In this document: one piece after another, positions 1 through 64,000 of the stretch
Layout of the letters: every line of letters begins with the position of its first letter
Position numbering within the stretch: position 1 is the stretch's first letter
Assembly: GCA_002189035.1 (NCBI GenBank)
Contig: CM007990.1
Coordinates: 1,426,001 to 1,490,000 of the forward strand
Source of the DNA: Utricularia gibba
Lineage: Eukaryota; Streptophyta; Magnoliopsida; Lamiales; Lentibulariaceae
Reading direction: 5' to 3'
DNA length: 64,000 bases
The notes under the pieces: generated by a model
What the model saw: the letters and a program-made list of their open reading frames with translations, nothing else
Told to the model about the DNA's origin: nothing
Database searches by the model: none
Position numbers and translations under genes: made by a program

Positions 1-696
1 GGGCATCATAGACTGGATGCGCCACGGCAACAACTCGCCGCTGTTCGAAATCCTCAGCCAAGCAAGCGCAGACATGGTGGACTTCCACACCACCATGGTC
101 TTCCAGGCTCTCTACTCGGAGCTCAATTACCTCAGAATTCAAGTATATATCCTCCCATCTAACACTCTCACTAGCATCCATCACCCCTCCTTTCGACATT
201 TTTCACGATGGCTCCGTCATCTGCAGGATGATCAACTGACCGGGAGCGAGGATTCAGTAGACCTGTCTACTGCGGAAAACCTGCAACGCCTTGTGAAAAT
301 TGGGCAGCGCCTGCTGACGAACCCGATTTCCAGAGTTAACCTGGACACCGGGTTGACGGAGCCGGTCACCACTGAACTCACCAACAAGGATGCTCTAAAC
401 AGGTACCCTTTCGCATCAAAATCCACTCCATCAATCCAAACAGGAGGATTCATCCATTGACGTTTCTGGGTTCCTTCAGGTTCTCTCGCCTACTGTCAAC
501 TGAAAAAAGGCTGAGGGGAAACGGAAGGGAGGAAGTTGCAGGAGGGAATGGGAGAGTTTCTAGGGGAAGAGTTGGAGTTACAGCATCTGCAAAGTGCAAG
601 ATGATGATGAAACTGAGGCCAGCCATCAACTTCACAGCGATGAACACAAGGCTTTACCACGTAGCGCCGACTGCACCAATCAAAGCATTTTTCTAG
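1..696 (+). CDS. Patatin-like phospholipase, 3' part (upstream tandem copy; runs off left edge)
   Basis: Last three exons of a patatin-like acyl hydrolase. Readable exons are about 2-142, 227-402 and 480-696, with GT-AG junctions and the same phases as the complete copy downstream. The encoded part matches the C-terminal half of that copy: the segment ending [11 protein letters not shown], then DDQLTGSEDSVDLST, then a basic tail ending PTAPIKAFF. The patatin catalytic Ser and Asp lie in exons outside the window, so activity cannot be judged. The family (plant PLA-II/PLP) removes fatty acyl chains from membrane galacto- and phospholipids and is linked to defence and auxin responses. The tail is Gly/Arg-rich and differs from the neighbour mainly there. 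It is a tandem duplicate, not a pseudogene as far as visible. Confidence 0.9.
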
Positions 697-1860
697 ATCT
701 GAGTTTCGTTCATTCTATTCAATTGTTGATTCCTCGTCATGCATTAGATTTCAGCGCAACTGCAGCATCGCTGCGTATACATTTGTTCTTCCAACTTCCT
801 TATCGTGTATGTGATTCACATTCAAAGAAAATGATGTTCAAAACCCAAATGACTCTGAGAAAATACCAAATGCACACAAAATCTGATTGAATTGACTTAT
901 TTTGACGAATTTAAATTGGACAAAATCACTATTTTCGATAATTTTTTTGAATAATAATAATAATAAATACACATACCAATAATCGGATCTTGAAATGATT
1001 ATATGTGCTGAAAATACAATGATTTAAACTGTAAAATAATAAGAAAAAACCGTCATTGCAGAAATATCATATATAATTCGAAATGTGACAGTTCAATTTC
1101 GAAAATTAGCTATTCATGAAACATATTTTTCAGGGTTTAGGGATATTTAGATTTGAGTGTGTGAATTGGATTCATGATTTGAAAAATTATGAGTGTATCT
1201 GATAATTTTAATTTATAATATTAATATTATTTTTTAAATATTAAAATAAAATAATATTTAATTAAAAATTAAACATTTATAAAAAAAATAAAATTAAAAT
1301 GATAATAAAATGATGATGATGATGGTCAGAATTCGAATGATCGATAACAACGTCAATTAATGAATAATGATTGAGCATTCAAAATGAAAATGTACTAAAA
1401 TATGAGAAAATCACATGAATAAATTAGAATTTTGATTAGTTAATTGAAAGAATAAATATTGATTATTATAATTAATTATTAAAAAAAACCAACGTACCGG
1501 ATATGCCACACCAGCAGACCTGCTGGGTGGGAACCAATTGATGATTCCCAGGTTTAGAGTTTATATTTTTATTTATGTCACATGAATATCAATTTATTTA
1601 GTAATTTTAATGGCTAATATTTCATTTATTTGAAACATTCATTATTTTTAATTTTAAATAATACCGAGTACATAGATAAATTCTATAATTCATTTATTTT
1701 TCAATGAGTTTTTTTTATATATAATTAAATTTATTTTAATTATATTATCAAAAATAATTTTTAATTTTAATCATATTTATTTAAATTCAAAATATATATA
1801 AATATTAGCTACTCTACAGAGGAGGCACAAGAGTATCAATTTGTCAACGTCATTCATCAA
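697..1860. other. AT-rich spacer between the two patatin-like genes
   Basis: No coding signal. It holds the 3' end of the upstream patatin copy and the promoter of the downstream copy. At 1512-1527 there is a perfect 7-bp inverted repeat with a 2-bp gap (CCAGCAG-AC-CTGCTGG), followed by a second imperfect one (TGGGAA...TTCCCA). The rest is simple A/T-rich DNA. Confidence 0.6.
1794..1805 (+). promoter_or_regulatory. Candidate TATA box of the complete patatin-like gene
   Basis: TATATATAAATA lies about 55-65 nt upstream of the start codon at 1861, which would leave a short leader. The call rests on motif and spacing only. The surrounding DNA is AT-rich, so a chance match is possible. Confidence 0.4.
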
Positions 1861-3665
1861 ATGGCTTCACTCAGTTCAACAGCTCAGCTGCCGGAGTACG
1901 ATCATTACATCACAGTCCTGAGCGTCGACGGCGGCGGCGTAAAAGGAATTATCCCCGCCGTGATCCTCGAATTCCTCGAATCTCAGCTTCAAAAGTTGGA
2001 TGGCCCGGATGCGAGAGTAGCCGATTACTTCGACGTCATCGCTGGAACAAGCACCGGTGGCCTCCTCACGGCGATGATCACCGCGCCGGATGCCAACAAC
2101 CGCCCTCTCTACGCCGCTAAGGAATTAACTCCGTTCTACTTCGAAAACTGCCCCAAAATATTCCCCCAAATGAAGTAAGTAACCGATCTAAATTCTTTCT
2201 TTATTTCTAACAGATCGGTTTCATTCAATCTCCTGTTTTAACAGGAGATGGATTCCGTTTGGGAGAGTAGTGAAGTCATTAATGGGACCGCTATATGACG
2301 GCAAGTATCTTCACGGTCTGTTGAAGGAAGATCTGAAGGACACAAAGCTGAGCCAATCCTTGACTAATGTGATCATCCCTGCCTTTGACATCAAGCGCCT
2401 GCAGCCTGTATTCTTCTCCTCCTACGACGTACGTTCTCCATGTTTTCTTTACCGAAAGTGCAATTACTTCCCCATATTTGAACATGGGTAAAGAAGGATG
2501 GTTCCCAGGAGTTGATGTCTGAATTGGTAAAGTGGATTTAGTTACCTAAGTTTATTGGCAGGCAAAGAGATCACCTCTGATGGATCCAAACCTCTCAGAT
2601 GTCTGCATCAGTACTTCTGCAGCTCCAACCATCTTCCCTGCGCACGAGTTCACCACTTCCGATGGAAATGGCAACACCCGGGAGTACCATCTCATCGATG
2701 GAGGGGTCGCTGCGAATAATCCGGTGACAAAACGATCTCCTGTTCATTCATACTCTCAGCTGCATCACCATCTTCTTTGCTGACTGTTCAATCTTGTTAC
2801 CTTGTTAGACTCTGCTTGCAATAACAAATGTGACCAAACAAATGATCCATAGTGAAATCGACTTCTTCCGAATGCGCCCAGTCGACCTGCCCCGTCTGCT
2901 TACATTATCCATCGGAACCGGAGTAGCGAGACTCGACGAGAAGTACGACAGCAAACTTGCGGCAAGATGGAGCATTGTCGACTGGATACACCACGGCAAC
3001 ACTGCACCGTTGTTTGAGATTCTAAACCAAGCAAGTGGAGACATGGTGGACGTCCATAATTCTTTGATCTTCCAGGCTCTTTATTCTGAGCTCAATTATC
3101 TAAGAATTCAAGTACGTTTCCTTTCTGGGTTCTTTCCGACTGATGGGTATCCAGATTTTCATGAAACTGCTGTATGAATGAATGCAGGATGATCAACTAA
3201 GCGGGGCAGAAGCTTCAGTGGACCTTTCCACCATGGAAAATATGGAGCGGCTTGTGAGAATTGGCGAGAGGCTGCTGACGAGCCCCGTTTCTAGAGTTAA
3301 CCTGGACACAGGTTTAACTGAACCAGTCAATTCTGATGTCACCAACAAAGATGCTTTGAACAGGTACACTCCTTTGTTAACTGTGGTGAGCTCATTCGAA
3401 GAAATTCTAACCTTTACGAGCACAAAACGGAGTGATTCCACTGGTTATAAGTAGGAGGGTTGCGTTGTTCAGGTTCGCTCGTTTATTGTCATCTGAGAGA
3501 AGACTAAGAGGAAGAAGAGACGAAGTTGCTGCCGGGAGAGGCAGAGTTGCAGCGGCCGCAAGGGGGAGGATGTTGATGAAAGTGAAGCAAGCCATCGATT
3601 TCTCTGTGATGAATCCAAGACTTAATCTCACTGCTTCAGCTGCACCATTTAAAGCATTTTTCTAG
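1861..3665 (+). CDS. Patatin-like phospholipase A (PLP2/PLA-II type)
   Basis: Six exons: 1861-2174, 2245-2428, 2562-2723, 2809-3111, 3188-3363, 3473-3665. They close in phase to 443 aa, a usual length for plant patatin-like proteins. Catalytic parts are all present: oxyanion loop DGGGVKG (residues 23-29), nucleophile elbow GTSTGG with Ser64, and the dyad Asp in DGG (Asp212, before VAANNP). No signal peptide is visible, so a cytosolic lipid acyl hydrolase acting on galactolipids or phospholipids is expected. The C-terminus is basic and Arg/Ala-rich and ends FKAFF. It lies directly downstream of a truncated-by-window paralog with the same exon phases, so the locus is a tandem array. The start is the first ATG of exon 1, preceded by a TATA-like box. 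Confidence 0.95.
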
Positions 3666-3740
3666 AAAACTATTCTGTTGTGAAGGAACATCTCATTTCT
3701 TAATAATAATGCGATAAGGGTGCGGCGGCGCGTGGGCCAA

Positions 3741-5487
3741 ATGTGCGTCTCCGTCGCCTTGAAATCCCTGAAAGCTTCGGCGCTCATCTCCTGGAGAAGC
3801 GTAAACTTCATTCCAATGAGTCAATTGATTTTCTTCTTAACTGCGAACGCTAACTGATGAAACCGAACCCCTAACTGCAGACGGGAAAACTCCAGCAAAC
3901 GGTGATTCGTGGCGTGGAGAGAACTGGTGTGGGTTTACACTCCGGCAGCGTATCAACCGTCAAGATCCTCCCTGCGGCTGCTCGATATGGGCGGCGCTTC
4001 ATCTTCCGATCGAAAATAATTGCTGCTTCGATTGAAAATGTCTCGAGGGAGACACCTCTATGTACCACACTATCCAAAGATGGCTACACAATTCGCACTG
4101 TAGAACACTTGCTTTCTGCGCTTGAGGCATCTGGTGTCGATAATTGTCTCATTGAGATTGAGGGATCGAGAGATTCTGAAAGTTCAGTTGAGGTTACTGG
4201 TTTTAAAAAACTTGTTTCTGATTATCACCAGTGAACCTTCATTTGTTTTCCTGAGTCACAATCACTGCACAGGTTCCTATTTTTGATGGATCAGCTAGAG
4301 AATGGGTTATGGCAATTGGACAATCTGGACTGGTAGATGCACTAGATAGCAGCAATGGTGACACTTGTGAAAAGCTTGCGCCATATCTCACTGAACCAGT
4401 TTGTGTGATGAGAAATGATTCCTTTATAACAGCCTTCCCTCATTCCGATGTGAATATCACATATGGAATCCACTTCCCTCAGGCAATTTTTTTGAGCTTA
4501 TGGCAAGCATAGTATTCTTATTCTGCACCCATGAGCTGTTTCTTAGATTGTTGTAATTTTTTCATTTCAGGCACCTGCTATTGGACGCCAGTGGTTCTCT
4601 TCTACCATGTCTGATAAATCTTATGCTGAGAAAATTGCTTCTTGTAGAACTTTCTGCATTTTTGAGGAGGTAATATTATGACATGTCATCTATCTTTTCT
4701 CTGCTCACTGTGAATTTTGGTAAATGGAAATCACTTTGTTGTATTTTTCGATCTCTGAAAAAATGTGCTGGAAGCACAGAAGTGTTGGGGCATATAAGTG
4801 CTTCGAGATGGTTTGTTTGTTGTGAGGCACTAAGAGATCAAGATACACTGAATTTTGAAAAGAACATGTGCTGTTGGTCACTAGGGTCTGTTGTAATTTT
4901 CAAAAGGAACTTAGAGCGGCATAAAACTCTACCATTGTCTGCCTCTGGTTTACTATTGATTGATCAAGTCTTTGCAGGTTGAACATATGAGAAATTCAGG
5001 GCTCATAAAAGGAGGTTCCCCAGATGTGGCCATCGTATGCAGGTGTGATGCACACCACATTTCGTTTGATGCACATCACTTTTCGTGATGCATAATGGAT
5101 CAGCTGCCTTTGCAGTGTCAACAATGGGTGGTTAAATCCCCTCTGCGTTTCAATGATGAACCTTGCAGGCACAAGGTCCTGGACTTCATTGGCGATATGT
5201 CCCTTCTTGCTCAAGATGGCAATCAGGGGCTTTTGGTAGCGAATGTTGTTGCGTATAAGGTCAGCCCCATTCCACATGCTCCCTCCTTGTAAGATACTGC
5301 GGATTAAGTGTGGCCCCAGGGTGAAAAGTTTGTATCATATTACCTTGAGGCAGTATATGGATAGTTTTAACCAACTTTCTTCCTGAAAAGTGGATGATTT
5401 TAGTGCTGAGCCGTTAATTTCTGATGACAGGGAGGACATTCACTGCATGCTGAGTTTCTTCACCGCCTACTAGGAAACCAACCGTAG
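3741..5487 (+). CDS. LPXC: UDP-3-O-acyl-N-acetylglucosamine deacetylase (plant LpxC), one apparent frameshift
   Basis: Zinc-dependent deacetylase of the lipid A-like pathway, which plants keep in mitochondria. Exons: 3741-3800, 3881-4192, 4273-4482, 4571-4669, 4978-5042, 5116-5259, 5431-5487. With one base restored the model gives about 315 aa, close to known plant LpxC. Family hallmarks: IRGVERTGVGLHSG near the N-terminus, TVEHLLSAL (zinc His), VPIFDGSAREWV, the FNDEPCRHKVLDFIGD stretch, and the C-terminal GGHSLHAEFLHRLL. The first exon encodes a basic, Ser/Ala-rich leader that could target mitochondria. Exon 6 is out of frame by one base at the CCCC run 5138-5141 (expected protein ...NNGWLNPPLRF). 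Intron 3 begins with GC, not GT. Downstream it converges with the RING gene. Confidence 0.9.
4483..4570 (+). other. LPXC: GC-AG intron in LpxC (intron 3)
   Basis: The donor reads CAG|GCAATT and the acceptor TTTCAG|GCACC. Joining them gives HFPQ-APAIGRQWFS, which matches the family (FPQ then PAIG..WFS). No GT donor nearby keeps the frame before the in-frame stop at about 4510. Confidence 0.75.
5138..5141 (+). other. LPXC: Single-base frameshift in LpxC exon 6 (C run one short)
   Basis: Reading on from exon 5 gives NNGWLNP, then the frame breaks and soon meets a stop. The next frame resumes PLRFNDEPCRHKVLD and runs to the exon end. One extra C in this CCCC run restores one continuous frame across the conserved region. 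Confidence 0.8.
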
Positions 5488-5847
5488 GATGAATAGCGTT
5501 GTTCTGTTTCTTGCTTCATTTACAGTGGTGACATAATAGAATTAGACTCATTTTTTGTGAGCATTTATGCCTATGATCTAAATGTGCTCCATGCAGATTG
5601 TTGAATAACAAAGATTTCTTTTTCCTATAGACATATGTATATCCAGGAAGCAGTATAGCACAAGATCATATTTTGTGGAAAAGATAAACTGATCCACCTC
5701 CAGGGTATCCATCAGAATGTCCTTTGGTCTGGTTTCTGTTGATTCCATGCATTTTTCCTACTGAGCCAGCTATGATCAGTACACCATATGATCAATTAGG
5801 GAGGAAGTGTAATAAACTGTATATACCTCATCGGTTTCACCTGCATT
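5488..5847. other. Convergent 3' flanks of LpxC and RING E3 gene
   Basis: About 360 bp between two stop codons facing each other. It probably holds both 3' UTRs and polyadenylation signals. No ORF or repeat of note was seen. Confidence 0.6.
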
Positions 5848-7914
5848 TCAGACTTGAGTATTCCCCTTGAGGATGTTGAACTTGCAAAGAGGGCATGTTG
5901 CGTTCATTTTAAGCCACTTCACAATGCAAGCTGAGTGATAGTGATGGTTACAGGGAAGAGCAGTGAGTTCAGTTCCATCCTCGTATGTGTTCAGACAGAT
6001 AGAGCATTCCTGAAACACGCAAAGAGGAACAAACTGGAAACGTTATGCCCTGATGTGTCAGGATGCTTGAGGAGCGGCAACAGAACTAATGAACTGTCTA
6101 GACCCTGAACAGAGATCTCATGCCATGATACTAATGAGCTGCAGCATTAGAAAACTCATAGGTCACTTACCGCATCCTCTGGCAACAGAACTCGCTCATT
6201 GGTTGTGTAGCCGCTGGTCGTCTCGAGAGGAATCATTTTTCCAGCTACGATTTCCTTCCTACCCTCATCCTTGCAGGCTTGAAATCCGTACTTGGGAAGT
6301 GTACTCAGATCCGCATCTGTTGCACCTTCCTGCTTATTGAAGTAAAAATGTGAACACCGTCTGCTGATACAAGACTTTTGATGATATTCAGAAAGGTGAA
6401 GAAACAGAAAGTATCCCGGATTCTCCCTGTTGCCAAAATTTGTACCTGGCCAGCAATAGCATAGAGAATGGCTATGATGCATGGTAAACAGCAGCAGAGA
6501 GCAATGCCGAGAAAGCATGCTAAGACAACGCATAATAAGGCAAAGATCACATCAAATGCCAGGAACACCACAGTCAACCTGCAGGGGCCACAAAATTGGA
6601 GATTTTGAGCTTCATTCTCGTTGATATAAGAAAAAATTCACAGTGAGATAAGATTTAGTATAGCATATCACTACATGATCCCTAAACATGAAGTGGACGA
6701 AGGACCAGCTAAGTATCCCTGGTTACACTAAATTTACATGAGTGCCGATTTAAGAAAAAATTCTACTGCTTGGTTTATAATTGAGTGCGGACAGCCACGA
6801 AGAAACTATTCTAAAAATCTTAAGGTGATATCACTGCGGGTGGGTGATTGAAATATTGTCACCCCGTGTAGCGGGGTTATGTGGTGGCAATGGTGAAAGT
6901 AGAAGGGCGGGTTGCAAAGACCAGGGTGAAGCATATAAGAGCTCTGTACAGCATCAGCCATAAATGTAAAATTATTCGCACTGGGGAACTTACCAATACA
7001 GACGAGGAGCACCCTGGAGAAGAGCATCGCCGCCCAAGGTAATCCAGTAAATCCCAACTATCCACCACACAAATGATGCCATTGTGTTTAAAGATTCACA
7101 TCGCTTCAACCTTGAGGATTGCCACCAAAGCACATGAAAAACAAGAAGACCAAGTTAATTTGATGTAAAAGAAAGCCAAAGTGTGTCTCTTTGGAAAGCA
7201 TTCAGCTGCAGTTTTGTTGTAGAAACTGCGGGAAATTCAGCAATGTAATTGGCCTACACTACTGAGCCAGGTTCAAGCTGGCTCAATCCTCAAAACTGAT
7301 CAGGCCAAAAAATGGAGAAGGCTAAAACCATGAAGTGAAACATATAAACCAATTCAATAAAGGAACCAACAACGGCGACAGCATGATGAATCAGAATGTG
7401 CAAACCTTGTATTGTTCGCGCGACCAAGGTGCCCAACTCTGTCTTCGTTCTCTTCTTCGCTTTCAATCAAAATTTCCTCATCCGTGCTCCCATCATCAAC
7501 CCCGCTTCTTTCCTGCCTCGAATTCCGCCTCCGGAATTCAATCCACACAAGAAGAATATGCACCAGGCACTGAAGCGCATACCCACAAACCCAAACCCTA
7601 ATTGGCACATTGGGTTCCTCCTGTATAGTGCAAAACAGCATAACTATCGTCACAATCACGAACCCCAGATTCCACATGATGTCGAGCGCGACAACAGGCT
7701 TCGAGTACCCCCAATCAGCCCGGCGTTCCTCAAGCTCACGCGCCGCAGTCTCACGGACGAGAATCGATGTTCCGCCGCGTCGCTGAGCTGTGGATGCCGC
7801 CCTGGAGAGAAGGAGGTAAAGATTCGGCGGACTAGATGCCGCCTCCGGCTGCCGCGGTCGCAGCAGCTGCAGGAGCGGAGCCTCTGGAGGCGATTGTGGT
7901 GCGTTTGAAGACAT
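5848..7914 (-). CDS. Multi-pass membrane RING-H2 E3 ubiquitin ligase (At1g12760/At1g63170-like)
   Basis: Five exons on the minus strand: 7914-7406, 7110-6994, 6578-6446, 6329-6171, 6009-5848. They close to 359 aa. A Pro/Ser-rich N-terminus is followed by hydrophobic segments (about residues 75-115, a WWIVGIYW segment in exon 2, and the Cys-rich [17 protein letters not shown] in exon 3). A linker contains [11 protein letters not shown] and ERVLLPEDA. The C-terminal RING-H2 reads CSICL...[13 protein letters not shown]...CPLCK, with all eight zinc ligands in C3H2C3 order. The family transfers ubiquitin from E2 to substrates at membranes; the target is unknown. The start codon is 305 bp from the DRP1C start on the other strand. 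Intron 2 (415 bp) is the longest and shows nothing coding. Confidence 0.93.
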
Positions 7915-8218
7915 GCGAGCAATCTCAAAACCTCAATCGTTTCAGGTTCGACTGAAGGAGAAGAGGAAGGAGCAACACTGTTCGATGGCGTTTAGTGGAT
8001 AGAAACTACAAATTTGATACTTCTGGGAGCTATATATAATTCACATATAGTATTTGGGATGTAAGTATAATAAACCAAATATTGGGGGACCAAAAGTAGA
8101 TACCCACAAAGTTTATTTGCGTCCTCGACCGTTATATATTCAGAAGCCAAAATGATCCAACAGTCATTTTCTTCACCTCATTTTGCGTGTATCTTCATTC
8201 TTCGGATGATCTGCCGAA
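7915..8218. promoter_or_regulatory. Short shared promoter between RING E3 gene and DRP1C
   Basis: Only 304 bp separate the two divergent start codons, so both 5' leaders and core promoters must fit here. A TATATATAAT stretch at 8031-8040 could serve either direction. No other motif was firmly recognised. Confidence 0.6.
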
Positions 8219-11200
8219 ATGGCGACAATGGAAAGCTTGATCGGGTTGGTGAATCGCATCCAGAGAGCTTGCACTGTGCTAGGCGATCATGGAGGAGAAG
8301 GAATGTCACTCTGGGAAGCTTTACCTTCCGTCGCCGTCGTTGGCGGCCAGGTATGGCTCTTCTCATAATGTATTCTCTTTTTGAATGATTTCATGTTATT
8401 TACATACATCTGATCAATGTAGAGCTCTGGTAAATCATCGGTTCTCGAAAGCGTGGTTGGCAGAGACTTCCTTCCTCGTGGATCCGGTATTATCTCACTT
8501 TCTTTTTTTATATATCAAATCGATGTCGCTTTTTTTGAACTTTTACCTGTTTATCGTGGTGATTATCAATGATTCTTATGAAGATAGCATGATATGAGTA
8601 GTAACATTGATTATCATACTTATGAGTTCACAAGGCTTTCTGATTGGTGATCATTATAGCCATTTGTGGGGATAAAGTACGTTTTGCTGACACTAAATCA
8701 TTGTTGTCTCTGCCTTCATTTTCTTCCTGATGCTTACTGATCCTTGAAGAGTATACTAGTGTGTCAAATTGAACGAACGCTAGGTATTTGTGTTTTATTA
8801 CTCAAGGCATTGTGACAAGGAGACCATTGGTTCTGCAACTTCACAAGATAGAAGGGCAATCCGAGTATGCCGAGTTTTTACATGCACCAAGAAAGAAATT
8901 CAGTGACTTTGGTAAATCCTGTGCTGTTACGCCTACAAACATTTGAAATATGGTTAAATTAGGCATGCAGTTTTTGCATATCAATAAGCATTTTTGGATT
9001 GTGTAGCTTCCGTTCGTCAAGAGATATCAGAAGAAACAGATCGGATAACAGGAAAGACCAAACATATATCTAATATCCCGATCCATTTGAGCATCTATTC
9101 TCCCAATGGTTAGTCCCTTGACTTCTCTGATAGAGTGACAGTAATCTCATTCTCTATTCTGAACTTTTTTTCTGCAAGGCCATCTCATACTATGGAATCA
9201 AAATCCATGTTTCTTTTTCAAAAAACAAAAAAAACATATGTTTGCTACGCTAAAAGTGCTGAAAATCTCAGAAGGCAATGCATATCTTGAATGAAAAAAA
9301 GTGGCAGTTGGTACATCCAGATGATGTTCTCTCACTACCTCGTACTTTAGACACTTAATTTCTAACTGAACATGTTTCTCATGTGAACTCAAATTTCTTT
9401 TGCATGCAGTTGTGAATTTAACTCTCATTGATCTTCCTGGATTAACAAAGGTCGCAGTCGGTGAGCAAAGAAATTTCTCTCATATAGGATATCACTGAGC
9501 ATCTACTTCAGTTTTCTAATTAAGAAAGTTTAAAACCTAATGCCCACGTGTTACTTCCAGAGGGACAGCCAGATACTATTGTTCAAGATATTGAAATGAT
9601 GGTCCGCTCTTATGTTGAGAAGGTAGAATCAGTGTTTTTTACATCACAGCATTTAAGAAAGAAAATCCTATTGATTTCTTCTGACATCCAAACTCCACAA
9701 TCATTGGAAAATACTGCAGCATGTTCGCAAGTTACAGCTCACATATTTTAGCATCAATTTTCGACACTTGATTTACCTTCCTTTTGGTCTAAAAAAATAT
9801 TAAGCTTCTCATATTTCGTATGGTATTTGTAGCCAAACTGCATCATTTTAGCCATATCCCCAGCCAATCAAGACATAGCAACTTCTGATGCGATAAAGCT
9901 TGCAAGAGAAGTCGATCCATCTGGTGATTACTTCTTCTAATCTTCCTGCTCATCTATTTACGCATGAACTTCATGCAGCTTTGGATAAGTGAACATACTA
10001 ATATATTTTTTTATCCTTCCTGCTTTTAGGTGAAAGAACGTTTGGAGTGTTGACTAAACTTGACTTAATGGACAAGGGAACCAACGCTCTTGATGTATAA
10101 GCGCTTTCTCTTGGCGGATCATTATTAACCATAGTTTTTCATGTGTCCCAATATCATTTTTTTCAATTAACTTTGTAGGTACTGGAAGGTAGAGCTTACA
10201 GGCTTCAGCATCCGTGGGTGGGAATAGTGAACCGTTCACAAGCTGACATTAATAAGAATGTCAATATGATCTCCGCTCGTCAAAAAGAAAAGGAATATTT
10301 TGAATCCAGTCCCGAGTATGGACACCTTGCTCATAAAATGGGCTCTGAGTATCTAGCAAAACTTCTGTCAGAGGTAATATTGCAAACTCACTTGCACTAC
10401 GTTGTTGATTTAATATTTACTTGGTTTCATATGACTGCATCAGCATCTAGAGAGGGTGATCAGGCAACGCATCCCCAGCATCATTGCCTTGATAAATAAG
10501 ACCATTGATGAGCTAAATGCAGAGTTGGACCGTATTGGTCGACCAATTGGAGTCGATGGAGGGGTAAGGCACAATAAAAAACAATATCATTTAATCTTCA
10601 AATACCATTTTGGAGTATTTTTCACAAACTTAGAGATTTTGTGAACACAGGCACAACTGTACACAATTTTGGAAATGTGTCGAGCATTTGATCGTATCTT
10701 TAAAGAGCATCTTGATGGAGGGTAATCTTCAAATCCATGACCTCTTACCTGCATATTTATAGAGCCTTGTCACAAGGCTGGGTCTGTTTTGGCATCGCTT
10801 GATATTCCTATGTGTAAAATTTCATCTCCTCACTTCTACCACGTAGAAAGTTCAGAATGTTGGATGCATCAGTCTTCCATCTTCACGGGAGGTAATCTTT
10901 TTTTGCAGGAGACCAGGAGGAGACAGGATATATGGAGTTTTTGATCATCAACTCCCAGCAGCTCTAAAAAAACTACCACTTGATCGCCATCTTTCACAGA
11001 GTAATGTCAGGAAAGTTATCACGGAGGCTGATGGCTACCAGCCTCATTTGATAGCTCCTGAACAAGGATATAGAAGACTGATAGATGGATCATTGGGATA
11101 CTTCAAAGGACCCGCCGAAGCTTCCGTTGATGCCGTACGACATTAATTAACCTTCTAGCAATTCAGTCCATTTTTCCCCCTTGCTAATTTTATTGCTCAC

Positions 11201-12035
11201 GCAGGTTCACTTCATTCTGAAGGAACTCGTCAGGAAGTCCATTTCAGAATGCGAAGTAAGTAAGAGAAGTACCAGCAGATTGAAAAGAGCACATATTTCC
11301 CAGTTTTAGCTGAACGTTTTGTGTTTGTTGCAGGAACTGAAACGGTTTCCAACTCTACAGACAGACATAGCAACTGCAGCCAACGACGCGCTTGAGAAAT
11401 TCCGAGATGAGAGCCGCAGGACGGTTCTTCGTCTTGTTGAAATGGAGTCCTCTTACCTCACAGTAGAGTTCTTCAGGAAACTCAACACGGAACCAGAGAA
11501 ACACACGAACGCCTCACATCCCAATTCCGACCGCTACACCGACGATCATATGAGAAGGATCGGTACCCTCTCCATTTTTTTCCCCTATCTTAGCACCAGC
11601 AATTGTTAGTTGACTTTGAAGCCATCAGAGCTAGTAACTTCTATTCATCATCCCATGCAGAACTTGATTGACTTTTCAATTGCAGGTACAAACGTGTCTG
11701 CGTATGTTACCATGGTATGCGACACGTTGAAGACCAGCGTCCCAAAAGCGGTGGTGCATTGTCAAGTTCGTGAGGCCAAAAGATCGCTACTGAATCCATT
11801 CTATGCGCGAGTGGGAACGAGGGAGGTATGTATCACATGCAACTACTACCTACCCCCAACACTAAAGCATGTTTGTCGTAGTGGTTTGATTGTTCTGGAC
11901 CTGATGTAGAAGGAGCAACTTGGTAAAATGCTGGATGAAGATCCATCGCTCATGGCTAAGAGGGACGCCATAGCCAAGAGACTTGAACTCTATAAATCGG
12001 CTCGCGATGAAATCGACTCCGTTGCTTGGAGATGA
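8219..12035 (+). CDS. DRP1C: Dynamin-related GTPase DRP1C (phragmoplastin family)
   Basis: Sixteen exons, all closing in phase to 609 aa: 8219-8350, 8423-8486, 8807-8911, 9007-9108, 9410-9460, 9561-9622, 9833-9923, 10030-10094, 10179-10373, 10444-10563, 10651-10721, 10909-11134, 11205-11255, 11334-11562, 11686-11825, 11910-12035. GTPase motifs: G1 GGQSSGKSS (residues 42-50), the switch sequence GIVTRRP, G3 DLPG, G4 TKLD. The middle domain and GED end [16 protein letters not shown]. There is no PH or Pro-rich domain, as in plant DRP1. The N-terminus ([20 protein letters not shown]) and the [15 protein letters not shown] stretch favour DRP1C over 1A or 1E. DRP1C assembles at clathrin-coated pits and the cell plate and is needed in pollen and cytokinesis. 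It is divergent from the RING gene and convergent with FKF1. Confidence 0.96.
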
Positions 12036-12701
12036 CGGTAAGATGCTTTCTTCAAAGGAATACACATATGCACTAAACTTCATATAGTAACATTCAATAA
12101 AGTTTTGTTACCAAATATAATAAAGTTAAGAATAAATAAAAATTTATAGATGTTGAAAGAGGCATACTCTTAATTTTTATTTTATTAAAAATCATTTTTT
12201 AAGGAACAGAACTACAAAACCATTAATCATCCAAATGAACATGTTATTTCATTCTCATTATTTGCAGCATATTTCTGTTCCATATCACATTCTTTAAAAT
12301 TTGTAGGTTAACCATGTATCATGTATGTGCCAAAGAAAAAAAAAAAGTGAGTTGCTTGAAGATGATTTCATTCGTACAAATGGAAGAAAAGTGTGTCGGG
12401 ATCCCACTTAAGTTCTGGCACTAAAGATGAATGCTAAAAATCACTTGAGATAAACTGAACTGAATACCTTGTCTGTGTAGTAGTACATGATTTTGGGAAG
12501 GACTCGCCCCAGCAAACAGAGAGCGCCCCGTAGATTATAAGAATACATGATTCAACCAGTAAAAAGAAGAAGCAATGCATACTATATACATACCTTCCTT
12601 GACATCATGATGCTACGAGAAATATGAAAACATGAAGTCATATCAAGAAGTAGAAGGCAAGTGAGCTACCTGCAAGCTTCATGCGTTTAGCAAACGAGGC
12701 T
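12036..12701. other. Convergent 3' flanks of DRP1C and FKF1
   Basis: AT-rich spacer with no coding signal. It contains an A-rich run near 12340 and presumably both 3' UTRs. Confidence 0.6.
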
Positions 12702-15244
<2,543 letters not shown>

Positions 15245-16777
15245 CTGTGCGGTGCCTATGTGTGAAGCTCGACCTCAATCCTAAGCGCAAAAGAGACTCC
15301 TACCGATTGGCTGGAATCTGAATACTATAAAAACTGGAAAAGATCTCGTCCTCCGATTGCGAAATAACCCCTTTTGTTTCAATAAACTACGAAAGTACCA
15401 CTCTTATTTTATTTTGCCTTAAGATCTCATCGAGCATTAGAATATCCTTTACGAGGCGTCCTCCTTCATTATCATACATGGAGGTTTGATAATTTCTCTT
15501 TTAATTTTCGCATGCGATATTTTTTGTTTTAATACTTATACTTAAGTCGAATTTATCTTTGATTTGATTAGAACTTGTTTTTTTTTACGTCTAATCTTGA
15601 ATATCATAAACTATCAATTTCATAAATGACTTTGGAATTCGTTACTAATTTTTATCTTTCAATTGTAGCTCATCTATAATTATTGTATCATATGAATATT
15701 ATATACTGAAAATTATGTAAAGAATTTTTGCTTAAAAGAAAGTAAGCTTATCGAGCAAGCATTTCCGTTTCAAGGGGAATATGGCAGTTTTGTAAATAAT
15801 TGAGAACTCGAGGGGCTAATGTCGGAGGTCAATCGGTTTCTGATTCGATGGTATGGGGCAAAATATCTAAACGGAAGAGCCCCACCTGGATGATCCACGT
15901 CACGTGGTGCATATATTTATCAATTTTTTCGTGTGAAAAATCTGAAGATATTTTGGGGACAACGACAAAAATCTTGGCCAACATCTCTTTTAACGGCGCC
16001 CGGCAATGAATACTTTCGGGGTATTCTTGTACTTTCAAGTTTGGTTCAAACATGATATAATTATAATTTGACCATAATGGAATTATGATTAGATCCTGAA
16101 TTTATTGTTTCATATATTTTAAATGCATTTACAAAAATAATTTTATTTTAAATATATATTTATAAAAACAATGTATCAAATACATTTTCAATTTTATTAT
16201 ATGACACTTGTTTATTTAGACTCAAATAATTTAAATAAATCATTAATTAAAATACACTATCAATTATATTTTGTGGTAATTGATGTATATTCTAGTAAAA
16301 TATATTCTATAACATCAATATTACACTAAATGATGGAAACGCCACTATGAAATTACATAATAATTGTTCTCTAATTTTTATATTAATAATATTTAAAATA
16401 AATTAAAAGACAGATGGAGGGGATTATCTTGAAAAATAACCATCATCCATTTCAATCTCAAGTACTACATCAAAAAATTAAGAATCATTTAAAAAGTGGT
16501 CAATGTCAATCTTATACATTTAGGTAAAAAAGAAACACATATATTACCTATTTTTTTCACACAATATTTGACTCATGTACAAATTTCTAATTTATCCAAA
16601 AATCAATATCACACTTTAAACACTCGAGTAACCGTCATAATTAATATACCTAATAGTTGAAGGCAGAGTCAGTTAGTGTCAACCACCAAGAGTGAGGACT
16701 ACTTTTCCTAATTGCAAAAAGGACCAACCAAATACTATAATTTACAATTTACACGAGGAAGCGGCAGGGAGGAGATC
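15245..16777. other. Spacer between FKF1 and class II TPS
   Basis: FKF1 promoter side (left) and TPS 3' flank (right). Apart from the element cluster at 15860-15974 it is A/T-rich with no coding signal. No terminal-repeat structure was recognised. Confidence 0.6.
15860..15974 (-). promoter_or_regulatory. Circadian-type element cluster upstream of FKF1
   Basis: Within 115 bp, 616-730 bp upstream of the FKF1 start, lie: an evening element AAAATATCT (15860-15868, + strand), a G-box CACGTG (15901-15906) inside the palindrome CCACGTCACGTGG, a CCA1-binding site AAAAATCT (15936-15943), a second evening element in inverse orientation (15946-15954) and a second AAAAATCT (15967-15974). Evening elements and CBS sites are bound by CCA1/LHY/RVE MYB factors, and FKF1 is a clock-controlled evening gene in Arabidopsis. 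That this cluster drives FKF1 is inferred from position. Confidence 0.65.
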
Positions 16778-19486
16778 CTAGAGTAAGGTCGGCACCGGAA
16801 GCATCTGCTCCGCCACGCTGGCCAATCCCTGCATCATCCGTACAAGCTCTACCTTGTCGTCGAGGTAATACTTTGCCTTGCTGGGTTTCCGGCCGACTGT
16901 GCAGGCGAATACTTCCGCACTCGGTGCTATGGAGGAGGTAGACACGGAGCTCGTGATAACCTCGAACATGTCTTCATCCGATCGGTCGTCCCCAATGCAG
17001 AGGACGAAGTCCGGCGATAAATTTCTCTCTTTCATGGAAGAGAGCAGCTGTTTCGCCACCAACCCCTTGCTCGCTCCCTGGTAATACATGCGAATTAGTG
17101 TCTATGAGGCGAAAGAGATGAAGCGTCTGGCTTTTGTGGTGCACCTGCGGTTTAACCTCGACGTAGTTCAGGCCACTCTTGACGGTAACAGGTTCGTTGG
17201 CCAGGACGCTTTCGAGATGATCGAGAAGCTCCTTTGCTTGGCACGATCCAAAATCGGGATCAGCATCCTGGTAATTCCATGCCATGGCAGTTTCCTTTGG
17301 CTCGATGACAGATCCATCAGTTGTTTCTGTGTAGAGCTGCATTACAGGCTCTACGATTTGCTTCCAGTTGCATTCCACCAACGGCCCCAATGCTGTCCAT
17401 TCATCGTCCCGCTTCATCCTGAAACGATCACCTTTCTGGGTTATGACAACCGCAAATGGAAGTGAAAAGGGATCTCAGATTTGATCATATACCGTGTAAA
17501 GTAGCCGTGCTCAGCTGCAATCCCAAGTTTATCACAACACAAGAACCAGTCAGAAAGCTCATCCCTGCGTCTACCGCTGACAATGAACACCGTGTTGTTC
17601 CTGTCTCTGCATAAGCTGTTGAGGATGTCGAGTGTGCTAAAGCTCGGTGTCTTGTCTATTGAACTTTGAGGCATCAAAGTTCCATCATAGTCCAGAAGAA
17701 TAGCTCTGGTTGTAGTCCTCTTGTAAGCTGAAACTATGTGCTCCATGGCCAATTTTCTGAAGTTCAGATCAAGGGCCACCACTCGGAAACGAAGGCCAAA
17801 CCCGATTCCCCAGCACCTACGCTGAGTATGATCCTTGCAGGTTCTTTCAAGATCATTCAAAAAACTACGACCCCAATAGGCAACATCATGTGTGCTAACA
17901 TACTTGTAATGCTTTTCATGTCTCAGCTGCTTCTCCGCATCCGGCATCATGAGGGCAGAATCCATGGCCTCTGCAACTGCATCGACATTCCAAGGATTTA
18001 CTCGCACTGCGCCGCTTAGAGACGGCGAACAGCCGATGAATTCTGAGACAACCAACATGCTCTTCTTTGGGGCACCTGGTTGTAGTCCCAAAACCATGTC
18101 CAGGTTTTCATTTCCTTGTCTGCTGATAATGTATTCATAGGGAATGAGATTCATCCCGTCCCTCACTGCAGTGACCAGACAGCATTCTGCAATGACATAA
18201 TACGCAACTCTCTCATAGAACTTTAGTGACTGATCTATCAAGATAACAGGATCATACCCTGGCTCCCCGAACATGTCATTGATTCTTTTAACATTTGCAT
18301 AAGTCTCCTCCTGCACTTCCTTCACATCTCTACCTTTTCCTCGAGCAGGATTTGCTATTTGTACTAAAACAACCTTCCCCTTATTCTCCGGGTGCTGCAA
18401 AAGAAGCTGTTCCATTGCTAGCAACTTCAAGCTGATACCTTTAAATATATCCATGTCATCTACTCCGAGCAACATTGTCTTCCCCTGAAACTGCATCTTA
18501 AGCTCTGCTACTTTATCCTCTGTCTCTCTGAGGCTCAAGACTGACTGAAGCTGGCTCATATGTATCCCCACAGGGAGGATCTTGATACTCACAGTTCGAC
18601 CATAATACTCGAGTCCTATGTATCCCCTTTTCGACTCATAAGAGAGACCTAACATCCGGCTGCAGCAGGAAAGGAAATGGCGAGCATAGTCGAAGGTATG
18701 GAAGCCAATCAAGTCTGAATTCAGCAATGCTCGCAAAAGCTCTTCCCTTATAGGCAACGTCTTGTAAATCTCTGAAGAAGGGAAGGGACTATGGAGGAAG
18801 AATCCTAGTTTCACTCTGTTGAACCTCTTCCTTAAGAACGTAGGCAGAACCATGAGATGATAGTCATGAATCCAGACATAATCGTCTTCAGGACTGATAA
18901 CCTCCATAATCCTATCAGCAAAAATCTTGTTCACAGATACGTAAGCCTGCCACAAGGACCGGTTAAACCGGCCACCGAGATCCGGCGACAAAGGCAACAT
19001 GTAATGAAACAATGGCCACAAATGCTGCTTGCAGAAGCCGTGGTAATACCTGGTAAACAAATCAGGAGGCAGAAATGTAGGCACACATTTGAATGTCTCC
19101 AGGAGAATCTGGGAAACCTCATCTTGATCATTTGGATGAATCTCTTCTTTCAAACAACCAATGTAAATGAACTCCACATCTTCATCTCCCAACCCATCTT
19201 TTAGCTGATGAAGAATTGAATTCTCATCCCAACTAAAACACCAACTTTTACTGTTGTATTTACTTCGATTCATCTTTATTGGCAACTCATTCGCCACTAC
19301 TATGATCCTCTCCCCATGAGCAGAAGAAGATGATGAAGGCTCAGAGCGAAGGTCCTCCTCGAGGTCAGAAAGTAAGCTGGGAACCGTCATAATACGGGGC
19401 ATTCTCCGGTTGATCCGGCCGAAAGAAGGCGCCGGAGCCTCACCAGAGACCAGCTCCAGTAGATTTGAATACGAACGCGACACCAT
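16778..19486 (-). CDS. Class II trehalose-6-phosphate synthase/phosphatase-like protein (TPS5-11 group)
   Basis: Three exons, 19486-17493, 17418-17145 and 17077-16778, give 855 aa, the normal class II length and exon pattern. The N-terminus MVSRSYSNLLELVSGE and the PRIMTVPSLLSDLEEDL segment are typical of TPS7-10. A GT20 glycosyltransferase domain follows (VWIHDYHLMVLPTFLRKRFN, FFLHSPFPSSEIY, GIDDMDIFKG-like GVDDMDIFKG, NPARGKGRDV). The C-terminal HAD phosphatase-like domain has LLDYDGTLMPQ and GDDRSDEDMF. Class II TPS proteins are mostly regarded as regulators of sugar signalling through SnRK1 and 14-3-3 binding, usually without measurable synthase activity. Which of TPS7-10 it matches was not resolved. 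A pyrimidine-rich tract ending ttttcag near 19567 suggests a 5' UTR intron, common in this class. Confidence 0.94.
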
Positions 19487-22400
19487 TTAACTCCCCCAAC
19501 CCCAAACCAAATGCCCAGTTCCTAAAACCACTTCACTAAGAAATACAACGCAAACCCAGAACCCACCTGAAAAACAAGCAAAGTTAGCCTCTTAAGAGCA
19601 AAGGCCGCCATCCCACATATCAGAGTTGCTGATTTGATGAGATCCCCTCTCAAAGAGACCCATTTGACCAATCCTCTCTACACTGTCGTCCGGAATTCGG
19701 AAAACTGGGCCACCAAAGCAAGCTGCCAACAAAAGATAAAGAATGGGTTGGAAGGGCACACAGGAAACAACAAGATTAGATCTTTAGAGCGGCGTTTGAC
19801 CGGGCGGCATCCCAAAAATGAGGAGACCTTGAGACGGCGTTTGAAACAGCTTTGGATATTCCGCGACTGCGAGCTCCCCAAGTGGATAAACTTTGCAGAT
19901 AAACATTAAAATAATTGCGAGGGAACAGCTGGCCGAAGTGGTCCACGCCTTAACTTGAATTGTCCCCCTTCAAATTGAGCCTCCATAAATGCCAATAAAG
20001 AAAAAGCCAATAACGTGACTTCTGACTCTCTTTTCTTTTTTCTTTTTTCCCACAAGGCTGATTTTTTATTTTTTTTTCTTTAATTCAAAAGCCTGACCTA
20101 TAGACTCAGTTTGTTGAGAATTTATGACTGATGTGTAAAATATTCATTTATGCGGATGTATAAAAAAAATAGTATTTAATATTTTTAATACAATTTTTTT
20201 ATTTGCTATGAAACTTATTAATCATGTAATTTAAAATACAACATCGCTTTATTGATAACAATAATATTATCTATATTATCTCTTAATATATTTTTTTTGT
20301 ATATCACATTTGAGATTAGATAATAAAAAATGATGGCAGCAAAAAAAAGAAAATAAAAAGAACAATAAAATTATTTAATCATGAATAGTTTGATTTTATT
20401 TTATATAAACCTAATTATAAAATATGTTACCAAATATATATTAAACAAACACTTATTTTGGATAATTTACAATTTTTATTTTCGGATTATTTTTGGTTGG
20501 GAGTTGGGTTTTGTTATTCTCGCCAGGCCCATAAAACCGGCCCATGGCGTTGGGTTTCAAGTGCAACCGGTTATTTATCGAATATATGTTCTTTAAAATT
20601 TTTATTTTTATGTTCAAAATAATTTGAAATTTTCCATCTACTTTTGGAATAATACCTAAAAAAAGGTTACTTAAATAATTGCTTGGGAACAAAAACAAAC
20701 ACCAAAATTTGGTGTAGTGAGTTATGCAGCGTTGGAGTAGAAATTTACCATAAAAATTCAACGGTGAGATAAGGCGCCACGTGGATGCCCATCACTCATA
20801 TCGAAGGGTGACAGCAAGATAACGACAGCCACGTTCCCGCCACACGCCGCTCCCTCACATCAAGTCAGCAGCAGCAATTCCCCTCAACCAAAACCAAATC
20901 AAAATCAAAATCATTACACATGAAATGAAAAGAATTAGAAAGATCACAATTTCGACGGTGCAGATCAAGCATAATTAAACATCGTATATTATTTTATTTT
21001 TAAATGTGATCATTGAGACAAAAAAAATAAAAATCAAACACGTCAATACGACAGTGATTCTTGCAAGAGGGACACAACAATTATTGGTTGACCCGGCCGG
21101 GTTTCTGTTGGAAACCCGGTTGAATCGGAGTTTTAAATTCCGAACATCATTCTTTTTTCAAACATTATTATTCTATTTTGATTGTCGTTTTAGTAGTAGG
21201 TACCATTTATGAAGCTAAACACAAAATAAAGGAATGTTTATTTAATTAATCTGGCGAGAAAATAACATATCATCAGTTGACACGTGCTGTGCTCCCACGG
21301 AAATGACAATAATCTCCCTATGCGGATCACCGCTAGCCGGGTTAACTAAACCGGTTCAGCCTTCTACAATCATTGTGGCATTGGATGATGTCCATGGGCA
21401 TGTCTCGTCATGGCAGAACAAGTTGGGAGGAGTCATGGATCGGATCGAGGGTGGCACGCACAATTGGGGGTGCAGGTGCACCTAACTTTCGTGGAGCATC
21501 ACATACAGCATTTCAATAACAATAATATTATTTATTTATTATTATTATTCATATTTTATGTAGAGAATTTTGAGAAGAGTTCATAGGATCCCTATGAGAC
21601 TTGGGTGTTAATTACTTGGAGGGGCATTTAGAAATTTCTATTAAAAATATTAAGTTTTAAAGTTTCATTTTGTTTTCATATGGACGGGGGAAGAATGATG
21701 AGTGATTTTGAGAGGTTTGTTTGGGTTGGGACCATGAGATTTGCCAAAAGTAGGGGTATCTTTACCAAATTATTGCACAACTAGGACCAAGTTTTTAAGG
21801 CAAAATTTACAATTATTAATAATTTTGATTCATTATTTTTGTGTAAAATGAAAGTATCGTATTCACAAGCGAAAATTTCACAATCGTTGTAAATTATAAA
21901 TTTTCTAAAAATTCAATTCAATTACAAACACTTACTCAAATAATGACGTATAATGAATTAATCATATTTTAAATTCTAATTACAATTAACGATAACATAT
22001 TGAAGCAATAAGCAAAATTAAATACAAATACTAAAATCAATATATTCACATTGATGCAAATAAAAATAATGATACTTTGGGATAACTCTAATCCTAATCT
22101 ACATTTTTTGTCTTTATAATTCAAAATAATTTAGATCTATCAGAATCATTTTTTAGATTTTCAATTAATGATATTTTTAGGTTTTTCATTTCATATTTAG
22201 ATTTGCCATGAAATAAACATAATTAGATATATTCGATTTTATCGTTTTATATCCAAGAATATCGACTTATTCTACATGTTCCAGTTTTTTAAACTATCTC
22301 TAAATTGGATGCTTAAGTTGTGTTTATTATTTATTTTATTTCTTAGATCTACCCCAGATATAGAAAAACAATAAAACAAGTTAAAATATAGGCTAAAAAT

Positions 22401-23600
22401 AGCAGTTCAATAACTATATCAACTTTATATATCATAAATCATCATTACAATTTAGTCACTCATATTGAAAGATAAAATTATGATATCATGGACTAAATCT
22501 AGAAAAATATGTAGATTGATATTCATAAGCAAAGCAATAAATTTAAAACATTTACAATACGTAAATAAAATAGAGTTCAGTTCTGAGTTGTCCATCAGCT
22601 ATTGTTCCTGTTGCGAAACAATAGCGGATTCAATGCTAGAGTTCTCCATCCAAATCTCGTTCCTTTTCCATCTAATTCGAAAATCCGTGCTTCATATTCG
22701 AAAAATACCATTTCCTTTTTTATTTTTTTCATTTTTCAAATTTTGTTACTATTTTGACATTCTATTGCTTTTAACCTGAATCTAAAGATTGCATATGATT
22801 GAGATAATATATTATGTCCCTTTTCTCAAATGTGGTGTCTCATCGATTATTTATTTTTTATATATATAAATTAGGTTTGATTTGTTCCAAAATAATGATG
22901 TTAAAGTTGTGAAACCTAAAAAATTAAGATGGACTAAATCGATAATCTAATCTATTTTTACACATAAAAATATAAATAATAACATAATTACTAAAATATT
23001 AAAAATCATAAATAAAACATCTATCTTATAATTAAATATATTAATTTTAAAACATAAAAATACTTTATTTGATGAATTCATCGCAACCCTCAGTGAAAGT
23101 AATAGTTAATATGATAAAATATATAGATTGAGAATTTTGTCACTACAATCTTCCATTTCTATTAAAATTAATTTAATCTCAAATAAATTAAGTTATCGTG
23201 CCGAAATAGAAGATGTTCAAAGTTCATAGTAGTCGATAAACAAGGGCAACGATGCTCGTGGTTCTAAACGGTAGTCAACAAAAAGGGCGACGCTGTTTCT
23301 AAGAAATCGGCGTTTCGATTTTGATTATACTAATTAATTTTATAGACCATTAATCTCGTTTAATTATCGACTGATCAAAGCGACAAATCCTTCATTAATC
23401 TACAAAGTATAGTCGTTTAATTATACTTCGGAGAGCATTTATACAGATATGGTTTTATTTTATTTTTTGAACATTTAAGGAATACGAAGGAGAAAATTTG
23501 GAATCTCTATTTAATGCGCGTGCCTGCGTTCAGGAAGCACACGCTCACAAGTCAAGGGGCACCTTCACGGGTTTGTGAGTTTAGCTTTCTTTTGTTATCA
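19487..23600. other. Long AT-rich spacer between TPS and VIT1
   Basis: About 4.1 kb. The first few hundred bases are probably the TPS leader and promoter. More GC-rich patches at about 20760-20880 and 21270-21480 include G-box-like CACGTG cores (for example near 21281) but no convincing ORF. The remainder is low-complexity A/T DNA. No tRNA-like cloverleaf, terminal repeats or transposase remnants were recognised. Confidence 0.55.
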
Positions 23601-24842
23601 ATGGCGCCGGAATCTGAGCGTTCGCTGCTGGACCGCCACGAGGAGCGTCACTTCACCTCCAGTGAAATCGTGCGGGATATAATAATCGGCGTGTCCGATG
23701 GTCTCACGGTTCCATTTGCCCTCGCGGCGGGCCTATCCGGCGCGGATGTCACCTCATCGGTGATTTTAACCGCCGGACTTGCGGAGGTCGCAGCCGGTGC
23801 CATCTCCATGGGCCTCGGAGGGTAAACATTTCCAATTTCTTCTTCGATGAAAGTCGTTTCTCTCTGATTCTGAATCTGTTTTGAGGTTTCTGCAGTTATC
23901 TCGCTGCGAAGAGTGAAGCAGACCATTATATGAAGGAATTGAAAAGAGAAGAAGATGAGGTTAACGCTGTACCTGATACAGGTCCGTACTCTTCTCCCTA
24001 AATCGGTGTTTTCCTTGTGTGTTTGTGTGCACGGAAACAACACAATACACACACTCCTTGAAACACGCTGAATTCAAGTTCAAACGCGGTTGCAGAAGCT
24101 GCTGAGGTTGCCGAGATATTGTCAGAGTATGGGATTCAGCCCCATGAGTATACACCAGTGGTGAATTCCCTGAGGAAGAATCCCAAGGCGTGGGTGGATT
24201 TCATGATGAAGTAGGCCCTCTTCCCTTTCCCATACTCCTCATCTTTTACACATGCATGTGCTGTATCCAAGACGGGAAAAAGGCACTGTTGATGTTACTG
24301 GTCGCATCTGCATGTAGAGTTGCTGTCACATGCCTATAGAACCAAGAAAAGAGATGATAAAAACACATGGATATCTGTTTGCCCCCACCGTCCCATCCCT
24401 TTCTTCCTCCTCTACCTCTTGTCAGGAATCTTTCTTCCCCGTGTATAGCAACTGTGGCCCGCCCGCGCCCCGCACCCCCTCTGGTTTTGTTGCCATGTGA
24501 GTGTTGGGACTTTGGGCCCACTGACTTGAGCTTGTGGTGCGCAGGTTTGAACTGGGGCTGGAGAAGCCGGACCCGAACAGGGCCATCCAGAGCGCCGTGA
24601 CGATAGCCCTGGCCTACGTCACTGGAGGGATTTTCCCCTTGCTGCCGTACATGTTCATCACAAGCAGGATGAATGCTGTCTTCGCCTCTGTCGTGCTGAC
24701 GCTAGTAGCGCTGCTGGTATTCGGCTACGCGAAGGGCCATTTCACTGGGAACAGGCCCTTCATGAGCGCCCTGCAGACCACGATCATCGGAGCACTTGCC
24801 TCCGCCGCTGCTTTCGGCATGGCGAAGCTCGTGCAGAACTAA
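23601..24842 (+). CDS. VIT1: Vacuolar iron transporter VIT1
   Basis: Four exons, 23601-23821, 23896-23981, 24096-24210 and 24545-24842, close to 239 aa. The protein follows Arabidopsis VIT1 along its length: LLDRHEERHFTSSEIVRDIIIGVSDGLT at the N-terminus, AEVAAGAISMGLGGYLAAKSE ending the second transmembrane helix, an acidic metal-binding loop (HYMKELKREEDEVNAVPDTEAAEVAEIL), FELGLEKPDP, and C-terminal helices ending FGMAKLVQN. It carries Fe2+ (and Mn2+) into the vacuole in exchange for protons, in membranes with five predicted helices. An upstream in-frame ATG (23514) exists but the start at 23601 fits the family. Intron 3 (334 bp) has nothing coding. It is convergent with HsfA8. Confidence 0.96.
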
Positions 24843-25488
24843 AGAAAGCTCAAGATCTCGCCCTCTGTGTGCGTGTTGGGTGTGCAGTTGTTTCGCATGT
24901 TCGATTTTTGCTGCGTGTTCATCATCTCATTTACCTGTTCAAATGCTGTCGTCATGTTTCCACCCAGGGGCTCCATTCTCATTCTAAGATTATAATACAT
25001 GAGACAGATGATGTCGTAAGCAGTATAAACAAACTCTTAACAAGTAGCTACAAACATCTCCAACTTTGCATGAAATTGCCGCAGTTTCAAACCCAAAGTG
25101 TTGTTCATCACATTTGACAATGAATGCAGCACTGGTATAATATCGTGGAAAACGAAAACTATATGTAGGTAGACTTTGCGCAACCAGAGTTGAGAACCAT
25201 AATGAAACGGACGGATGCAAAATTATAGCAGCAGAATCACATGTAGTTCTTTCTAAATATCACCTGCCGTACCTGAAAACAGGCCCACTATGCTCTTGCT
25301 TGCAAGGAAGTGAAGAGAAGCTCCAATGAGGACTTGGAGCCCGGCCGTATCAGTAAGACGCCTTGAGCTTGCAAGCACAAGATGGGATAGTACGAGGCAA
25401 AATCCAAGCTCAGAATAATAAGGTTGCGCAAAGGACATGCATATTCTATACAGAAACGCCAAAATGCGGATATCAGGATGCTGATAAA
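24843..25488. other. Convergent 3' flanks of VIT1 and HsfA8
   Basis: Contains both 3' UTRs by position. Short open frames on both strands have no family resemblance. Confidence 0.6.
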
Positions 25489-27079
25489 CTAGAGTTCTTC
25501 CAATTTTTGAGTCAAGCCTTGCAGTTTCTCGTGGGTGCTGTCCATTTCATGATCATCTTTAGAAACCTCTTGTATTTGTGATTGGGTTGTTGCCGTAGTC
25601 TGAGTTTCGGAGTCATCAAGAGGTTCATCTTCGAATTCAATAGCTTGTTTATCTTCTGCAGATGGACTGGACAAAAGGAGCTGTTCTAGCATTCTGTAGT
25701 TTACGGATGCATCTGGAGTGAAAAGATTATCAGAGCTGTCAAGAGAGAGCTCTATATTTTCCAATGAAAGTGGCAGCCTGTCATCCCTTGGACTCATTAT
25801 GAAATCCAAATTGACCATAAGATCGTGCATTTCTTCTGATGAAAAATCGAAGTCCATTAGATCATCAACATGATTAGTGGGTTCCAGGCCTTTTGTGGGC
25901 AATGAGAATCCATCTCCTGGAGGCTGGTATGCAATTAGTGTACCATCTGTGGGAGCCAGTTCACAATCTTCAGTAACTTCACTAAGTTTGCTACTACCAT
26001 TTTCAGACAGACGCCAACTGTTTTCCATCGTCTGGAAAAACTGAACCATGAATTCAGGGCTTTGCATCACCATCACAATGAAAGAAAGCATCTGCTGCTG
26101 GTTCTTCTCCATACCATTTAATTGCTGTCTCAGGAGTATCAGTTTCTTCTGTGAAATTTCTTGATGCTGCCTCAGGTTTTTGAGTTCTTGCATGAGTGCA
26201 TCTTTACCTTGTTTCAAATTCTCAACTTCTTTCCACAATGCTGCATGCTTTTCTTCGTTATCAGAGGGCTGAGGAGGAGCAACATCTTCCTCTTTTACCG
26301 GGGTTTTCTGTGTGTGATTCTGAAGCTGCTTTCTTCTGCTAATGCTCTTCAGCAAATGCTTTTGTCCTTTAACAAATGCTTCATTCGCGAATTGCCAGCG
26401 ATCAGTATCAATTTTTCTGAAACCCTGGATCAAATCAAGTTCTACATTATTATCAATTTGCTAATGCTTAGGAAAACAGAAATCAAAAGAACTGATTCCG
26501 TGGACAAAGAAACTCAAGGATCAAATTCAAAACAAAGAATGCCGGAAGTAGCATAACCCCACCCAACAAAAACTCCCACATAACATATCCTGCTTTTTCC
26601 ATAAATGAGGGAATCGTTTCCAAGTGCAAATAGGTACTAGAACTCCGAAATCCATTTACTTGTTCTATCACTTCTACTATTAACATTCTACAAAGCGCAG
26701 AATGATGCACAAAAGAATCGTAAGCATTATTTGCCTACCTAGAATTTGTAGTACCACGCAATGAGGCTAAATAAACGACGCAATTAACGAATCACGGACA
26801 AGCATCAACAGCAGACAAATAGTCGATTCCAAAAGCCAAACAAAAAAGAAAACTGACACTTACATAAATATTAAGCTGGCGGACGAAACTGGCAAAGTTT
26901 CCATGCTTGAAATACTTGGGAAGCAGTTGGGCAGCAAATTTCGATTCATCCCATATGATAAAGCTATCATTCGAATCAGTCCACGAAATCAGATCATTAG
27001 TAGACTCATCGCTCACCATTTCATAGCATTTAACCAAGAAAGGAGGCAGCGAAACCCCATTCTCCAACGATCTCACCAT
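25489..27079 (-). CDS. HSFA8: Heat shock transcription factor class A8
   Basis: Two exons, 27079-26864 and 26424-25489, give 383 aa. The single intron (439 bp) interrupts the DNA-binding domain after RQLNIY, the conserved HSF position, and exon 2 resumes [14 protein letters not shown]. The DNA-binding domain spans about residues 10-105 ([32 protein letters not shown]). A Gln/Leu heptad coiled coil follows (HR-A/B, about 130-190, with the class A spacing), then [14 protein letters not shown] and YQPPGDG as in HsfA8. The acidic C-terminal half ends with the Leu-rich [11 protein letters not shown], a likely export signal. HsfA8 binds heat-shock elements; in Arabidopsis it is linked to redox-triggered nuclear entry. 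Assignment to A8 rather than A4/A5 rests on the MLSF-VMVM and YQPP stretches. Confidence 0.88.
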
Positions 27080-28651
27080 AATTCAACAAAAACCCTTGCG
27101 ATGTGTTAAGAAAACACCAGGAATTTCAAAGAAACACGAACAAATCAACAAAATCGAAATCGATTCCTATAAACAGTCGAAATAAGATGAAGACTAACGA
27201 TCTCGAATTACAAAAGCATCCAGGTTTGGAAGAGAAGACAAAACATTTATCGAATGAGGAACCAAAAAATTAAAAAAAAAAAAAAAAACAGGAGTCGTCG
27301 CGAAGGTCTTGGAAACTTGGTTTTGAAGAGTCGCCGCGCTGCGCACTCGGAGCCTCCCGGACTTTCGACGATTTTTTCCTTTTTCGTTAATCAAATAATT
27401 AACAAGAATTTCAAATAATAGATATAAATAATAATTATTTGAAAATAAATTATATCATTTAAAAACAAATTATCTATACAATGTTTTCATCTGCCATTCC
27501 TGAAAAATCATGCACTTGGTGCATGCAAGGTTCGTGATTTTTAAGTCAGTTGTTATATTTAATAAATTAATTTCATTTTACTTATGATTACATTAATTTA
27601 TATAATGTGTATATATTTTAAAATAATACATCTTTAATGCACCTTAAAATCGAATTATTGAAATCAACGAATCTCACGTACCCTTTGGTGCAATCTAGGT
27701 TTTCATGTATTTGGGCCGTATGCGATGTCATTACAGATTGGTTCGACGCTTGTTTGTAAGAGTGGGGCCCAAAAAGTTAATGAGCCCATAAAAGATGCGA
27801 TCATTTGGGCCTCAAAAGCAGCGATGAGCCCAAACTATAAATTTCATTAGAGGTTTTTGAGATGGACCTAATTAAGGTTAATACAATATTAATGTAATAA
27901 ATAACAAATTAAAATTATTTGATTATATTTCTTCAAAATCACTTCCAAAAACAATCCTTGTTTGGTTATTACTGTTTTTGATTTATAGAATCAATTCTAT
28001 TTCATTAAAATAATTCTAAATAGAAAATCTTTTATATTCAATTATTAATTTACCTTAAATTGTATTTATTCCTATAAATATTTTGGATTTGTTGGATGAC
28101 AAATTCTTTTAATTAAATTTTATAGTCTTTTATTTTTATCTAGAATAATTAAATCATATACATCTTTTATTGATTTTAGTAAATAAAGTTTATTAGATTT
28201 TAAAAAAGGGAATTTTGAATATTTAAGTGTCAATAAGTGTCACGTGACGGTAATTAATTTGATTAACCAAGCCGGGTGTCCGTAAGGCATTCGAAACTGG
28301 ACCTACCGACCACCGTCTTCTTCTCTCTCACCCAGACACCCACCTCACTCGTAGTCACCGCTTTTCCAAATTTCTTCTTTTTTGCTCCTTTTGCTCCGTG
28401 AAGTTCTCTTTTTTATTTTTTATTTTTCTGTTTTTTCGGCTTTCCATATGGCCTTCGAGATGCGGAAGAGGAAGAAATTCTCACTGGTGGTCAAGATTAC
28501 GGTTGTATACATGTAACCCGATTCAAAGAACGGAGGCTTCCTTTTATGGGTTGTATTGAACAGATTCCTCTGGATTTTTTCCACTTTTTTCAATGTTCAA
28601 CAGAGGTTAAGAGGTGAAGAAGCTGTTCTTCGCATCTGGGTCGTGACCAAA
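27080..28651. other. Divergent spacer between HsfA8 and TMK-type kinase
   Basis: Promoter region of both genes. HsfA8 leader near 27080-27400 includes an A17-like run at about 27275. A CACGTG core lies near 28240. The middle is A/T-rich without ORFs. Confidence 0.55.
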
Positions 28652-31550
28652 ATGCCTACTGCTTTGGTTTTCCTCGCAGTTTTCACGGTTTTGGCCGCCG
28701 TTTGCCGATGCCAAAACGGAGATGCGGCGGTGATGCAAGCTTTGAAGAAAAGCATCAATGCTCCGAGTGGGCTTGGCTGGTCCGACTCGGACCCGTGTCA
28801 GTGGAGACATGTGCAGTGCAACGGCGGCCGTGTAACACGGATCCAAATTGGGCATCAGAGTTTGGTCGGATGGCTTCCGGTAAACATGAAAAATCTCGCG
28901 TCTTTGCAAGTGTTTGAAGTACAGGGGAATCAACTCTCTGGCCCGCTGCCGAGTTTCGCCGGAATGGGATCTCTTCAATCTCTGCTTCTAAGCAACAACA
29001 ATTTCTCCTCCATTCCGCTTGATTTCTTCGATGGGCTCACCTCTTTGCAAGAGGTTTACTTGGATTATAACCCCTTCAGCGCTTGGAGTATTCCCGACAG
29101 TGTTTCTGCTGCTTCAACTTTGAAACTATTTTCAGCGAATTCGGCTAATATACATGGGCCTATCCCTGGATTCTTCGGCTCTGATAAATTTCCCAGCTTG
29201 ACGAAATTGCATTTGGCTTTCAATAATCTCGAGGGTGCGCTTCCTTCTACCTTTTCTGGGTCTTCAATACAGTCCTTGTGGCTTAATGGTCAAACCAGTA
29301 GCTCGAGATTGAATGGGTCGTTAGATATTTTGCAGAACATGACTCAGATGACCGAGGCTTGGTTACATGGGAACTCTTTCACTGGGCCTTTACCGGATTT
29401 GACCGCCTTGATTCAGTTGCGGAATTTGAGTGTGAGGGATAACAGTTTGACGGGTCCGGTTCCTGCCTCTCTGATAGGGATGCAATCCCTTTTCATTGTG
29501 AATCTAACGAACAATTTGCTACAAGGGGAAACTCCGAAGTTCAGTGATTCAGTTCAAGTGGATATGGCTCCAAATACCAACAGTTTCTGCTTGCCTAATC
29601 CTGGGGCAGAATGTGATTCACGAGTTAGTTCTTTGCTTAATGTCTTGTCTGAATTTGGATATCCAGCTTCCTTTGCTCAGAGCTGGAAGGGAAATGATCC
29701 TTGTGGTACATGGATAGGAATCACCTGCACCAATGGAAATATCACTGTCATTAACTTCCATGGAATGGGTCTAACTGGGACGATTTCGCCTAGCTTCTCG
29801 CAAATCAAGACTCTGCAAAGGCTGGTGCTGTCCAACAACAACATCACAGGCACAATACCAAATGAGATGGCAAGTCTACCGAGCCTTATTCAGTTGGATG
29901 TGTCAAATAATCAAATTTATGGAAAGGTTCCAACTTTCAGGAATGGTGTGAATGTGAACACTGATGGAAATTTGAATATCAACAAGAATATGGCACCCCC
30001 TGATTCCCATGATGGACATGGAAATGGAGGTTCTTCAGGTGGATCTTCAAGTAGCAGCAAAAAGAAATCATCAACCAGCATTATTGTAGGTCCGGTGGTT
30101 GGTGTCTGCGTTGTTCTTGTTGTTGGGGTGATACTTCTTTTCTGGGCTAAAACCAAAAAAAGGCGCAGTGTGAAGGCTCAGCTCCCCTTCACAACAGTTA
30201 TACATCCTCGTCACTCCAGTTCTGATGATGCAGTCAAGATCACTATTGCTCCTACTTCAAGGATGAATGGTGGATCAAGTGAGATTCACAGTCAGCTTAG
30301 CAATAGCCAAAATGATCTCCATATTGTCGAGGCCGGAAGCATGGTGATTTCGATCCAGCTACTCAGAGACGTGACTAACAATTTCAGCGAAAAGAACGTA
30401 CTGGGGAGTGGCGGATTTGGTACTGTTTACAAAGGTGAATTGCTGGATGGGACGAAGGTTGCAGTTAAGAGAATGGAAGCTGATGTTATAACAGGGAAGG
30501 GCTTGGAAGAGTTCAGGTCTGAAATATCTGTTCTCACCAAAGTTCGACACAGAAATCTGGTCGCCCTTCTGGGCTACTGCTTGGATGGCAACGAGAGACT
30601 TCTTGTCTACGAGTACATGCCCCAGGGGACTCTGAGCAGCTTTTTGTTCAACTGGAGAGAACTGGAGCTGAAGCCTCTGGAATGGATGAAAAGGTTGGCC
30701 ATTGCTCTGGATGTTGCTAGAGGTGTGGAATACCTCCACGGTTTGGCCCAGCAAAGCTTCATTCACAGAGACCTGAAGCCATCAAACATCCTTCTGGGAG
30801 ATGATATGAAAGCGAAAGTCGCTGATTTTGGACTTGTCCGGCTTTCGCCTGATGGTCAAGCTTCCATGGCTACCAAGATGTTGGCTGGAACCTTCGGCTA
30901 TCTTGCCCCTGAATATGCAGGTATGCATTTTCACTAATGAACCACATCATGCTGGTTTTAGATTCTGCGTTATCATCTGTGTAGACAAGATTCATGATTT
31001 CTGTTCATGCATTGCAACAGTTACTGGAAGAGTGAGCACTAAGATTGATGTGTTCAGTTTTGGCGTTATTCTGATGGAAATCATCACCGGAAGGAAAGCT
31101 CTGGATGAGACGAAGGATGAAGAAGCACAGCATCTCGTCCCATGGTTTCGCCGGATGCTCTTAAACAAGGAAACCTTTCAGAAAGCCATCGATCCCACCA
31201 TAGAACTCACTGAAGAAACTCTGTCTAGCGTCAGCAAAGTGGCTGAGCTTGCCGGCCACTGCTGCGCGCGAGAACCATACCAGAGGCCGGACATGGGCCA
31301 CGTCGTGAACGTGCTCTCGTCTCTTGCCGAGCTCTGGAAGCCAATGGAGCCACTGGATCCCGATGACCTCTTCGGATTCGACTACGACATGACGCTGCCG
31401 CAGGCGCTGAAGAAATGGCAGTCGATGGAAGGATACAGTGGCGTCGATGGTTCCTCGTCGTATCTCGGCAGCAGTGACAACACTCAGACAAGCATACCCA
31501 TCCGGCCATTGGGGTTCGCGGATTCCTTAACATCAGCAGACGCCCGGTAA
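28652..31550 (+). CDS. TMK-type leucine-rich-repeat receptor-like kinase
   Basis: Two exons, 28652-30920 and 31021-31550, give 932 aa, matching the TMK1-4 family in length and in the intron inside the kinase domain. The start at 28652 is chosen because it yields a clean signal peptide ([20 protein letters not shown]). The ectodomain has two LRR blocks separated by the Cys-containing island typical of TMKs ([18 protein letters not shown]...WIGITC). After a Gly/Ser-rich stretch comes a transmembrane helix at about residues 475-498. The kinase has [11 protein letters not shown] (near 583), [17 protein letters not shown] (near 703), DFGLVRL and APEYAVTGR. All catalytic residues are present. TMKs act at the plasma membrane in auxin signalling with ABP1-type co-receptors and ROPs. 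The tail ends [12 protein letters not shown]. Confidence 0.95.
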
Positions 31551-33690
31551 GTCGTTTCGAAGAAGAGCGTTTCTGGGTCAAAGGATCCGCCTCCGGCTGC
31601 TCCCCTCGCCGTTCCGGTGACTATGAGACTACGGAGGTTCAAGAGTTACTTTCCAGTGAGCTTCTCCTCTCCTACGTGGCGTTGCAGTTTCATCTGTTTG
31701 TGTAGCAATGCAGTAGTCATGTGTATAAACTATAAACACTCATAAGGTTCAGGTGGAACGCCATGTCCCTTTGCCAATCTCATAAATCTAAATGAGAGAC
31801 TTCTCATTGCTCTGTGTGTTGTCACAATATACTTTGAAGGCTACGCAAAATGAAAATAAAAATGAGAACCAGAATGTGAATAAAGAATTATAATTAAGGG
31901 TTTAATGACGGTATTTTACATTGATTACATATGAGTGTAGTGATGTGTTTAAAAATTATATTATTAGTTTGTTATATAAATAAGTTATACTTGAGATAAA
32001 AATAGGTATACAAAAAGGAAATATATAACAAGATAATTTTATCTTAAACCTTCAACTCACATTATTTTATCTCATATTCTTTATATAAATTATTTAAATT
32101 ATAATTTATTTTACATATCAAATATTATGTTTTTCTTTTTCTGTTTAATTATACATTTTTATGCTTTCTACCAAACACATTATAAGAATCTCTTTGGAAT
32201 ATCACTTAAAAATAATTATTTTATATATTTAAGAAGCATTTTAACTTTTATTTAAATAATAGTATCACAGTTTTTTTTTAAAAAAAAAATTGAAGTACTT
32301 CATTATTCGAATTCTATGTAAATCATAAATAATACTTGTTTTATCCGAGAATCAATTCCATAAATATTTTTATTAAAATTAAAGTTACATCAAATAGACT
32401 CTAAGTATTTTATCTAAAAATGAATAACGTAAAATTATGATTAGTAGATATCTGAAACGGACAATATCATGTAAGAATAATGAGAATCATGACTACAATT
32501 GCTAAAAGATCACTTTGTGCCAACCACACAGGATTTGTTATGGAAGAGTAATTTTGGAGTGGGCGAACCCATGGCGTAGGCGCTGCCCTTAAGAGCTGAC
32601 TTTGAAATTGGTTCATGGAGACCAAACCCTAGTCTACGAAAAGGCGGTCAGGGCAGCTGGATTATTTGCGCCAATAATGAGAAAGGGACCAAGTTGCTTT
32701 TCCAGTTGGATATCAAAACGCCACGTTTATTATTGGGGGGCTACTTGATGACGGAGAGAGGTACAAGTGTACGAAAATAACGAATAATGAATTAAATATA
32801 ATATTTTTAAATTGAAGAATGTCTTTTTAATTATTTTATAAAAATTCTTGAATAGGACTTGGAAAAATGAATGTTAGGTTGGTTTTAAAACATTGCTGTC
32901 GAGTGTCGTTATGTTTGGTTTGGTACCACCAACGAGGACACAATTCATTGGCCCAGGCCCAGGCCCAGGACCACTTCCAGTTGTGTTCCGCGACCAAGTG
33001 GTCTCCATGTGTTGCCAAAACATGGACCACGACAATCTGCATCAAAATTAGAATTCTTTGTCTTTTTTTTTAATGAAATATGCAATCATTGTTATTCTAA
33101 GATGTTGTTTGATATTAGAATATTAGTATATTTAAATATAGTATAATTATATATATATATATATAATGTTTGATATTCAAAAATAGAAATTTAAATATAT
33201 AAATGATATAAATATAATTATATCTGGGATTTCACTTGGAAAAAAAATGTTACATACTAATGGATTTGGGCCCATAAACATGGGGTCCAATGCAAGAAAT
33301 CTTGTAGCACTTACCAATGAGGCCCTATCAATTAGTATTACACACAAGAAATCAATTCTAGACACTAATACAATTAGATCTGCTCTTCATAAGCAAACTC
33401 ATCTATTTGTATATAACAAATAAGTATATGACTGATATAATCATACAAAATTAACATACATATGCTAATTAATCAAAATAACGGTATATATATAAATTTA
33501 TTTATAAGCATTTTATACTATATTATCAATTAATATCGAATTTTTTTTGGGGGGAAGCTCGATGGGGAAAGAAAAAAAACCTGAACATGCGGGTTGGTGA
33601 TGAAAGAAAGAAAGATGTGTTAATGCTTGAAAAGTGGAAACCATTCCTTTCATTTACCGCGCTTTACATTTGCTTCGGTTCTCTTGGCTC
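31551..33690. other. AT-rich spacer, convergent TMK and ALKBH10B 3' flanks
   Basis: No coding signal. A short (AT)n microsatellite lies near 33148-33167. Several A/T-rich fragments resemble decayed MITE ends (TTTGATAT / ATATCAAA type) but no complete element with target duplications was found. Confidence 0.5.
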
Positions 33691-36600
33691 CTACTCGACT
33701 TCTTGGCGCTCCTCGCCGGCCGCAGGGTCCTCTTTCATGGTCTCGTTGGATGCCGCGTCCTGCTTTGGGAGGTTGCTGCCGGTTGGCTCCTCTGACTCTG
33801 CCAATGCGTCTGCATGGAGAGTGTTGGGTGCACCACCTGAATTTGGGTGAGTTGGTGAGCTGTTGCTGGAGCCCTGCGGCGGAAGGAAAACTCCTGTGCC
33901 GGGGAGAATCAGTCTAGGGGAAGGGCTTCGCAATGGGGAAGCAGGCCAAGCAGCAGAAGCAGGTGGAGGAAGAGGATTCACTGCTGGTGAGGGGAATGCC
34001 ACTCCTGCGGCGGCAGCCGGGTGGGGACGAAGATGCCGTTGGGGACAGAAACCTGCGGACGAGCAGCAGGAGTAGGAAGAACACCGGAAGGTGGGCCTTG
34101 ACGACGGCCATGGTTGGCAGGCCGGAGAGGAGGTGGAGACCAGCTTGAGGGGGCGAGGCAACATGAAACCGGTTAGAATCGCTTTTCCTGGGGAGTGGCT
34201 TTATCAGGGTGACAATGATTCTTTGTTTCTGGGTTGAAGGAATGGCATGCCGGGTGAAGTCAGCTGATCTCCCTTCAATTGCAAGCACGGACCTGTTGAC
34301 ACCAGGGGAGAAACTCAGTCTACAAAAGAAGCTCGTAGCTAGCTAGAAATGTGTTCAACAATTATTCAGAGTATAGATGACAGCAGATGTACCCAGGATG
34401 AAGAGAGAGCTTAAGAGCACCACGATAATCTCCAGGATGATATGTTGTCAGTACCTTACCGAAAGACATCTCGCATTCTGTCAAGAAAAGTAAACATACC
34501 GGCCTACCAAACCATTGTGGCCAGTTATTAGGCTGTGAGTGATCACCCTAGTTTATGTGCAAGGGAAAAGGTTAGACTAGGTATGACTTGATGGAAAAAA
34601 AAAAAAGGAAATTGGCGCAATGCACCCGTGTGTAACCTCATTGAAGATATCGATTATGCATGAGTCGGGCTTGATGCCGAGAACTTGCTTTGAAATCAAC
34701 TGCTCAATGGCGGATTGCAGAGACTCGGGTATGGGCTCCATTTTCATAGCTGCACGTTATACAGAAGAGAAATGAGCAACGTGATGTCAAACGAAGGTAG
34801 GGGCATAAATAAAAATTGAGGCAATAATGTGCAGCATGCCTTTTGGTGTCCCAGCTAGAGCATCATCTTCAATCGGTGCATCCGCTGTGGGGATACCAAG
34901 TTGAATAATCTCTCTTCCACGCCCTCTTACTGGCCTTTTTGAGAGGATAAATGCTTGGCCTGCTTTGGTGTAAGAAGAGAAAAAACAAATATAATCGGAC
35001 TGGACAAAATACTGAACTTTGAATGTCAAGTATGCAGTCACCATTAGTCAAAAAAGCATTGATTCTGAAAAATCATACGATTTCCCACAGCATAAATGAA
35101 ATCTGGAAATCACTAGGTGGTCAAATGGGCTAAACACGTCAGATTATACTACACAAACTTCATTATCTTCTTATCGGCTATAGAAATATTCACAGGCAAT
35201 TGATAATTGTATAGAAAAGCGCATCACGTGATTTCATGTGCAGGAAAGAGAAGTGGATATCTTGAAACTAGTCATGCCACAAACATCTGCAACATACTTG
35301 CCTTGCAACTGCCCCTTCCTCCCAGCAGCTCTGAAATCATTCACTAAAGTAATGAGCTTGGAGACTTCTGAACTGTCAAATAAATCTTCATAGAGTTTCA
35401 TTCCTTCAGCTATATTGACCTGCAAACTAAATATTGAGTGCGGTGTGTTCAAAAAGCTGTGAACAAACACACTGTAACGGGTGCTCACAGAAATTCCATC
35501 GTGTATTTCCCAAGAGATGAAGGTTTTTGCTGGATCTAATGCCTTGTGTTTCTCGGTTGCAACTAATGCAGACCCATCCTCAGCGAAGGAACCTGAAGAT
35601 TGGAGATACACTACTCAGGAAAAGGAATTGCAGCACAATCAGTGGCAGATTACAAGTTCTTTGGAGCTACATTTTATAGAGAGCACGATCAAAAAAACCT
35701 GAAAAAGCCTGAATTCAAATGCTTAAGGTATTAATTTCTACAAAAAGAGCTCAGCCCACACCTGCATCCACTAGATTACCATCTTCCTGTGAAGTAGCTT
35801 CTGGCGTGAGTCCTTCCCTTGTAGCAATGGTATTGGCCTCAGATTTTTCATCAGATTCTGTTTTAAATAAATTGAACATTGAAGAGATCAAATTCAAACC
35901 ATGACATTCGCCAACAAAGATGGTATTTCCGGTAATTTATAATTTTGTATGGTACCCTTACTTAATCCAACTGTCTCATATATGGAAACTAAATCAGGAT
36001 TCGTTCACTGCCATTAAGGGTAGGAATGAAAAAGGAAATAAGCATAGCAGAATGGCAGTCTAATGTACACCAAAAGCTAGACACTAAGATTACCACTCTT
36101 AGGCAACAACAACAACCTATGTTCAGGTCCTACAATGTGATGTGACCAATTATGGAATATAAATAGAAACAGAAACTTGCATACACGTTAAGAGTCACGC
36201 AGGTGAAAAATATAATCCCACCTTTTTTCTCATCCTTCCCCTCCAACTTTTCCTTCTCCGTTGTATCCAACTTCTCAATTATACTCCCATTTCGTTTCAA
36301 ATTGCCATTACTATGATCTTTTCCATTCCATCCCCGGCCAAAATTTTGAGCTTCAAAACCACCTCTATAACCCTTCCCTCCTCTTCTGTACTCCTTCCCA
36401 AAACCACCTGTCCTTGCACTCCCCTCAGCCCCGACAGCCCATTGTTGCCTCTTCCAAACCACCTGCTGCATAGAGTAAACCACATCAGCAATGGGAAGTA
36501 CTGTTGCATATGCAAAACCGGATTCCAGTTACATCTCCTCTGCTGTATGGCTGAAATTACACCTTCATACTCCCCAGGATCCCCAACCGCCCTCAAATGG

Positions 36601-36767
36601 TGACAGAGAGCATCGATCATGGCATTCGCAGCAGCAAATTCGCTTCTAAACCACAACAAAAGCGCTTCCTTCTCATCCATCTGATGAACAGGCGGCTGCT
36701 GTTGGTGAGCATACCACTGAACAGGGACTTTTTCCGGAACCATCACAGCCCCTGATTGCATTGCCAT
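33691..36767 (-). CDS. ALKBH10B: RNA N6-methyladenosine demethylase ALKBH10B-like, three apparent frameshifts
   Basis: 2-oxoglutarate/Fe(II) dioxygenase that removes m6A from mRNA; in Arabidopsis it promotes FT-dependent flowering. Exons on the minus strand: 36767-36222, 35857-35762, 35592-35489, 35419-35302, 34959-34840, 34749-34637, 34547-34393, 34292-33691. With three single bases restored they close to about 618 aa. The N-terminal part has [23 protein letters not shown] and [16 protein letters not shown]. The AlkB core starts at [16 protein letters not shown]. The catalytic region has [19 protein letters not shown] (Fe-binding His/Asp area), [16 protein letters not shown] and [15 protein letters not shown] Pro-rich tail includes [12 protein letters not shown]. 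Introns 4 and 5 start with GC. Frame breaks are at 36493-36495, 34149-34153 and 34023-34026. The start ATG is the one giving MAMQSG. Confidence 0.9.
34023..34026 (-). other. ALKBH10B: Single-base frameshift in ALKBH10B last exon (second)
   Basis: After [10 protein letters not shown] the coding-strand CCCC run appears one base short. Restoring it leads into [20 protein letters not shown] and the conserved PGTGVFLPP tail, whose stop is at 33691. Confidence 0.7.
34149..34153 (-). other. ALKBH10B: Single-base frameshift in ALKBH10B last exon (first)
   Basis: After RFHVASPP the coding-strand run CCCCC (expected six) throws the frame. The shifted frame then reads the Pro-rich stretch [20 protein letters not shown], as expected for ALKBH10B tails, whereas the unshifted frame becomes hydrophobic and Leu-rich. 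Confidence 0.7.
34750..34839 (-). other. ALKBH10B: GC-AG intron in ALKBH10B (intron 5)
   Basis: Donor AAAAG|GCATGC and acceptor CGTGCAG|CTATG join as [17 protein letters not shown], in phase. The donor is weaker than the consensus. A GT about 50 bases further on would add about 15 unfamiliar residues, so GC is preferred. Confidence 0.6.
34960..35301 (-). other. ALKBH10B: GC-AG intron in ALKBH10B (intron 4)
   Basis: Donor CAAG|GCAAGTATG matches the strong GC-donor consensus AG|GCAAGT; acceptor AAAGCAG|GCCAAGC. Splicing gives [14 protein letters not shown], which fits the AlkB family. No GT donor keeps this frame. Confidence 0.8.
36493..36495 (-). other. ALKBH10B: Single-base frameshift in ALKBH10B exon 1
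   Basis: Coding strand TTCCCATTG should carry one more C to read [20 protein letters not shown]. As written the frame reads [14 protein letters not shown]. The continuation in the next frame runs cleanly to the exon 1 donor at 36222. Confidence 0.8.
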
Positions 36768-38645
36768 ATCCAACACAACCCAAAATCCGATCTCAACAAC
36801 GCTATGAAATCCGCAACCGCCAAATCTTCGTACAAAAACCACAATCCACAAAATCAGCAAAAACAGCCTTCCATCGAAAAACACAATCAATCAACTCAAC
36901 AAACACAGCATCCAGAAATCATCGTATGATCCACCAAACTGACGCCAGATGGCGAAAGAGATCTACTATCACAAATGTGCCAAAGACGATGAGATATTCA
37001 ATAGCACTATCGCCGGCGGCAGAGCCAGGCAATGACAGCCTCCAGGAGACGACTTTCAGATCTGAGAGTGACGTTCGGGGAACGCAAATCGGAAAATCCA
37101 AGTGCCTGCCTCCCTGCCTGCGCGTGTGTGTGTGAGTCTGTGCGTGTAGTGTACGAGAGAACACACTCTCGCAAGATCTGAGAGAAAAATGGCTTGTGAA
37201 TCACGCGTGCGTATTTCTAACAACGCTTCCTCCTCTCATTATTCCGTTTTTTTATTATTTTTATTTCAGCTCTTGCCTCTTGGGATGCGCATCGATCAAC
37301 ACCCCCTGGCCCTTCGCCTATATTTTAATCAGAAAATATAAATTAAATAAACAAATAAAATGTTCCAAAAATAAATAAAAAGTACGGTTTTCAATGCTAA
37401 AATCACCTAACAGAAAGCAAACCCAGTCAACAGTCTTGGAGAGGGAAGGTGAGATTAGGAGGCGAATCTATGGTCTGACTTCCAAAACATGCATTCAATA
37501 TTTTATTCCCATTTTCGAATATTAATTTAAAGAGTGATTTTTATATTTATTTATTAAAATATTTTCTAATGTGATTTATCGAAATTCTATTAAAAATCGG
37601 ATCCAGTTAGCGTGGTCGGGATGGATATTCGACTCAAAAAGAATTTGGATAATTGAGAATATTATAGATAAAAAGCGCTATATTCTTACCCCAAAAAGAC
37701 ATAATATAATATTCATATTTATCTAATTACATGTAAATATAATAAAAAATCATTTAGCTCATTGGCGAAAATAAACGATTTTTTCGTAACATTAAAATCC
37801 GATTGGTGGTATAAATTTGTAGTCTGAGAAAGTGGGACCCACAGATACCCCAAGCTATTTTATAGATTCATTATACATTCTTTAATACATATACCATATA
37901 CATTATCATGATACAAATTTCTCTGAATTAAAGGTATACAAATAAGAAAGAGTGTTGGTGTAGATAATTTTATATATTATAAAAAGTAAAAAATTTTCTC
38001 ATAATAATTTATTCTCAATTATCAAACATGTTATTATTATCTCATATATTAGGATATCTCATCTTACTCTTATTACCAAACACAACAGTGTATATTTGTG
38101 GATTGGGTAAATGTGGGCATCCCATTTACAATGTGATAAAATTAACAACCTCTGTTAAAACATTTTACATTAGTGTGTGAGAGAAAATGGAAACGTGATC
38201 ATATTTGTTAATGACCCGTCAAGTAAATTAGAATGTATATTAGAAATGTGACCATCCAATTTTACTATGTTAGAAAATTGATTATTTGCAATTAAAAAAA
38301 ACTTAATTTAGTGTATGAAAGAGAATGATAGAATGATCATATTTGTAAATGATCCCTCAATCTCATGGTTAGGAACAAATTGGATGGTTTGGATGAAAAT
38401 ATAATTTAAAAGTAAATTTATCGTATTTTAAATTTTTTTATTCTTTTTTTTTTTGCGATTAAAAATGAGGAGTAGCTACATTGTTTACCACTTGTACGTT
38501 ACCAAACATTATAGGTACTAAAAGGTACACTGTTGAATGTTGTATTTAAAAAATATTAATATTCGATCATTAAAATGACTAATATCATCCAAAGAGGAAA
38601 GAAAAGCACCTACAGAAGTTCAGCTTTCATGATGACTAAGTGACC
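36768..38645. other. ALKBH10B promoter and AT-rich spacer
   Basis: The first 400 bases are probably ALKBH10B leader and promoter, with a (GT)n-like tract near 37122-37146. A diverged tandem pair of about 130 bp lies at roughly 38120-38360 (both copies contain GATCATATTTGT). There is no coding signal. Confidence 0.5.
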
Positions 38646-40082
38646 TCACAAAGAGGATGATGCCTCAGGGACAGGGCGGTGGCGTCGCTTCCCTCGGCGG
38701 CGCCCGCCGAACGTCACCGGATCGAAGCTGCGGAGCTGCTGCGCCTCGTGAACATCGATAGTACACTCGGGCATCGGAATCTCGTATCGAGCACGATCGT
38801 AGCAATACGAATACTGCAAGTAATTCCTCCTGAAACTCGCCATTTTCCTTCTTTGCTCCTGGGTGATCCCCCCGCCTGAAACCAGGTTGAAGTCCGCCAT
38901 TTCGGAGCACTTCGAGGGCTCGAAGGGGTCGATGGCGCATCCCTGGAGGATGAAGTTGGAGAATTCGGAAACGAAGGGGGCGTATTTGTAATCCACATGA
39001 TCCTTTCCTCCATTGGTTGCCCAATCTGATCCATCCCAAATCGTTGCGTAGACAGAAACTGGCTTGGAAGGGAAGTCCCCACCCATGGAGCTCGTCCTTT
39101 TAATCTCCCGTATGGGGACATTATCCACGAAGAAGCTGCAAAAACATATGAAAGTTCAGAGCAAGTGGCGGTTCCTGTTGTAATGACAATGCACTCGGCT
39201 AGTTCTTCCAGGAGTAAATGAACATATGCAGTTATTACTGGCACAAAATAAATGTCACCTTCTGCGTTTCTACTGATCAGTACGGTACAGAAACAAGATC
39301 AGACTTATGAAGGGGGAAAAGGACTACTCTTGCGGCTAAGTTTTTCACTATCTCTATCCGGAGTGTAGAAACTGAAATCATGTAAAGTTACTACTCACAC
39401 AATGAGAGTTTCTGTCCAGAGGATGCTGTACTGGTGAAAATCCTCAGTGGGATCAAACCAAAGCCCGTATCTTTCTTCTCTACCGAAACTTGTGCTCCCG
39501 TTTCCATAAACATTGGTCTGTATTCTCCACTCCCTTCCTCTAATATTTCCCAAAAACTCGAAGTCTAATTCATCATGATTCTTCTCGAACATATCCGCAT
39601 TCGACATCTGCAACAACAAGTTGGATTCAACAATAAAGGGCTGCATCAATATAAAGAGTTTAATGAAAAAGTTACTCACGTAGAAAGCCACAACTACACC
39701 AGCTGTGTAATCCCCTGGAAGTTTAATGGAAGCACTGAAATACCCATGAAGGTAAAGGTCTTGTGAAACGAATCCAGACCCTGCACCAGTTACATAAAAA
39801 AGAGAATCTTTGCAGGTGAATAGTGGCCTTTGCTTAAAGCTAAACATTTTTGCATTAACAGTAATACACGAAAGTCGAGGAATCGGGAACAACGGAAACA
39901 CCTGTTCTTTCGTCCAACGAAATATGAACGGATTTCTCATCTCTCAGCACAATGAGATTGTTTTCCCCAAAGAGATGGGTGTAGCCTTCGTCGAAAGAAA
40001 GAACTGGGAAGTTTCCAGAAAACCCATTCGCTAAACACACAAGAAAAACTCCAGAAAGAAGAATAGAAACGAAGGTATTCAT
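38646..40082 (-). CDS. Xyloglucan endotransglucosylase/hydrolase, XTH27-30 (group III-B) type
   Basis: Four exons, 40082-39902, 39780-39680, 39607-39399 and 39135-38646, give 326 aa. An N-terminal signal peptide (NTFVSILLSGVFLVCLANGFS) directs it to the cell wall. The GH16 catalytic motif is HDELDFEFLGN with nucleophile Glu107 and acid/base Glu111. It is followed by the glycosylation-type site NGST, PTEDFHQYSILWTE, FFVDNVPIRE and the XET C-terminal domain with YSYCYDRARY and a Cys-rich end. Wording such as LYLHGYFSASIKLPGDYTAGVVVAFYMSN and FGGRRRGKRRHRP places it near XTH27/28/30. It cuts and rejoins xyloglucan chains during wall remodelling; group III members may lean to hydrolysis in some cases. 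The start is the first ATG; TATATATA lies about 190 bp upstream. Confidence 0.94.
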
Positions 40083-42530
40083 TAAGAACAAAAATTACAC
40101 AATGGGAAACGAGAAAACAGGTTTCAAGGAATCTTCTCCTTCTGGGTTTCTCGATTTTTGGGAGAATAGAGCGTCTCGTCACTCTGCTACAGAGAGAACC
40201 AGCCACGAGATGGTGAATCCGTTGGTGGAGACGGGAGACATTGCGCTTCACTTGGATCACTATTTACATATATATAGTACATATATTCATTTTTTTACAT
40301 GCATATTTTATTCAATAAACCACGCTCCATTTTAATGTCAACAATAATTAATATATGAATATACGTTTATTCTAAAAACAAGAAAACCTCTTTTTTTTAG
40401 TTATTTATACTAAAATTAATGATGCCAGATCACGTGAATTAACGGACGAAAATCACCTACTAATTAGTGGTATGATTTTTTGTTTTTATTTCATAAGAAA
40501 CTAATTTTAGTAGCGTCGATAAATAATTTCAAATTTTGGGTTTCAATTAGGATTTTATTTAATTTTTAAAAATTTTAATCTTTAATTATTTTTTACTAAA
40601 ATTATAAGTTCAGATTTTTTTATTAACTTAAAAAATTATTGAATTTTTTGAAAATATTTTTTAATTAGTTTAATATATTAAATTTGACAATATATATTTT
40701 ATTTTACTTATTTTAAATTATAATTTTATATCATTTCACAAAATAATTTTACAATATCAAATTTATTCTATTATACATAATTTGAAGCATAAAACAAGCT
40801 CCAAATTCCTACTTGAATTTAATCGACGATCAAATCCAACTCGTTTTGGTAAGAAAATCACATTTAAACAATAAAATATCTGGAAATGAGCACGTGGTGG
40901 CTCACGCATCACGAAAACATGGCGGGATAGGAGGAGGGGGTCCAATCCAACGGCTAGCAGCAAACAAAACTGCAAAAGTGTACGTTACGCTTAATGAAAT
41001 TACCGAAACTACCCTCAAACATAATCGATAACCACGGATTCGCCCTGCCGGGTTCATTCAATGTGGAGACAGGCGCGCTGCTGTGTTTCCTGATGGACCC
41101 TGCGTGTACTTTAGCCTGGAATCTCATGTTGATGCTAACCGGCGCCCACTAACCACGTGCACAGTAACCTCGCATCAAGGAAGCCAAAAGCCTTGCGCCG
41201 CGCCGGCCGACGACATAGCCGTTGCATGGCTGGCCCACCCGCGTCCTCCTTTTCCTTCCAAAAAAAAAACCATTTATTTTCTTTCCTTTTTTCCCGCCGA
41301 TTTAATTTATTTATTTACGCCCGCCAAGTATTAAAAAAAAAGATAATATTTATACACAAAATCGAAAATTATAAATTGGTAATGTTATTCTTATGGAATT
41401 CCAGTTGGCCCCCCATGGACATAGGGCTATAAAGAAAGATGCTGGCATGATGATGATGTTGGTCCACCTCCACCATAATTGAAATCTTCATGGGCTCTTT
41501 GAGCTACGCATGGGGTTTGTTCTGGTTGCATTAACTCCATATGCTTATCAAAGTTTTGTCTTTTTCGCAACGACGGTTGTTTTGTGATCCAAAGTGGAAT
41601 TGATTTGAAAAATTATAGCTATGTTTGGAAATCAATTCTATTATAATTTTCAAATGTATACTTGATTCTATTATATGAGAATTGATTTTTGAGAATCAAT
41701 TAAATTTTCGAAAAAGTGTAAATGTACTTCTCATATACAACTGTTTTTTTAAAAATTGATTTTGATAAATAAAGTTAATTAATAAATATTGATAAATAAA
41801 TATTATAAACATTAATTTTGAATTATTGATTTTGAGTTTGATAAATATTGATATTGTATAATGTTTTCTTTAAATAAATTTATAAATAATACATTAATAT
41901 ATATGCAGACATGTTATTTACTTATAAAAAAATCAATTTTTTTTCATTTTAAATATTAATCAATTCAAAAATAATTATTTTAAAAATACATTTAAATATA
42001 TATCAATTCTAATTTTATCAGAATTTTTAGTTATATTAAAATCAATTATGGAATGATTTTTCCAAATGTTACTTATATAACCATAAAATTAGTTATATGT
42101 AATTTGTATTGAATGCAGAGGATTGTATTTGCATGTTTTTTTATTTTACTTCTAAAAAGTACTTCTAAAAAATATTTAATATAATTTAAAAATTGAATCT
42201 TTTTAATTTATTTATATTAAAAATATTTTAAATTCATGAAAGTAAAAATTGATGATGTTTGAAAATAAAAATACTTTTATAAATATATAACATATTTCAA
42301 ACATATCATAGGTTTAGTGCCAGGTGCACATAATATAAGGTGGATTCCATCCCCTTATATTCCCATGAATATCTGTTAGATTCCAACCTATTTTCCTAAT
42401 AAATTCAATTAATAATGCATTATTTTTTACTCTCACAGGAGATGTGCTGAGGGGCAAAAAGGGAAAGTAATTGAATTAACGTTGAAATATTTTAAATGAG
42501 ATGCTTGAAAGAGTGGTCGATGCCAGATCC
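40083..42530. other. XTH promoter and AT-rich spacer
   Basis: XTH leader and promoter on the left. A more GC-rich patch at about 40890-41240 has open frames without family resemblance. The block 41610-42090 begins and ends with related inverted ends (TTTGGAAATCAATTCTATTATAA versus its rough reverse complement near 42040-42075), possibly an old MITE. No gene was seen. Confidence 0.45.
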
Positions 42531-42538
42531 CTTTGCGC

Positions 42539-42907
42539 CAGCGTTTTAAATAATGGTTTGCCCGTCCAACCGGTGTAGTTTGCGGCAGCGGTTGGACCGG
42601 TCAGACCGTGGTCAAACCGGCCATATCCATTGGTCACTTTTTAAATATATTTTATAATAAATTTGCAATATTTCATTCTAATGCATATCTTCAAAAAATA
42701 ACAACTTATAAATAAGTGTATAAATATAATAACTTGATATCATATTAAAGTCTCAACTCAAGATGTCTAACTAAATAAATGTTCGAAATATAACAGGCAA
42801 CCTAATGAAGTATTTATACAACTCGGACCTCAACCCGACCGGTATGGTTACCGGGTATCGGTTGGACCGGCAACCCGCGCGATCTGACCGCAGTTTTTAA
42901 AACGCTG
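42539..42907. mobile_element. hAT-type MITE with exact 8-bp target duplication
   Basis: 369 bp bounded by a perfect 12-bp terminal inverted repeat, CAGCGTTTTAAA at the left and its reverse complement at the right. It is flanked on both sides by the same 8 bp, CTTTGCGC (42531-42538 and 42908-42915). Eight-base duplications are the signature of hAT transposases. It has no coding capacity. Both ends are rich in CCGG/GGTTGGACCGG motifs while the middle is A/T-rich. The exact duplication implies a fairly recent insertion. Confidence 0.85.
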
Positions 42908-43139
42908 CTTTGCGCTGTCAAATTACGAAACAAACCTCACTGTGTGTTCATGGTGTAAGACCTATTAATTTTCAATTAGTCGATATTATTTATTAAGGCA
43001 TCGACCCAACCGTGAGCTGACACGTGGGCGCACAGAAATGGGGGAAATGAGACAAATACCCCATTTTTTTAATTCCATCTGTAATTTATCATATATGCAC
43101 ACAAAATGCTATATAATTTATACTGAGTTTTTAATCTTA

Positions 43140-43328
43140 GAGTGTGTTTGATATAGAGGATAAAGGAGGATAGTTAAATGAGAAAAAAATAGAATGTTTG
43201 ATAAATGTGATAAATTATATTTAAAATAATTTGGGAGTGGGGTTAAGATAAAATTATATTGCCATATAACTCTTTTTATATATTCTCTCTTATTTTTATT
43301 ATAATTTATTTATATATCAAACATATTT
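43140..43328. mobile_element. Possible small Tourist-like MITE
   Basis: 189 bp with partial inverted ends sharing TGTTTGATATA, flanked by TTA on both sides (43137-43139 and 43329-43331). The outermost bases of the two ends do not match well, and TTA is common in this AT-rich DNA, so the call is tentative. Confidence 0.35.
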
Positions 43329-43515
43329 TTAAATCATTTATTTTTCACAAATTTACTATTATACTAATACACAAAATTACCAGCAAAATAAACATCACCA
43401 TGGTTACCTCTACTATATATACTTGGGTGAAGGTTGATTTTGAAAAGTACCTATTGTTAAAACGATATGATAAAATTACTAATCATGTATATAATTTTTT
43501 GTGTTTAGTATATAA

Positions 43516-43894
43516 GCGTGCGTTTGGTTCGTAGGATAAGTTATCCCAAGATAAAATTAAGTTAGGATACTAGGATAGAATTAGATGAGATTGTATTTTG
43601 ATGTGTTTGATTTATGTTATAATAATTGGGATATGATAGTTGTTTGTATAGTTAAAATAACGAAAATGTAATTATTTTTTTGAATTGAGTTTTTTATTAA
43701 AAAAACAAAGTGCATTTATGGTATTGTCAGGGGATTAAATTATCACATCCAATAATCTCGGACTATTTTATTCTAATTTCGTGTAATAAAAAATCTGTAC
43801 AGTAACAGATAATTAATTCCTTATTCGTAACCAAACACCGAATAACGATATATCATTTAATTATCCCTTCTTATCCCACGAACCAAACGCACCA
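43516..43894. mobile_element. Tourist/PIF-Harbinger-like MITE
   Basis: 379 bp. The ends are inverted copies sharing GTGCGTTTGGTTCGT and GGATAAG with one internal mismatch. TAA flanks both sides (43513-43515 and 43895-43897), the usual target duplication of PIF/Harbinger elements. Non-coding. The GCGTTTGGTTCG terminus is the type commonly seen in plant Tourist-like families. Confidence 0.7.
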
Positions 43895-43897
43895 TAA

Positions 43898-44692
43898 TAG
43901 ATAAATCAAAGATAGTGAATTTTATAAACGACTTGGGTGAACCATGACCTTCTAATAGCTGTCCCTCCACATTATCTCTTTACATCCAATGACTATGACT
44001 CCTACCTAACATTACACCTACTCATTGGCGACTCCCAATTCAATATTGACCTCAAAGAGGTGATCCCATCAACAAGTCAAGCTGCTATTACAAAAAGAGA
44101 CCTACAACTGACGGCATAGAAATGGTGCCATTCTCCTTCACATATAATTAAAGCCAATCCCCAATTGGTTAGTATTTGCTCAACAACCCTTCGAAGCCGG
44201 GATAAAGGCATGATTTTGTGCGAATAAATACCAATATTATAACATAGTATTATTTAAACATAAATTTTAGAAAATAATATATTAAATTATTTTTTTCGAT
44301 TATCCTAACGGTCAATTGAATTATAATTATTATTTAAGCTTGGGACAAGCCTAAATAAAAAAAAAGAGACAAGTTAATATTCATTTTATATTTTAACATT
44401 ATGTAATATATACAATGATTACTATATACTAATTTTTTTATATAAAAATGGGTGAGGCGACAGCTACCAACACCACCATCATTTTTCTTTTTTTTTTTTA
44501 AATATTTATTTTAAACATTTTTCCACAATAAATTACAGATCAAGTGTCTAATTCAATATTTTTATGATAAGAAATTACTATGAGAAGATATCGCAGTCGT
44601 TATAGATTTGCGAGGATTTTCTTTGTTGCTAGGGACTTAGGTCTAACTTGTAATAAAACATCGTCTCTACACTTCACGAGCTCTGCTCTGCC
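43898..44692. other. Spacer upstream of Gfo/Idh/MocA gene
   Basis: Promoter of the oxidoreductase gene on the right; otherwise A/T-rich with poly-T runs near 44485. No coding or repeat structure was recognised. Confidence 0.5.
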
Positions 44693-46623
44693 ATGGGTGA
44701 GGCATCGCCGGCGATCAGGTTTGGGATACTCGGCTGTGCCGATATAGCGCGGAAAGTTTCTCGTGCGATAATTCTCAGCCCAAATTCTACTATCGCCGCC
44801 ATCGGCAGCCGGTCGGAGGCCAAGGCGGCAAAATATGCTGAGGAAAATGGATTCCCCGACACCGTTAAGGTGTACGGATCCTATGACGCGGTTTTAGAAG
44901 ACCCGGATGTGGATGTTGCCTATATACCTCTGCCGACGAGCCTTCACCTGAAGTGGGCGGTGCTCGCCGCCCAGAAGAAGAAGCACGTCCTTTTGGAGAA
45001 GCCAGTCGCGTTGAACGTCAAGGAGCTCGATGAGATTCTCGAGGCGTGTCACTCGAACGGGGTGCAATTCATGGATGCCACTATGTGGATGCATCATCCG
45101 AGGACTTCCAAGATGAAGGAGTTCCTCTTGGATTCTGCTCGATTTGGACAAGTCATGTCTGTAAGTTTGAGTTATCCTTCACGTCTCTCGCTCGGAGAAG
45201 TCTTAAACTCATTATGCTTTGTGATGCCATATTTTTAGGGATTTAGAAAGGAGGTAGTGAAGTTGATTAAGCGAAAGGCAGATGAAATGGTTGTACTTGT
45301 TTCGTCTATATGGGTGAAGAGTTTTAGATTTGCAAGGTCCAGGGTAGGCTGGTTTAGCTGATCTCTTGTGATCTCTTGTCTTTGCTGTGATGGCTCTGCT
45401 CAAACCAAATCCCTGCTAAAAATTTCTGATAGCATGCATCTTTTGAATTTCAATGAAGCTAATGTTGAGATGCAACATTTAGCATTGGTGAAGGAACTTA
45501 TCAATGGGGGTGAAGAATTCGATTATTGAATGCTAAACATTCAACACTGCTGATACTTGTGAACTCTTTTTTTTGTGGTTAGCTTTCTGGCTGCAGATAG
45601 TGATGTCATAACTGTGATGGTAACTTTGTTAACGTGAATTTGAATAGGAGCAGGTGGGGCACATATTTCTGTGTTCTAATATCTGTTTTCTAATACCAGT
45701 ACTCACACCAAGTCTACTCAACATTTTTACTAGTTTTGAGGGCAAGGTGAACATAATAAGCATGATTCCAGACAATTTTCAGTGATACACTTAGCATTTC
45801 ATACACTGGCTTAGTGTAGGGAAGGTTGGGACCCCATTCCAATCCATGTTTGATCACGGCAACGGTTGTTGATGGCGATTTCATAAGTGCAGAGAAAACC
45901 ATATTCCTTAATGTGTTGTCGTTCTTCATCACCGGCTTACCTTGTATTTTGAATGACTTTTTTTTTCCCCTAAAAAGAACTTAGCATTTCATGTCACTAC
46001 AGGTCTCTAGCAGCTTCACTTTTGGTGCAAAGAAAGAATTCCTGGAGAACAACATTCGGGTGAAGTCTGATCTGGATGCCCTTGGAGCACTAGGTGATGT
46101 AGGATGGTACTGCATCCGATCAATATTATGGGCTGCAGATTTCGAATTACCCAACTCAGTTCATGCTCTGAAAGGCACAGTTTTCAACACAGAAGGTGTG
46201 ATCTTAGCCTGCAGTGCTTCTCTGCATTGGGGAAACGGGAAGACAGCCACCTTCCACTGCTCATTCCTGGCCAACATGACAATGGATGTCAGAGTAGACG
46301 GAACGAATGGAACTTTACGCCTACACGACTTCGTAATCCCCTTCGAGGAGAACAAGGCCGCCTTCATAACCTCTGTGGATGCAGGATTCAAGCATCTTGT
46401 GACCGGATGGGAGCCAGTTCCAAGTGAGCACATCGTCGCCACCGAGCTCCCGCAGGAAGCTCTCATGATCAAGGAATTCTCCAGGCTTGTCGGAAATATC
46501 AAGCTGGAGGGAGCAGCGCCGGAGAAGAAATGGCCGACCATCAGCCGAAAGACGCAGCTTGTTGTGGATGCAGTCAAGGCATCCATAGACAAAGGGAATG
46601 CTGTTGTTGAAGTTGCAGAATAG
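44693..46623 (+). CDS. Gfo/Idh/MocA-family NAD(P)-dependent oxidoreductase (At4g09670-like)
   Basis: Two exons, 44693-45160 and 46003-46623, give 362 aa. The N-terminal Rossmann fold starts IRFGILGCADIARKVSRAI and continues with VAYIPLPTSLHLKWAVLAAQ and KKHVLLEKPVALN, the family signature with the conserved EKP lysine. The C-terminal half is the Gfo/Idh/MocA substrate domain (DALGALGDVGWYCIRSILWA). Plant members of this clade are annotated as uncharacterised oxidoreductases related to trans-1,2-dihydrobenzene-1,2-diol or xylose dehydrogenases; the substrate is unknown. No targeting peptide is obvious. The 842-bp intron contains short open frames on both strands with no resemblance to known proteins. 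The start is the first ATG of the frame. Confidence 0.93.
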
Positions 46624-47521
46624 CTGTGGGAATACATGCTTCTCGATCAAATAATGTTGCAAATGATGCTGACTTCTTGCCTGTGATTCTAGAAACTTCC
46701 GCGGTGTATAAAGTGGAATAATAGCATACAAAATCTCCACTGTCTAACTTTCTTTGGTAAAAATAATATTTATCATTTAATATAAATTAGATGTTAAGTT
46801 TTTATTAATGAAATTTATTTTTACAATTTGACGTATTGAGTATATTTAGTTTTCAAGATTTGGTATTGAAATAGTAAAAATTAAAAATAAGTAATATTTT
46901 TTATTATTTAAATATCAAATATATTTGATCTTTATTATTTAAAATCAATTACATCTTAGTATTATTTTTGTATTTGCTATAATTTAACAGTATACAGCCC
47001 AATTGTTTAGATTTTGTATACAAATAATTTCCCATTTTTTTCATTTTAATAAAATTAATTTTTATTATAAAATGCTAATTCTACCTAGAATTTGAATAAT
47101 CTGAAGTATTATTCTATCTTGATATAGCGTTTTGAATAGAAAACTTATTAAAAGTTTCTTGCGCATTTTTTGTTGTATTTTTTCTTTTATCTTATGCATA
47201 TCTTGAATTTCAATTAATTTGTTTGTCAAAATCCCTTTTGGATTTAATAGATATCAAGGTTATTTTAAATCAAAGTCTAATAATTTGAATATTCTAATCA
47301 ATTATTTTGAGAAAAATTGTCAATTTTTTCAAAACAAATACGATTACAATTTTTGATGATTGTGTACTTTTTTAAAAAAAATATTCTTGAACAAAGATTA
47401 TAATTAATTTTCATAATTTTATAGTATAAAATATACATATTAAAATGTATGATTTTAATAAATTAAGAATATAGAAATACCATCAAATCGAAGGTTTTCC
47501 GGTGAGACGCCAGGTTCAACA
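46624..47521. other. AT-rich spacer between oxidoreductase and DUF1664 genes
   Basis: 3' flank of one gene and promoter of the next, both on the plus strand. No coding or repeat signal. Confidence 0.5.
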
Positions 47522-50044
47522 ATGGCGTTGCAGACGGGCGTTGGGGCGTCGAAGTTCTTGATTGTCATCGGAGCAGGTTTCCCGTCTATCTGTTATTCAT
47601 CCTTTGTTGGTTCTATTCGCCTTTTTTATATTCTGGATTGAATTAGCAAATTGCGGCCTTGGTATCGCTATTGCTGAGATTAGAAGTTTGAGCTCTTATT
47701 ATTGTGCATTAGCACTTGGAGTCGGAATTATCTGGACGGGGTTCGGAAGTTTATTTGATATGGGAACATAATTTCTTAGCGATTTTTGGAACATAAAGTA
47801 CAAGGAGTTCCAGGATATTATTCTTGATAAGAAAAGGTCATTTTTTTCGAATTCAATAGGAAGCAGTGTTTAGAGGCTTGAAGTGACCCGAACGTTATGT
47901 TATGTTCTTAATTTTGCATGCTAAAGGAGTTTGTAAAATTGGGTTTTATACAGGTTTAACTGGAACTGTCGTCTTGAAGAGTGGGCACCTGTCTGATCTG
48001 ATTTCAAATCTTCAGGAGTTGATAAGTAGGATAAATGACGCTGAAACATCACCTGGGAAGTATGATGCTGCCGCTATTGCAGCTCAGGTGTGTAGAGTTA
48101 ACCTACTTTACTCTTAGCATGATTGTCTCAGATGATCTGTGTATGGTAAGTGCTCACGAATCTTTATGTAAATGCCCTCCCATCAGGTTCGGCAGTTGGC
48201 AAAGGAGATTAAGGAGTTAAGCCTGTCAAATCCTGTCACTATTTTGAACACAAATTCAGCCTCAGGTGGTCCATAATACGCGTTTCTTGTATAATAGCCT
48301 TTTTTTTTTGTGGCGCCTTTTGATATTCAACGGTACTTGTGTGAAGGTTATCTAATGAGTGTGACCAAGGGATTCTGCAAAATGAATTTTTGTACTGCTT
48401 TTTCTGAAGCCACTAGTCAGGTTATGTCTAACTCATCTAATTTTTCAGGAAGTTTAGCTTCGTGCATATTTCCGGCAGCTGCTCTAGGTGTAATGGGATA
48501 CTGTTACATGTGGTGGAAGGCAAGGATTTATACTTGTAATTGCATACTAAAAACGGTGATTGTGATTTCCACAGGCCGTATATTTTTATTGTCACCCATG
48601 TGTTCCATTGTTTGACAGGGGCTATCATTTTCTGATGTCATGTTTGTCACAAAGAAAAATATGGCGAATGCGGTTGCAACAGTCTCAAAGCAGTTAGAGA
48701 ATGTTTCTGAGGCATTAGCTGTAAGTATTCGCTCAAATTTTACCTGTGCTGGACACATGGACTTCATCAATGCCCTTTGGTTTCTATATTTCTTCATCAA
48801 CGGGTTTCGCCTTCTAAGACTCATTTAATGTTGCATTTATGCAGTTAACAAAAAAGCACTTGACAAAACGAATCGAGGGCCTTGACATGAAGGTAGATGA
48901 GCAGAGAGAGCTATCCAAACTCGTTGCCAATGATGTATGTGTTACCACATATTTCAATTGTTCTGCATTTCCTTTTTTTTTTTCATCAGCGTTCTGCACT
49001 TCCTTTTGTATCCAAGACATCATTGCAAATATCAAAATATGTTTTTTAATCCTTGTGCTGAGAATTAGGCATTATAGCATTTGGAGGTCAAGTTATTACT
49101 CCATTCATCATCATCATGATGTCATCGACTTGTGTCTTGTTTGACTTTGAGCATCACGGCTAATGGGGTTGCATATTCAGGTCACTGAGGTCAGATGTGA
49201 TCTTAGCCAGATAGGAATTGATATTGACCTGATACAGAAGATGGTGTCTGGTTTGGTAAGAGAAGGATTTTTAAATTAAGATCTCTTGAGCCAGAATATG
49301 AAACAATCTTCTTTGATTGAATTACAGGAAGGAAAAATTGATCTTCTTGAAAGCAGCCAGGTATGTTTCAGCTTTATTGTTTATCCGTGAAATACAAAAG
49401 GTTGGTAATATGACTGCCTTCCATTGCCCACAGGACGAGACTAATTCAGGCCTGTTATATCTCTGTCAAGTGGCTTCAAATATTCAAGATGGTGGCATGT
49501 CTAAAATTGTTAAGGTAATCAAGCAACCAAGTCATTCCGTTTCCTGGTTTTATGTAATAATCTCCCAAGAATCTCTTTTCTCATTGAAGAATTGCTATGA
49601 CACTTTTGGGTATCAACCGAGTCATTCATGCTTTCTGTCTTTACGCTGATTGCATTTTGTTATGAAGCTTTTTTCTTTTGTATTAATCACAAAGTCGTCT
49701 TCCATAATCTGATAGGACGTTGGGTCAAAAATCATAGAGCAGTCAGCTGCAGAGAGGACGAAGGTAATTGAATCATGGTGGAAATTAGCACAATAACCTC
49801 TCGTGTGTTTTGTCTATTACTCATGCCGCCGGGCTGCAAAGTCCGCACTTACCTTTTTATTTTGCGTTTATGGTAAATGCAGGGCCTCCAGTTTATTATC
49901 GAAGATAAAACAAAGGATACAGAAAAAACAGCAGACATGAACAAGGGTGCTTGTTTGTCTGGTGATAAAACAGACGCTCCGAAAATGACCATTCGCAGGT
50001 CCTATGCGGTTGGCCTTTCATTTTCCCAAGGCATCGTGAGTTAA
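47522..50044 (+). CDS. DUF1664 coiled-coil protein
   Basis: Eleven exons closing in phase to 309 aa: 47522-47576, 47954-48087, 48187-48265, 48449-48519, 48619-48720, 48845-48934, 49181-49255, 49328-49360, 49434-49514, 49716-49763, 49883-50044. The protein starts MALQTGVGASKFLIVIGAGLTG, a hydrophobic N-terminal helix of the DUF1664 type. AALGVMGYCYMWWKGLSFSDVMFVT is the family's second hydrophobic block. After it come amphipathic heptad-like helices (KKNMANAVATVSKQLENVSEAL, LTKRIEGLDMKVDEQ) with coiled-coil character. Function is unknown; the hydrophobic N-terminus suggests an organelle membrane anchor. Intron 4 starts with GC. It is convergent with IAR1. The final basic/hydrophobic tail (RRSYAVGLSFSQGIVS) is unremarkable. 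Confidence 0.9.
48520..48618 (+). other. GC-AG intron in the DUF1664 gene (intron 4)
   Basis: Donor TGGAAG|GCAAGG, close to the GC-donor consensus; acceptor TTTGACAG|GGGC. The joined sequence MWWK-GLSFSDVMFVT fits the family, and exon phases close only with this pair. Confidence 0.75.
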
Positions 50045-50449
50045 GGTATGTGCGCCTTGCATCCCTTTTGGTTGAGTATTATGCATCTCTTTGGGCTCTG
50101 GGCTTGAATGCAATAAAACACGCACATGCAGGAAATGCTGATACTGATGCCGGCTCTCAAACATCGCCTGGTACTCTGTCAATAGTTCGTGCATTGTTTG
50201 CATGAGACATCCCCTGTCACGTATATACATACGTACCGTGTTCTTGCACTGAACTGGTGCATGGATTCTGTACTTCAAGATTTTGATGTTTTAAACATAT
50301 CTAACACCATTCTAGTGGCTGCGGTTGGACAGCCCGGTTCATCATATTCCACTGTCTGCCCCTAAGCCATTGTAAGAATGACAACAATAAAAGGTGAAAT
50401 TGAGGTATTGTACTCCGTGTTGCTGACTGCCCAACATAGGCGGATTCAT

Positions 50450-53429
50450 TCATTCAATAAGTGATATGCAGAGAGCAACCGCGATTCCAAGAACGAAGGA
50501 CATTAACTCGATGATGGCGTTTCGCAGACTCGAAACAGTTGTGTTTATCTCTGCCAACACTCCAAGGGATATGTAGATGAAACCGCCAGCAGTGAGGCCC
50601 TGCCAGGATTTATCAGTAGGAAGAAGAAATAAGGTGCCTGATAATAGCAGCTGAACATATGAAAAAGCCTCACCTCTATAATGGATGATTGCCCCGGATC
50701 CTTTCCCCAGGTTAGAGCCTGCAAAATGATGCAGAAGAGCTTTAGTATGGATTTGAATCGAGTATGTGGCAAGTAGATGCAATAAAACTCAAGCTTCTTA
50801 TGTGGATGGGGGAATGCAGACCAATGCAGTTCCTGCTAATGCGACCAATGCAGACAGGAAGTTGAAGAACAGAGCTTTTGACGTGCTGAAACCAGATCTC
50901 ACGAGGATGCCAAAATCACCAATCTGCACAAGCAGCAGGATTCAGTCCAACTCAACTGTACAGTTGTTCAGACTCATTCCTTCGTGTCATGACATGAAAA
51001 TCATGTTCTCACAGACTAGCTAACTCATGCACAAGCATTGGGCAATTGCAAGAAGGCAAAGCCAAAAGTCATTGGCATAATCCACATAAAAAATGGATAC
51101 GACACTAAATGGAAGAAAAATGGGAGGAAGCTTGTCAAGGGGAATGGATACCTCTTGTGGTAGCTCGTGAGCGAGCAAAAACAGAGTTCTTGACCAACCA
51201 CCAATTGATCCATAGAGAAGGAAAGCACTACCCAACGCCATTCCATCAGTAAAATTATGCTGCAGCCAGACGTTTCAATGAAATGAAAAAAAAATTGAAA
51301 ACAGCATAAAGTACAACCAGGAGATGGAAAAATACTAGATACCGAAGACTTACAACTCCATCTGAGAAGAGGTTCAAGTAACCAAACACCAAATTTGACT
51401 GTGTTTGTACAGGCTCTGGTGTTTCTGCATGCTTAGTGTTATTAGATTCAGAGACATCACCAGGAGAGTCCGTTCTCTCAGGAGAAACACAATGAGGATT
51501 TCTCTGGATAAAATTCAAGTAAAATATAATGGCTTGTAATTGGCACATCAAACAAAATGATTCACACAGAAGATTACCAGTTTCTTACCGTACCTTTCGA
51601 AGCCCATCACTTTCACTTACAAGGTCACCGGTTGTTACAGTGTCTTTTAGATCATTACATGTTTTCCGATCAGAGGTCTCCTCAGATAAGCCTCTCTTTT
51701 CCTCTTCCCTTTCATGAGACAACCCTTTATTATATTCATGTGAATCCCCATCCCTCAACTTTTCCAGGTGTTTATGGTGGTGATGACGGTGGCCCAATGC
51801 ATTTTTTCCGGTAGAAGAATCTTCAATAAACCTCACGAGTTTCTCAACAATCAAGAAAAGCACAATCCCAGCTGCATGAAGAAGGACCATGATCACATTC
51901 ATCCATACAAAACCTTTGGGATTATTTAAAAAAATACATCCAAATAAGTTGCTTTCTGTTTTAAAACCATTTGAAAACCATGCACTGTAAATGCATGAGA
52001 GGCAATTGTTTAGCTCTTCGAGTATCTCCTAGTATTGCATGTTTACTCACCTAAGATGGACAGGCCAATAGAAAGCTCCTTTATGGAGTGTGAATGTGAC
52101 TGCCCGGAGTGCACATGATTATGATCATGCTCGCCATGGTGATCATGTGAATGTGAGTTTCCACCACCTTCAGAGAAGAAAACTGTTTCTTATTCGAAAG
52201 AAGAAAAAAACGTTAAAAAAAAACCACTAAAACTTCAAATCAGGGTATCCTCCTTTTGTTTTTCCAAACTAATTTTTTCAATCACCAAAGCTATTTATTC
52301 AATACCAAAAGCATGAGGCAACTGATGAAGGAAAGCATCACCCAGCATCGCTCCTGCCTGTATCATTGAATTCAAGAGAAAATCAGGATGGAAACTCAGC
52401 ATGAGTATGATCTGATACAAAGCCGCCACCATTCATTGGAACATCGAACTTATATTTAGAATTAACATAAAAATCTGCTTATTCGTCATGATATTTTTCT
52501 ACTATGGAAGAAAAATCCATCTTGCACCATGGCCAATCTCTTAGGGCATGCGTTTATCTTTAATTAGATACTAGACCTAATAATGACTAGAAAAAAACGG
52601 GCTATCTCCAATCGTATAGACAGCCATTTTAACAGGAAAGAAAACAATGAAGAGAAAGATATGAACAAACGCACCCCAAATAACGCCAACGCATCCACAA
52701 CCGTCTTTGATGGCTTCCCTTTGGCTGCACACAAAATACCGAGGCACATGTTTGTATATTAAAAGGTAAACATCCATTTTGTCGAGAGGACTAGAATGAA
52801 GTACTAGCATTTGCAAATTAGAGCTACTCACTGAATATTACAGGTAAGAAAATCAGGCAAACAAGTGAAGCCAAGCTAACCAATAGCGAGCAAGCGAGGG
52901 CGGCGATCCAAAGGTCTGCAAATGGTATAGAGTGTCAAGCATTAGACTGCCAAAAAATATAACTAAGAACTAAGTGGTGTTTAAGTCCTACAAGATCTAG
53001 CCAACTGGTCACTGACTTGAAAGCGCAATACTACAAATAGAGATCATTGATCGCCAAGCAACCGATTTCTAACCATGAAATAATTGTCGGAATAGACACA
53101 AAAACCAAAGAATAAGACTTACTAAACCCAGAAAGATCAACATATCCATCACGGATATGGTCATGAACTCCATGGCCATGGTCATGGTAATTATTCCACA
53201 TCATTTCCAAATCTTCTTCTTCAGCAATTTCCTCCGGAAGCAGCGGCTCTCGCTGTATTTTCTCATTCATGATCGGGGACTCATCATGATGCACATGATG
53301 AATATGGTTGTGGTGGTGTCCGTGGCTACACTGGTGGGCTAAAGCCATTCTAAGCCACAATCCAGAAACGGTCATAGTACACAATAAGTAGAAGTAGATC
53401 CGCTGCTGCCCTCTAGAAATCCCACCCAT
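50450..53429 (-). CDS. IAR1: ZIP-family zinc transporter IAR1 (IAA-alanine resistance 1)
   Basis: Eleven exons on the minus strand: 53429-53123, 52915-52832, 52724-52675, 52357-52306, 52167-52051, 51871-51594, 51503-51354, 51259-51152, 50923-50822, 50718-50674, 50599-50450. They close to 480 aa, as expected for IAR1. There is a hydrophobic signal-like N-terminus, then a luminal His-rich stretch (HQCSHGHHHNHIHHVHH). LWIAALACSLLVSLASLVCLIF forms the first membrane helix. HQLPHAFG opens a second His-rich loop (SHSHDHHGEHDHNHVHSG) and a third (HRHHHHKH). ZIP metal-site helices carry HNFTDG and HELPQE. Family members (with animal KE4/ZIP7) export zinc from the ER or Golgi. Arabidopsis iar1 mutants resist IAA-amino-acid conjugates. 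An alternative longer N-terminus is possible (see the upstream ORF). Confidence 0.94.
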
Positions 53430-53503
53430 TTTCTTCCAAAGAAACAATCTTTGTTTCCGAACTAGAAAATAAAATCAGGAATTCGAAGTGGGTTTTAAGG
53501 AGT

Positions 53504-53611
53504 CTACGAGGGGCGGTTTCCCTTGCAGATCCCCTCAACCGCGATGAAGCAAACTATGCATAAAAATAGGATAATCATACCCACGATGATTCCGAACGTA
53601 ACCACGTCCAT
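53504..53611 (-). CDS. 35-aa single-membrane-span ORF just upstream of IAR1 (uORF or alternative first exon)
   Basis: ATG at 53611 in a strong context (A at -3, G at +4) opens 35 codons: a short acidic start, one strongly hydrophobic helix (ILFLCIVCFIAV) and a basic end CKGNRPS. It stops 75 bases before the IAR1 ATG on the same strand. If on the IAR1 mRNA it would be an upstream ORF. Alternatively, splicing GT at 53580 to AG at 53462 (119 bp) fuses its first ten codons in frame to IAR1 and adds 22 residues ahead of MGGIS. I do not recognise it as a known family. Confidence 0.4.
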   Translation of the reverse strand: MDVVTFGIIVGMIILFLCIVCFIAVEGICKGNRPS

Positions 53612-54500
53612 TTTATCTGGCAATTCGATCTCATTTCTTTCTGGGTTCTTCGAAAACCTGCTTCTATAATCTACAGAAAGAAGTCTGAGATTCCCCAGAC
53701 ACTTCGAACCCGAGAATCAGTTGAGGGCATCTTCTTCAATCGTGTTACCGCTGTTACTTTATTGCTTTTTTCTTTTTTTTTTTTTTGGTTTTCACCGCTG
53801 TTACTAAGTTATACAAAGCTTTCATTATATGAAATATGATTTGAGAAATTCTATAACTCATGTTACATTGATAGGTATATATTCCTCCTCATTTTTACAA
53901 TTGATGCCAAAATAGTAAATCTACTTTATGTATATAATGTATTTTTATATTTTCTATAATTATATATTATTGTCGTTTATTCAAAATACTATAATACATA
54001 TCTATGACAACATTTTGTGTCAACCCACAAAATTAAACATCTAGATATTTTAAAATATTTTCATTGATGGACAAATACATAGTACAAGACCATAATTTAC
54101 AAAACGTGAAATATTAGTATCTAATATCATTATATTTTTTGTGAATCTATACTACTTAAAACAAAGTTTGAATGATCTATCATCACATGATAAAAGGATT
54201 GGATCAATTATTAAATTGAACATAAATATGACTATCATGAGAATGTCTCACAAGGCATAAAAATATTTCAACCAACTTAGACATGTAAAATTTGTATTCA
54301 CCATTGCACTTATGCACAAGATGTGTTAACACACATTCATGAGCACATTCAATCGATGCAAAAAATGTTATACACAAATTTGATATATGATAAACGAAAA
54401 ATTTTGCACACGTCGTAAATATGCAAGCAGTTAGAAAACAATTAGAAACGAAGATTGAGATTTAATCCCAATTAAAAAAAAGACATAAACAATTATGCTA
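53612..54500. other. IAR1 promoter side and AT-rich spacer
   Basis: T-rich run near 53765-53790, then A/T-rich DNA without coding signal. Confidence 0.45.
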
Positions 54501-55719
54501 ATTAAAAAAATATAGAAATACATAATAAAATTCGAGTTTTGTAGTAAAAATATAAATACTTAAAAATATGTGTTATCAATAAATTTCTAATATATTAGGT
54601 TGATGATGAAATATAAATTTTTAAAATATGTATTATCTTTAAACACTCAAAAAAATATGTATTATTAAAATCTCCCTAATATATTAAATTGATGATGAAA
54701 TACAAATTTTCTATGTACCAATAAAGTTGGTACGATCGATTGATGCAAAAAACATTGTATTTAAATTTGATGTCTTCTTAATATAGTGGACTCAATGTGG
54801 AATTCAAATTCATTGACTTACAACAAAGTCAATCAAAACTCTACATTTATACATTCATTATATGTGTGGATGACATTGACATATACTTTAAACATTCAAA
54901 AAATATGCGTTATCAATAATTCCTTAATATATTGGATTGATGGTGAAATGCAAATTCTCTATATGCCAATAAAGTTGGTAAAATTGGTTGATGTAAAACA
55001 CATTGTATTTAAATTTGAGAAAAAGCAATATAAATAATATTGTTCACTAAAATCATTATATTAATAATGTTATGCAATACTAGTAGTGGCGCTTTGGTGT
55101 GCGTAATGAATGGCACCATCAATGATAGAGCCTTAGATAAAGTACTATACGTGATAATATTTTAGATCTGTCAAACCATATTTCTTATTTTATATATATC
55201 TCATATCTCCACAATTTTTTTCATTCATCTTCAAAGTTGAGTAGAATCGAAGTTGAAGAAAATTTTAGTAATATCTTTTTTTTCATTTTATATTTTTATT
55301 TATTTAATTTTTTTATATTTCATAATAATTATACAATAATTGATTACATATATTTGTTTTACCATTTCAAAATATATAAATACACTAGCAATTTTTTTAA
55401 TTTTTTGGGAATGTCATCCGATTTGCCCTACAATGAGGGTGAAAATTCGCATACTCCTTCATGACCTTGCACCAATATGCCAAATGTCAATTATAGAGAT
55501 AATTATTTTATTACATATGCTAACACTTATCCATTTTTTTATATTTGTAATAATTGATTGTATTGTAGGTGTATCTTCGAGTTTTTAATTATCATTATAT
55601 TTAAATCATGATAACAATCCAAGTGTGAACGTGACTGAAGGATTCCTCATAGAAGTTAATTTTAGTGAGATTAAGTCTTAATATATGAAATTATTATCAT
55701 TATTTTTTTAAAGATACGG

Positions 55720-56572
55720 TCGACCTTGGTGATAATGGTGGAGACACCGACTTGAGTGAGTATTCTAAAGCCCTGCCAACAAATGTTTGTGAGGACGAAG
55801 CACCAAACACCGGAATTGAGGCACCTCGTGCAGTACAATTTCCCGGATCTCGTTCTCGACGATTCTCTCGGGTGTTTCGTGAGGGAGGAATACCCTCTAT
55901 CCAAAACAATCCGGTAAACACTTTCGTATCGGAGGAATTTAAATATGGTGGCAAATATAGATGATACGATAAGAAGGTACATGTGTTGAATAAGGGAATC
56001 GCATTTGCTAGTAAAGTTCATTCCTAATATTGTGTTGCCTAGCCCACTATCATATAAAATGAGGATATGAATTCATCGTTCTTGTTAGTCAACCCACATT
56101 TTGGGAGGACAAATATGCTCGTGCTAACATGGATCCTAAGTATTATTGGCGCATAAGGATTATGCGATCTACACGTGATGGAGTTTGGCAAATATCGATC
56201 TTTGACTTTCCACATACATGCATGGCATATATGGATGGAGCGCAACATCGCAACCTTTCTGATTTATTCATTGGATATGAACTTATGCATACTGCATATA
56301 GAGAATGAGGTATAGTTTAAATATTTCTTAATTTTTTTTAATAGTTTATATTTTTAATAATTTTTCTTTGTTGTAGAGATTAAGGTTGCAGATACTCGAA
56401 AATGTATTTTTGAAAAATATCAAAAGAAGATTACTTATGAATGTGCATGGTACGATGCTCAACTTACTTTTGAGTCAGTCTATGGAACATGTGAATCATT
56501 AGTACAAAAGCTACATGCATTATTTCTGGCAATCACGCAAGCCAATCCGGGTACAATGGTCTTGTGGGACTG
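55720..56572 (+). pseudogene. MuDR/MULE transposase relic
   Basis: Pieces of a MuDR-type transposase N-terminal region in two frames with several stops. First comes an acidic linker (LSEYSKALPTNVCEDEAPN, about 55752-55960). Then GIAFASKVHS and AHYHIK-stop-GYEFIVLVSQPTF lead into YYWRIRIMRSTRDGVWQI and FDFPHTC, the MuDR DNA-binding/zinc-finger pattern (W-R-I then HTC). After an interruption (56284-56375) comes KKITYECAWYDAQLTFESVYG ending NPGTMVLWD, the usual lead-in to the MULE catalytic domain. The DDE catalytic core is missing. Homology is by pattern recognition, not search. Confidence 0.75.
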
Positions 56573-56965
56573 AAGGCCAGTCATAATGAATTGTGCATTT
56601 TGTGCGAGTGCAAACCATTGGTATACCATTAATACGAAAACCCCATAGCATAGAAACATCTTGGAGATTGATCGTGGCCTCTCCACATGATAAGAAGAAG
56701 TTGTGCATCTCTGGACGCCATCTCTCTACTAAAGTTGTAAGTAAATTCAGGTTTGGTTACATTCGTAATGTCTTAAGAACTCTATAAAAACCCCAATCAT
56801 CGAGATATCTCGCAGTTCTCTCCTCCCATGATTTGTCTACGAAGAATTTGTAGCTGTGTTTAACTTACATCATTATTTAGTCTGATCCATATAATAAATC
56901 ATAAGTAATGTGTTGCTGCTGCATATCCAACAGGCTCGGATCCTCATAACCATGAACTCTTAAAC
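56570..56965 (-). pseudogene. Plant Mobile Domain (PMD; MAIN/PP7-long-form-like) relic
   Basis: Minus-strand coding remnant. It reads VHGYEDPSLLDMQQQHITYD, then YLDDWGFYRVLKTLRM, a stop, then LTTLVERWRPEMHNFFLSCG, EATINLQDVSMLWGFRING and IPMVC. The ALVERWRPETH-F-LP-GE-TITLQDV pattern is the hallmark of the plant mobile domain found in MAIN/MAIL1 and in transposons. Only the N-terminal third is present. At least three in-frame stops and a frame change mark it as dead. It lies tail-to-tail with the transposase relic inside the same terminal repeats. Confidence 0.75.
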
Positions 56966-57433
56966 GTGAATATATGTCAATTTATAAAAAAAACATTACA
57001 TATTTAATAAGAAATAATATAATAAATTAAATATATTAGTCAATAATAAAAACATATTATTCATAAAAAAAATCTTACATCAATGTACAAAAAAATTAAA
57101 AACAAATTGATAAATATCATATATATAATAAAAAAACTATGACAAATTAATAAACAAAATAATTAATAAAACAATAAAAAAAGTAAATAATAACTTTATT
57201 GTTTACTGTAATCAAAAAATTAAAATGTTAAAATTTACTAATATAAAAAAATATATAAAAATTTAATAATCTCACCCCTGTAATCAAAATGTTTTTTTAT
57301 TACAATTTTACACTTGTAAGATATGAAGAATGATGAAGGTATTTATAAGAAGAATATAATAAGAGTACGAGTGAGCATGTCATAGGGAATGAGAGGGGAG
57401 CATGGGCTTGCTGACATTGGGAGCACCTGCAAG

Positions 57434-57589
57434 ATGCCATCATTGATGGTGCTACACAGTAAGGCGACATCAATGATGGTGCCATGCTGTGTGAACTCCG
57501 AGGCATCATCACTAATGGTGTTCTTTAGCATACACTTTTTAAGCATTATCGTTGGTGGCGTGTATTTTTAAAGTACCATCAATGATAAC
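57434..57589. repeat. Subterminal repeats of the MULE (GGCACCATCAATGATG type)
   Basis: Related copies lie at 57436-57452, 57466-57483 and 57573-57589 near the right end, with a weaker one near 57499-57519. A matching copy GGCACCATCAATGAT is at 55112-55126 near the left end. Orientation alternates. Subterminal repeats of this kind are often transposase-binding sites; that role is inferred. Confidence 0.6.
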
Positions 57590-57800
57590 GTGATAGACAA
57601 AGCGCTATTACTAATTGCGTATACTATTATTAATATATTGTATTTATTAATCAATATTTATTTATGTTAATTTTTCTTTAAATTTGATATCTTCTTAATA
57701 TAGTGGAATCAATGTGGAATTCAAATCTATTGAATTACAACAAAGTCAATCAAAACTTAACATTTCTACATTCATTATATGTGTGGATGTTATTGACTTT

Positions 57801-60214
57801 TCCAATTCTATGGCTCAAATAGTTAAATGATGTTTGTCACATACCTTACAATCATCTAAATTCTCATTGGCATTTGGTCTAATTACTTGTGAGTCCATAT
57901 CAATAGTATCACACTATTACATTTTTCTAATTAGAAGAGTATTTTGTGAGTTTTCTGTTCAAATTCACTAAATGATAACTGATAGTATGTTATTAAAAAT
58001 AATATATAAATTCATAGATATTTTTTATTTAATTTTTTATGGTTAAATATTAATCATTTTATTTTGTTGAGATTGTCTTTTTAAATAAAAAAAATAGAAC
58101 ATCTTATAGAAATCGTTTTTATGTTAATTTTTTAAAAAATGATTATAAATTAAATTTAACTTTTTAAAATTTTAACATTAATATAAAAAATGATCCCGCA
58201 TGACGGTAATGAAAATTTTCCATTAATTGCGCTGTATTAAATAAAAAATTTTCCACTTGACAAAATTCATTCATTTTCGTCGAGTGTGTGAAAATGGTTA
58301 TAAAATTCTATTTACTATTTTTGAGAAAACTTGGATTCCATTCAATATGCCTTATTAAATAAGACAATCAACCTCTATTTCCATAGACATTGTGAAAAAT
58401 AATTATTAAATTGTATTTACGTTTGTTGAGAAAATTTGTCAAATAATATTAGAAAAAAAATATGTTGAGAAAAATAAATTAAACAATGTCATCTATAATA
58501 TTCCTTTGCCTGTATTATAGTTATTAAATAATTATTAAATTATATTATAGTTTTTTGTAAATTTAATTATTTAATTAGGTTATTCCATTAAATTCTTCAT
58601 TGGATACCCCTTTATTAAAATTGATATTTTTTTTAACTTTTGAATTTAGGGAGTGGTGTCGGGCGGGCCCCATCTCCACGGAGTGAAACAGAACCCATTA
58701 ATGCGGAATTCAATCCAACTGTTTAAAAATATTTAATTTAATCTGTATTTTTCATAATATTATTTTAAATTTTAATGCATAATTTTATATAAAAAATAAA
58801 TTTCATATAATAAAAAATTCTAAGACAACATCACAAATTATATTGGAGTTTATGTTTTCAAAAATCTGTAATCTCTGCAATTTAAAAAAAGCAATAAAAA
58901 ATTTCAAGTAGAGTTGAAGGTTAGTTTTGTAATTAGCAAATTTCTGATTTGAAGGTTAGTAATGATGGGTAGATAATTGAGAGTTTTCAGTGTCATGAAT
59001 TATAAACCCTAATTTCAAGGTTAGTTTTGTAATTAGAAAATTTCTGATTTGAAGGTTAATAATCATTGGTATATAATTTCAGTTGCATGAATTATAAACC
59101 CTAATTTTAAGGTTAGTTTTTTAATTTAAAAAAAACTAATTCCATTATATCCTAAACATTATTGTCCTACAGAAATGAGATAAAATTAATAGCATTCATG
59201 ATTTAAACATCTAAATAATTTTATTTTATTTTAACAAATATAATTAAAAATCAACGAATCCTAATCTATCTACTGTAAAAAATATTAAACCCAAATTCAT
59301 AAGTTTCGAATAAAACTTTATATTAAGAATATAATCTATATGATTTATTTTTTAACTTATGATTTAAATTAAAATTTAAAATTATTTATTACAAACTATC
59401 TCAACTTTTACTTATCTTTAGATTCTACTCAAAATTTTACCTAATTTCAATTTATTTTAAATTTATCTATATTTCTATTTAAAACTCAACTTATTTTATA
59501 AATTATGTTTGCACTACTTATCAACATAAGTCACCAACTTTTACAACAAATGTTATTGTATCCAATACACCAGATCTAAGTGAGAGCTAAACACATTTGT
59601 TTCTTTTACTTAAATAATAAGATGTGCAGATTATAATTATTTATTTGGATTTTACTCATCTAATAAATTCTATTTATGAATTAAGTTAAAGTTATGAAAT
59701 AAGTGATACATATTATACCCTAAAATTTAAAGGGTATATACTAAGAAAAAAATGTTAGTAATAATCAATGAGTAAATGATGAATGGGCGAGACTGAGCAA
59801 GTGTGTGCAGAGGAGCAAGTCTGGTAATCATTTCGTGTAGAGAATACTCAGAGGCCCTCCCTCCCTCCTGCCTCCTGAGCTTCATAACTTTCCTTTCCCC
59901 ACTCAACAGATCGATATTTAATTTTTATTCCATAGAAAAATGCATTGCACATATTTTATTTGTTCGTTTCATTTCAAACGCCCACTCGCACTGTGCATTA
60001 CGTGTGTTTGAAGCTCATGATGGACAAAGGAATTTTTACTGTAGCTGGCTTTCTTTCCCACCGCTATGTCTATGCAGACTGCCAAAATAAAAGAAAGAAA
60101 GAAAGCAGGGAGGCAGACAAATTTAATTTCCTTGGTGGGTTCCTTCTGTTTTTCCATACCAAATCCAACAGTTGAAGAGAAATCTGGTTCCAAGTTTTGG
60201 GAGCTTGGAAGAAG
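57801..60214. other. AT-rich spacer upstream of the G2-like gene
   Basis: No coding signal until the G2-like leader at the right. It contains an imperfect tandem repeat at 58917-59130. Open frames around 59803-60175 have no family resemblance and probably belong to leader or promoter. Confidence 0.5.
58917..59130. repeat. Imperfect tandem repeat, ~100 bp and ~92 bp units
   Basis: AAGGTTAGTTTTGTAATTAG starts at 58917 and again at 59017, and a third diverged start lies at 59109. The first two units share the TTTCTGATTTGAAGGTTA and ATGAATTATAAACCCTAAT blocks. Non-coding; origin unknown. Confidence 0.7.
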
Positions 60215-61209
60215 ATGGGAAGCTGCTATGGAAGAAACAGCAATGGCGTGAGGCAGTACGTGAGATCTAAGGCTCCTCGTTTGAGATGGACACCTGATCT
60301 CCACCGTTGCTTCGTCGATGCTGTCCAGGGACTTGGAGGGAAAGACAGTAAGTTTCCTTTCTTTTTTTTACTGTCTTTCGTTCTTGCTGCAGATTCAGGT
60401 TAAAGGTTTTTCTTGCAGAAGCAACTCCTAAGCTTGTTCTCCATTTTATGAATGTGAAGGGGCTGTCTATTTCCCATGTTAAAAGCCATCTCCAGGTTGG
60501 CATTCTCCTTTAGCCTGGTTCTGCGTCGAAGCAGTTCGCTCTAGATTCTTCTAGTTCTTGACTGTTGTTCTGGTGGATGAAACCAGATGTACAGGAGCAT
60601 GAAGAGTAGCAGTAGCAGCAGCAGCAGCAGGGAAGGTAATTAGGGAATGCTTGCTTATACGGTATTCATTATTTCCTGACATGATGATTCGAAACAAATA
60701 TTCCATGTACAAGTTTTCTAGATAAACGGTAAGAAAAATTGTGATATCTTAGGGGTCACCCCCCCCCCCCCCCCCCCTTCTGTGTAGGAGACAAATGCTT
60801 CCATCCTGAGGAAGAAAGTCTGAATCCTTCTGCGAAAAGGTTACAAATACTCTCCTCTTCATTGGAAAATGTCATTAGAATCTATCTTCCTCTGAATTTG
60901 CATGCACGTTTAGGGCAAGAATCGAGGAGACGAGTTGCAGCCAGAGGGAGCCCTTCACTCGCCCCTACGCCAATCATGATGGTGAAGAAGTGAGGCCAAA
61001 CCTGAAACCCCTCTTTTTCTTTCAATCGGAACCAAATCTAACTGCGGATCCTGCAGGTTGGATGGAGGAAGGAAAACTGCGGAAGTAACGCAGGGGAGTT
61101 GTCCCTCTCGTTGTCTCTGAATCATCATCATGCATCCATTACAAGCACCTGGTCTGCATTTGAAACAAGCCAAGGTTTCTCCAGTCGAGCCTCGCCATTT
61201 GATGCTTGA
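60215..61209 (+). CDS. G2-like (GARP) MYB-related transcription factor with EAR repression motif
   Basis: Six exons, 60215-60347, 60419-60495, 60587-60635, 60788-60839, 60914-60989 and 61057-61209, give 179 aa. The single SHLQ-type MYB domain covers about residues 17-75 (RSKAPRLRWTPDLHRCFVDA, LGGKDKATPKLVLHFMNVKG, LSISHVKSHLQMYRSMK), as in At2g40260/At2g42660-type and rice MOF1-type proteins. A poly-Ser run (residues about 77-85) is encoded by an AGC/AGT microsatellite. The C-terminus carries LSLSLSL at about 144-150, an LxLxL EAR motif that recruits TOPLESS co-repressors, so a repressor role is inferred. Intron 3 holds a C19 run (60759-60777). The last intron (60990-61056, 67 bp) is in frame up to a stop if retained. 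Convergent with the DEP-DUF547 gene. Confidence 0.88.
60759..60777 (+). repeat. C19 homopolymer in an intron of the G2-like gene
   Basis: Nineteen consecutive C bases between exons 3 and 4, shortly before the acceptor at 60787. The length is probably uncertain in the assembly. Confidence 0.9.
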
Positions 61210-61762
61210 TTGTAATGTGATGCTTCATGCATATCAAAGGGTTTCGTCTCCTTCACATAAAACTGACGAGTCTGCAAGTAACAGTGAACATGGTGAAGAA
61301 GACGAATGCAACTGGGAATTCCCAACCAAACGAGCATGTGGTCGGTTGTCAAAGGTGAAATGATTAGGGGCCTTGTCTTTGTAGTGAAAGCAGCCAATGA
61401 ACTTGTGTTTCATTCTCGTGAGTTTGGTGTAATTTCAATAAAAATATTTTCGGATAAAACACAAATTACTTCTAAAAATATTTTAATCTTTTTGAAAAGT
61501 TAAAATACCACTACTTCAATAAAGATTAATAAAAATTGAAAAGTTATTTTTAAGAAATGTTTCATAAAAACCTTCGTTTCCAGAACAAAACCCGTGTCCG
61601 AACATACAAGCTTTTGAATGGTCGGATATGGACTCTCTTGCTTCTTACAAGAGATGATGAAATGGTTCTTACCCACCTGTCCATGCGCAGAAAAGCGAGG
61701 AAGCATCTTGTGTGACCGCCTGTTTTCTGTATTCTCTACACACACACACACAAAATGGGGTA

Positions 61763-63095
61763 TCATGTGTCCAGGGACCAGTCATATCTTTGGAAAGCTA
61801 TGTTCACAGAGCTGCCATCACTCAGCAGATGCGTCAAAAGACCAGCCTGGCTTGGATTCACGAAGTTCATGATCCATTTCAGGATGTCTTCTTCATCTCC
61901 GAAATCTGCACCGTACCTGTTGAAGGAATCCGATCAGAGGTTTAGATACTCATTCGATGCGCATGGCAGTTAAGGAGAGGATACTGCAGGATTCCCCACA
62001 TTAACTGTGGAAAGGGGGACTGGTGGTTGTTGAAGTTGATTTTGTTCATTGCTCACCATTTGATGACTCTGGGAAGGTAGACAATCCTGTTGGTGAGGTC
62101 TACTTGCATTCCATCTTCCCGTTGCAGGTACTCTCTGGCAGCAGCTCTCAGTTCAGAATCAATGCCTTTGGTGGTGAAGAATCTGACGGAGGGGCTTCCT
62201 TTTGCAGCATTCCAGATACCGAAATGGATGAGGGGATTTTGTTTCTCAAAGGCCAACTGCACCGCCGGCAGATCACATTTGTATTATTTCATTAGAAACA
62301 TGTATGGCTAGTGCCTCTTGTAATGAAGGAGCAGTGTTTGTGTTACCTCCAGGCGCTTGTCTCCTCTACCGAAAGGCTTTGCTAGGAAGTATGGTGTCCT
62401 CCGATTGCCTCTCAGAATGCCGTTGGTGATGGTGCTCAGGGAGTATGAATAGCCACCCACGACGTACATGAACTCAGAAAAGAATGCGATCCGATGATTG
62501 AATGTCGTACCCGGAGGGCCAATTCTGATGACAGCATGGATAGCCATGGCATTATGCAAATTCAGGAAGAATACCAGCTTTTCCTTTTCTGAAAGTGTCG
62601 TTAAATCTACTCTCTGGAGATCCTCCACTAATGCTATGTACCTGCGCACACAAAGAGAAACTTGCAACTTCAGAGTCTTGGAGCTAAAATGGTTACCAAG
62701 AGAAATCTCAGTTCTCACCTCCTAAACTCTTCGCTATTGCTGATTCTAACATAATCCAGGTGTTCATGACCATCATCCAGTGAATAAGATTCAAGAATTG
62801 CGGACATTAGACAAAAAAGCCTCTGGCTCAATGCAGTAGCAGACTTGGGCTCAAAATCGTTCACCATTCTGATGTTATGACATTTTGGGATGAAGGGTTC
62901 ATGCTCGAGAAACCTGTAGCAGTGATTTCCATCCTCAAAATCATTTTCCCTGCATTCAGTTCACCAGGCTGCTATCAAAAGCTGTATTGGAAGACTGTAT
63001 AAAGTTCACTCCATGCTCTGAATATGAACACCTTCTTACCCAGAAACGTGATGAAAGAAATGCTTTCTCGCCAACTTCTTTCCAATATCGACGGC
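61763..63095 (-). CDS. DEP and DUF547 domain protein (At3g11920-like), 3' part of gene
   Basis: Five exons visible on the minus strand: 63095-63040, 62949-62719, 62641-62347, 62256-62057 and 61916-61763, all in phase (about 312 codons). The first encodes AVDIGKKLARKHFFHHVSG and the next ENDFEDGNHCYRFLEHEPFI, the second half of a DEP domain. Then comes DUF547: YIALVEDLQRVDLTTLSEKE, KLVFFLNLHNAMAIHAVIR, GILRGNRRTP, AAKGSPSVRFFT and a C-terminus ending QRYDWSLDT. Related plant proteins carry an N-terminal glutaredoxin-like domain; function is unknown. Upstream exons (start of DEP and anything before it) were not found between 63096 and 64000, so they lie beyond the window or after a long intron. 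A (CA)n tract follows the stop. Confidence 0.88.
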
Positions 63096-64000
63096 CTAAA
63101 AAAAAAGTAGAAACCATTTGAACACACCTCAGGTACAGTAGTCAAAATTGCAGGCACAGAAATGTTGGTGACCTAAGCTAGCACAAGTTGTACTAGTAAA
63201 TGAATGAAGAACAGAGTTTGCTTAGAAGATAAACAGAAACTCAGCCTACATGGAATGAAATTGGTTGTCTTTATTCTACAAAACATTACCGCTCCGTCAA
63301 TTAAGGCTTCATAATCCACCAGACTTAAAAGGATTGTCAAATACGGACAATGAATTTACTCGCCTACAAAGTTGACCAAATCCATTGCAATCAGCAGCAT
63401 ATCGATACTTGAGACTTTCAACCGCATCAATAAATGAAGTTTAATTCAAAACATAACTCTCCCCCTCAAAATTTAACCCATAGAAGATTCATCTGAAGTA
63501 GACCATTGCATAAAAAAGATGGTGGCAAACCAATGCCAGGGGAAAGGGTTCAGTCTTCGTGTAGCTGAGTAGCTAAAGCAGATTAATATATAGACTCTGG
63601 ACAGTTAATGATCTTTGTAACATGAACTGAAGCTGGGATAATAACACACAGAAAAAGCACCTAAATGCCTCAAAGCTGAAAAAGAGTCAATTTCCGTGAA
63701 AGATCGGCAGCTAAATTAGGCCAATCTAATGACTCTCCACTGTTAGAGATCCTTGTATATGAACCTTATGGGTAAAAACAGAAAATTTTACTTTTTCCCT
63801 AGAAAGCTCTTTAACCAGAAAAAAACATTAAGGTGAAGCAAACAACAAATAGGGGCAGCAACATACGACCCCACATACTGTAGAACTGCAATGACCAAGC
63901 ACTGGTTCACCTCACGGATTAAGACTCGCTTTGATGATATAAAAAAGCTGGTGGCTTCTTCATACAGAAGAAGTATTATTTTACATGCAGCATTTAAGAA
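63096..64000. other. Right edge: probable intron of the DEP-DUF547 gene
   Basis: A pyrimidine-rich acceptor (poly-T then TAG) sits at 63096-63105, so this stretch should be intronic in the minus-strand gene. No exon consistent with the start of a DEP domain was recognised, and no other feature. Confidence 0.45.

What the first reader, a model, noticed from the sequence alone, without database searches (positions are those of the whole stretch)
55720..56965. One element carrying a transposase (+) and a Plant Mobile Domain gene (-) tail-to-tail
PMD proteins (MAIN, MAIL1) act in silencing and genome stability and are thought to have moved between hosts and transposons. Here a PMD remnant sits inside the same terminal repeats as a MuDR-type transposase, arranged tail-to-tail. 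That suggests a MULE lineage that carries PMD as cargo or accessory gene, possibly to counter host silencing. Intact relatives would be worth finding.
Basis: partly seen in the sequence, partly recalled or inferred. Interest (0 to 1): 0.6.

Follow-up and report, generated by a model that had tools for sequence, protein, structure and literature searches.

The report
Mutator-like transposon carrying a PMD gene
The window holds a shrunken copy of a plant Mutator-like jumping gene whose longer relatives carry, tail-to-tail with the transposase, a second gene related to the plant silencing proteins MAIN/MAIL1; the pairing is real and old, but this kind of element has already been described.

Summary
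Window 55019-57676 is one Mutator-like element (MULE): 78-79 bp terminal inverted repeats, a perfect 11-bp target-site duplication, and an empty-site paralogue next door. It is an internally deleted 2.66-kb copy of a ~5.7-kb family. It keeps the start of a transposase gene (+) and the start of a Plant Mobile Domain (PMD) gene (-). In long copies the two genes run tail-to-tail (~140 bp between ends in L018).

The pairing is not a chance nesting. Of 19 copies of this transposase in the assembly, 16 have a convergent PMD; the other 3 are deleted or truncated. A second, deeply diverged family repeats it in 6 copies. Transposases with PMD form one clade apart from 22 sampled PMD-less MULEs, and the PMD tree agrees. 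Between two sub-lineages the PMD is under purifying selection (omega ~0.30), nearly as strong as the transposase (~0.25). It is thus a maintained gene of the element.

No copy examined has both genes undamaged, and what the PMD does was not tested. New member of a known kind.

The parts
55008..55018 (.). Left target-site duplication, TTTAAATTTGA
   Evidence: Perfect 11-bp match to the right copy
55019..55096 (+). 5' (transposase-side) terminal inverted repeat, 78 bp, begins GAAAAAGCAATATAAATAATATTG
   Evidence: 78% identical to the 3' arm; 96% identical to the family TIR query; the same TIR ends other family copies
55115..55131 (.). Subterminal CCATCANTGATGG-type palindrome, candidate transposase-binding site (more copies near the 3' end: about 57437-57580)
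   Evidence: 1 copy near the 5' end and 4 within 240 bp of the 3' end, none inside; about 0.1 expected; function inferred
56072..56218 (+). Transposase, 5' exon (presumed N-terminal DNA-binding region), remnant
   Evidence: 82% aa identity to the family transposase exon
56400..56585 (+). Transposase, second exon, start of the Mutator transposase core; ends at the deletion junction
   Evidence: 80% aa identity over 61 aa, E 1.5e-23
56572..56591 (.). Internal-deletion junction: about 3.06 kb of the ~5.7-kb element missing here (transposase catalytic core and SWIM end, PMD 3' half)
   Evidence: Alignment to L019: element bases 1-1554 match L019 3-1597, bases 1573-2658 match L019 4662-5724
56577..56969 (-). 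PMD gene, 5' part (Pfam core 56604-56783), remnant with 3 in-frame stops
   Evidence: PF10536 57.9 bits; 73% aa identity to the family PMD over residues 3-138, E 4.3e-60
57598..57676 (-). 3' (PMD-side) terminal inverted repeat, 79 bp
57677..57687 (.). Right target-site duplication, TTTAAATTTGA
54650..54880 (.). Tandemly repeated AT-rich unit that acts as a paralogous empty site (one TTTAAATTTGA, no element)
   Evidence: Joined flanks of the element align to it over 231 bp, 87%, no gaps

Best explanation
The feature is a non-autonomous, internally deleted copy of a MuDR-type MULE family. Full-length members (~5.7 kb) encode a Mutator transposase with MULE core and SWIM finger on one strand and, convergently, a separate PMD gene related to MAIN/MAIL proteins, in the slot that mudrB fills in maize MuDR. 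Shown: one mobile unit (TIR, TSD, empty site); conserved convergent pairing across two diverged families; congruent transposase and PMD trees; purifying selection on the PMD comparable to that on the transposase. Inferred: the PMD was taken up once before families A and B split and kept because it helps the element spread. My preferred mechanism, inferred only, is that the element PMD enters or competes with the host MAIN/MAIL1/PP7L silencing complex and relieves transcriptional repression of the element (about 0.45 of the probability among functions). A MURB-like helper role in transposition is the main alternative. The confidence below is for the anatomy and the maintained accessory gene, not for the anti-silencing step.
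For: PMD and transposase homology in the window. TIR, 11-bp TSD, empty-site paralogue; perfect 11-bp TSDs also in L019 and L022 and a 10-bp one in L020. The TIR query returns 25 places, most at the ends of known family members. 16 of 19 family-A transposases have a convergent PMD downstream; the PMD-less copies L061-L063 are deleted or truncated. Family B repeats the layout in 6 copies at 39-49% transposase identity. All PMD-linked transposases form one clade, 100/99 support, apart from 22 PMD-less MULEs. PMD tree: A+B together, 98/98, apart from 3 presumed genic PMDs, with the same B1/B2 split as the transposase. B1 vs B2 omega 0.30 for PMD and 0.25 for transposase; shifted-frame controls 1.7-2.0. 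MAIN/MAIL1 act in TE silencing in Arabidopsis (PMC5418596, PMC7156037).
Against: Within young family A, omega corrected for mutation context is near neutral for both genes (PMD 0.87, transposase 0.92), so selection shows only over deeper splits. No examined copy has both genes free of stops. No expression, methylation or protein data. A+B PMD monophyly rests on long branches and only three presumed genic PMDs. The anti-silencing step is untested; rice Abermu elements that lack the opposite-strand ORF may still move (PMC9168764).
Confidence: 0.88

Rival explanations
1. The PMD protein is a transposition helper in the mudrB position (integration, transposase complex or localisation), with no role in silencing.
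For: Same convergent position as mudrB in MuDR, which is needed for insertion in maize (literature cited); co-selection with the transposase.
Against: PMD has no known link to strand transfer; its characterised relatives act in silencing and gene expression.
Confidence: 0.25
2. Neutral passenger: a host PMD fragment captured Pack-MULE style and carried without function.
For: MULEs capture gene pieces; all copies seen are decayed; near-neutral omega among young A copies.
Against: The PMD persists, alignable and in frame, across a split in which third codon positions are close to chance; omega about 0.30 between B sub-lineages with opposite behaviour in shifted frames; convergent layout in 22 copies.
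Confidence: 0.05
3. Chance nested insertion: a PMD-bearing element (for example Ty3/gypsy) landed in a MULE.
For: Gypsy elements also carry PMD in plants.
Against: The same layout recurs in many independent insertions, with PMD inside the MULE TIRs and TSDs.
Confidence: 0.01
4. PMD was captured independently by families A and B from different host genes, both times in convergent position.
For: Two independent PMD-C captures by MULEs have been inferred in angiosperms (PMC5418596); A and B PMDs are only 30-38% identical, about as far apart as the A PMD is from presumed genic PMDs.
Against: A+B monophyly in both trees and identical layout.
Confidence: 0.2

Closest known systems
MUDR group (group 50), MUDRAVI2 (49) and related plant MULE groups of Dupeyron et al. 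2019 (PMC6446971)
   Same: MULE transposase with SWIM finger, TIRs, and 'PMD in antisense for most of them'
   Different: The present family could not be placed in a numbered group (no Repbase sequences here); TSD of 11 bp against the listed 9-10 bp
PMD-C/MULE fusion elements of grasses and Amborella (Ikeda et al. 2017, PMC5418596); rice MULE-PMD of Babu et al. 2006 (cited there)
   Same: PMD carried by a MULE; anti-silencing idea
   Different: There PMD is described as fused to the transposase; here it is a separate gene on the opposite strand
Maize MuDR (mudrA/mudrB)
   Same: Two convergent genes inside long TIRs
   Different: mudrB is not reported as a PMD gene; no sequence comparison was made here
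Abermu family, ORFR (PMC9168764)
   Same: Opposite-strand second ORF between the transposase and the 3' TIR; omega below 1 reported
   Different: ORFR is not described as PMD in that paper
VANDAL21/Hiun with VANC
   Same: A MULE carrying an accessory gene; proposed model for anti-silencing
   Different: VANC is not described as a PMD protein; VANDALs have no or short, degenerate TIRs, here 78-86 bp

Membership tests
Mutator-like elements (MULE superfamily) | MULE (DDE-type) transposase core | tested here: met
   PF10551 over cut-off in long family copies, e.g. C213:3315124, C4:2699466, C507:266588; deleted in the window copy, whose remaining 61 aa are 80% identical to the same protein
Mutator-like elements (MULE superfamily) | Terminal inverted repeats | tested here: met
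   78/79 bp in the window, 86 bp at 92% in L019, also L020 and L032
Mutator-like elements (MULE superfamily) | Target-site duplication of about 9-11 bp | tested here: met
   11 bp perfect in window, L019, L022; 10 bp in L020; none recognised in L032
Mutator-like elements (MULE superfamily) | SWIM zinc finger near the transposase C-terminus | tested here: met
   CSCGKWTKYGVPCSH in L018 and L019, read by eye; deleted in the window copy
MuDR-type two-gene element | Second gene convergent with the transposase, inside the same TIRs | tested here: met
   16 of 19 family-A copies and 6 family-B copies; the window keeps 5' parts of both. TIRs were defined for family A only
MUDR group 50 (Dupeyron) | Phylogenetic placement with maize MuDR | not testable with these tools
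   No reference MURA or Repbase sequences held
Plant mobile domain family (PF10536) | Match above curated cut-off | tested here: met
   Window 57.9 bits; L018 ORF 120 bits; cut-off 34.9
PMD-C clade (MAIN/MAIL) | Placement among PMD-A/B/C reference sequences | tested here: inconclusive
   Family A is closest to the presumed MAIL2-like locus C480 (36-37% aa), but A+B fall outside the three presumed genic PMDs and no reference PMD-A/B/C set was available
Pack-MULE | Lacks transposase, carries host gene fragments | tested here: not met
   Long copies encode both transposase and PMD
VANDAL | Absent or short, degenerate TIRs and a VANC gene | tested here: not met
   Long TIRs present; the second gene is PMD; VANC itself was not searched for

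The most novel reading that the evidence does not exclude
An element-encoded PMD has been co-inherited with a MULE transposase as a selected anti-silencing gene that works by subverting the host MAIN/MAIL1/PP7L pathway: a second, PMD-based kind of transposon counter-defence beside VANC, of which the host silencing proteins and the element proteins are branches of one arms race.
Probability: 0.3. Interest if true: 0.75.

Novelty: new member of a known kind. Interest (0 to 1): 0.33.

Why it matters
MAIN and MAIL1 silence transposons by an unexplained route. Transposons that keep their own copy of the same domain under selection are the natural material for finding out what the domain does and whether elements use it against their host. 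This genome supplies two diverged lineages in which the pairing, the layout and the selection can all be measured.

Tried and rejected
(1) Pfam on the window's + fragment alone gave nothing, so homology had to go through family copies. (2) Pairwise dN/dS among family-A copies: the raw median for PMD (0.55) was matched by a shifted-frame control (0.58), so it was discarded; a mutation-context null gave about 0.87-0.92, near neutral, because most changes post-date insertion. Selection was then measured between family-B sub-lineages with frame controls. (3) TIRs of family B could not be defined because satellite-like AT repeats flank or invade the copies. (4) The host species was not identified: rbcS is about equally close to several angiosperm structures. 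(5) No PDB chain resembles the PMD; structure prediction was not run. (6) A chance nested insertion and a Pack-MULE fragment were considered and rejected. (7) Babu et al. 2006 is not held, so it is cited only through later papers.

Full report
Observation. A PF10536 (PMD) match lies at window 56604-56783 on the minus strand with 57.9 bits against a cut-off of 34.9. The plus-strand frames give no Pfam match by themselves, but window 56403-56585 is 80% identical to the transposase of a family found elsewhere in the same assembly (E 1.5e-23), and 56072-56218 is 82% identical to the exon before it.

Element boundaries. The window element runs from 55019 to 57676 (2,658 bp). Its arms are 78 and 79 bp and 78% identical. 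It is flanked by the perfect 11-bp duplication TTTAAATTTGA (55008-55018, 57677-57687). When the flanks are joined they align over 231 bp without a gap to the neighbouring repeat unit 54650-54880 (87%), which has a single TTTAAATTTGA: a paralogous empty site. Against the 5.7-kb copy L019, bases 1-1554 match L019 3-1597 and bases 1573-2658 match L019 4662-5724, so about 3.06 kb of the middle is missing. The window copy keeps the 5' part of both genes and cannot be autonomous.

Full-length relatives. Copies L017-L022, L024 and L032 align to L019 over most of their length, at 80-91%. L019 and L022 have perfect 11-bp duplications and L020 a 10-bp one. The plus strand encodes a Mutator transposase (PF10551; SWIM-type CSCGKWTKYGVPCSH by eye). 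The minus strand encodes a PMD protein (L018 ORF 120 bits). In L018 the two open frames end about 140 bp apart, at 2741 and 2883: tail-to-tail. A 78-base TIR query returns 25 places, most of them at ends of known members; the transposase-side arms are mostly 91-97% identical to the query and the PMD-side arms mostly 78-82% (L019's is 95%).

Is the pairing conserved? Among transposase copies at 60% identity or more to the query (lower bounds, since not all candidates were scored), I count 19 loci, the window included (C414:547k is counted for its best stretch of 71%). Sixteen have a PMD downstream on the opposite strand, one of them 8 kb away. The exceptions, L061, L062 and L063, are copies with the PMD region deleted or the element truncated. 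A second family, B, at 39-49% transposase identity, repeats the convergent layout in six copies (L023, L025, L026, L027, L064, L065). A few dozen PMD loci in 100 Mb make this far beyond chance.

Descent. A maximum-likelihood tree of 44 transposase cores puts all A and B copies in one clade (100/99), apart from 22 MULEs with no PMD hit nearby. In the PMD tree A and B are again together (98/98), apart from three presumed genic PMDs, and family B shows the same two sub-lineages as in the transposase tree. Caveats: long branches, midpoint rooting of the transposase tree, few genic PMDs, and a PMD-less sample chosen by similarity to family A.

Selection. Among family-A copies, raw dN/dS is matched by a shifted-frame control for the PMD, and a null that respects mutation context gives 0.87 (PMD) and 0.92 (transposase): mostly decay after insertion. 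Between the two B sub-lineages the same kind of measure gives a median of 0.30 for PMD (12 pairs, not independent, 0.18-0.38) and 0.25 for the transposase, with 1.7-2.0 in the shifted frames. Between A and B, PMD second codon positions are 58-68% identical while third positions are 36-40% against 29-30% by chance. The PMD was thus a protein-coding gene under constraint while it travelled with the transposase.

Mechanism. Shown: one transposable unit with two convergent genes, co-inherited and both constrained. Inferred: the PMD protein helps the element. [quoted passage not shown]). An element-encoded paralogue that joins or titrates that complex would relieve repression; this has been suggested in print and remains untested. 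A MURB-like helper role is the main alternative.

Comparison with the known. Dupeyron et al. 2019 list PMD in several plant MULE groups, 'in antisense for most' of the MUDR group and 'often antisense' in MUDRAVI2 (PMC6446971). Ikeda et al. describe PMD-MULE fusions captured twice. Abermu elements carry an opposite-strand ORF in the same slot. The present element is therefore a new member of a known kind. What this work adds is the boundary proof, the within-genome conservation count, tree congruence, a selection measurement with frame controls, and candidate subterminal binding sites.

Limits. The assembly held is 100 Mb in 516 contigs with unknown completeness; the species was not identified; no expression or methylation data; no copy examined had both genes free of damage.

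Noticed in passing
window 55115-55131 and about 57437-57580; L019, L020, L022, L021, L032 ends: A palindromic motif, CCATCANTGATGG, recurs about 70-240 bp from the ends of family-A elements (2 to 7 copies per element) and is nearly absent inside; candidate subterminal transposase-binding sites.
   Followed up: partly
G000 family-A copies: The transposase-side TIR is much more uniform among copies (mostly 91-97% to one query) than the PMD-side TIR (mostly 78-82%), so the two ends are evolving unequally or come from different sub-lineages.
   Followed up: no
L061 (C142:676527-680256), L030 (C2:3145k), C213:2470165-2471350: Other internal-deletion derivatives: L061 lost the PMD gene, L030 lost most of the transposase, and the C213 locus has a family TIR close to a PMD 5' end, resembling the window copy.
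   Followed up: partly
window 54562-55018: AT-rich local repeat units (spacings 89 and 248 bp) next to the element; the element sits inside one unit.
   Followed up: yes
window 51585-53474 (-): A gene with a weak ZIP-like exon (PF02535, 20 bits, below cut-off) and histidine-rich stretches has its apparent 5' end about 1.5 kb from the element, so the MULE lies upstream of a gene.
   Followed up: no
C496:538500-542500 (L069): A very divergent PMD with a long open frame, far from the other PMDs in the tree (branch 2.3); nature unknown.
   Followed up: no
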